From positions 1 through 36,572 of the forward strand of contig CAIWRB010000020.1 in assembly GCA_903914955.1 (NCBI GenBank): 36,572 bases of DNA, given 5' to 3'. The DNA is from an uncultured Chloroflexota bacterium. Lineage in GTDB: Bacteria > Chloroflexota > Anaerolineae > Anaerolineales > Villigracilaceae. The notes beneath the pieces were generated by a model. It was not told where the DNA came from, ran no database searches, and worked only from the letters and a program-made list of their open reading frames with translations. This document shows, in pieces, positions 1-36,572 of this stretch; position 1 is the first letter of the stretch, and each line of letters starts with the position of its first letter. A program made the position numbers and the translations under genes.

Positions 1-2
1 AG

Positions 3-18
3 GTATCCGTTCAGTTGG
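3..18 (+). repeat. Left terminal inverted repeat of the IS66-type element
   Basis: The 16 bases starting gtatccgttc are the exact reverse complement of positions 1601-1616. They define the left tip of the element. Confidence 0.9.
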
Positions 19-110
19 GTAAAAATATGTAATGACAAGTAAGGAAGGTATTGAAAAACAAGTGAATAAAGGCAATTGAAAACGAGAGGAAAAAAGCGTA
101 GACTGTAGAT

Positions 111-1577
111 ATGGACATATATTCTGGCATTCCAATTATTCAAGGAGAATGGAAGAGCACACCACTGTCTGTGCAGGCGGTGGTGCAAGCGCTTTTGCAA
201 GAGAACCAAGTGCTTAGGCAAGAGAACCAGGTCATGAAACAGGAATTGGTTCGCTTGCAGGTTGAAATGGAAAAGCTGAAAGAACAGGTCAATAAAAATT
301 CGCAAAACTCATCCAAGCCGCCTTCATCCGATATGTTCCAATCTGGAAAGTATGCCAAAAAAGAAGCGAGTGGTCAGAAGAAAGGTGGACAGCGAGGCCA
401 TAAAGGAAAAGGGCGAAAGCCGAAACCCATGGAAGAAGTTAGCAAAATAGTGGTTAGCAAGCCTACGGCGTGTTGCGAGTGTGGATCGTTGCTGATGGGT
501 GAAGATGAGCAGCCACAACGCCATCAAGTGACACACCTACCACGCATCGAACCAGAAATAGTGGAATATCAAAGGCACGCAGTGGATTGTCTGGTATGTG
601 GAGCGAGGAATCAAGCAGAATGGCCAGCAGACATGCCGAAGGGCAGCTTTTCAGAAGAGGTACAGGCGCTGACTGCATACCTGGGTGGACGCTTCGGGAT
701 TAGCAAGCGTGATATTGCAGAGATATCGGAAACAGTATTCCATATTGATATAAGTCTTGGAAGCATATCAGCCCAGGAACAGCGTGTAAGTCAGGCATTG
801 AAGAAACCCATGGATGAAGCCCTGGAATATGTAGATCGCCAAACCACAAAAAACATGGATGAGACCAGTTGGCATGAATTAATGAGATTATGCTGGCTGT
901 GGGTGTGCGTCACCCCCAAGGTAACGGTCTTCCAGATTTTCAAAACAAGGGGCGCCAGCGAAGCGAAAAAGTTTCTGGGCGAAAACTTCGTAGGAATACT
1001 GGGGTCGGATCGCTATAGCGCTTACAACTGGATCGATCCGAATAAGCGACAGGCCTGTTGGGCACATCTCAAACGCGACTTCCAAACTTTACTGGAACGC
1101 GGCGGAGAATCAGCCACAGTTGGACGTCTGCTGCTGGATCAAGTCAAGCTGTTCTTTGCTCTTTGGCACCATGTAAAATCAGGGACGCTCTCCCGTATTG
1201 ATTTTCAAACTGTTATGGTACCCATTCGCAGCGAAGTCAATCGCTTGTTACTTATGGGCATAGCCGTGCAGCATACCCAGACGCACAAGACCTGTCGTAA
1301 TATCCATAATCTGGAGCAGGCCCTCTGGACTTTTGTCGATTGCGAAGGTATTGAACCCACCAACAATGTTGCCGAACGTGCTTTACGGCGATGCGTGATT
1401 TGGCGTAGACGAAGTTTTGGTACTCAGAGCGAAGGCGGTAGTCGGTTTGTTGAGCGCATCACAACAACGGTCTCGACTTTGCGTCAACAAAAACGGGATG
1501 TCTTGGAGTTTCTGGTTATGGCCTGTCGTGCCAACTTGCAAGGACTAACAGCTCCTTCTTTATTACCTGCGACCTAA
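111..1577 (+). CDS. IS66-family transposase (TnpC type), 488 aa
   Basis: This is the DDE transposase of the surrounding element. Residues about 20-65 form a leucine/glutamine-rich coiled coil (repeated QEN and LRQ units), followed by the NSSKPPSSD segment typical of the family. A zinc-finger region with two CxxC-type pairs (CCEC near 122, then CLVC) sits around residues 120-165. The catalytic region shows the acidic residues expected of IS66: D in MDETSW, D in GSDRYSAYNW, and E in the EPTNNVAERALRR motif near the C-terminus. Length is normal for the family and the frame is uninterrupted, so the enzyme is probably active. It has no helper gene beside it. Family assignment is secure. Confidence 0.95.
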   Translation: MDIYSGIPIIQGEWKSTPLSVQAVVQALLQENQVLRQENQVMKQELVRLQVEMEKLKEQVNKNSQNSSKPPSSDMFQSGKYAKKEASGQKKGGQRGHKGKGRKPKPMEEVSKIVVSKPTACCECGSLLMGEDEQPQRHQVTHLPRIEPEIVEYQRHAVDCLVCGARNQAEWPADMPKGSFSEEVQALTAYLGGRFGISKRDIAEISETVFHIDISLGSISAQEQRVSQALKKPMDEALEYVDRQTTKNMDETSWHELMRLCWLWVCVTPKVTVFQIFKTRGASEAKKFLGENFVGILGSDRYSAYNWIDPNKRQACWAHLKRDFQTLLERGGESATVGRLLLDQVKLFFALWHHVKSGTLSRIDFQTVMVPIRSEVNRLLLMGIAVQHTQTHKTCRNIHNLEQALWTFVDCEGIEPTNNVAERALRRCVIWRRRSFGTQSEGGSRFVERITTTVSTLRQQKRDVLEFLVMACRANLQGLTAPSLLPAT

Positions 1578-1600
1578 CCCAAGATATTCATTCTTTTTCA

Positions 1601-1616
1601 CCAACTGAACGGATAC
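1601..1616 (-). repeat. Right terminal inverted repeat of the IS66-type element
   Basis: This is the exact reverse complement of positions 3-18. It lies 24 bases beyond the transposase stop codon. Confidence 0.9.
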
Positions 1617-1768
1617 ATGAAATCTTTGATTGACTTTTATCTCTAACCTGATTATTATTAAACCGTAAAAGCCCTGCGGCTTGTCCTGCCCCGCGAAAGG
1701 TCGCCAATTGTGGCGGCCCAGCCCCCGTCTGGAAGTGATGACGGATCGGCTAGCGGGGCGGGTTGCTT

Positions 1769-2392
1769 TTATTCGCGGTACTCGATCAACTCCACAAACT
1801 TACCCTGAATCTTTTCATACGCCTCTGATTCTCCGCGCGCATCGCGGCGAAAAACCGCGCCTGCCACCAAGTCGGCAATCTGGATCAGCGGCTCGCTTTT
1901 GGAACGCTTGGTCAACACGCGGTTGAAATGGCGCGGGATGTTGCGTTTTTTCATATAGCGGAGGAATTCAAGCGGCAGATTTGGCTCGCCGCCAAACTCA
2001 TCCAGGATCAACGTCGCGCCTTCCCGCATTTCGGCAGGAATGTGTTGCAGTAATTCCATCGCAAAAAACAAATAGAAATTCAAGCGCGGAATGTTTTCGT
2101 AGATCTTGGGCAGGGTGGTCTTATCCACAAGGATCGCCCACGCCGAAAAATCCGCCTTGCCCAGGCGCTGGAAAACTTTTTGACGAAGAGCAGTCGCCGC
2201 GCCCATCGAGTTGAAACCGAATTCATAGCCTGCTGGCAGACTGAACTCCTGTCGAACTTCATCCAGCAATTCACGCAGTTCCTGCGGCTTTTCTGTGGCG
2301 ATTACGGCAAATACAAAATAACGCGAAGCGCCCTTGCCAAAGTTAAAACTCACATCACCTGATTCATCGCCTGCAAAGGTAAACGTAATCAT
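1769..2392 (-). CDS. DUF3800 domain protein, 207 aa
   Basis: The protein opens with a beta-strand followed by DESGD (about residues 9-13), has a second acidic strand (LILDEFGG) and ends with IQIADLVAGAV. These three motifs mark the DUF3800 family, which has a predicted RNase H-like fold and an unproven role, often near mobile elements or defence genes. A start at 2410 is possible, but ATG at 2392 is preferred: it overlaps the TGA of the upstream gene by one base (TGATG) and has GGAG about eight bases upstream. The two genes are therefore very likely translationally coupled. The C-terminus is intact. Enzymatic activity is inference from the fold only. Confidence 0.8.
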   Translation of the reverse strand: MITFTFAGDESGDVSFNFGKGASRYFVFAVIATEKPQELRELLDEVRQEFSLPAGYEFGFNSMGAATALRQKVFQRLGKADFSAWAILVDKTTLPKIYENIPRLNFYLFFAMELLQHIPAEMREGATLILDEFGGEPNLPLEFLRYMKKRNIPRHFNRVLTKRSKSEPLIQIADLVAGAVFRRDARGESEAYEKIQGKFVELIEYRE

Positions 2393-3297
2393 CAATTCAA
2401 CTCCATCCACGCCTTCAGCACTGCGTTTTGACCGATTGGCGCTTGTCTCGGGCGCAGGTAATTTTTATTGATGAATTTCTCGATCTCCTTGCGAGCCTCG
2501 ACCAGCGTTTCTTTGGATGTAATACAACGCCGTACCGTCTCAGGCTCCGATTTGATCACCCTGTTGATCTGGTCGGTCTCTTCGATGATCTTTTGACTGT
2601 TGGCATCATACAGGAACCATTGCGCCGTGCCTGTTTCCAAACTCCACTCGCCGTTTCTGTCTGGACCCGGTATCTGATAACAAAAGAAAACGGCTTTTGC
2701 GCCACTGGAAGGATTTTCCTTTCCGCTAAATAAACGCAGAGGCATGTTTGCCAGTTTAGTTTCAAGGTCAGGATGCGCAATCAGCAGGTCACGATACACC
2801 AGGCGCATCTCCTCGGTCGGCGAGGTCTGTCCCTCATAAGCAAGATTGAATTCCCTTAAGGCTTGATAGTCATCTTTGGGTGTAAGTAATTGCGAACCTT
2901 GAATCAATTTACCAGCCGATGCGACAGATGTCTGAACCATCAATACCATGTTTTCCCCTGCTTTGGGGAAGAACTCCATTTGAAAATCGATCACATTGCG
3001 CCCATCTTCAAGTCGTTCCGTGCCCCACGTCATGTTTTTCAGAGTGCGCCCGCTCATGATCTTTTGTTCTGAAGGCAGGTCTGGACATGACAGCGATTCA
3101 CCACAGCAATTACATAGCAAGGGTAACTCATGTCCGTTCACAAAAATATAATAAAGCGTGCCATCACGCTGGATGACTTCGGTTATCTTTTGGTTTCCCA
3201 GGCAATGCTCCATATATTCCTTAAGACATTGCTGCTGTCCATTAATTTCCAGAATAGGAAAGCCATCCCGTTCACATGGAATAAATCTGATTTTCAT
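2392..3297 (-). CDS. Uncharacterised 301-aa protein coupled to the DUF3800 gene
   Basis: I do not recognise a named family. Visible are a Cys-rich element CNCCGESLSC (about residues 62-71, possibly a metal site), an Arg/Lys/Glu-rich C-terminal helix, and a closing sequence ending LKAWMELN. From memory only, the last hundred residues (FFCYQIPG...WFLYD...) resemble the C-terminal tail of some large SNF2-type helicases; this needs a profile search. The ATG at 3297 has AAGGA just upstream, with short spacing. A GTG at 3330 would overlap the TAG of the decayed helicase remnant by one base, suggesting this was once the second gene of a helicase operon. It overlaps the DUF3800 start. The frame is intact, but its ancestral promoter was probably lost when the upstream gene was truncated. 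Confidence 0.65.
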   Translation of the reverse strand: MKIRFIPCERDGFPILEINGQQQCLKEYMEHCLGNQKITEVIQRDGTLYYIFVNGHELPLLCNCCGESLSCPDLPSEQKIMSGRTLKNMTWGTERLEDGRNVIDFQMEFFPKAGENMVLMVQTSVASAGKLIQGSQLLTPKDDYQALREFNLAYEGQTSPTEEMRLVYRDLLIAHPDLETKLANMPLRLFSGKENPSSGAKAVFFCYQIPGPDRNGEWSLETGTAQWFLYDANSQKIIEETDQINRVIKSEPETVRRCITSKETLVEARKEIEKFINKNYLRPRQAPIGQNAVLKAWMELN

Positions 3298-3329
3298 GGA
3301 TCCTTTTCTCTGCGGCACATCATACCGCA

Positions 3330-3710
3330 CTATCCGTTCTTGACTAAATGCTGCTCCAGTGCTGTAAAGCGATTCGCCACCTTGTTATTGTGAACCGCCA
3401 TGCTGATCGCGCGCAGCACACATAACTTGCGGACACAAGGGATGGCAATGTAGAGCAGGTTGCGTTGCAGCATGGTGTAGTGCTGGGTCACGATCGGCAT
3501 CAACACCACAGGGAATTCTGATCCCTGCGCTTTGCGGATCGATAAGACAAGGCAAGATTTATCTGATTCGCGCCGATAAATTGGATGGGCTTGGCATCTT
3601 TACCCCGACCATCGATCTGGATGGCTACTTTGCGATCCCTTTCGGTGCCGACCCAGCCATGACCTACAGTTTGAATTCTTCAGGCATATTCAGAGGTACT
3701 ATCATTAACC
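3330..3710 (-). pseudogene. Remnant of a RecD2-like superfamily I helicase (3' end only)
   Basis: Translating the minus strand between the IS1182 element and the next gene gives the C-terminal end of a RecD2-type helicase. A SIRKAQGSEFPVV segment matches the conserved helicase motif around HKSQGSEFP. It is followed by MLQRNLLYIA and a final NKVANRFTALEQHL tail before a TAG at 3332-3330. The arginine motif usually written T(R/A)AKK is altered (PCVRK). The upstream part (RKVAIQIDGR...LALSY) is in another frame, so a frameshift lies near 3541. An in-frame TGA lies further upstream. The similarity ends at the inverted repeat of the IS element, and no 5' part exists on its other side. The gene is dead. 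Confidence 0.75.
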
Positions 3711-3748
3711 GTGTGCACGCAAAGGTTGATACTGTTGGCGAATTCAAA
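3711..3748 (+). repeat. Inverted repeat of the IS1182-type element, transposase 3' side
   Basis: All 38 bases match the reverse complement of 5483-5520. The repeat includes the last bases of the transposase gene (TAA at 3746-3744). Confidence 0.92.
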
Positions 3749-5438
3749 TTGCGCCCCAGGCTGGCGCCAGAAGGGACGGGGATGGGGCTAATCTTGCGAA
3801 TGCCGAAGTTCTCGTTTTTGCTCTGGGCTTATGTTGCCACCAGTCGAATAGTCGATGGAGGTTAATCGCGGTAGCTGTCGCGGTCATCTGCAAATTCGTT
3901 TTTGCTATTCCGATGTAACGCGCCCAACGAAGTTCATACCCGCGGACAGCTTGAGAGAAGGTTCCCTCGATACCAGAGCGTTGGGCGTACTTATTCCAAA
4001 AAGCTTGAGTACTCTGTTCCTTTCTGACTTGTTGCAGGGCGGCGTGTTGTTCCTGCGGCAAGAATGTGATTGTACGTGCACCACTTTTAGCCTGTGTACA
4101 TTGGGCATGGCAAGCACAGAGGCGGCAAACGGAGGACGAAAATCGTACCTGGATCGCTGGTTTTCGATTTTCCGAATGTCGCTCACACCATTGGGTCGAG
4201 GTCTGTCCCTTGGGACAAGTCACCACCTGTTTCTCCCAATCGATGTGAAAACTGGCCAAATCAAAACCCTCCGCTGCTTTACTTTGCCAGCTGACCTTCT
4301 CTCGTACCGGACTGCAAATCGTTACCCCAAAATCCCGTTGGGAGGAAACCAGCGACTCGGCATCCACATATCCAGCATCCAACAAGTGTTCGTTCGGCAA
4401 TAGATCCTTTTGCTCCATAGTGTGATGTATTTTTTCTAGGACAGCCATGTCGCTCTCGGTCGCCAGGGTCGTGATCACCTGGGTAATCAGGTGAACCTGA
4501 TCGACATCACTGGTCTCACTGAACTGGGTTTTATATCCCACCCAGCCCTTTTCGCGTTTGGCACTGTAGCGCACTTCCTCGTCATAGGGAGAATGCAAAC
4601 GCAGGGCTCCCAACGGTTGGTTGTCGTCGCCACGTAGATGTACCTGCGAACTCCCGTCTTCTTTGACTTCCGTCCAGTATTGCTGCACCCATATCCGTCG
4701 CAGAAACTCTACCCCCGACAGTTCCTGCAGTTGCTCTGCCTCAACCGCCGTGCGCACAGCTTCCAGCAGAAATGCACCATCTGCGCCTATCGTCTCCAAC
4801 AAGGCCTGCCGTTCTGCCTGTTCCTTCGGTAAACGCATCTGTTCGAATCGCCTTCCGTAGCGGGCAAACCATTCCGCTTTCGCAACCTCTTTGACCCACT
4901 CCGGCGCAAACTCGGATAACTCGTTCAAAGCCTGTCGCATCGTCTCTCCCACAATTTCAACCCGATTTAGTTGTCGCACGGCCCCCAAAATGTGGGTTGA
5001 ATCGGTGCGCTGTTGCCCACGAGCCTTCAGCAGCTTCAGTTCCTTGAGACGGCTCAGCAGTTTATCAAGCAGCATCTGTTCTTGTTGTCCAGCGACCAAT
5101 CGCTCTCGGAATTCACTCAACACCGAATAATCAAAACCGGCATCGTCCAGTTCCAAACCCAAAACATATTTCCAGTCGATCCGCGCACGCACGGCTTCCG
5201 CCGCCTGCCGGTCCGATAATCCTTCCGAGTATTGCATCACAGTGATCCATGCCAATCTGCCCGGCGATTCTGCTCTCTGGCCTCGACCGGGAAATAACTC
5301 TGCAAAGCTTGCATCCAGATAGATTTCACCCAGCTCATCTCGCATGCGTATGTACAAATTGCCTTTCGGAAACGATGCACGCGCTACACGCTGTGTATCT
5401 TCAGGAATCGGATAAGTGTTTTGTGGATCGAGGCTCAT
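3744..5438 (-). CDS. IS1182-family transposase, 564 aa
   Basis: The N-terminal InsH/DUF772-type region (about residues 45-120) includes the LFPGRGQRAESPGRLAWITVMQ and LSDRQAAEAVR segments. The DDE catalytic residues are visible: D in TDSTHIL (about 146), D in LDAGYVDAE, and E in RSGIEGTFSQAVR near the C-terminus. A four-Cys cluster (CRLCACHAQC) lies before the last acidic residue, as is common in the family. The frame is intact and the length normal, so it is probably functional. It is transcribed away from the radical-SAM operon. Confidence 0.95.
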   Translation of the reverse strand: MSLDPQNTYPIPEDTQRVARASFPKGNLYIRMRDELGEIYLDASFAELFPGRGQRAESPGRLAWITVMQYSEGLSDRQAAEAVRARIDWKYVLGLELDDAGFDYSVLSEFRERLVAGQQEQMLLDKLLSRLKELKLLKARGQQRTDSTHILGAVRQLNRVEIVGETMRQALNELSEFAPEWVKEVAKAEWFARYGRRFEQMRLPKEQAERQALLETIGADGAFLLEAVRTAVEAEQLQELSGVEFLRRIWVQQYWTEVKEDGSSQVHLRGDDNQPLGALRLHSPYDEEVRYSAKREKGWVGYKTQFSETSDVDQVHLITQVITTLATESDMAVLEKIHHTMEQKDLLPNEHLLDAGYVDAESLVSSQRDFGVTICSPVREKVSWQSKAAEGFDLASFHIDWEKQVVTCPKGQTSTQWCERHSENRKPAIQVRFSSSVCRLCACHAQCTQAKSGARTITFLPQEQHAALQQVRKEQSTQAFWNKYAQRSGIEGTFSQAVRGYELRWARYIGIAKTNLQMTATATAINLHRLFDWWQHKPRAKTRTSAFARLAPSPSLLAPAWGAI

Positions 5439-5482
5439 GTTTTACTCCTGCCATTCTCGGGGTTTACGAATTATCCCCCACT

Positions 5483-5520
5483 TTTGAATTCGCCAACAGT
5501 ATCAACCTTTGCGTGCACAC
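5483..5520 (-). repeat. Inverted repeat of the IS1182-type element, transposase 5' side
   Basis: This is the perfect 38-base partner of 3711-3748. It lies about 45 bases upstream of the transposase start and must contain or adjoin its promoter. Confidence 0.92.
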
Positions 5521-5612
5521 AATTGTAACTTCAGTCCTATCATTTTTCAGGGAATGTGGATATGATAAGTGCTATTAGTTTTTTGATGCAAGCAAAATAG
5601 TAAGGAGCAGGC

Positions 5613-6881
5613 ATGGAATCTTTATCACAAAAACCAACGACAGCCTGGGCAGAAGTGGATGAACAAGGACGCCTCATTATTCCGTCTGAAGTTGCCCGCC
5701 AATATGGGCTGAATCCCGGCTCAAAGGTTCGCCTCGACGAAGGTCATAACTTTGTCCGCATGCATCGCCCGGTGACGCATCTCACGAAAGTTTATATTGA
5801 GCCGACAGTTGACTGCAACCTTGATTGCATCACCTGCTTTCGCAATGCCTGGGATCAACCCATCGGTCGTATGACCGAAGAGACTTTTGAAAGCATCCTC
5901 AACGGCCTGAAAAAAATGGATCCCATTCCTAGTGTGTATTTCGGCGGGATCGGCGAACCGCTCTTTCATGTCAAAACCATTGAATGGATTCGGCGCGTCA
6001 AAGAACTTGGCGTGAAAGTTGAACTCATTACCAATGGAACCATTCTCACCGAGAAAAAATCCCGAGAGCTGATTGATGCTGGACTCGATGTGCTTTGGGT
6101 TTCGTTGGACGGCGCTACCCCCGAGGGTTTTAGTGATGTGCGCCTTGGAGCGGAGCTTCCGCTGATTCTTAAAAACCTGCGTCGCCTCTTCAAAATGCGA
6201 GGCGGGGGACACTTCCCCAAACCAGAGATCGGTGTCGCATTTGTTGCCATGAAGCGAAATATTAATGACTTGCCGAAGATCATCAAAATGGGACATACTT
6301 TTGGCGCAAAATATTATTCTGTCAGCAACGTACAGCCTGCCACAGCTGAAATGCAGGAGGATCGTCTTTACACGCGCACCATGCGGAATATTGCCTATCT
6401 TCCCTCTCCTATGCTCCCTAAGCTAAGCCTCCCCAAAATCGATTTCAACGAAGATACTCAGGCCGCGTTGACTGAGGCTTTTAATAGTGGATGTAATGTC
6501 AGTTTTGCCGGTAACAATTGGGGTGGAGCGAACGATGTGTGCAACTTTGTTGAAAGCGGCACACTCTCCATCGCGTGGACTGGAGAAGTCAGCCCGTGCT
6601 GGCCGCTCATGCACACTCATACGAGTTACCTGCATAACAAACCGAAGCTTTCAAAAAAACATGTCATCGGAAACGTCAGGGAAAAAACCGTCGAGCAATT
6701 GTGGCTTGATCCTGCTTATGTCAATTATCGTGAGCGGCTGCATAATTTTGTCTTCGCTCCGTGTACCTTCTGCGGCGGCTGTGACCTTTCCGAAACCAAC
6801 GAAGAAGATTGCTTTGGCAACTCTGATTTCCCTGTTTGCGGCGGATGCCTTTGGGCGCAGGGAATTATTCAATGTCCGTAG
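5613..6881 (+). CDS. AbrB-domain radical SAM/SPASM protein, tungsten-oxidoreductase maturase type, 422 aa
   Basis: The likely role is maturation of the tungsten aldehyde oxidoreductase encoded opposite. Residues about 11-50 form a SpoVT/AbrB-like swapped-hairpin domain (AEVDEQGRLIIPSEVARQYGL). The radical SAM core follows with CxxxCxxC at C68, C72 and C75 and the SAM-binding GGIGEP. A SPASM-type C-terminus carries C310, C329, C384, C387, C390 and further cysteines for auxiliary Fe-S clusters, ending in CGGCLWAQGIIQCP. This layout matches the W_rSAM_matur family known to sit beside AOR genes and MoaD proteins. The start has a good AAGGAG seven bases upstream. A TATGAT at 5561-5566 could be its -10 box, only 40 bases from the IS1182 end. 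Two moaD-like genes follow within the operon. The exact reaction is not established. Confidence 0.85.
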   Translation: MESLSQKPTTAWAEVDEQGRLIIPSEVARQYGLNPGSKVRLDEGHNFVRMHRPVTHLTKVYIEPTVDCNLDCITCFRNAWDQPIGRMTEETFESILNGLKKMDPIPSVYFGGIGEPLFHVKTIEWIRRVKELGVKVELITNGTILTEKKSRELIDAGLDVLWVSLDGATPEGFSDVRLGAELPLILKNLRRLFKMRGGGHFPKPEIGVAFVAMKRNINDLPKIIKMGHTFGAKYYSVSNVQPATAEMQEDRLYTRTMRNIAYLPSPMLPKLSLPKIDFNEDTQAALTEAFNSGCNVSFAGNNWGGANDVCNFVESGTLSIAWTGEVSPCWPLMHTHTSYLHNKPKLSKKHVIGNVREKTVEQLWLDPAYVNYRERLHNFVFAPCTFCGGCDLSETNEEDCFGNSDFPVCGGCLWAQGIIQCP

Positions 6882-6945
6882 ATCGTTTGGGAGCTCTGTA
6901 AAAACATTCTGCGTTTGGTATACTCACGTTTGGAGAGAGTGACAA

Positions 6946-7251
6946 ATGCAGTTTCGTTTCTATGCCAATATGCGGACAATCGTTGGGCAGAAAGCTTTTG
7001 AAGTTGTTGATGCCGACGGTGATAAGACTCTGCGTAATATCCTAAATATTCTCATCGGGAAATTCCCCGCAGTTCATCCTTATTTATTTAATTCGTCCCT
7101 TGATCTTTTGCCTGATGTGCCGATCTTTGTTAATGGACGCAACCCGCGTCTGGAGGAAATCGGTCTGGATATACCGCTTGGACCGGACGATATCATCAGT
7201 ATGTTTTCCCCGATCTCCAGTGGAAAGATAAATGTTGAAGTGCTGCGATAA
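6946..7251 (+). CDS. MoaD/ThiS-like ubiquitin-fold protein without a C-terminal di-glycine, 101 aa
   Basis: The protein begins MQFRFYANMRTIVG and contains VNGRNP and LGPDDIISMFSPIS, the usual MoaD order of strands and the D-D-I turn. MoaD proteins act as sulfur carriers through a terminal Gly-Gly. Here the place of GG reads SPISSGK and the chain runs on to INVEVLR, so thiocarboxylation in the ordinary way seems impossible without processing. It follows the radical SAM gene by 64 bases and precedes a second, canonical MoaD by 58 bases. GGAGAGAG upstream serves as ribosome site. It may be a structural or regulatory partner of the second MoaD or of AOR; that is inference. Confidence 0.8.
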   Translation: MQFRFYANMRTIVGQKAFEVVDADGDKTLRNILNILIGKFPAVHPYLFNSSLDLLPDVPIFVNGRNPRLEEIGLDIPLGPDDIISMFSPISSGKINVEVLR

Positions 7252-7309
7252 AAACCCAAGCGGACTCTGACGATTTCTTAAATCCTTTAGAGTCTTATGA
7301 GGAGCCAAT

Positions 7310-7588
7310 ATGAAAGTAAATTTCTTTGCAACTTTGCGTGATATTGCCGGCGGAAAAAATGTTGAGCTTGACCTGGAACATGGCATTACCGCCCAGGAAG
7401 CTCTGGATGCCATAATCGTAAGATTTCCCCTTATGAAAAAAGAATTGCTCAATGAAAATGGGGAAATGTTCGGGCATGTTCATTTTTTTATTAATGGGCG
7501 CGATGTTCAATTCACGGAAGATCAATTCCAAACGAAGATCATGCAGGACGATACAGTCAATGTATTCCCTGCAGTAGGTGGTGGGTAG
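7310..7588 (+). CDS. MoaD-like sulfur carrier protein ending in Gly-Gly-Gly, 92 aa
   Basis: This is a canonical MoaD/ThiS fold protein: MKVNFFATLRDIAGGK at the start, INGRDVQF in the middle, DDTVNVFPAVGGG at the end. The terminal glycines are those that are adenylated and thiocarboxylated to deliver sulfur to the pterin dithiolene of molybdenum or tungsten cofactors. It is the last gene of the radical SAM-moaD-moaD group. GAGGAG lies seven bases before the ATG. A strong terminator follows 20 bases after the stop. The neighbourhood suggests that it serves the tungstopterin of the AOR encoded opposite. No MoaE or MoeB gene is in the window. Confidence 0.88.
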   Translation: MKVNFFATLRDIAGGKNVELDLEHGITAQEALDAIIVRFPLMKKELLNENGEMFGHVHFFINGRDVQFTEDQFQTKIMQDDTVNVFPAVGGG

Positions 7589-7608
7589 AGTTGTTACGTC
7601 AGAGAATC

Positions 7609-7640
7609 AAAAGCAGGGCGACTCTTGTCGCCCTGCTTTT
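7609..7640. terminator. Bidirectional intrinsic terminator between moaD and AOR genes
   Basis: A 14-base perfect stem (7609-7622 with 7627-7640) with a four-base TCTT loop carries A-runs at one foot and T-runs at the other. It can end the plus-strand maturase operon and the minus-strand AOR transcript. Confidence 0.9.
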
Positions 7641-7703
7641 TCTACTGGGGAGATTCTGGTTTAGAAAACAGAATCAAATTTCAGTTAAGAGAGAAGCGGG
7701 AAA

Positions 7704-9530
7704 TTAGATAATCTCCAATTCCTTCAACTTGGATTCTGGCACCACGCCGTTGACCCATCCGCGCTTGTCGTAATATTCCACGAGCATGTCATCCAGTTCG
7801 CTGATGTGACCGATGCTGCCGCCCATGGTGGACGGTTCGGTGGTGAAGCGTTTGGGAAGTGTGTCGCTGCCTTCACCAAAGCCATTGAGATTGTTGATGT
7901 GGCGTTCGAGGTTGTAAACGCGTTCACCGACTTTGAGCAAGTCACCTGCGGTGGCAGTGATGCCTGTCATCGCTTCGTATTGCGCTGCAAATGAATCCAT
8001 GGATTCGGCGAAGGTTGCGAATTTGCAGACATCCAAACAATCAGTAACGGTGTGGACGTGCTGGAAGATGATAGTGAGCTCACCCTTGCCTTTCCAAGCA
8101 AGAGGATCCGTAATGGTGGTCGGGCCGAGCACGTTTCCAATTACTTCCGCGGCAGGTGTATAAGCGCGCAGGTGGCAGGCACCACGGTTGGATGTGGCAT
8201 AGCCGAGGCCCATGGCCTTAATGCCGCGCGGATCGTAAGCGGGGATGCCCTGTCCTTTGCAGGTCATGGCGAGTTCGGGATGTCCAAAGTGGGCGGCAGT
8301 GGCATTCGCGCCATCCGCCATGATATTGCCGAGTCCTTCGCGTCTGGCAATCATGCCGGCCATTTCAACCATCTTAGCGCCATCGCCCCAACTGATCTTG
8401 CCGTCACCGTTGGTATACCCCTTTTCGGAGGCTTCCATCCAAACCGAAAGCGGGTGACCGATCTCGATCGCGTCAAAGCCATAATCGTTGGCGCAATCGA
8501 TCATCTTGGCCACAACGCGGATATCATCATTGCCGCAGTTCGCGCCAGTTGACCAGGCGGGTTCGTATTCCACTGATTCCATCCGCAAGCCAGCGTATGG
8601 GCCGTCTTTGATCTCAACTTCCTTCTTGCAGGCAACTGGGCAGGCGTGACAGGTGGGGTTGCCTACGAGAATATTATCGTTGACATATTCACCACTGATC
8701 TTTTCAGCATGTTCATACGCTGTGAATTGACTGTTCTTGGCGGGCAAACCGCCGATGACGTTGGTCATGTTCATCAATACATTTGTGCCGTAGACGGAGA
8801 GTCCGCCTTTGCGCGGGGAGGTGACCACGCGCTCATCCATGATCTCAGCCAAGGCCTTGGTGTGGGCGATTTTCCATTTATCGCGATCCGCTGCTTTGAC
8901 TATCTTTTTTTCAGATTTGACGACAATGGCCTTCAGGTTCTTGCTTCCGCCAACGCAGCCTGTTCCGCCGCGGCCAGAGGCGCGATCATCTTCGTTCATC
9001 CAGCATGCGAACTTGACAAGGTTCTCGCCTGCAGTTCCGATCGCGATCACAGTTAAGTCTTTTTCGCCGTATTTATCCTTGAAATGTTTAATGGTATCGT
9101 GAACATTTTTGCCCCATACTTCTGAAGCGTCCAGCAATTCAAGTTTGTCATCATGGATATAGGCGTAGGTTGGTTTTTTAGCTTTGCCTTTGAAGACGAG
9201 GCCGTCGAAGCCAGCCCAGCGTAATCTGGCGGCCGACCAGCCGCCATGATGGGAATCAGTAACGGTTCCAGTCAGTGGCGATTTTGTCACGACGGCCATG
9301 CGTCCGCTCATGTTGGCTTCCGAGCCAGTCAGCGGGCCGTTCATAAAGCATAAAATATTATCTGGGGAAAGTGCATCTACTTTTGGACCGTTATCAAAAA
9401 CAAACTTCACACCAAGACCACGTCCCCCAATATATTTGCGAGCGTCATCTTCAGGTACAGGTTTAAATTCCACTTTGCCTGCGGTCAAATCGACCCATGC
9501 GATACGATTTGCATAGCCACCGAGTTCCAT
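7704..9530 (-). CDS. aor: Tungsten aldehyde:ferredoxin oxidoreductase (AOR family), 608 aa
   Basis: The enzyme oxidises aldehydes to acids with ferredoxin, or reduces acids in reverse, using a tungsten bis-pyranopterin and one [4Fe-4S] cluster in the cytoplasm. The N-terminal domain shows GGRGLGVKFVFD, the cofactor-binding GPLTGS...SPLTGTVTDSHHGG, and GRGGTGCVGGSKNLKA near 187-200. The cluster cysteines are C294, C297, C301 (CHACPVAC) and C502 (DCLDVC). VEYEPAW (about 320-326) and NRGACHL (H453) match the active-site Glu/His regions of the family. Full length is normal. The start has AGGAG eight bases upstream. It is monocistronic and convergent with its presumed maturase operon. The aldehyde substrate cannot be read from sequence. 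A benzoyl-CoA reductase BamB-like role is less likely because no bam genes are present. Confidence 0.93.
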   Translation of the reverse strand: MELGGYANRIAWVDLTAGKVEFKPVPEDDARKYIGGRGLGVKFVFDNGPKVDALSPDNILCFMNGPLTGSEANMSGRMAVVTKSPLTGTVTDSHHGGWSAARLRWAGFDGLVFKGKAKKPTYAYIHDDKLELLDASEVWGKNVHDTIKHFKDKYGEKDLTVIAIGTAGENLVKFACWMNEDDRASGRGGTGCVGGSKNLKAIVVKSEKKIVKAADRDKWKIAHTKALAEIMDERVVTSPRKGGLSVYGTNVLMNMTNVIGGLPAKNSQFTAYEHAEKISGEYVNDNILVGNPTCHACPVACKKEVEIKDGPYAGLRMESVEYEPAWSTGANCGNDDIRVVAKMIDCANDYGFDAIEIGHPLSVWMEASEKGYTNGDGKISWGDGAKMVEMAGMIARREGLGNIMADGANATAAHFGHPELAMTCKGQGIPAYDPRGIKAMGLGYATSNRGACHLRAYTPAAEVIGNVLGPTTITDPLAWKGKGELTIIFQHVHTVTDCLDVCKFATFAESMDSFAAQYEAMTGITATAGDLLKVGERVYNLERHINNLNGFGEGSDTLPKRFTTEPSTMGGSIGHISELDDMLVEYYDKRGWVNGVVPESKLKELEII

Positions 9531-9614
9531 TGTTGTTTCTCCTGTTTTTGATCAATATGGGCGTACCCAAAATAACAGCTTAGCGCTGCTTAGATAAAGC
9601 AGAGTAGCATTTAA

Positions 9615-9634
9615 AATTATTGAAGTCAATAATT
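9615..9634. promoter_or_regulatory. Perfect 9+9 dyad in the AOR leader/promoter region
   Basis: The sequence aattattga, two bases, then tcaataatt forms a perfect inverted repeat about 90 bases upstream of the AOR start. It is too AT-rich for a terminator and looks like an operator. The regulator is unknown. Confidence 0.45.
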
Positions 9635-9656
9635 AATGAAATACTTAATCGTAAAA

Positions 9657-9670
9657 GTGACATTTGTCAC
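9657..9670. promoter_or_regulatory. CRP/FNR-type operator GTGA-N6-TCAC between AOR and the divergent dehydrogenase
   Basis: A perfect dyad reads GTGA-CATTTG-TCAC, matching the core TGTGA-N6-TCACA consensus of the CRP/FNR superfamily. Its centre is 9663.5, about 130 bases from the AOR start and 90 from the divergent gene. An almost identical half-site arrangement lies upstream of hdrC at 19230-19243. Which gene it controls, and the effector, are unknown. Confidence 0.55.
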
Positions 9671-9730
9671 CCGGTCTTTGTTTTCAGCCAGCTATTTGAT
9701 ATGAGTTATACTTTCCCAACCAAAAACCTT

Positions 9731-9758
9731 AAATTGAAAATTGCGAATCAAAATGAAA
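9731..9758 (+). repeat. Degenerate heptamer tract at the start of the two-domain dehydrogenase gene
   Basis: Four in-phase seven-base units (aaattga, aaattgc, gaatcaa, aatgaaa) run through the leader and the ATG at 9753. It belongs with the heptamer tracts seen inside this gene. Only moderate confidence that it is more than AT-rich sequence. Confidence 0.4.
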
Positions 9759-11909
9759 CAACTCCTCCAAAACATCAAAAACGGAAATACTACTGTCGAA
9801 GAAGTCCCTGTGCCAACCCCGCGAGATGGTATGGCTCTCGTTAGAACGGCGGCATCGCTTGTCTCCGCAGGCACGGAGCGGATGATCGTTGAATTCGCCG
9901 AGAAAAGTTATCTTGGCAAGGCTCGTTCACGCCCTGATCTCGTCAAACAGGTAGTCGATAAAGCCCGCCGCGAAGGGCTTGTTCCAACTTTGCAGGCGGC
10001 TTTTAATCGTCTCGACCAACCGATGACGCTTGGTTATTCATCTGCTGGCACGATCGTTGCGCTCGGGAAAAATATGCAGGGCTATAAGGTCGGGCAGCGT
10101 GTGGCATGCGCGGGCGCGGGGTATGCTGTCCATGCCGAATACAATATTGTGCCGCGCAACCTTCTTACTCCGCTTCCAAAAAATGTTGATTTTGAATCCG
10201 CCGCCTTCACCACGCTCGGCTCGATTGCTCTTCATGGATTTCGTCTGGCTGAACCTCAACTTGGGGAGAACGTCGCCATCATTGGGTTGGGTCTATTAGG
10301 ATTATTGACGATTCAGCTCGCGTCTGCGGCTGGATGCAACGTCCTCGGCATTGACCTCGACCCGCGGAGGATTCAACTCGCATCCTCTCTTGGATTTGAA
10401 GCTGTTTCCCGCCAAAATGCAGAATCAGCGTCTCAGGCATTTACTGCCAACATTGGATTCGACTCCATCATCATCTGCGCAGACACATCCTCCAATGATC
10501 CGATCGAACTCGCAGGTGCAATCGCAAGAGACCGCGCCAAGGTTGTCGCTACGGGCGCAGTTGGATTGACCATTCCACGAAAAATATATTTCGAAAAAGA
10601 AATTTCATTGGTCAACTCCCGCTCCTATGGTCCCGGCCGTTATGATGCAAGTTACGAAGAAAATGGAATCGATTATCCAATTGGCTACGTCCGCTGGACA
10701 GAGGGTAGAAATTTTCAGGCTGTGGTCGATTTGATGGCAACTGGCAAGTTAAAAGTGATGCCGCTTATTTCGCATCGTTTCCCGATCGAAAACGCGGCGA
10801 CTGCCTATGAAGTGATTACAGGAAAGAAGAAAGAAACGTTTTTGGGAGTTTTGCTTACTTATCCTGATAGCGTTGAAAAGCTGGACAGTTTGAAAGTTAT
10901 TAAGTTCAACGTTCAAACTGTCAAACGTTCCAGTATTGTGAAGCTTGGTGTTTTAGGCGCGGGTTTGTATGCCAACTCAACTTTGCTCCCCGTCATAAAA
11001 AACAATAAAGATTTTGAATTGGTAGGCATTGCTTCTTCCGGCGGATTGCATGCGCAGCACTCAGGTAAAAAATTTGGATTTCAATATGCAACATCCAGTG
11101 AAGATGAAATTATCAACGACCCAAACATCAATACCGTTGCTATTCTCACCCGACACGACTCTCATGCGGAATTGGTTGTCAAAGCCTTGCAGGCGGGCAA
11201 ACATGTCTTTGTTGAAAAGCCGCTCGCAATTAATAGGAAACAGATATCAGCCATCAGTAATCAGTTACTGAAAACTGATAACGGTTTATTGCTCACTGGT
11301 TTCAATCGCAGATTTTCTCCCCTTGCCCAACAACTTTCTACTTTCTACAAAGATCGAAATGAACCTTTGCATGCGCACTATAGAGTTAACGCTGGTTACA
11401 TTCCGCTCAATCACTGGACTCAAGACCCAATCCTCGGCGGCGGACGGATCATCGGCGAAGCCTGTCACTTTATTGATCTGATAACCTTTATCGTTGGTGA
11501 AGCGCCTATTAAAGTCAGTACTCACGCGCTGGCTGATCATGGAAAATATCGCGAGGACAATGTTTCGATGACTTTTACGTTCCCTGATGGCTCTATCGGT
11601 GTAGTGGATTATCTTGCCAACGGCGATAAATCATTCCCCAAGGAACGGCTCGAGGTGTTTTGTGCAGGGAAAATAGCGATACTCAATGATTATGTAAAAT
11701 TGGAATTCATCGAAAACGGAAAGCGGAAAACAAAAAGCGGAGTACAAAATAAAGGCTGGAGGCGCGAAATGGAAATCTTCGCCAGTGCCATTCGTGAAGG
11801 CGGTCAACCGCCGATTCCATATGAGCAATTGTTCGGTGTGACCGAGGCCACATTCGCAGCGGTCGAGTCTTTGCGGACGCAGACAGCAATAAAAATCGCG
11901 AAGGTGTAA
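9753..11909 (+). CDS. Bi-domain oxidoreductase: medium-chain dehydrogenase fused to Gfo/Idh/MocA, 718 aa
   Basis: Residues 1-375 are a zinc-type medium-chain alcohol dehydrogenase-like domain with a Rossmann motif GLGLLGLLTIQLA; residues 385-718 are a Gfo/Idh/MocA oxidoreductase with GVLGAGLYANSTLLP, the EKPLAI motif and GGRIIGEACHFIDL. Such fusions are known from polysaccharide gene clusters, where they are thought to alter sugar substrates, but no reaction is firmly assigned. ATG at 9753 is chosen (MKQLLQNIKNG is the conserved beginning) over a TTG at 9741; no clear Shine-Dalgarno is seen. The gene is unusual for containing several heptamer repeat tracts: at its start, in the interdomain linker, on a surface stretch of domain two, and near the C-terminus. 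A terminator follows. It is transcribed alone. Confidence 0.88.
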   Translation: MKQLLQNIKNGNTTVEEVPVPTPRDGMALVRTAASLVSAGTERMIVEFAEKSYLGKARSRPDLVKQVVDKARREGLVPTLQAAFNRLDQPMTLGYSSAGTIVALGKNMQGYKVGQRVACAGAGYAVHAEYNIVPRNLLTPLPKNVDFESAAFTTLGSIALHGFRLAEPQLGENVAIIGLGLLGLLTIQLASAAGCNVLGIDLDPRRIQLASSLGFEAVSRQNAESASQAFTANIGFDSIIICADTSSNDPIELAGAIARDRAKVVATGAVGLTIPRKIYFEKEISLVNSRSYGPGRYDASYEENGIDYPIGYVRWTEGRNFQAVVDLMATGKLKVMPLISHRFPIENAATAYEVITGKKKETFLGVLLTYPDSVEKLDSLKVIKFNVQTVKRSSIVKLGVLGAGLYANSTLLPVIKNNKDFELVGIASSGGLHAQHSGKKFGFQYATSSEDEIINDPNINTVAILTRHDSHAELVVKALQAGKHVFVEKPLAINRKQISAISNQLLKTDNGLLLTGFNRRFSPLAQQLSTFYKDRNEPLHAHYRVNAGYIPLNHWTQDPILGGGRIIGEACHFIDLITFIVGEAPIKVSTHALADHGKYREDNVSMTFTFPDGSIGVVDYLANGDKSFPKERLEVFCAGKIAILNDYVKLEFIENGKRKTKSGVQNKGWRREMEIFASAIREGGQPPIPYEQLFGVTEATFAAVESLRTQTAIKIAKV
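10905..10932 (+). repeat. Heptamer tract in the interdomain linker, with local inverted repeat
   Basis: Units ttcaacg, ttcaaac, tgtcaaa and cgttcca follow one another in seven-base phase. The bases just upstream (from about 10884) form a near-perfect 15-base inverted partner of part of this tract. It encodes the linker (residues about 379-393) between the two enzyme domains. The same 14-mer, ttcaacgttcaaac, recurs in the panB tail at 21333-21346. Confidence 0.6.
11241..11282 (+). repeat. Heptamer tract inside the Gfo/Idh/MocA domain
   Basis: Six consecutive seven-base units begin cagatat, cagccat, cagtaat, cagttac and end tgaaaac, tgataac. The tract stays in frame and encodes a stretch containing KQISAISNQLLK just after the EKPLAI motif, at a position where a surface helix is expected. 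Confidence 0.6.
11712..11753 (+). repeat. Heptamer tract near the 3' end of the two-domain dehydrogenase gene
   Basis: Seven-base units (gaaaacg, gaaagcg, gaaaaca, aaaagcg, gagtaca, aaataaa) run in phase. They encode a basic stretch NGKRKTKSGVQNK. The unit differs from those of the other tracts in the gene. Confidence 0.55.
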
Positions 11910-11945
11910 AGTTTTTAGTCAGTAAACTCTGGCAGAGAAAAAATG

Positions 11946-11974
11946 AAAGGGTCGTCAAATTAAGACGACCCTTT
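11946..11974 (+). terminator. Intrinsic terminator after the two-domain dehydrogenase gene
   Basis: An 11-base perfect stem (11946-11956 with 11964-11974) with a seven-base loop is followed by a T-run. It may also serve the minus-strand hydrogenase operon that ends at 12058. Confidence 0.9.
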
Positions 11975-12057
11975 TTGCTTTTAGCATTTCATACTCGATG
12001 AATAATCACACTTTCGCTGGTTTTGATAAGCCAAAGGACTAAGCCAGGTTGATTCAG

Positions 12058-12525
12058 TTATTTCGAAACCCCCAATAAATTCAGTGTCGCACGTGCCGCA
12101 ATTGGCACAGCCGCGCGTACTTCGGGCGTTAACTCGTCGCTAAATTCAAAAATTTGTTCCGTGGTAATACCCACGACCATGATGTGTTTTGGCAATTTCG
12201 CGCCCAACTGACTGCCGATTTCCAAGGCGTTTTGCAGAGATGTATCATGCACGCTCGTTGTATGGAATGCTGAATAGTTTGGCATATCCTCCAGCCGCAG
12301 GACGAGAACCGATCCCATTGTCTCATCGGACTTGAATGCATCTATCAAAATGGCATTATCGTAGCCGACAAGATGCTCCATCAAACTGATGCCGCCCAGC
12401 GAAAGAAAATCCACATCCACAGGCGCTCCTGCAGGTAATTGATTTTTCACTTCTTCAGCGACTTTCCAGCCAACGCCGTCGTCACCCAGAATGGGATTAC
12501 CGAGCCCAATAACTAAAGTTTTCAT
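12058..12525 (-). CDS. NiFe-hydrogenase maturation protease (HyaD/HycI family), 155 aa
   Basis: This endopeptidase clips the C-terminal tail of the large subunit after nickel insertion. The conserved GLGNPILGDDGVG is at residues 7-19, where D16 replaces the usual metal-binding Glu; D62 (LIDAFKS) and H93 (SVHDTSL) are the other expected nickel ligands. ATG at 12525 begins the conserved MKTLVIGLGNP; a TTG at 12555 is also in frame but improbable. It is the last gene of the hdr-mvh operon, 42 bases after mvhA, whose product still carries the tail that this protease should remove. Confidence 0.93.
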   Translation of the reverse strand: MKTLVIGLGNPILGDDGVGWKVAEEVKNQLPAGAPVDVDFLSLGGISLMEHLVGYDNAILIDAFKSDETMGSVLVLRLEDMPNYSAFHTTSVHDTSLQNALEIGSQLGAKLPKHIMVVGITTEQIFEFSDELTPEVRAAVPIAARATLNLLGVSK

Positions 12526-12567
12526 GATGATATTCTCGCTTCTTTCCAAGCCCAATCTTGATTCTGT

Positions 12568-14034
12568 TCAACAAAACTGTTTCAGTACATTGACCGGATT
12601 CCCATCCGCGCCCCGAATGGTGATCTCCAAAGGCATTTGACCAGGCAATGAATGGGTTGCGCAACCAAAACAAGGGTCATACGCTCGGAACGCCATCTCG
12701 ACCATGTTCAGCAGACCTTCATTCACGACGCCGTTTTTGATGAGGCTCGTCGCTGCCTTGTGTGTGGACATCTGAATCGGTGCGTAGTTGTTGGTGGTGC
12801 CAACGATGAGATTCACTTTGGTTACGATGCCCCGTTCATCGGTCCAGTAATGATGTGTGAGAGTGCCGCGCGGCGCCTCGACGATTCCGATTCCTTCCGT
12901 TGGAATTTGAGTCGGTTTGGTGTGGACATTCGGCGATGTGATCTCAGGGTCAGTCGCCAATTCCACCCAGCGTTCTGCGGCGTATAGTAATTCAACCAGC
13001 CGCGCCCAATGTGTGGCAAGGCGTTGATGGACGGGTTTGCCGCCGAGCGTTGCGTAAAATCTTTCGTACTCTTCCTGCGCGTGCGGAGTGGCCATGCCGT
13101 CGGAGGCGTTCAGCCGTGAAAGCGGAGTGGCCATGTAAACGCCAGAATCTTCGCCGTCTACAAAACCTTTCCAGCCAATTTTTTTGAGATATGGGAATTT
13201 GAGATAGGTCCACGGTTCAACATGTTCGGCGATATGTTCAGTGTATTCCTTCGGCGCGTATTTGATGAACTCTTTTCCGTTCGGGTCTACCACGCGTACT
13301 TTGCCATCGTAGAAGTTGACTTTGTGATTCTCATCCACTAGACCCATGTAATAGGTGCGGTGTGTATATATATCGCCGAGGATCAGATCAACATAGGCTT
13401 TATTGCCAAGTACAATGTCATCGAAAATTTTGAGGCTGAATTGTGCGAAGTCAATCGCCCAGCGTCCCATTTCTTCGATCTCTTTGCGTTGTTCTTCGGT
13501 GATGCCCTTTGTCATGCCGCCAGGGATGGATGTGCATGGATGAACTTTGCGCCCGCCGAGCATTTCAACGACAGTGTGCCCAACTTTGCGCATTTGAATG
13601 ACCTTGCCGCCGATCTCCAACCCTACTTTATGGATCACGCCCAAAATGTTTCTTTCTGCAACGGGTGCATCGGGTCCCATCACGAAATCGGGTCCGCCCA
13701 GCGCGTAGAAGTGAGTCGTGTGATCGGTGCAATAGAACGCGGAATAAAGCAGCTCGCGCAGCATCTTTGCTGTGTGCGGCGGATCAACTTTGTAAACCAT
13801 GTCTGCTGCTTTGGATGCCGCCATGTGATGCGCCTCGGGGCATACCCCGCAAATACGATTTGTAAGAAGCGGCATTTCTTCAATGGGGCGGCCTACGCAG
13901 AATCGCTCAAAGCCGCGCAGCTCGGGAATCTGAAAATAGGAATTGGAGACATTGCCTTGATCGTCGAGAAAGATCTCGATCTTGCCGTGACCTTCGAGAC
14001 GGGTGATGGGGTCAATGGATATTCGTTGAGTCAT
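12568..14034 (-). CDS. mvhA: NiFe hydrogenase large subunit, MvhA-like (group 3c), 488 aa
   Basis: This subunit holds the NiFe(CN)2CO site that splits or makes H2. The N-terminal ligand motif RICGVC has C62 and C65, with an AHH following. The C-terminal motif DPCFGCATH has C455, C458 and H461. Twenty-seven residues follow that histidine, the tail expected to be removed by the adjacent protease. ATG at 14034 is chosen, giving MTQRISIDPITRLEGHGK with GGAG eight bases upstream; an earlier in-frame start at 14061 would overlap the previous gene. It lies 11 bases after mvhG. Partners in the operon (MvhD, HdrABC) point to the F420-nonreducing, heterodisulfide-linked group 3c rather than bidirectional HoxH. 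Confidence 0.94.
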   Translation of the reverse strand: MTQRISIDPITRLEGHGKIEIFLDDQGNVSNSYFQIPELRGFERFCVGRPIEEMPLLTNRICGVCPEAHHMAASKAADMVYKVDPPHTAKMLRELLYSAFYCTDHTTHFYALGGPDFVMGPDAPVAERNILGVIHKVGLEIGGKVIQMRKVGHTVVEMLGGRKVHPCTSIPGGMTKGITEEQRKEIEEMGRWAIDFAQFSLKIFDDIVLGNKAYVDLILGDIYTHRTYYMGLVDENHKVNFYDGKVRVVDPNGKEFIKYAPKEYTEHIAEHVEPWTYLKFPYLKKIGWKGFVDGEDSGVYMATPLSRLNASDGMATPHAQEEYERFYATLGGKPVHQRLATHWARLVELLYAAERWVELATDPEITSPNVHTKPTQIPTEGIGIVEAPRGTLTHHYWTDERGIVTKVNLIVGTTNNYAPIQMSTHKAATSLIKNGVVNEGLLNMVEMAFRAYDPCFGCATHSLPGQMPLEITIRGADGNPVNVLKQFC

Positions 14035-14045
14035 GATTTTCTCCT

Positions 14046-15035
14046 CTACGCCTTTTCCCATGCGGACTTGGTTGCCTTCATCAATGACCCCGCCAGGTTG
14101 AAACGATAGACCTGGCCAGTTGGGTCAGGGATGCCATCCAGAATGTGTTCAATTTCTTCGGGCGTATTCGCGTCAATGACAGAGGCAAATGCTGTGATCA
14201 ATCGCGCGCCGTAATCTATGACCCCCTCTGCAGGTCCATAACATCCGATACACTGCGCCCCCGCTTGCGGACAGCGCGCGTTACATCCACTGCGTGTGGC
14301 GGGACCATTGCACGGCACGCCTTGTTCGAGGATGCAGAGAGTCGGGTCAGCAGGCGCGATGTCTTGAATGCGCTTGAATTCTTTGACCATCTTCACGTTG
14401 CGCGTGCGCGGACATTCATCGCAGACCGTTGAGTTGCCCACTCCGATCACGGAACCTTTTGGCGGCAGTTCCGCTTTCCCTTTGATTACATCAATCACCA
14501 GATCGATCACCGCCGCGACCTGATGCGATTCAGGCGGACAGCCAGGCATGAAGTAATCCACATCCACCACCTGCTCGAGCGGACGCACAACTTTTGACAG
14601 CGTAGGAATGTGCAATTCACCTTCTGGTACATCAACTGTTGTACGCGGATAAATCTCATTTGGATTGTCAGTCGTAATGGTGTTGAACGCCGTGTAAACA
14701 ATATCGCCCACTGGACTCAAATTAGCAAGTCCTGGGATACAGCCTTCGCAGGCGCAGGAACCAAACGCTACCAGTATTTTCGATTTCCGCCTCAGCAGTT
14801 TCGCGAGGCGTTCATTTTCATCGTTGCGAATTCCACCGTTGAAGAGTGTCAGCAGGATCGAGTCGTCTTCCATGGCTTCCACGTCTTTATATTTTGCATC
14901 CATGGCGACAGGCCAGAAGACGATATCAAAGTTGGCATCGACATCCAGAATTTTTTCGTGGGTGTTGAGGACTGCGATCTCACAACCGCCGCAAGAGGCG
15001 GCCCAGTACATGGCGAATTTTGGCTTTGCGTTCAT
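14046..15035 (-). CDS. mvhG: NiFe hydrogenase small subunit, MvhG-like, 329 aa
   Basis: The electron-transfer subunit carries Fe-S clusters from the NiFe site to MvhD. Proximal-cluster cysteines appear as CGGC (C15, C18), GSCACEG and PGCPP. Further clusters are supplied by TVCDECPRTR and a Cys-rich C-terminal segment running from CILEQGVPC to GAQCIGCYGP. There is no twin-arginine signal, so the enzyme is cytoplasmic. The ATG overlaps the mvhD stop as ATGA, implying coupled translation. Length is somewhat above the smallest family members, and no fusion is apparent. Confidence 0.93.
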   Translation of the reverse strand: MNAKPKFAMYWAASCGGCEIAVLNTHEKILDVDANFDIVFWPVAMDAKYKDVEAMEDDSILLTLFNGGIRNDENERLAKLLRRKSKILVAFGSCACEGCIPGLANLSPVGDIVYTAFNTITTDNPNEIYPRTTVDVPEGELHIPTLSKVVRPLEQVVDVDYFMPGCPPESHQVAAVIDLVIDVIKGKAELPPKGSVIGVGNSTVCDECPRTRNVKMVKEFKRIQDIAPADPTLCILEQGVPCNGPATRSGCNARCPQAGAQCIGCYGPAEGVIDYGARLITAFASVIDANTPEEIEHILDGIPDPTGQVYRFNLAGSLMKATKSAWEKA

Positions 15036-15508
15036 GCGGGCACCTCTTCAAGCTTGGAAATTTCTTCCTGCAAATTTTCAAGACCCGCGGCTGGTTTGCC
15101 CCAATTCAGCGGTCCTAGCTTTCTTACCTCTTCCACGAATAAAGTCGTCTCACTTGCAAATCTTGCGCCTTCCGCCGCGCTTGCCCAAACAAGTTTCACA
15201 CGTTCGGGTTCAATACCCAAACCTGATAGCACGCGTTTGAGTAAAAGATAACGACGCAGGGCTTTGAAATTTTGCTCGATGTAATGACATTCACCAGGGT
15301 GACAGCCCGTGATCATCACTCCGTCTGCTCCTGCTGAAAGGGCCCGAAGCACAAAGGTCGGGTCGAGGCGGCCTGAGCACATCAAGCGGATCAGTCTCAC
15401 ATTCGGTGCATACTTCATTCGCGCAGTCCCAGCTAGATCTGATGCGCGATAGCTGCACCAGTTGCAGGTAAATCCGATAATCGTTGGTTCAAAATGATCA
15501 TTGTCCAT
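15032..15508 (-). CDS. mvhD: MvhD-like hydrogenase iron-sulfur subunit, 158 aa
   Basis: MvhD carries a [2Fe-2S] cluster and links hydrogenase to HdrA. The family cysteines are C15 and C18 (FTCNWCSY), C44 (MCSGRLDP), and C69 and C74 (GCHPGECHY). ATG at 15508 is preferred over one at 15529 because AGGAG stands seven bases upstream and the later start avoids overlap with hdrA. The C-terminal 40 residues are charged and less conserved. It overlaps mvhG by four bases. Here mvhD is separate, whereas some bacteria fuse it to HdrA. Confidence 0.93.
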   Translation of the reverse strand: MDNDHFEPTIIGFTCNWCSYRASDLAGTARMKYAPNVRLIRLMCSGRLDPTFVLRALSAGADGVMITGCHPGECHYIEQNFKALRRYLLLKRVLSGLGIEPERVKLVWASAAEGARFASETTLFVEEVRKLGPLNWGKPAAGLENLQEEISKLEEVPA

Positions 15509-15525
15509 AAGATTCTCCTGACACA

Positions 15526-17517
15526 TCATGCAGTGATAAGATTTCTCAGCAGCAAGCCGTCTATCTGCGCCATGATTTGTGCGTCGCTAAAACCTGTGCC
15601 GCTGATCGCGCCTGCGGGGCAAGCCGCGACGCAAGTTCCGCAGCCCTGACATAGCGCGGGGTTGATATCAGAAATCTTGTCATCTTCAATGTATGCGATG
15701 GCGTTGAACGGACATAACCCATTGCAAATTCGACAGCCCGAACATGTTTCTTTATTGATGCTAGCTTTGATTGGTTCAAGCATAACTTCTTTTTGAAGGA
15801 TCTTATCCAGTACACGCGCCGCCGCCGCCGCGCCCTGCGCCACACTCGACGGAATATCTTTTGGCCCCTGTGCGCAGCCTACGATAAAAATACCTTCGGT
15901 CATGGTGGCAACAGGATCAAGTTTGGGATGTCGTTCTGTGAACCATCCATCCATGGAACAGGAAATGCCGAACATCTTTCCCACTTCCTTCGAGTCGGCG
16001 CGCGGCTGTAGTCCGCTCGAGAGGATCACCATATCAACAGGGATTCGTCTCTGTTTGCCAGCCAGCGTATCTTCCACTTGAATGATAAGTTTGCCTTTTT
16101 CGCTTTCCTTGCGCGCCGCGTTCGTGACCTCGGCCACTTTGCCGCGCACGAAGAGCGTTCCTTCTTCGAGCACACGTTGATAGAATTCGTCATAGGCCTT
16201 GTATGCGGTGCGCATGTCAATATAAAAATTGTAGACTGTTGCACCTGTGCGTTCATGGACGAGATGGGCAAATTTCAATCCCTGCATACAACATATCACC
16301 GAGCAATAATTATTGAAATTCTTGTCACGCGAACCTACGCAATGGATAATGCCCACGCTCTTTGGGGTCGTCTTTCCATCACGCAAAACGATGTTGCCTG
16401 AAGTAGGCCCAGCTGCGTTGCTTAATCTTTCAAACTCGATGCTGGTAAAAACATTCGGTAATCGTCCGTAACCGTAGCTGCTCACTCGCCGCGCGTCGAA
16501 CAGGTCATAGCCTGTGGCGAGGATGATATTGCCAACATCAATGTTGATTAGTTGATCCTGTTGTGTAAAGTCGATCGCATTCGTCGGGCAGAATTTTTCG
16601 CAAGCCTTGCATGTGCCTTTGATGAAGTATGTACAATTTTCCTTGTCCATTACGGGGAAGTTTGGCACGGCTTGCGCGAACGGCGTGTAGACCGCCTTGC
16701 GATATCCAAGCCCTGCTTCATAAACATCATCAATTACTTTTTTCGGGCACTTCTCCTGACAAATTCCACAGCCTGTACAAAGTTCTTCGTTGACAAAGCG
16801 CGCCTTCTTGTTAATCGTCACATGGAAGTTGCCTACGTAGCCTGCAACATTTGTCACTTCACTCCAGGTTAGCAATGTGATGTTCGGATGCGTGCCCACT
16901 TCCACCATGCGCGGCGTGAGGATGCAGGCCGAACAATCCAGCGTCGGGAAAGTTTTATCGAACTGCGACATGTGCCCGCCGATGGATGGTTCACGCTCCA
17001 CCAGATAGACATGGAATCCCGCGTTCGCAATTTCCAACGCCGATTGGATTCCCGCAATGCCGCCGCCCACCACCAATGTATTCGGATTGATCGGGACTTT
17101 GATCTCTTCCAGCGCGGCGTTCTCGATCACTCTTGAGACTGCGCCTGATACCACCGCTTTTGATTTTGCCGTGCCGATAGTTTTATCTGAATGTACCCAC
17201 GAAACCTGCTCGCGGATCGAAGCCAATTCCACCAGATACGGATTCAATCCCGCATTCTTCGCCGCCGTGCGGAATGTCTTTTCATGCAAATGCGGAGAAC
17301 ATGCCGCGACCACCACGCGAGTTAGCCCTAACTCTTTTATATCTTTTTCAATTAACTCCTGCCCGAGGCTGGAGCACATAAATTTATATTCGCGTGCGAT
17401 GACCACGCCCTGGTGTTTGAGTTTTTCCGCCGCCCAGTTTGCGACATCCACCACATCCACCGTGCCTGCGATATTTGTGCCGCAGTGACAGACATAGACT
17501 CCGATTCGCTCTGTCAT
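15526..17517 (-). CDS. hdrA: HdrA-like flavin-based electron-bifurcating subunit, 663 aa
   Basis: HdrA holds FAD and several [4Fe-4S] clusters and is the bifurcation site between ferredoxin and the HdrBC branch. The sequence shows an N-terminal VCHCGTNIAG domain, an FAD-binding GGGIAG (151-156) followed by EREPSIGGHMSQFDKTFPTLDC, two inserted ferredoxin-like motifs (C247/C250/C253/C257 and C295/C303/C306/C310), a YCSVICC segment, and two C-terminal ferredoxin motifs (CSGCRICNGLCP and CQGCGTCVAACP). ATG at 17517 overlaps the hdrB stop as ATGA and has GGAGG eight bases upstream, so the longer start at 17553 is rejected. No in-frame TGA is seen, so no selenocysteine. Confidence 0.95.
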   Translation of the reverse strand: MTERIGVYVCHCGTNIAGTVDVVDVANWAAEKLKHQGVVIAREYKFMCSSLGQELIEKDIKELGLTRVVVAACSPHLHEKTFRTAAKNAGLNPYLVELASIREQVSWVHSDKTIGTAKSKAVVSGAVSRVIENAALEEIKVPINPNTLVVGGGIAGIQSALEIANAGFHVYLVEREPSIGGHMSQFDKTFPTLDCSACILTPRMVEVGTHPNITLLTWSEVTNVAGYVGNFHVTINKKARFVNEELCTGCGICQEKCPKKVIDDVYEAGLGYRKAVYTPFAQAVPNFPVMDKENCTYFIKGTCKACEKFCPTNAIDFTQQDQLINIDVGNIILATGYDLFDARRVSSYGYGRLPNVFTSIEFERLSNAAGPTSGNIVLRDGKTTPKSVGIIHCVGSRDKNFNNYCSVICCMQGLKFAHLVHERTGATVYNFYIDMRTAYKAYDEFYQRVLEEGTLFVRGKVAEVTNAARKESEKGKLIIQVEDTLAGKQRRIPVDMVILSSGLQPRADSKEVGKMFGISCSMDGWFTERHPKLDPVATMTEGIFIVGCAQGPKDIPSSVAQGAAAAARVLDKILQKEVMLEPIKASINKETCSGCRICNGLCPFNAIAYIEDDKISDINPALCQGCGTCVAACPAGAISGTGFSDAQIMAQIDGLLLRNLITA

Positions 17518-18509
17518 TTCACCGCCTCCTTCCGCGCTTCGTGTTTCGTCCAACGGCGCGGCATGGGCAACCCTTCATCCTTCTTGCGCGGCGCGGCTGG
17601 CTCTTGTGTGACAGGTACTTCAATGCCGAGATTTGCCAGCGCGTTGCGCGAGCTGACGAGTTCCAAGCCAATGCCCAGCTTGCCAGGCTCCTTGCCAAAG
17701 GCGAGTCCCATCAATTGTGTGAAGAACAATACCGGCATGTGGTAGTTTGTGCCGAAGAAATGGTTGGTTTCGTTTTGATACGCGTCAATGTTCATCTGAC
17801 ACATCGGGCAGACTGTGACCATCATGTGCGCGCCTCGCTCGGATGCGTCAGAGATGAGTCTGCGGATTAACTCGAAAGCAGTTTCAGGTCCGATCTGAGT
17901 CATGTGTCCGCCGCAGCATTCTGTCGTGAGCGGATAATCGATCACGTCTGCACCTAATGCGCGCAGTAGGTCGTCTAATTCTGTGGGATGCTCATGGTCA
18001 GACCAGCGGTGTTGATAATCAGGCCGCGGCAACATACAGCCCATGTATGGCACGACCTTGAGTCCGCTCAAAGGGCGTACGACTTTACTTCGGATGGCTT
18101 CCAGTCCCACGTCATAGACAAGAATGTCGATCAGGTGACGCACATCTAGCGTGCCCGCTTTATATTCCAATCCACCAGCGGCAAGAGCTTCATTTACTTT
18201 TGCACCTAATGTTGGGCGCTCCTGCATGTAGTAATCCGCTTTGGCAAGGTTGAGATAACAAGCCGAGCACGGCGCGACGACGGTACGCGTGCCATTCATT
18301 TGCTTTGTGGCGAGGGCGAGATTACGCGCGATCAACGAATAGGCGGGGATTAGATTGATGCCAAGATATTCGGTCGCGCCGCAACAGTTCCAGTCGTCAA
18401 TTTCTTCGAAGTGCAGATCGAGTGGTTCCATGATCGCATCGAGCGAATCTTTGTAAGCCTTTGCGCTGGAATCCATTGAACAACCTGGGTATAAAAGATA
18501 TTTGTTCAT
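17514..18509 (-). CDS. hdrB: HdrB-like heterodisulfide-reductase subunit with two CCG motifs, 331 aa
   Basis: In methanogens HdrB carries two noncubane [4Fe-4S] clusters that reduce the heterodisulfide. Both CCG motifs are complete: C10, C42-C43, C81/C84 and C158, C198-C199, C234/C237. The disulfide or other acceptor in this organism is unknown, because CoM-S-S-CoB is not expected in bacteria. A C-terminal tail of about 40 residues, rich in Pro, Lys and Arg, extends past the usual domain. It overlaps hdrC and hdrA by four bases on each side. Confidence 0.94.
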   Translation of the reverse strand: MNKYLLYPGCSMDSSAKAYKDSLDAIMEPLDLHFEEIDDWNCCGATEYLGINLIPAYSLIARNLALATKQMNGTRTVVAPCSACYLNLAKADYYMQERPTLGAKVNEALAAGGLEYKAGTLDVRHLIDILVYDVGLEAIRSKVVRPLSGLKVVPYMGCMLPRPDYQHRWSDHEHPTELDDLLRALGADVIDYPLTTECCGGHMTQIGPETAFELIRRLISDASERGAHMMVTVCPMCQMNIDAYQNETNHFFGTNYHMPVLFFTQLMGLAFGKEPGKLGIGLELVSSRNALANLGIEVPVTQEPAAPRKKDEGLPMPRRWTKHEARKEAVK

Positions 18510-19102
18510 GAGGTCAACTCCAGTTGTTTGGCGCGGTCCAATATTTTTGTCAGTTGATCGATGTGTTTGATACTTTTTGGTATGATGGCCATGCGCCCCT
18601 TTGTGATCATGCCAAATCCCATCGGCACCATGCCTGGCAGGCGTAATGGGAAATGTCTAAGATAATGCCGTGTTGCCAGCCCAAGTTCATAACCGCGGCC
18701 AAAGGTCTCGACCATGCCAACAAAGGTCTGCGAGAAATGAGGCGCTGTTGAGTCGGTATATAATTTTGCGTGGATCGCCATGCCCTTAAGTGTGTACATT
18801 ACATCCGCGATATGCACCTCTTGAGGACAGCGCACAACGCAGTGATAGCACGAAACGCACAACCACGGGGTGTTACTGCGCAGAACTTCCTCGCGTATGC
18901 CTGCCCGTAACATGGCGAACAACATGCGTGGCGTGTGATCCATATCCTCGGCAACAGGGCATGAGCCTCCACAAGTTCCGCATTGGATGCACATCTCCAA
19001 ATGCGAAACGCCCGCCGTCTTCATGCTGACTTCGTGTAAAAGGGAAAGGTCTTCTTCGCGGTTCATTCCCGCGCGGACTCTTTCATCTGTCATCTGGGGC
19101 AT
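18506..19102 (-). CDS. hdrC: HdrC-like iron-sulfur subunit, 198 aa
   Basis: HdrC relays electrons from HdrA to HdrB through two [4Fe-4S] clusters. Both ferredoxin motifs are present: C38/C41/C44/C48 (CIQCGTCGGSCP) and C82/C85/C88/C92 (CVSCYHCVVRCP). No heme or membrane segment is present, so it is the soluble HdrC type. ATG at 19102 has GGAGG five bases upstream and is favoured over a start at 19147. It is the first gene of a seven-gene operon. A CRP/FNR-type dyad lies about 130 bases upstream. Confidence 0.93.
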   Translation of the reverse strand: MPQMTDERVRAGMNREEDLSLLHEVSMKTAGVSHLEMCIQCGTCGGSCPVAEDMDHTPRMLFAMLRAGIREEVLRSNTPWLCVSCYHCVVRCPQEVHIADVMYTLKGMAIHAKLYTDSTAPHFSQTFVGMVETFGRGYELGLATRHYLRHFPLRLPGMVPMGFGMITKGRMAIIPKSIKHIDQLTKILDRAKQLELTS

Positions 19103-19201
19103 AGTGCCTCCGTGCTTTTGCAACTCTACCTGCCGCGTAAAGGACACGACAGACCTAAATCAGTTGCTGCTCGGTACGATAGGAATCGCCCATTTGCAGT
19201 T

Positions 19202-19207
19202 AATATA
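19202..19207 (-). promoter_or_regulatory. Candidate -10 box for the hdr-mvh operon
   Basis: The minus strand reads TATATT here. A start point seven bases on (near 19195) would place the GTGA-N6-TCAC dyad at about -41.5, the classical class II activator position. A second candidate -10, TATAAT (19229-19224), abuts the dyad and would instead suggest repression. Neither is proven. Confidence 0.35.
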
Positions 19208-19229
19208 AGATACCCCACTTATTATTATA

Positions 19230-19243
19230 GTGACTAATTTCAC
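19230..19243. promoter_or_regulatory. CRP/FNR-type operator GTGA-N6-TCAC upstream of hdrC
   Basis: The sequence GTGA-CTAATT-TCAC is flanked by A on both sides and matches the CRP/FNR core. It shares half-sites and spacing with 9657-9670 before the AOR gene. It is the only such site seen in the 297-base gap between hdrC and the next gene. Confidence 0.55.
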
Positions 19244-19317
19244 AATAAAAAGTGACGAAAATAACCTAACCTGCCTGACAAATTCTATTTTCGCAAAAGA
19301 AGCGGTCAGTGCTGAAT

Positions 19318-19375
19318 CAAAAAACATCCCGCAGGTTATATTGGCCTTTATGCGTCTGCCAACAACCTGCGGGAT
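19318..19375 (-). terminator. Intrinsic terminator after the zinc-ribbon membrane protein gene
   Basis: A 12-base perfect stem (19326-19337 with 19364-19375) encloses a second small stem (ttggc/gccaa). On the minus strand it is followed by a TGTTTTTT tract. It separates the pan group from the hdr-mvh operon. Confidence 0.8.
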
Positions 19376-19399
19376 ATCTCGAACTATTCACGATTTTTG

Positions 19400-20302
19400 T
19401 TATTCTTCCTGATGCCTAATTCTTGCTCCGCACACACGGCAGAAGCGGTCATTGGATTTTGCGCGTGTACCACATTGAGGACAATATGATTCTTCGTCGC
19501 CCTCTTCATTTTCCTGCGGGGTGTGGTGAGCCCTGCGGCGTGTTTTTTTAGTGGAGCTGCGGCCTGCCAGCCAGTAATAGATAAGCCCGCCCACGATCAT
19601 CACGATCCCGATGCCCCCGATAATATAAGGCAGTGAATTATTCAATGAGACACGGCCCGGGGTATTCTCATCTACAGGTGCGGCAGGTTGAACTCCCTGC
19701 GGAGGCGAGACCAACGTGTCGGTTGTTTTTGTATACTTTAGATCCAATTTGAATTGTTCGCCGCTTTTCAATTTGACAGCTCCGCTCTCGTAATAGGTAA
19801 GCCCGCTTTCTACAACTGCCGGCCCAAGTTTGGGAGTCGTGGAAAGCGCAGAAGTATCTAATGGTTCAAGCACACGGATACCAAATGCGTCTACCGCATA
19901 ATCGCCATTCCATAAATAGGAAAAAGTGCGCTCATGTACTTTTATCGTGATCGGCAGATAATACTCAAAACGTGCTTTGGGATTATTCAAGTTTACTGTG
20001 AATGCCTGTAAGCTGTCCTTCTTCGTTGGCCCTTCATAAACGGCATTGACCAGACTTCCGTCGGCAGAATAAGTTGCTACAGCCACCAGATTGGCATCCT
20101 GTGGAATATGGAAAGTCATCTTGACCGGGAAGAGCGTGGTGGCAGGCAGCTCAAAATCTGCGAGTACCAACATGCTGGGCTGGTCATATTCAGGCCATAA
20201 CTGAATGTTCATGCCAGTCAAGGTTACGTTGCTTTGCGCCGACGTCAGGGAAGGGAATATCAATAACATCCCCATTGTTAAAATTAAGAACCACTTGCGC
20301 AT
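19400..20302 (-). CDS. Secreted/membrane protein with C-terminal zinc ribbon, 300 aa
   Basis: No named family is recognised. A signal peptide (RKW then a hydrophobic run to LTSAQS, residues 1-23) precedes a beta-rich extracytoplasmic domain of about 190 residues. One transmembrane helix follows (about 224-246, IIGGIGIVMIVGGLIYYWLAG). A basic stretch (KKTRRRAHH) comes after it, and then a CPQCG...CRVCG zinc ribbon that would lie in the cytoplasm. ATG at 20302 has GGAGGT six bases upstream, so the longer start at 20344 is rejected. It lies 89 bases after panE on the same strand and is followed by a terminator. It may link an external ligand to a cytoplasmic event; this is inference. Confidence 0.75.
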   Translation of the reverse strand: MRKWFLILTMGMLLIFPSLTSAQSNVTLTGMNIQLWPEYDQPSMLVLADFELPATTLFPVKMTFHIPQDANLVAVATYSADGSLVNAVYEGPTKKDSLQAFTVNLNNPKARFEYYLPITIKVHERTFSYLWNGDYAVDAFGIRVLEPLDTSALSTTPKLGPAVVESGLTYYESGAVKLKSGEQFKLDLKYTKTTDTLVSPPQGVQPAAPVDENTPGRVSLNNSLPYIIGGIGIVMIVGGLIYYWLAGRSSTKKTRRRAHHTPQENEEGDEESYCPQCGTRAKSNDRFCRVCGARIRHQEE

Positions 20303-20391
20303 CGAAATACCTCCGAACATAAAAAGTTTCCTGTATCTTACCATGCCCGGAAAGTAGCGGATATCCCCTGACTGCAGCAGAACATCACGCT

Positions 20392-21309
20392 TTATGCATG
20401 GCCTGCTGTAGCGCGTACCAATTGCCAGCAGGCGCGATTGTAAGGCGTGGAAATTCCATGGAACTCAGCCCGCCTTGTTACCGCGCCGCAGATGGCGTCA
20501 ATTTCAGTGGGAGCGCCGCGGCGCACATCCTGGAACATCGAGGAATGATTCGTGGCGGTCTGGCGCGCCACATCTTCCGCCGCGCGGACGGGATTGCTGA
20601 ATGGCAAATTTACATTTTCAGCCATTGCAACTTCCGCTGTTTCACGCGCCAGCGACGCCATTACTTTGCGTGCGTTTGGATGTGACAGCAATTCACCGTT
20701 TGAGATCCTCAGCAAAGCAGTCAGCGGATTGATCGCGGAGTTGATGACCAGTTTGCCCCAGATGAGCGAATTGGCATCGTTCACGATGTGCAAATTAAAA
20801 TTAGAGGATCGCAGAACCGCTTCAAGCGGACCGAGCACCTGATTTCCCGCCTGTTCAATGGAGATTACCCCATCCCCGCCTGCTCGCACCAGGCCCGGGC
20901 CAAGCAGAGTCGCGCCAGTGGTGGTAATGCCGATTGCAACCCGGGCAGCCCCCAGGTCATGCGAGAGTATTTCACGGTTGCCGAGTCCATTTTGGAGAGT
21001 CAGCGCGAGTCCATCATCCGCAAGAGATTCCTTCAGCTGATTTGCCGCGCGTTCTGTCTGCCAAGACTTGACCAGCACCAGCGAAAATTTCACGCCGCTC
21101 ACTTCATGAGGATCATCTGTCGCGTGGACTTTGTATGCGCGTTCATTTCCATTTGCATCTACAATGCGTGCGCCATTTTTTTGTAAGGCATGCAATCCAT
21201 GTTTCCAAGTTCCAAGCATGGACACGGAATGACCCGCTTCGCTCAATCGCGCCGCGAACAAAGTTGCGAGTGCGCCAGTGCCAACTAGTAAGATGGAATT
21301 TTGATTCAT
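20392..21309 (-). CDS. panE: 2-dehydropantoate 2-reductase (ketopantoate reductase), 305 aa
   Basis: It reduces ketopantoate to pantoate with NADPH, the second step of pantothenate synthesis. The N-terminal Rossmann motif is LLVGTGALATLFAARL. Family residues are visible in VLVKSWQT, TLQNGLGN, the GITTTGA segment, and WGKLVINSAINPLTALL with the catalytic Lys and Asn. The C-terminal helical domain is complete with SSMFQDVRRGAPTEIDAICGAV. Its ATG overlaps the panB stop as ATGA, and the two genes encode consecutive steps. Identification is secure at family level. Confidence 0.93.
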   Translation of the reverse strand: MNQNSILLVGTGALATLFAARLSEAGHSVSMLGTWKHGLHALQKNGARIVDANGNERAYKVHATDDPHEVSGVKFSLVLVKSWQTERAANQLKESLADDGLALTLQNGLGNREILSHDLGAARVAIGITTTGATLLGPGLVRAGGDGVISIEQAGNQVLGPLEAVLRSSNFNLHIVNDANSLIWGKLVINSAINPLTALLRISNGELLSHPNARKVMASLARETAEVAMAENVNLPFSNPVRAAEDVARQTATNHSSMFQDVRRGAPTEIDAICGAVTRRAEFHGISTPYNRACWQLVRATAGHA

Positions 21310-22223
21310 AAGTCTTCCTCACGCTTCAACGCTTCAACGTTCAAACGTTCAAACTCTTCCCACTCTTCAGCGCTCATCTCAACGGTATGTTCAACAGCGG
21401 GGAAGCGTTTCGTTTCCACGTCGTCGAGATATTCAGTGAAAGCTTTGCTCATCTGTGTATGGAAATTCGCATACTGCTTGACGAATTTCGGCGTGAATCG
21501 TTCAAAGAGACCGAGCAGATCGTGTGTGACCAGCACCTGTCCGTCACAGCCCGCGCCCGCGCCAATGCCAATAGTAGGAATGGAAATTTGTTTGGAAATA
21601 TATTCGGCCAGCTGCGCTGGGACAGATTCAAGCACGATGCTGAATGCGCCAGCATCCTCAAGAATGTGCGCGTCTTCAAGCAGACGTTTTGCCGCAGAAG
21701 CAGTTTTACCCTGCGCGCGGAATCCTCCAAGTTGATGGACAGATTGCGGTGTGAGTCCCAGGTGACCCATGACGGGAATGCCCGTGCCTACGATCGCCCG
21801 GACTACATCTGCGCGTTCACGTCCGCCTTCGAGTTTGACGGCGTCCATGCCAGCTTGTTGCAGGAAGCGCCCCGCATTGCGGACAGCTTCTTCAGTTGAA
21901 ACTTGATATGACATGAATGGCATGTCGCCCACCAGCAGCGCGGACTTCGCTCCGCGTGAAACTGCGCGCGCGTGATGAAGCATTTCTTCCATGGTGACGG
22001 GCAGTGTGTTTTCGTAACCAAGAACAACCATCCCGAGAGAATCGCCGACGAGGATGGAATCAATACCCGCCTTGTCTATCGCCATTGCGGTGGGATAGTC
22101 ATAGGCTGTGAGCATGGTGATCGGTTCGCCGCGTTCATTCTTCTGACGGAACGTAAGCGTAGTCACCTTCTTGCGTTGTGACGTGCTGGGGGAAATTGTT
22201 GTGGTTGACGTGGTACCCTCCAA
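21306..22223 (-). CDS. panB: 3-methyl-2-oxobutanoate hydroxymethyltransferase, about 305 aa
   Basis: PanB makes ketopantoate from 2-oxoisovalerate and methylene-tetrahydrofolate. The barrel motifs are MLTAYDYPTA, VGDSLGMVVLGYENTLPVT, VGDMPFMSY, KLEGG, GHLGLTPQSVHQLGG and TIGIGAG...VTHDLLGLF. The C-terminus runs past the usual end with an extra acidic stretch; its last residues are encoded by an octamer repeat. The start is unclear: the frame opens at TTG 22223, no ATG lies before the conserved region, and GTG 22166 is an alternative. A strong GGAGG sits inside the reading frame just after the TTG. CATAAT at 22245-22240 could be the -10. The gene overlaps panE by four bases. Confidence 0.92.
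   Translation of the reverse strand: MEGTTSTTTISPSTSQRKKVTTLTFRQKNERGEPITMLTAYDYPTAMAIDKAGIDSILVGDSLGMVVLGYENTLPVTMEEMLHHARAVSRGAKSALLVGDMPFMSYQVSTEEAVRNAGRFLQQAGMDAVKLEGGRERADVVRAIVGTGIPVMGHLGLTPQSVHQLGGFRAQGKTASAAKRLLEDAHILEDAGAFSIVLESVPAQLAEYISKQISIPTIGIGAGAGCDGQVLVTHDLLGLFERFTPKFVKQYANFHTQMSKAFTEYLDDVETKRFPAVEHTVEMSAEEWEEFERLNVEALKREEDL
21323..21354 (-). repeat. Octamer tandem repeat encoding the PanB C-terminal tail
   Basis: Two copies of gcttcaac are followed by two copies of gttcaaac on the plus strand. The repeat lies in frame and encodes most of FERLNVEALK. It shares the 14-mer ttcaacgttcaaac with the linker tract of the two-domain dehydrogenase gene (10905-10918). Confidence 0.7.
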
Positions 22224-22297
22224 TATAGGTAGAGTCCGGATTATGTATTGATCTAGTTTGAAAGATTACTTCGTCACGTTCACAGGGATACGTGCGG

Positions 22298-22315
22298 TGT
22301 GGATATTATTCCACA
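22298..22315. promoter_or_regulatory. Dyad TGTGGA-N6-TCCACA upstream of panB
   Basis: A perfect six-base inverted repeat with six-base spacer lies in the 253-base gap between panB and the YtxH-like gene. It resembles a CRP-type geometry with altered half-sites. The target and regulator are unknown. Confidence 0.4.
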
Positions 22316-22439
22316 AAACGATGGTTTTGGCTATTGTAATTCTAATTGTTTGACTATGATGAGATGGCGTTTCTTACGAGATATAATAGCCTTTCGAAGG
22401 CTGGATAATAAGCAGTATAATATTTTTATTCAACATCAC

Positions 22440-22457
22440 ATGTCATCAAAATGACAT
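22440..22457. promoter_or_regulatory. Dyad ATGTCAT-N4-ATGACAT just upstream of the YtxH-like gene
   Basis: A perfect seven-base inverted repeat sits 20 bases before the start codon. A tataat at 22417-22422 stands just upstream, so the dyad would cover the start of transcription, a typical repressor position. Confidence 0.4.
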
Positions 22458-22476
22458 ATAAAACGGAGAAATTGAT

Positions 22477-22695
22477 ATGCGTAGAATGTTAGGTTTTCTA
22501 ATCGGAATTTTTGTCGGCGCTTTGGTGGGGTCAACAGTGGCATTGCTCATGGCGCCTGAGTCAGGCGAGAAACTTCGCAGCGAGTTGCGCGATCGTGGCC
22601 AGGGCTTTATGCACGATGTTCAGCACGCGGCAGATTCGCGCAAGATCGAATTGCGCGGGCGGTTGGATTCTTTGCGGGCGCCGAGGGATTTTTAA
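22477..22695 (+). CDS. YtxH-domain small membrane protein, 72 aa
   Basis: One N-terminal hydrophobic helix (residues about 4-26, glycine-rich FLIGIFVGALVGSTVALLMAP) is followed by the APESGEKLRSEL motif typical of YtxH-like proteins and a charged amphipathic tail. These proteins are stress-linked in Bacillus but of unknown function. GGAG nine bases upstream supports the start. Its TAA overlaps the stop of the convergent glycosyltransferase gene within a ttaa palindrome. Confidence 0.8.
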   Translation: MRRMLGFLIGIFVGALVGSTVALLMAPESGEKLRSELRDRGQGFMHDVQHAADSRKIELRGRLDSLRAPRDF

Positions 22696-23855
22696 TATGT
22701 AATTGGTAAATTACCAATTACGGTTTTGTATAGCTCTTCCACTTTTTTCATATTCATTCCATATTCCGCGCGAGTGGAAATCATATTTGCATTGAGACCT
22801 GCGGCTTCATTTCGCAGGTCTTCTCTTTGTATGGCTAGCAGGATCCCATCAGCGATGGATTGTGGATCGTTGGGATTCACGAGCAGTCCGTTGCGCCCGT
22901 GTGTGATCCACTCGCGGATGGATTCGAGGTCCCCCGCCACAGGGAAACATCCGCAGGCGATGCCTTCGAGTAGGGAATTCGGCGTGCCATCGTGAATGGC
23001 GGGCGAGACCACAATTTGTGCGCTGCGAAACGTCTCAGCCATTTGCGTGTGTGAAAGTTGTGGATTCAATTGAACGGCGTGTTCGATATTTAATTCCTTC
23101 ATCCACTGCAAGGCCTGAGATTTTCCAGCCATTGAGGAAAAAATAAATTTTGCGTCTGCCCGTTTTTCAAGTACAAGCGGAATGGCCTTGAAGTAAGTTT
23201 CATTATTAACATAAGCGCGGAATCCGCGCGGATTAATGATGATCGGATCTTTCACTGGAATCTGCGGCGGATAAAATATATCACTTCGGATTCCGCCGTT
23301 GCCGGGTGTGACCAAAGTGGGTTTCTCCACTCTGAGTCCCCATTCGTGCGCGAGGCGGATGTCACGTTCGCAATCGGCGTGAAGCGCGTGAGTCATTTTC
23401 ATTGCTTTGCGTGTATGGTATCTCATCAATGGTGTGGATAGCGCGTGCAGGGTAAAGTCATTGCCCCAAATGGAAATGAGCAATGGAGTACCTGTGTAAG
23501 CCTGCGCTGCCAGCATGCCTTCATACGGGACTCTTAGCGCATGCACAAGATCAGGGTTAACCTCTTTGATGAAGGCGCGTAATCTTTGCGCGGAGCGGGA
23601 AATGGTCAACGGGCCGAACCACTGTCTGATAAGTGTACGCAGTCCCGAGGTCCGCCCTGAAGCACTGCCGGGTTGTGAAGTCTGCTTTTTAACTGCGCTA
23701 AAAGCTACGGGTGTAATTTCCATCCGCTTATGTGGGAAATCCACATCACAGGCGAAAGTGGATGCGAGATAGATTTCGTCGCCGCGTTCTGCGAAATGGC
23801 GGATCCAGTTTTGGGCGATCGGGGAGCGGCCATCGGCCACAAAGAGAAGTTTCAT
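22692..23855 (-). CDS. GT4-type glycosyltransferase, 387 aa
   Basis: This is a GT-B fold enzyme that probably transfers a sugar from a nucleotide donor to a surface glycan or lipid. The N-terminal half begins LLFVADGRSPIAQNWIRHFAERG. The C-terminal donor domain shows VSPAIHDGTPNSLLEGIACGCFPVAGDLESIREWITHGRNGLLV, including the E-x7-E-like signature. There is no signal peptide or membrane helix. The start lies six bases after a perfect TATAAT on the minus strand, and no Shine-Dalgarno is present, so the mRNA is probably leaderless. It diverges from the response regulator gene across only 54 bases. The sugar substrate cannot be inferred. Confidence 0.85.
   Translation of the reverse strand: MKLLFVADGRSPIAQNWIRHFAERGDEIYLASTFACDVDFPHKRMEITPVAFSAVKKQTSQPGSASGRTSGLRTLIRQWFGPLTISRSAQRLRAFIKEVNPDLVHALRVPYEGMLAAQAYTGTPLLISIWGNDFTLHALSTPLMRYHTRKAMKMTHALHADCERDIRLAHEWGLRVEKPTLVTPGNGGIRSDIFYPPQIPVKDPIIINPRGFRAYVNNETYFKAIPLVLEKRADAKFIFSSMAGKSQALQWMKELNIEHAVQLNPQLSHTQMAETFRSAQIVVSPAIHDGTPNSLLEGIACGCFPVAGDLESIREWITHGRNGLLVNPNDPQSIADGILLAIQREDLRNEAAGLNANMISTRAEYGMNMKKVEELYKTVIGNLPITY
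22699..22721. repeat. Perfect 11+11 palindrome at the convergent gene ends
   Basis: The bases gtaattggtaa and ttaccaattac flank one central A. The palindrome overlaps the 3' end of the glycosyltransferase gene and follows the YtxH stop. It also reads as three seven-base units of the type seen elsewhere (taattgg, taaatta, ccaatta). It may act as a weak terminator for YtxH. Confidence 0.5.
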
Positions 23856-23861
23856 GCGGTG

Positions 23862-23867
23862 ATTATA
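23862..23867 (-). promoter_or_regulatory. -10 box (TATAAT) of the glycosyltransferase gene, leaderless
   Basis: A consensus TATAAT on the minus strand ends six bases before the ATG at 23855. That spacing puts the transcription start at or next to the start codon. No ribosome-binding site is seen. Confidence 0.55.
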
Positions 23868-23896
23868 TACACATTGCCCGTAAACGTGAGACGTAG

Positions 23897-23902
23897 TATA
23901 TT
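23897..23902 (+). promoter_or_regulatory. -10 box (TATATT) of the response regulator gene, leaderless
   Basis: TATATT ends seven bases before the ATG at 23910, with a weak TTGCCC at 23874-23879 as possible -35. The mRNA would begin at or near the start codon. Confidence 0.5.
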
Positions 23903-23909
23903 AACGTCT

Positions 23910-24293
23910 ATGAATAAAAAGCGCATCCTGATCGTTGAAGATAATATGGATACTTATGAGCTTGAGCGTTTCATCCTTGAAAAGAATGGTTATGACACTT
24001 TTCTGGCTGTGAATGGACGCGATGGCGTAGATGCTGTTCGCAAGCAAAGCCCCGACCTGATCATTATGGATCTATCCATGCCTGAGATGGACGGTTGGAC
24101 TGCGACTAGTTTGATCAAAAAGGATAAGTTGATATCCAATATCCCATTGATCGTTGTGACGGCTCACGCGCTGCCGGGCGATCGCCAGCGTGCGCTGGAT
24201 GCGGGTTGTAATGAATACGTCACCAAACCAATGGATCTGCTTGATCTGGTAGATACCGTGAATCTATGGGTATACAAGGGCGCTTTGATGTGA
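23910..24293 (+). CDS. Receiver-only response regulator (CheY-like), 127 aa
   Basis: The receiver fold is complete: acidic pocket D11 (with E10), phosphoacceptor D54 in MDLSMPEMDGW, T84 in VVTAHA, and K106 in YVTKP. No output domain follows, so it acts through a partner protein. ATG 23910 begins the conserved KKRILIVEDN; a longer in-frame start at 23730 is inside the divergent gene and unlikely. It is 55 bases before the UDP-glucose dehydrogenase gene. It might receive phosphate from the large kinase at 26637-29858, but no sequence evidence ties them. Confidence 0.92.
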   Translation: MNKKRILIVEDNMDTYELERFILEKNGYDTFLAVNGRDGVDAVRKQSPDLIIMDLSMPEMDGWTATSLIKKDKLISNIPLIVVTAHALPGDRQRALDAGCNEYVTKPMDLLDLVDTVNLWVYKGALM

Positions 24294-24348
24294 TGGGTTC
24301 CAGCGCGGCAGGCTATATCAAACAAAAAAATTATCAAAAGGAAAATCC

Positions 24349-25647
24349 ATGAAGCAAATTTGTGTTGTCGGCGTGGGATACGTCGGACTTGTAACCGCGG
24401 CATGTTTTGCCGATCTTGGCAACCGCGTGACTGCGCTGGATGTGAACGAGCAGCGCGTTGAGAATCTCAAGAAGGGTATTATGCCCATTTACGAACCCGG
24501 CCTCGATGAGTTGGTAAAACGTAATGTTAATGGCGGGCGAATTACATTCACAACTTCCTATAAAGAGGCGTTGAAAAATGCCGAATACGCGTTCATCGCA
24601 GTCGGCACTCCCTCTGACGCAAAAGGCGCGGCGGATTTGCAGTACGTGGCCGCCGCTGCCAAATCGATTGCGGAGAATATGACTGCACCGCTGGTCATCA
24701 TCAACAAATCCACAGTTCCTATCGGGACTGGTGATTGGGTGGCGGATATTGTGAAAGGTGCCCAGTCCAAGCCGATCGAATTCGCGGTCGTATCCTGCCC
24801 GGAATTTTTGCGTGAAGGATCCGCCATCGCTGACTTTACGAATCCGCATCGTACCGTGATCGGTTCACTCGACAAGGACGCCGCGAACAAAGTTGCTCAT
24901 TTGCATTTGCCATTGAGGGCTCCAATTGTTATCACTGACTTGCGCACTGCAGAAATGATCAAGTACGCGAGCAACGCTTTCCTGGCGACAAAGATATCAT
25001 TCATGAATGAACTCGCTGACCTGTGCGAACTGGTCGGCGCGGATGTGAAGGAAGTGGCCGCTGGCATGGGCTACGACGCACGCATCGGACGTCACTTTTT
25101 AGATGCAGGCCTCGGCTGGGGCGGATCTTGCTTCCCCAAAGATGTGGAAGCGCTGGCTTTTATGGCAAAAGAAAAGGGACTTAATCCACGAATTTTGAAC
25201 GATGTAATGGAAGTCAATTATGATCGCCGCAAAGCCGCGGTGGAACATGTGGCAAAAATGGTCGGTGGAGATTTGAAAGGCAAGACCATCGGCCTGCTCG
25301 GTCTGGCTTTCAAACCCAACACAGATGACATGCGCGATGCGCCAGCCATTGATATCGCCGAGGCGTTGCTCGAAGCCGGCGTGAAAGTCCGCGCTTATGA
25401 TCCGGTTGCGATGGAAGTTGCCCGCCCGATACTGCCGGCAGTGGAAATGTTTGACGAGCCTTATAAGATGGCGAAGGATTGTGATGCGTTGATGGTTGTC
25501 ACTGAATGGAACGAATTCAAACAACTTGATCTTGAAAAAGTGAAAGGCTTGCTCAAATCCCCGGTCATTTATGATGGACGGAATATTTACGATCCCAAGT
25601 TGATGAAGGAAATGGGATTTATTTATCGCGCAATTGGGAGAAGGTAA
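24349..25647 (+). CDS. ugd: UDP-glucose 6-dehydrogenase, 432 aa
   Basis: It oxidises UDP-glucose to UDP-glucuronate in two NAD-dependent steps, supplying a precursor for acidic polysaccharides. The N-terminal Rossmann motif is VVGVGYVGLVTAACFA. Conserved segments include NKSTVPIGTG (119-128), CPEFLREGSAI (150-160), KYASNAFLATKISFMNE, and the catalytic GGSCFPKD with C261. The C-terminal UDP-binding domain has LGLAFKPNTDDMRDAPA. Length is normal. AAGGA eight bases upstream supports the start. UDP-mannose dehydrogenases are the nearest alternative, but motif spacing fits UDP-glucose better. Confidence 0.93.
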   Translation: MKQICVVGVGYVGLVTAACFADLGNRVTALDVNEQRVENLKKGIMPIYEPGLDELVKRNVNGGRITFTTSYKEALKNAEYAFIAVGTPSDAKGAADLQYVAAAAKSIAENMTAPLVIINKSTVPIGTGDWVADIVKGAQSKPIEFAVVSCPEFLREGSAIADFTNPHRTVIGSLDKDAANKVAHLHLPLRAPIVITDLRTAEMIKYASNAFLATKISFMNELADLCELVGADVKEVAAGMGYDARIGRHFLDAGLGWGGSCFPKDVEALAFMAKEKGLNPRILNDVMEVNYDRRKAAVEHVAKMVGGDLKGKTIGLLGLAFKPNTDDMRDAPAIDIAEALLEAGVKVRAYDPVAMEVARPILPAVEMFDEPYKMAKDCDALMVVTEWNEFKQLDLEKVKGLLKSPVIYDGRNIYDPKLMKEMGFIYRAIGRR

Positions 25648-25670
25648 ACAAGTAATTTGGGAGCGTGTCG

Positions 25671-25691
25671 CCTAATCACCTAATGACTAAT
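25671..25691 (+). repeat. Heptamer tract at the start of the methyltransferase gene
   Basis: Three in-phase seven-base units (cctaatc, acctaat, gactaat) include the ATG at 25683. It is one of several short degenerate heptamer tracts in the window. Confidence 0.45.
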
Positions 25692-26594
25692 CCTCCTGTT
25701 TGTAACTACGAAGGCTCCGACTACCAACAATCTTTTTGGGAACAAGGCGGGCGCGAGTATGAAGACCGCGCTGAAGCCATTGCTCTCAAAAAAATGCTGC
25801 CAAAAAGCGGAAAGCTCATGCTCGAACTTGGCGCAGGAGCCGGGCGCAACACAGCGCGCTACGCCGGCTTTGAGCGCGTTGTCCTGCTGGATTATTCCAC
25901 CACGCAGCTGGCTCAGGCTCAACAAAAACTTGGGCGCACTGACCAATATATTTATGTGGCCGCGGATATTTACCGCCTCCCTTTTCGTGACCAAAAGTTT
26001 GATGCCGCCACAATGATCCGCGCTCTGCATCACATGGCAGACGCGCCCAAAGCGCTCAAGCAGATCCGGAACATCCTGCGTTCGAATGCAGTTTTTATTC
26101 TTGAATTTGCGAATAAACTTAACATCAAATCGATTTTGCGCTATTGGCTGAGACTTCAAAAATGGAATCCATTCTCGCTTGAACCGGTTGAATTCGTCAA
26201 ATTAAATTTTGACTTTCATCCAAAAGCGATTCGCAACTGGCTGGCAGATTTGGGATTTTCGATCGAGAAGACGCGAACCGTTTCGCATTTTCGTCTTGGC
26301 CTGTTAAAACGAATCATCCCTGCCAGGCTGCTGGCCGCGTTGGATGGATTTTTCCAGCCGACAGGTGAGTTTTGGCAGTTTACCCCCAGTGTGTTTGTAA
26401 AGGCAAAAACAAAAAATGGCATTCAAACAGATGAAGCCTCGTTGAATGTGATCGACCTTTTCAAATGCCCCGATTGTGAAGGCGAAAAATTGGAAGAAAA
26501 TCAAGAATATTTACATTGCCCGGTCTGTGAATCGAATTGGGCCGTGCGGGACGGCATTTATGATTTCCGGGAGCGAATGAAATCGAAAGTTTGA
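25683..26594 (+). CDS. SAM-dependent methyltransferase with C-terminal zinc ribbon, 303 aa
   Basis: A class I Rossmann methyltransferase (about residues 30-150) shows LMLELGAGAGRNTARY (motif I), the acidic LLDYS, and a DIYRLPFRDQKFDAATMIRALHHM segment. The C-terminal part (from about 255) has CPDCEG...CPVCESNW, a Trm112/UPF0434-like zinc ribbon. The acceptor is unknown; the neighbours (glycosyltransferase, UDP-glucose dehydrogenase) make a surface glycan or lipid plausible. The start is uncertain: ATG 25683 is given, but GTG 25665 in the same frame has GGGAG immediately upstream. It follows the dehydrogenase gene by about 35 bases. Confidence 0.82.
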   Translation: MTNPPVCNYEGSDYQQSFWEQGGREYEDRAEAIALKKMLPKSGKLMLELGAGAGRNTARYAGFERVVLLDYSTTQLAQAQQKLGRTDQYIYVAADIYRLPFRDQKFDAATMIRALHHMADAPKALKQIRNILRSNAVFILEFANKLNIKSILRYWLRLQKWNPFSLEPVEFVKLNFDFHPKAIRNWLADLGFSIEKTRTVSHFRLGLLKRIIPARLLAALDGFFQPTGEFWQFTPSVFVKAKTKNGIQTDEASLNVIDLFKCPDCEGEKLEENQEYLHCPVCESNWAVRDGIYDFRERMKSKV

Positions 26595-26636
26595 AGATGT
26601 GTTGGGGAATGAGTATGTGACGTCTAGTTTCGGAAG

Positions 26637-29600
26637 CTAACCCTTTTTCTGCTTCTTCGCCAGCGGTAAATGAATGAAGAAGGTGCTTCCGGGGAATTTT
26701 TCTTCATCCTGTCCATCGCTTTCCACCCAGATACTGCCCTGCATGGCCTTTACAATACCAGCAGCGATCGCCAAACCAAGCCCGGCACCACCGCCCTTAT
26801 AGCTGGTGCGGCTGGATGAATGCAGTTCCGCTTTTCCTAATTGATATAGTTTATCAAAGATGATTTTATGGTGTTCATCGTCAATGCCTATGCCGGTATC
26901 TTTCACGCGGATCTCGGCACAATTACCAAGATGTTTGTCGTCCACAACAACTGCAGAGACGGTGATCGAGCCGCCGTCCGGGGTGAATTTGATCGCGTTG
27001 ACAATGATATGATCAAGCGCCTTCTTCAGTAATTCAGGATCAGCCAAAAGCGGGGGAAGAATTTGGATCGTATCATCCACGATAAATGTTAGGTTGCGCG
27101 CCGCTAGGTCATTCGTGTAATCCTTATGTATCAGCCGCAAGATCAGGCTCAGGTTAACTGAGCCAAGCTGTGGATTTATATCCTGATTGTCAAGGCGGGC
27201 TACATCCAGCATACTGTTCACGATCTGATGTAAACGGTTTGTGCCTTGTAAGACGCCATCACTCGCCTGTGCAAGAATGGGGTTATTTAGTATGACAGCA
27301 TCTGCCTTTAACATATCGATATATCCTTTAATGACGGTCAACGGGGTGCGTAATTCATGCGCGGCCACCTGAATGAAAGCAGATTTATTTTTGTCGTGTT
27401 TCGCAAGTGTTTTATAGGCGACGTTCAATTCTTCCACACGCTGGGCAACTATGCGTTCCATCATTTGATTCATGCCGGTCACTTCATCATATAAGCGCGC
27501 ATTTTCCAAAGCAACGATGGCTTGCATTGCAAAGGTAGCTGCCATTAAGCCATCGTCATCGTTGAATGCGTTCTTCGAACGGCTTAACATAAGCAAGCCG
27601 GCCACTTGGTTTTTCGAATATAAAGGCACCCCCAGCCACGAACGATCCTTGGGCAGCCAATCTGGCTGCTCCCAGCCTTCCACTGCATTTATATCCCTGA
27701 CGAGCAGCGTCTCTCCCTTGTCGACGACTTTTATATAAAAATCGACATGATTGATCTTCAAGCGAAATTCTGAAATATTTGCATCCAGTGGGAGGCCGAA
27801 GTGCGCATGAATCCGTGGCTGATTATTTCCATCTTCCATGAATAGCACACCGCGATCATAAGACAGTACATGTTGTAACTGCTCAAGGATCTGGTCAGGC
27901 AATTTTTCAATGGCTGTTAAAGAGGATAATTGACGCGCCGAACCTGCCAACGCCTCTGCGCCGCGACGCCTTTCCTGCTCGGATGCAAAGAGGTTTGCAT
28001 TTTGCGCCGCGGCTTTTTCTGCTACATCGCGCGCGCGCGCAAGTTCCACCGCGCGTTCACGGGCTTCATTCAACAGGCGCTCCACTTCCTTTTGTGCCCG
28101 CTCACGCTGCAGCACGAGCATCGTTCGCAAGAGAGCACTCGAAAGCAGATTCTTCAGTCGGACATAGACATCCCATTCTGATGGTCCCATTTCCGCCCAC
28201 ATGAAGCCGAAACGGTTGCTTGCCAAAGACAACGGCATGACTACAGCATCGTAGCGGCGGCCTTCCGGGGTCTTTCCGCGCGGTACCAGGCGGCCAGTGG
28301 CGAGTAATGTTTTTTCCTTCGGGATGGAAAATTTATTTTGATCATATTGCAGGAGCAGTCGGTAACTATCAGGTGGAGGCGAAGAGATCAAGCCTGGCGA
28401 ACTGACATCGCTGTAGAACATCACATACCAGCGCTCGAAACCCAGCAAAGGGAAGTTCTTCGCGATCGCATCGCCGATCCCTTCGAGGGACATGGCGGGA
28501 GCCATGGAAAAACTGAAATTATTCAGCGCTTCTTCCTGTCGTTCAGATTGCAGGCGTTGATAGGCTTGCGCCCTTTGGGATAGTTCTCCTGTCAGCAGCC
28601 GCGCCTGTTGAAAAAGATTCTCGGCGTGAAGCATTGTGGTTGTACTTGTAATACCGCCCAGTGCATATTTTCTGAAAGTGGAAATAACATTATGCCAGAT
28701 GGAGGAATCATAACCATTGGCTAGTAGCACCTCCACCATGGACTGTACCATTTTCAGGAAGGTTTCACTTTTCTCCGGGTCGCGCAAACACACCAGAAAG
28801 ATATCCCACGTACGGCCGAACACATCAAGGTATTGTTTTTTCGCGGGGTCGTTCTCCAGGATTCCTGCTGCCTCAAACAAAGCGCGCAGGGCTGATTCTC
28901 GTTTATTTTCCAACCTGCCGGTGTGTGACACTTCTTTTGGAAGCACGATCGCCTTTTGCACACTTTCCGGTAAACACCCACAAGACCAGCGTATGACCAA
29001 CTGCACCGGCAAAATATTAACTTCATCGACCGGCTCCCCGTTTATACGTTTTTTTAAAGCACCGAAGGCCAGCCGCCCGGCTTCGGTAAAGGATTGATGT
29101 ACGGTGGTTAGCGGTACGCCAAGCGATTGTGATTCCTTTATATCGTCAAAGCCGGTCAGAGCGATCTTATCCGGTACCTGAATCCCACGTTGTTGTAACG
29201 CTTCCATGACGCCAAATGCCATGCGGTCATTAGATGCGGCTATGGCCTGAACCTGGAGACCGCGTTCATCCATCAATTTGCGTATCGCGGCGCGCCCACT
29301 CTCGGGTGTGTGATCGCCTTCCAAAACGATATCCTCATCAAAAAGGATATTGTGCGCCTTTAATTCATCCTTGTAAGCACTGAAGCGCTGATCAGATTCC
29401 CAGTGCCCTTTCGGGCCGCGAACAAATGCGATTCGTTTGTATCCGTGTGTTTCGATCAGATGACGTATTACGGCACGCATCCCGCCTGTGTTATCCGCAA
29501 TAAAAGAGGATACGCCCTCCGCCTGTACTCCAAATGATGCAATGGGTGTAGGCGCGAACATACGACAAAAATTCTTTATGTCATCCGCAGAAGAACCGTG

Positions 29601-29858
29601 GCTGATGTCTGCAGTTAGTAGGACGCCGTCAAACTGTCCGGGTTTGATCAGATCGTACAGCCCATAAGACCAGCCCTCATTCTCCGGCGCGGCAATGGCG
29701 ATCGGCTTGCCTCCCACGAAATAGATTACGTTCATATCATGGGTTTTGGCAGATGCCAATACGCCTGTCATGAACTCGGCATCCCACAAACGACTTAATT
29801 GTGCGCCGAGTACGGCAATTGTTTTTCGATCTTTGTTGGGTTTATTGAGTAGAACCAT
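26637..29858 (-). CDS. Hybrid sensor: LacI-type sugar-binding domain plus GAF and histidine kinase, 1073 aa
   Basis: Residues about 14-290 are a LacI/periplasmic-binding type 1 effector domain (RTPIASFG-like region, ASNDRMAFGVMEAL, ALTGFDD...LTTVHQSFTEAGRLA, then CGC). No helix-turn-helix precedes it and no signal peptide or membrane helix is seen, so it should bind a cytoplasmic ligand. A predicted helical middle region follows, then a coiled coil (about 585-635), a GAF domain (about 640-795), and a kinase core with HELRTPL (H834), an N-box HIIVNAIKF (about 949), DTGIGI, and GGGAGLGLAI. It has no receiver domain. TATAAT at 29875-29870 gives an almost leaderless start. The cognate regulator is not adjacent; the nearest receiver gene is at 23910. 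Confidence 0.9.
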   Translation of the reverse strand: MVLLNKPNKDRKTIAVLGAQLSRLWDAEFMTGVLASAKTHDMNVIYFVGGKPIAIAAPENEGWSYGLYDLIKPGQFDGVLLTADISHGSSADDIKNFCRMFAPTPIASFGVQAEGVSSFIADNTGGMRAVIRHLIETHGYKRIAFVRGPKGHWESDQRFSAYKDELKAHNILFDEDIVLEGDHTPESGRAAIRKLMDERGLQVQAIAASNDRMAFGVMEALQQRGIQVPDKIALTGFDDIKESQSLGVPLTTVHQSFTEAGRLAFGALKKRINGEPVDEVNILPVQLVIRWSCGCLPESVQKAIVLPKEVSHTGRLENKRESALRALFEAAGILENDPAKKQYLDVFGRTWDIFLVCLRDPEKSETFLKMVQSMVEVLLANGYDSSIWHNVISTFRKYALGGITSTTTMLHAENLFQQARLLTGELSQRAQAYQRLQSERQEEALNNFSFSMAPAMSLEGIGDAIAKNFPLLGFERWYVMFYSDVSSPGLISSPPPDSYRLLLQYDQNKFSIPKEKTLLATGRLVPRGKTPEGRRYDAVVMPLSLASNRFGFMWAEMGPSEWDVYVRLKNLLSSALLRTMLVLQRERAQKEVERLLNEARERAVELARARDVAEKAAAQNANLFASEQERRRGAEALAGSARQLSSLTAIEKLPDQILEQLQHVLSYDRGVLFMEDGNNQPRIHAHFGLPLDANISEFRLKINHVDFYIKVVDKGETLLVRDINAVEGWEQPDWLPKDRSWLGVPLYSKNQVAGLLMLSRSKNAFNDDDGLMAATFAMQAIVALENARLYDEVTGMNQMMERIVAQRVEELNVAYKTLAKHDKNKSAFIQVAAHELRTPLTVIKGYIDMLKADAVILNNPILAQASDGVLQGTNRLHQIVNSMLDVARLDNQDINPQLGSVNLSLILRLIHKDYTNDLAARNLTFIVDDTIQILPPLLADPELLKKALDHIIVNAIKFTPDGGSITVSAVVVDDKHLGNCAEIRVKDTGIGIDDEHHKIIFDKLYQLGKAELHSSSRTSYKGGGAGLGLAIAAGIVKAMQGSIWVESDGQDEEKFPGSTFFIHLPLAKKQKKG

Positions 29859-29869
29859 AGTGTCTAGAA

Positions 29870-29875
29870 ATTATA
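29870..29875 (-). promoter_or_regulatory. -10 box (TATAAT) of the sensor kinase gene
   Basis: A consensus TATAAT on the minus strand ends 11 bases before the ATG at 29858. The leader would be about five bases, and no Shine-Dalgarno is seen. Confidence 0.5.
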
Positions 29876-29953
29876 AGCCAGGAAACTTGATTTGGAAGCC
29901 TCTCCACACAAAAGGAAATGAAATTGTCACAATAAGCGCAGCCCTCGGTCAGG

Positions 29954-30277
29954 TTATGCGCGGATCATAGTAAGCAGCATTTTGAATTTTTGTGTGGCCT
30001 TTAAAGCATGTGGTTCATTGGCGGGCATGATGATCGCGTCGCCGGTTTTTAGATCGAACGGTTTGCCGGAAATAATCACTTGTGTTTCGCCCTCCAAAAT
30101 ATGGACAAGCGCATCGAATGGTGCTGTGTGTTCGCTCAAACCTTGATCTTTATCGAATGCAAAGAGCGTCACGTTACCGGCTTCTGCTTTGGTGATCTGG
30201 CGGCTAACCACTGCGGCGTCTTGATAATTAACCATTTCAGTGAGAGCGAGAATTTGAGATGTTGGTGCTGTTGACAT
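29954..30277 (-). CDS. Small cupin-fold protein, 107 aa
   Basis: A single cupin_2 barrel: motif 1 region GLSEHTAPFDALVHILEGE and motif 2 region MPANEPHALKA. The second histidine of the usual HxH pair is replaced (HTA), so metal binding may be altered. It might be a sugar- or metal-binding or regulatory cupin; function unknown. GAGG about seven bases upstream supports the ATG. It lies 17 bases after the peptidase gene on the same strand and could be co-transcribed with it. Confidence 0.83.
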   Translation of the reverse strand: MSTAPTSQILALTEMVNYQDAAVVSRQITKAEAGNVTLFAFDKDQGLSEHTAPFDALVHILEGETQVIISGKPFDLKTGDAIIMPANEPHALKATQKFKMLLTMIRA

Positions 30278-30294
30278 ATTAACCTCGTAAATAA

Positions 30295-32289
30295 TTAACG
30301 GATTTCGATCTGATATGCGGCGTGTTCACGCGTAATACGGGTTGTGCCTGTGATGACCAGATATGCCTTTTCACCGGATTTTAACGAGAGTGGAATGTCT
30401 GCGGTCTGGTCTTCATTGAGCGGGATCATTGTCACACTGGAATCACTCGTGCGGATGAGCGCCAGACCAAAAGTCTGGGGAAGAACGTTTTGGATTCTTG
30501 CGAATCCCTCAGCTGTCCAGCCTCCATCATCCGCTTCAAAATCGGAGCTATAGCCTGCCGCTTCGATTGAGACATTATCAAGCAAAAAGCCATCTCCATA
30601 AAGCCCGGCATCTGTAATATATTCATATCTCACGGATATTTTTTTTCCGGCATATTGTGAAAGATCAACAGTCTCTTCGATCCAGCCATTGCTTGTGCCA
30701 GTATACCCCCAGCCATAACCAGTGCCAGTTGAATTGTTGTCTGTGCCTGATGGCGTTTTTATGATCTGCCAGGTTTTGCCATCTTCAGAAACTTCAAGAT
30801 AGAGGTAATCCCAATCCTTTTCGATATCGAACCAGGTTTGAAATGACATATTGATCGGAGCGCTGATATCCGTGAAATCAAATTCTTTTGTCAGTGTCAT
30901 ATCAGACGAGTTGCCTATATTGGACCAGAAGGCATATTTGCCAGCGTATGGGTCGGTGGGCAGCAAGCTAGTGACGGTTGAGCCTTTGAAGGAAAGTGTG
31001 TAATCACCCGCGCACTCGATCGTGAGGTAATCCACGCCATATTGATGTACATCAAATGTGAGTGGGGCTTGTGGGCAGTTGGAAATCGTTTCAGGGGCTG
31101 CGGCTCGGGGCGCGGCGGAATAATTTTTATATATATAGCGTCCATCGCCGACGGAGCCATCCAGTAGGAAGTTTGTTAAAGCCCAGTCCATGAAAAAACT
31201 ATCGGCAGTGATCAGTTTGCCTGTTGCGGGGTCTGTGATGTTAAGCGTGGCGAGCGTATCATCTATGCTGATTAGATCGTTTTCAGGATTGCTAGTGAGT
31301 GCTTTGGTTGCTATTTCGCCGAATCTGTCGAGGAAATAAGTGAGGAAAAGAAAACTCGCGCCATAGTGCGCGGAAAAATCAGGAGAGGAATTATTCACCC
31401 ATGTATTCAATTGCAAATCAGTGTCTTGGATATATGCCTGATCATGGTTTCCATTTCCGTACCCATTGATAAAGGAGCCCACTTCGGCGAATCCTTCTGC
31501 CATCCAGTTCACATCATTTCGGTCGGTTGGGAATTGGATCATGTGTACGAATTCGTGCGCAAGCGTGGCGTAGGTATATTCATCCGCGAGGTTCTGAGTT
31601 GTACCCAATACATAAGTTTCATGACCGTTGGAATACTTTCGCACTATAGGATTAAATTCGTCTGATGAATTAAAGTAGCCCGCGATGTTGTGTCCAATAT
31701 CATTGGCGTAGATCACAAAAATGTGCGGGTCTCCGTCGACGCCTGGCGTCCACTCGCTGCCGAAGAACTCACGGTCGGTTGGGTAGATCTTGTTTTCAAA
31801 GGTGTCCATCAGGGCTTTCACATCAGCTATATTGGCGCTTACCCCATCCTCTGCCCAGAAATATGTATGGTTAGTTACATAGAGCATGGTGGCTTCCATT
31901 TGACGATGCTCATGTGTATCTGAATTCAGGATCCAAAATTTTTCCTTGTCGCCCACTTGATACGATTTGGTTTGTACTGTCTTTGGAATATTGCATAATC
32001 CCTGCAAACGACAGGCCAGTTCATACGGGTCATTTTCTGGAATGAGACTTTTCTCCAGCGTGTTGAGCGTTTCATTTGAAACTGAATCAGCGGACGGGCG
32101 TATGACCTCCGGCGCGCTTGTGGGTGTAACACCATTAACTGGGAAGATGGGATTGTCAGTTATTGGAGCTGGTTTGCCGTATATGAAATATCCATATCCA
32201 GCTAATCCGGCCACCAGCACGCAGATACAGCATAACGCAACTGCTATCCCTATTATGACCGCTGTGTTATTTGATTTATTTTCTTTCAT
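30295..32289 (-). CDS. Membrane-anchored zinc metallopeptidase with MAM/immune-inhibitor-like domain, 664 aa
   Basis: A short Lys/Asn-rich N-terminus precedes one hydrophobic helix (about 10-36), with the rest outside the cell. The zinc site is HEFVH (H245, E246, H249), with WMAEGFAE about 20 residues later as the expected third ligand. The C-terminal half is beta-rich, with W-x-x-x-SWF-like and GDGFLLDNVSIE segments of the kind seen in immune inhibitor A and MAM/jelly-roll domains. ATG 32289 has GAGG seven bases upstream and is favoured over 32325. The peptidase is likely to process surface or external proteins. Exact family (M6-like or another gluzincin) is uncertain. Confidence 0.78.
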   Translation of the reverse strand: MKENKSNNTAVIIGIAVALCCICVLVAGLAGYGYFIYGKPAPITDNPIFPVNGVTPTSAPEVIRPSADSVSNETLNTLEKSLIPENDPYELACRLQGLCNIPKTVQTKSYQVGDKEKFWILNSDTHEHRQMEATMLYVTNHTYFWAEDGVSANIADVKALMDTFENKIYPTDREFFGSEWTPGVDGDPHIFVIYANDIGHNIAGYFNSSDEFNPIVRKYSNGHETYVLGTTQNLADEYTYATLAHEFVHMIQFPTDRNDVNWMAEGFAEVGSFINGYGNGNHDQAYIQDTDLQLNTWVNNSSPDFSAHYGASFLFLTYFLDRFGEIATKALTSNPENDLISIDDTLATLNITDPATGKLITADSFFMDWALTNFLLDGSVGDGRYIYKNYSAAPRAAAPETISNCPQAPLTFDVHQYGVDYLTIECAGDYTLSFKGSTVTSLLPTDPYAGKYAFWSNIGNSSDMTLTKEFDFTDISAPINMSFQTWFDIEKDWDYLYLEVSEDGKTWQIIKTPSGTDNNSTGTGYGWGYTGTSNGWIEETVDLSQYAGKKISVRYEYITDAGLYGDGFLLDNVSIEAAGYSSDFEADDGGWTAEGFARIQNVLPQTFGLALIRTSDSSVTMIPLNEDQTADIPLSLKSGEKAYLVITGTTRITREHAAYQIEIR

Positions 32290-32361
32290 GATTTTCCTCT
32301 GACCAATAAAAATTTTACCCATCATAATGCTTGTAACTAAAAACTAGATTAGCAAAAGAAG

Positions 32362-32397
32362 AAAGAGGAAAGACAGCCTATGCCGTCTTTCCTCTTT
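32362..32397 (-). terminator. Intrinsic terminator after clpC
   Basis: A 13-base perfect stem (32362-32374 with 32385-32397) with a 10-base loop is followed on the minus strand by a T-rich tail. It separates clpC from the peptidase gene. Confidence 0.85.
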
Positions 32398-32418
32398 TCA
32401 CCGTGTACAAATTGGTAT

Positions 32419-34890
32419 TTACGCGTCTACTTTTTGCTTTGACTTTTTCACGGCCGCTTCAGTATGGAAGATGATCTTGTTTTCCTTCACGTCCACGTCC
32501 ACTGTCACAACGGCGCCGTCTTTGAATTTTCCGCCAAGCAATTCCACTGAAAGTGGACTCTCGACATATTTCTGGATCGCGCGTCGTAGCGGGCGCGCAC
32601 CGAATGCGGGATCAAAGCCTTCCTTCGCCAGCCAGGCACGCGCCGCATTGCTCAACTGAACCGTAATGTCGTGTTCGTTCAAGCGGTCTTGTACTTCCTT
32701 CATTTGCAAAACCACGATCTCTTCCATCTGCTCGATGGAAAGTGGAGAGAACATAATGGTCTCGTCCACGCGGTTGATGAACTCAGGACGGAATGCACCT
32801 TTGAGCGCTTTCTCGATTTTGTCGTGCATGGCGCGTTCGTCGTCATCGGCTTTTTGGGTGAGGAATCCCAACGTGCCGCCTTTTGTCACATATTCAGTAC
32901 CCAGGTTCGAGGTCATGATCAGAACCGTGTTGCGGAAGTCAACCACTTTGCCCTGACCATCCGTCAAGCGGCCGTCATCCAAAATTTGAAGCAGTGCATT
33001 CCACACTTCAGGATGCGCCTTTTCGATCTCATCAAAAAGCACGACTCGATAAGGGCGCCTGCGGACTGCTTCTGTGAGCTGGCCGCCTTCTTCATAACCG
33101 ACATATCCAGGAGGCGCGCCGAACAGACGGCTGACCGTGTGCTGTTCGCGATATTCAGACATATCAATGCGGACGAGAGCTTCCTCGTCATCGAACATGA
33201 ACCACGCGAGAGCTTTTGCCAGCTCGGTCTTTCCGACCCCGGACGGGCCAATAAAAATAAACGAGCCGATCGGTCGGGACGGATCTTTCAGCCCGGAGCG
33301 TGCACGGCGAATGGCATCCGAAACAGCGTGAATGGCTTCCTCCTGACCGATGATGCGCTCGTGCAAACGCGCTTCCATGTGCAGGAGTTTTACTGATTCC
33401 GTTTCGAGCATTTGATTAACTGGGATGCCCGTCCACTGATGCACAACCGAGGCGATATCATCCACATCCACCACTTCATCCAGTTGATGTTCGGTTTCCC
33501 ATTTTTCGCGTTTATCAAGATATTCAGATTCAAGCCTTAATCTTTCGGCTTTCTTTTGTGCGGCTCGTTCGTAATCACGTTCCAAACCAGCCTGTTCTTC
33601 TTCGGCGCGCAAACGATCCACATCTGTTTTCATGCCCTTCAGATCGGGAGGCATGGAATACAACGCCACACGGACTTTCGCGGCGGCTTCGTCCATCAGG
33701 TCAATGGCTTTGTCGGGTAGGTGTCTGTCTGTTACGTAGCGATCAGCCAAACGGGCGGCGGCTGTGAGCGCCTCATCCGAAAAATGGACTTTGTGATGCG
33801 CTTCGTAGCGGTCACGTAAACCATGCAGCATCTTGATCGTGTCATCCACGCTCGGCTCGTCTACATGGATTGGGGCGAAGCGCCTTTCAAGCGCGGCATC
33901 TTTTTCAATATGTTTGTGGAACTCGTCCAGCGTGGTCGCGCCGATGCATTGCAGTTCGCCGCGCGCGAGGGCTGGCTTGAGCATGTTGCTCGCATCCATT
34001 GCGCCTTGCGCCGCACCGGCGCCAACGACTGTGTGCAGTTCATCGATCATCAGGATCACATCGCCTTTCGAGCGCTGGACTTCATCCATGACGGCTTTGA
34101 GTCGTTCTTCAAATTCACCGCGGAAGCGTGAGCCTGCAATCATGGCCGCGAGGTCAAGTGCGACCACGCGTTTGCCTGAAAGAATTTCAGGTACATCGTT
34201 GCTGGCGATCTTCTGCGCGAGACCTTCCGCGATGGCGGTCTTGCCGACGCCTGCTTCACCAATGAGAACTGGATTGTTTTTTGTGCGGCGGGAAAGGATC
34301 TGGATGAGGCGTAAAATTTCCTTGTCACGGCCAATGACTGGGTCAAGTTTGCCTTCGCGCGCCAGTTGAGTCAGGTCACGCGAGTATTTTTCGAGCGCGC
34401 GATATTTCGTCTCAGCCTGTGGATCTGTGACTCGTTGTCCGCCGCGCAGGTCTTGAATTGAATCGTAGACTCGGTCACGCGTCAGCCCAGCGCTTTCCAA
34501 AATGCGCGCGGCGGGAGTGTTGCGCTCGGTCAGAATGGCCAGGAAGATATGCTCGGTGGAAATATATTCATCCTTGAGACGGTTGGCTTCCTCGTTGGCG
34601 AGATCAATGATCCGCTTGACTCGCGGCGTGATGAATATCTGTCCTGCACCGCCGCCAAAGATATTTGCCTTCGGGCTGGCGCGCAAAGTGGCATCCAGCC
34701 GCTCGGTCAGCGCTTCTGCGCTCACGCTCAATTTTTCAAGGATCTGGGGAATCACTCCGCCTGGTTGTTCGATCAAAGCCAGCAGGATGTGTTCAGTATC
34801 AATCTGGTTATGTCCGTAGCGCTGGATGATCTCAGCGGCGCGCTGCGCGGCTTCCTGCGCTCGTTCGGTAAATCTATCAAATCGCATCAT
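32419..34890 (-). CDS. clpC: ClpC-type AAA+ ATPase chaperone, 823 aa
   Basis: ClpC unfolds substrates for the ClpP protease and can refold aggregates. The N-terminal double Clp_N repeat ([30 protein letters not shown], then [12 protein letters not shown]) is intact. AAA1 carries GEAGVGKT (about 210) and [14 protein letters not shown]-like middle segment ([12 protein letters not shown]) separates it from AAA2 with GPSGVGKT (about 549) and [13 protein letters not shown]. The ClpP-binding loop reads TLGFL. The first of two adjacent ATG codons (34890) has GGAGG nine bases upstream; a start at 35046 is rejected. The upstream leader holds a heptamer tract. No CtsR box or CIRCE element is seen. Confidence 0.95.
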
Positions 34891-34924
34891 GGGGTAGTTC
34901 CTCCGTTGGGGAAAATAGATGATA

Positions 34925-34980
34925 GACCATTGACCGTTGACCACAGACCATACTTTACAGTCCATCGTCCACTGTTCTAC
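34925..34980 (-). repeat. Degenerate heptamer tract in the clpC leader
   Basis: On the plus strand, seven-base units run in phase: gaccatt, gaccgtt, gaccaca, gaccata, then further decayed units such as gtccatc and gtccact. The consensus is roughly G(A/T)CCA(T/C)(T/A). It sits between clpC and the divergent acetyltransferase promoter. Confidence 0.65.
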
Positions 34981-35071
34981 CCTCCGCCGTCCAACAATGA
35001 TAGGCATTATAACAAAAGCAAGGTTAGCGCATGATAGATACGGCATAAGAGATATGTAAGAAATAAACGGC

Positions 35072-35077
35072 TATAAT
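35072..35077 (+). promoter_or_regulatory. -10 box (TATAAT) of the acetyltransferase gene, leaderless
   Basis: A consensus TATAAT ends six bases before the ATG at 35084, the same spacing as for the glycosyltransferase gene. No Shine-Dalgarno is seen. Confidence 0.55.
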
Positions 35078-35083
35078 ATCTTC

Positions 35084-36058
35084 ATGGCCTCTTTCACCAT
35101 CTCTGCGCGCGCAGAGCAGCCCGCCAACCTGCGTCCGCTCAGCATTCTGCGTGACCTGCCAGCGGTCGCCGATCTCATTGAGATGTGCTTCTCCAGCACA
35201 ATGGATAATGACGGCAAGCGCTATGTGCAGGATATGCGCCGCGCAGGCAATGACAATTCGTTTTTGAAGTGGGCGAATCGCGCGGCTGATTCCACGTCCC
35301 TGCCGCTGACGGGTTATATCTGGGAGGAAAATGGAAAGATCATCGGCAACGCTAGCCTCGTCCCATTTCGAAATAACAAACAACGTGTTTATCTTATCGC
35401 CAATGTAGCCGTTCACCCGGATCATCGCCGTAAAGGCATCGCCCGCATCCTTACTGAACGAGCCATGCAGCACGCTCATGAAAAAAAGATAAATAATATC
35501 TGGCTGCACGTCCGCGATGACAATCCCGCCGCAATCGATCTTTACACACAACTTGGGTTTGTCGAACGCGCTCGACGAACTTCCTGGCAGGCAGTCACAG
35601 ACTCATATGCCCCGATTTTGCAAACGGATATTGCCATCACAAACAGACATCCACGCGATTGGCAGACTCAACTCAACTGGCTTTCGCGCCTTTACCCTGA
35701 CCTTCTAGCCTGGCACCGCAACTGGACATTCGCCTCCCTGCGGCCTGGTTTCTTCAACTGGCTGTACCTGCTATTTATCGACATGAACATTCGTCAATGG
35801 ACAGCTGTTAGGAAGGATCAGATGGAAGCCGCGCTCGCATGGATCCCCGATGGGCGTGGCGAATATCTTTTTCCAGCGATCAGTGATCGGTCCGATCCGG
35901 TTGCGTTGACTGCGTTACTGTTACAGGCGCGGCGTGATATGTCTCCTTATTATCCAAAAGTGGCAATGGAATTCCCCTCCACTGAATTTGACGGCGCCAT
36001 TCTTGCCGCAGGCTTCAAATCGATCCGCACCTTGATCTGGATGCAAGCAACTTTGTAA
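35084..36058 (+). CDS. GNAT-family N-acetyltransferase, 324 aa
   Basis: The GNAT core (about residues 15-165) has the acetyl-CoA loop VAVHPDHRRKGIARIL (R/Q-x-x-G-x-A) and a NPAAIDLYTQLGFVERARR tail typical of motif B. The C-terminal 150 residues are not clearly assignable; a degenerate second GNAT fold is possible. Substrate is unknown. The start is supported by a TATAAT six bases upstream rather than by a ribosome site. It diverges from clpC. Confidence 0.85.
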   Translation: MASFTISARAEQPANLRPLSILRDLPAVADLIEMCFSSTMDNDGKRYVQDMRRAGNDNSFLKWANRAADSTSLPLTGYIWEENGKIIGNASLVPFRNNKQRVYLIANVAVHPDHRRKGIARILTERAMQHAHEKKINNIWLHVRDDNPAAIDLYTQLGFVERARRTSWQAVTDSYAPILQTDIAITNRHPRDWQTQLNWLSRLYPDLLAWHRNWTFASLRPGFFNWLYLLFIDMNIRQWTAVRKDQMEAALAWIPDGRGEYLFPAISDRSDPVALTALLLQARRDMSPYYPKVAMEFPSTEFDGAILAAGFKSIRTLIWMQATL

Positions 36059-36113
36059 CTCTTTTCCCGTATTTATTATAGGTTCCGTCATAACAAAAAC
36101 AAAAGGAGTTTGA

Positions 36114-36491
36114 ATGACAAAGTTTTTCCTCCGTTGGGCGATCAACGCGATCGCATTGTACGTAGCAGTTCAGTTCGTAGCAGGCATTGATTTTCAGGGT
36201 AAATGGACCGGCTTATTGTGGCTGGCGCTTATCATTGGTTTGTTAAATGCTTTGGTGCGGCCGCTGCTAAAACTACTCACTTTTCCGCTCATATTCCTCA
36301 CGCTTGGATTGTTTACCATCGTCATTAACACGATCGTGCTTATGCTCACCAGTGCCATCGGTCAGGCGTTTAACCTCGGTTTGACCGTGGATGGCTTCTG
36401 GCCTGCGCTGCTCGGCAGTATTGTGATCAGCCTTGTAAGCGTTGTGTTGAGCTTGATCCTGCGTGATGAGTTGAAGGGAAAGAGAAAGTAA
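36114..36491 (+). CDS. Phage-holin-4 (YvlD/PF04020-like) membrane protein, 125 aa
   Basis: Four hydrophobic helices (about residues 7-25, 33-50, 56-78 and 95-117) with ALVRPLLKLLTFPLIFLTLGLF between helices two and three are the hallmark of this family. Despite the Pfam name, members are usually chromosomal envelope-stress proteins and not phage holins. AAGGAG six bases upstream fixes the start. It is followed at once by a terminator whose stem begins at the stop codon. Confidence 0.85.
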   Translation: MTKFFLRWAINAIALYVAVQFVAGIDFQGKWTGLLWLALIIGLLNALVRPLLKLLTFPLIFLTLGLFTIVINTIVLMLTSAIGQAFNLGLTVDGFWPALLGSIVISLVSVVLSLILRDELKGKRK

Positions 36492-36535
36492 AAGAAAGGA
36501 AGCTCGGCATTTTTGTTGCCGAGCTTCCTTTCTTT
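36491..36535. terminator. Intrinsic terminator after the holin-4 family gene
   Basis: A 19-base perfect stem (36491-36509 with 36517-36535) has a seven-base loop, A-rich on the left foot and T-rich on the right. Its first base is the last base of the TAA stop. Confidence 0.92.
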
Positions 36536-36572
36536 GTTACCTGCTGGGATTATTTAATATGTAAAGCCGATG

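Follow-up and report, generated by a model that had tools for sequence, protein, structure and literature searches.

Heptamer repeat arrays with changing units at recurrent sites within a conserved dehydrogenase gene of Anaerolineales

Introduction

Bacterial genomes have long been known to carry seven-base repeats, among them the cyanobacterial STRR, the TAACTGA and the GGGNATC repeats. The short tandemly repeated repetitive (STRR) sequences of cyanobacteria are described as degenerate, hairpin-capable repeats with units that are usually 7 bp (PMC2670836). TAACTGA heptamer repeats are reported from Beggiatoaceae, cyanobacteria and Bacteroidetes (MacGregor, 2015, PMC4679880). Passages of a survey of prokaryote satellites indicate that some abundant bacterial families derive from heptamer or hexamer repeats, and Chloroflexus aurantiacus is named there among the satellite-rich genomes (PMC6749651).

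A stretch of 36,572 nt from an uncultured bacterium, termed here the window, raises the question of how such repeats come to lie inside a conserved enzyme gene. The nearest relatives of the host genome are Anaerolineales (Chloroflexota). A first-pass annotation had proposed four heptamer tracts, each with a different unit, within one dehydrogenase gene of the window, and had read them as repeated creation or insertion of heptamers, comparable to STRR sequences. Are these tracts repeats at all, were they inserted, and by what process might they have formed?

The gene and its repeat sites

The gene product displays the Pfam domains ADH_N, ADH_zinc_N and GFO_IDH_MocA together with C-terminal domains. 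The start is at ATG 9753: of the 67 aligned rows, 66 begin with MKQ and one is truncated. The open reading frame list places the gene start at TTG 9741. The single Rfam match in the window, of sRNA type, is at 1684-1767, away from the gene. Coordinates of the gene and its sites are in Table 1.

Table 1. The enzyme gene and its repeat sites in the window
Feature	Position	Strand	Description
Fused zinc-type alcohol dehydrogenase / GFO-IDH-MocA oxidoreductase gene	9753..11909	+	718 aa, start ATG 9753
T2b	10735..10756	+	weak heptamer segment TGGCAACTGGCAAGTTAAAAGT; helix end and next loop; P 0.045 in the window
T2 (linker site)	10874..10932	+	octamer-phase inverted repeat, arms 10874-10898 / 10908-10932, inverted-repeat score 15
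T3 (after EKPLAI)	11232..11287	+	CAGTNNN array, then ACTGNNN array; encodes helix 495-507 and following loop
T5	11333..11348	+	ACTTTCTACTTTCTAC; P 0.0035; within helix 523-531 and its following loop
T4	11712..11736	+	GAAAACGGAAAGCGGAAAACAAAAA; score 10, P 0.16 in the window

With 2000 synonymous-codon shuffles of the gene as the null, the proposed set of four heptamer tracts is borne out in part: one is strong, one is in octamer phase, one is weak and one is chance. Tract 3 (11241-11282) is a true heptamer array with a score of 12, reached in none of the 2000 shuffles, and it also forms a hairpin with arms at 11238-11260 and 11265-11287 (inverted-repeat score 13). Tract 2 (10905-10932) fits period 8 better than period 7 (13 of 20 matches, P 0.037, versus 11 of 21, P 0.05), and forms the right-hand arm of the inverted repeat at T2. 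Tract 4 (11712-11753) scores 10 with a P of only 0.16, because Lys and Gly codons yield such a score easily; support from homologues is weak, and the site may reflect these codons only. Tract 1 (9731-9758) lies mostly in the 5′ leader, and as a heptamer repeat it was ruled out by the synonymous shuffles (score 2 and P 0.83 for 9741-9768). A score of 8, that of the leader segment 9718-9748, was found 11 times against 2.25 expected per window in Markov shuffles, and this segment is not distinguishable from chance. The refuting condition named in the first-pass annotation, homologues that encode the same residues by non-periodic DNA, applies to tract 1 and may apply to tract 4.

Over the whole gene, 3 period-7 segments reach a score of at least 9 where 0.30 are expected, and none of 500 shuffles reaches 3. 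Site T5 and the marginal site T2b had been overlooked in the first-pass list. That all tracts stay in frame is true, but trivially so for any open reading frame. Placement at linkers or the surface fits site T2, which encodes the linker between two domains (residues 371-396; model pLDDT below 50 at 373-393); tract 3 is a regular helix with the loop that follows it.

Recurrence among homologues

The 65 homologous genes contain 118 period-7 segments with a score of at least 12, compared with a mean of 3.6 and a maximum of 6 in 10 synonymous shuffles; these statistics are independent of how the gene was chosen. Period 8 gives 9 segments versus 2.0 in the shuffles, period 5 gives one, and periods 10 and 11 give none, lags divisible by 3 being omitted from these counts as well as from those for flanks and for genome G001. 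Such lags are common too in coding DNA sampled from the host genome, where lags 6, 9 and 12 gave six, four and five segments at the same threshold. Over all samples, periods 4, 5, 10 and 11 were absent or found at most once or twice. Like STRR sequences, the arrays are tandem runs of degenerate, roughly 7-bp units, with period 7 (also 8 and 14) found among the lags tested.

The period-7 excess is confined to five places along the gene. With thresholds, site limits and T3 unit classes all set after inspection of the data, scores of at least 12 are found in 41 of 66 rows at T2 (period 7 or 8), 35 at T3, 23 at T5, 12 at T2b and 6 at T4. Examples are AATCGTCAATCGTCAATCGTCAATCGTCAAT at T5 of homologue L064 and CAAGTTACAAGTTACAAGTTACAAGTT at T2b of L019. 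The 119 in-gene arrays comprise 65 distinct canonical units. Homologues L188 to L193 have no array at a score of at least 12, and L188, which is congeneric, has none across its 5.1-kb stretch; L055 is without an array at T3, though its genome is rich in CAGTTAT-type hits. The central proposal of the first-pass annotation, repeated creation of STRR-like heptamers in coding DNA, is upheld for the linker, tract 3 and T5, where homologues have arrays in matching positions but with different units, well in excess of the synonymous null.

Unit turnover and length

In 16 non-overlapping close pairs, mean identity is 0.853 in the rest of the gene and 0.536, 0.633 and 0.620 at T2, T3 and T5, respectively. 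Between some sisters the change of unit is complete. The pair L040/L042, with identity of 0.91 elsewhere, falls to 0.36 at T2 and 0.49 at T3, and both members have arrays whose units differ. The T3 arrays fall into four unit classes, and 28 of 67 rows were assigned none; on a tree from which the tracts had been left out, the class changes at least 14 times. In the most similar pair, WIN/L003, the T3 differences are point changes only. Low identity alone is no proof of array turnover because the sites vary even without arrays: the T5 pairs L032/L033 (identity 0.54, scores 2 and 4) and L034/L043 (0.46, scores 3 and 4) are array-free and as divergent as array-bearing pairs. The contrast between units that change from one related species to another and a gene that is otherwise similar suggests an unusual mutational process, one that would rewrite short coding stretches.

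Insertion, the other half of the proposal, applies to the linker of a xanthine-dehydrogenase-type enzyme described below and, in some species, to roughly 13 residues added next to tract 3. It does not apply to T3, T5 and T2b, where replacement is mostly length-preserving. Tract 3 as an insertion was discarded, its length being within 1-2 residues of array-free homologues. Nor do the tracts resemble an insertion-type palindromic element or MITE, as no conserved element sequence was seen across homologues and length is mostly preserved.

Inverted repeats and folding

An inverted-repeat excess is found at two sites only, T2 (+2.0) and T3 (+2.6), with values elsewhere of 0.81 or less; T5, T2b and T4 showed no excess in the homologue scan. 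In examples at both T2 and T3 the inverted arms outlast a complete change of sequence. The architecture of array plus inverted arm, read at the level of aligned sequence, is compatible with a template-switch footprint. Outside the gene, a fraction of the arrays is hairpin-capable in the manner of STRR sequences: 17 of 62 have an inverted-repeat score of at least 12, against 10 of 300 random windows, and none of the 62 has a strong mirror partner. Of all places in the gene, T3 shows the greatest excess of folding energy (-4.5 kcal/mol). A general RNA-structure element was rejected as an explanation, the excess at T2 being weak (-1.5) and array-free places reaching -2.8 to -3.2. Palindromic design, an array followed by its reverse-complement array at two sites, and turnover of units both go beyond what the first-pass annotation had expected.

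Arrays elsewhere in the genomes

Around the 65 loci, array density is 838/Mb in the gene, 40/Mb in flanking coding DNA and 512/Mb in flanking non-coding DNA, with coding and non-coding DNA separated by greedy open reading frames rather than a gene caller, such that some 'coding' arrays may be intergenic. The gene is about 20 times denser in such arrays than flanking coding DNA, although its standing as an unusually hot gene depends partly on its having been chosen after the first-pass annotation had noticed it. The one account offered for this density is a putative tolerance of its sites, which counts against the reading favoured below. In 400 kb of G001, period-7 arrays number 22 in non-coding and 15 in coding DNA (481/Mb versus 42/Mb), and there is no array of period 4, 5, 10 or 11; genome-level counts such as these represent samples of genomes. 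Arrays in the G001 sample and in the flanks of the 65 loci are dispersed and mainly non-coding, as are STRR sequences. An E. coli control of 150 kb has no period-7 array and one of period 8.

Eight open reading frames of G001, carrying 9 of the 15 coding arrays, were compared with Pfam. Two of these frames have arrays in clear interdomain gaps, one has them just past its domain, two near an N-terminus that is perhaps over-extended, and three inside or beside a domain match.

A second enzyme

A xanthine-dehydrogenase-type enzyme has gained arrays in its interdomain linker. Most array-free relatives have V-x-G-[K/R]-P in the linker, and in arrays of three unit types the V-x-G-[K/R] stretch is, by eye, one copy of the repeat. 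These arrays apparently grew out of resident codons, to judge from the aligned linkers. In L136 and L141 an array is present and the resident stretch is not visible inside it. The case for local array growth comes from this one second gene.

Origin of the arrays

A degenerate, dispersed and partly palindromic class of heptamers, sometimes octamers, is common in these genomes. On balance, and by a narrow preponderance, the in-gene arrays are regarded as coding members of this STRR-like class, built and rewritten by a replication-linked process where selection permits. Slippage in steps of 7 or 8 nt would build the arrays, and fold-back template switching would copy an array as its own reverse complement. 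Rewriting would be permitted in intergenic DNA and, in the gene, in the interdomain linker and in helix-loop segments, where purifying selection would retain the frame, the hydrophobic pattern and mostly the length while the unit keeps changing. We infer a replicative mechanism, local growth of the arrays as opposed to copying from other places, and the absence of a selected function.

A serious but rather unlikely alternative is that other arrays of the genome would be copied in, either through recombination (ectopic conversion) or by the machinery of a mobile heptamer element, and would replace the resident unit. The 31-nt T5 array of L064 has an exact 31-nt and an exact 30-nt copy elsewhere in its genome, and its T3 has many partial matches there; perfect tandem arrays, however, trivially match one another. 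The same heptamer classes are dispersed through several genomes and entire blocks are replaced at once, but merely 34 of the 119 in-gene arrays share a canonical unit with the 62 arrays outside the gene (a small sample). Moreover, T3 of G004 is of the CAGTTAT class, yet that genome has only 2 CAGTTAT-type hits, and the xanthine-dehydrogenase-type arrays of three unit types include resident codons. A mobile element might be served by the Y1-type transposases, of which 12 matches (Y1_Tnp) occur in the host's own genome, but no element boundary was found; a REP/RAYT link to the arrays was set aside, these matches being the sole datum. A selected function is improbable. The hairpin or repeat would be kept for translation pausing at domain boundaries, mRNA stability or protein binding, and its units would co-evolve, in line with the survival of inverted arms and the folding maximum at T3; STRR hairpins have been proposed as transcript stabilizers in cyanobacteria (PMC2670836). 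Arrays outside the gene also have inverted partners, however, three of the five sites are without inverted-repeat excess and a folding-energy excess is seen at array-free places too. Furthermore, T3 scores below 10 in 22 of 66 rows, many rows have no T3 class, and L188 to L193 do without arrays.

Chance or amino-acid constraint, by which helical heptads and loops rich in Lys, Ser and Gln mimic a DNA period of 7, is very improbable as a general account. It fits tract 1 and possibly tract 4, and a 7-residue helix repeat spans 21 nt, which is commensurate with 7. But shuffles that preserve protein and codon use abolish nearly all of the 118 segments, arrays of like type exist in intergenic DNA, and the homologue comparison has refuted this explanation at T2, T3 and T5. 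The protein heptad as the source of the DNA period was likewise rejected, since the signal vanishes in synonymous shuffles. A further reading, improbable to a slightly greater degree than a selected function, is that these bacteria possess a DNA-synthesis activity, dedicated or strongly biased, which would write heptamer or octamer arrays into their chromosomes together with the fold-back complements. Were it true, new seven-base words would constantly replace the old at tolerant spots of ordinary enzymes, a permanent and mostly length-preserving source of diverse protein segments.

Relation to known repeats

The arrays work like STRR sequences without being classed as such. Degenerate 7-bp tandem units and hairpin potential are shared, but the STRR described are in a promoter region or between genes of cyanobacteria (PMC2670836), whereas the present arrays are at fixed sites inside a conserved enzyme gene of another phylum, Chloroflexota, and their unit changes between sister species. 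STRR-like repeats are known from cyanobacteria, and a form that recurrently rewrites conserved coding DNA would be novel. The T3 unit CAGTTAT belongs to the TAACTGA class (reverse complement, rotated), and several homologues encode a peptide, QLSVISKQ, that is similar to the LSVISYQ repeat reported for TAACTGA (PMC4679880). In that account, TAACTGA repeats are mostly intergenic direct repeats of one fixed unit, mostly upstream of starts; the main genome has a single indirect repeat, coding cases lie for the most part near the ends of proteins, and the distribution given does not include Chloroflexota (PMC4679880). The present gene and its homologues have 65 distinct units among 119 arrays, and inverted arms. 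GGGNATC G-quadruplex heptamers of Xanthomonas and Nostoc likewise form dispersed arrays over-represented in non-coding DNA, but are described as a single G-rich unit type under-represented in coding regions (PMC4692102), whereas the present arrays are many-unit, partly palindromic and recurrent in coding DNA of certain genes.

In frame insertion of palindromic DNA into many genes is found with the Rickettsia palindromic elements, which are a defined sequence family; the present arrays vary freely in sequence and have period and symmetry alone in common. Inverted repeats within functional protein-coding genes are also reported from Nematomorpha mitochondria, as long perfect palindromes of up to 284 bp rather than heptamer arrays with unit turnover (PMC6649704). 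Template switching, or quasipalindrome correction, is a known route to reverse-complement copies and multi-base changes, also in yeast coding DNA, and the abstracts mention neither seven-base periodicity nor order-wide hot sites (PMC8794818, PMC8604942). The relevant passages of the satellite survey do not include Anaerolineae, inverted arms or unit turnover in one gene (PMC6749651). In the titles and abstracts that the literature searches listed, no such arrays were found in Anaerolineae or in this enzyme.

The same sites of one conserved enzyme amount to some sixty parallel natural experiments. As the period recurs, and with it the palindromic symmetry at two sites, despite replacement of the sequence, the mutational mechanism is testable by comparative genomics. 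The comparisons suggest that the process can swap coding blocks of about 40-75 nt in one enzyme between sister species with the frame intact, and standard substitution models could misread the clustered amino-acid changes so made as positive selection. The bacteria concerned are a mostly uncultured group.

Periodic tracts in the dehydrogenase gene

The gene product joins an alcohol-dehydrogenase-type half (ADH_N and ADH_zinc_N domain matches) to a GFO/IDH/MocA half. The gene lies on contig C20 of a 4.40 Mb genome in 470 contigs. Repeats were scored as segments at a fixed lag, with +1 per match and −1 per mismatch. At a score of at least 9, the window has 8 segments at lag 7, where first-order Markov shuffles have 0.75. 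Segments at the other lags number 1 (lag 4), 2 (lag 8) and 4, 3 and 2 (the codon-related lags 6, 9 and 12), with none at lags 5, 10 and 11. The gene alone has 3 such lag-7 segments vs 0.30 in synonymous-codon shuffles, and none of 500 shuffles gets to 3.

The first-pass annotation had claimed four heptamer tracts in this gene (T1 to T4). T3 is solid and T2 is real, but T2 is octamer-phased and palindromic; T4 is weak and nothing is seen at T1. Two further sites, T5 and T2b, were absent from that annotation.

Features of the window and of related loci. P, from 2000 synonymous shuffles of the window gene; rows, those with a score of at least 12 at lag 7 or 8 among 66 (65 homologues and the window gene); excess, lag-7 excess in homologues over 8 synonymous shuffles per gene; structures are from an AlphaFold2 model of moderate quality
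Feature	Position	Strand	P	Rows	Excess (region)	Structure or remark
Dehydrogenase gene	9753-11909	+				Start ATG 9753; the ORF list has TTG 9741 as start
T1	9731-9758		0.83 (tested on 9741-9768)
T2b	10735-10756		0.045	12	+2.8 to 3.5 (~10701-10790)	End of helix 317-329
T2, linker	10874-10932		0.05 (lag 7), 0.037 (lag 8)	41	+3.9 to 6.6 (~10851-10970); lag 8, +2.1 to 2.9 in three bins	Residues 373-393, pLDDT <50
T3, after EKPLAI	11232-11287		0/2000 match its score	35	+4.7 to 7.6 (~11211-11290)	Helix 495-507 and loop after
T5	11333-11348		0.0035	23	+4.0 to 5.1 (~11301-11390)	Helix 523-531 and loop after
T4	11712-11736		0.16	6	+1.0 to 2.1 (~11691-11780)	Beta hairpin
DUF3800-IX RNA (RF02968)	1684-1767					Rfam, 39.8 bits vs gathering score 36.8
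Octamer arrays (ACGCTTCA, AACGTTCA)	21321-21354					Near 3′ end of ORF 21306-22223 (−), close to next ORF
Palindromic heptamer array (GTAATTGG..CCAATTAC type)	22688-22721					Overlaps 3′ end of ORF 22692-23855 (−)
GACCATT-type heptamer array	34915-34950					Score 15; ~32-44 codons into 875-aa ORF (−), whose start may be over-extended
Heptamer palindrome TTGAAGGTTGAAAGTTTTAACTTTCAACCTTCAA, L090 (own genome)	13061-13094					DNA called non-coding
Transaldolase fusion, L125	8913-11600
Array in paralogue L210	1137-1187					Score 22; about linker position
Heptamer segment in paralogue L209	1520-1535					Score 9; about T3 position

The model was built from 25 sequences (mean pLDDT 74, pTM 0.47).

Arrays at the same sites in homologues

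Seventy-one homologous loci were found, mostly in Anaerolineales/Chloroflexi metagenome-assembled genomes. The 66 with a near full-length reading frame went into an alignment of 67 rows that includes the window gene; three short rows (L063, L068, L070) and two distant matches (L072, L073) were left out. An MKQ start is present in 66 of the 67 rows; the remaining one is truncated. At T2 and T3 the DNA of homologues shows tandem heptamers, octamers in some; behind them there is often an array of the unit in reverse complement, and the unit differs from species to species. The first-pass annotation read its tracts as STRR-like repeats that had repeatedly been created in, or inserted into, coding DNA. 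Repeated creation is supported at T2 and T3; the proposal fails at T1 and is weak at T4. The DNA of T5, T2b and T4 was also inspected row by row (T5 among the rows listed).

Over 65 homologues (window gene and outgroup L071 left out; 10 shuffles; score at least 12) there are 118 lag-7 segments against a shuffle mean of 3.6 and maximum of 6, and 9 lag-8 segments vs 2.0. Lag 5 gives 1 and lags 10 and 11 give 0; the 44 at lag 14 are read as harmonics. In the site profile, whose peaks are broadened by the 90-nt scan window, the excess at lags 5, 10 and 11 is below 0.8 in every bin with more than one scan window. Inverted repeats are in excess at T2 (+2.0) and T3 (+2.6), the rest of the gene reaching at most 0.81. 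Folding-energy excess is maximal at T3 (−4.5 kcal/mol); array-free places go as far as −3.2 and T2 has just −1.5.

In homologue L053 the interdomain linker carries an exceptionally long array of octamers of the AACCGNNN type (score 111), which encodes a QPENRTTAQP-like repeat. Paralogues L210, from another genome, and L209, from the window's own, are 45% and 42% identical to the window protein.

Turnover of repeat units

By the analyst's own labelling rule, four unit classes cover 39 of 67 rows at T3 (CAGT 23, ATTAC 7, GACC 6, TAGC 3), and 28 are unlabelled. At least 14 changes of class are required on a tree from a quick search of 585 columns, tract columns removed, in which 17 of 64 inner branches have support under 80. 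Among 16 non-overlapping close pairs (tree distance at most 0.5), mean nucleotide identity is 0.853 in the rest of the gene vs 0.536 at T2, 0.633 at T3, 0.620 at T5, 0.792 at T2b and 0.768 at T4. Sisters L040 and L042 are 0.91 identical in the rest of the gene vs 0.36, 0.49 and 0.51 at T2, T3 and T5; both carry arrays of unlike units at T2 and T3, and L040 alone has one at T5. At T5, L010 and L015 (39 nt each, identity 0.49) have a weaker CTCTTTC-type array of score 8 and an AATCTCA-type array of score 21, respectively.

Two observations count against turnover. Array-free pairs are just as divergent at T5 (L032/L033, 0.54; L034/L043, 0.46), and the sites are therefore variable in themselves; at T3 the window gene and L003 differ by nothing but point changes.

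Arrays outside the gene and their possible origin

Lag-7 segments (score at least 12) in 65 loci number 119 in the gene (838/Mb), compared with 12 in flanking coding DNA (40/Mb) and 20 in the non-coding flanks (512/Mb). At this score, a 334,021-base sample of the window's genome, window included, has 4 non-coding and 5 coding lag-7 arrays, and 400,000 bases of a second genome, G001, have 22 and 15; lags 4, 5, 10 and 11 give no array there. E. coli K-12 (150 kb scanned) has a single array at lag 8 and none at lag 7. Among further relatives, some possibly of the same species as the earlier homologues, 15 of 30 loci were scanned whole; L179-L187 each have at least one lag-7 array (score at least 12) somewhere in the stretch, not always within the gene, and L188-L193, scanned whole, have none. 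Outside the gene, 17 of 62 arrays have a strong inverted partner, as do 10 of 300 random windows, and 0 of 62 a strong mirror partner. The top lag-7 segment of the window is the GACCATT-type array, and the palindromic array at the end of an ORF is of a class shared with in-gene arrays of L025, L065 and L042.

Because period, site and partly symmetry recur while sequence turns over, and like arrays occur in non-coding DNA, the data point to a mutational attractor on which selection acts as a filter, and not to a conserved element. Slippage would generate direct arrays, and fold-back template switching could yield inverted arms and multi-base changes; both are known mechanisms (PMC8794818, PMC8604942). 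As given in PMC4679880, Mrazek et al. suggested that seven bases may be the length with which the polymerase interacts. Ectopic copying of arrays from elsewhere in the genome is possible, and the genome of L064 has more copies of the same perfect T5 array. A hairpin under selection is less likely, since inverted-repeat excess is missing at three of the five sites and many homologues are array-free.

Cyanobacterial STRR are described as usually 7-bp repeats that may form hairpins and have no known function (PMC2670836), and TAACTGA repeats as mostly intergenic direct repeats that in coding sequences lie mostly at protein ends (PMC4679880). The dehydrogenase-gene arrays work like both but differ in host phylum, diversity of units, symmetry and recurrent placement inside a conserved enzyme.

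A second gene with linker arrays

Some match to a xanthine-dehydrogenase-type protein of G001 is present in 77 of the order's 81 genomes. In the G001 protein an array covers residues 592-615, at the gap that separates two molybdopterin-binding domain matches (293-539 and 614-868). At lag 7 the linker scores at least 12 in seven of 31 rows (the best 30 loci plus G001). These are L149, G001 itself and five of eight own-genus or own-family loci. In L141 the linker array repeats, as judged by eye, every 15 nt (7+8). In the remaining 21 rows of other families the linker is short and mostly reads V-x-G-K-P. Counts along the full length of the gene give 10 lag-7 segments (score at least 12) in 86,397 nt, or 116/Mb; 6 of them lie around the molybdopterin-domain linker, and the other 4 near residues 80-119, where the Fer2_2 and hammerhead domain matches leave a second gap.

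By eye, the arrays of L136 and L141 lack a V-x-G-[K/R] stretch as a copy, and this stretch forms one copy of the array in three unit types (L139; L149; and one common to L137, L138, L140 and G001). Its presence inside arrays is the best hint that arrays grow out of resident sequence. A CCAATTA heptamer array lies near residue 694 of the L125 protein, a transaldolase fused to a phosphoglucose-isomerase-like domain.
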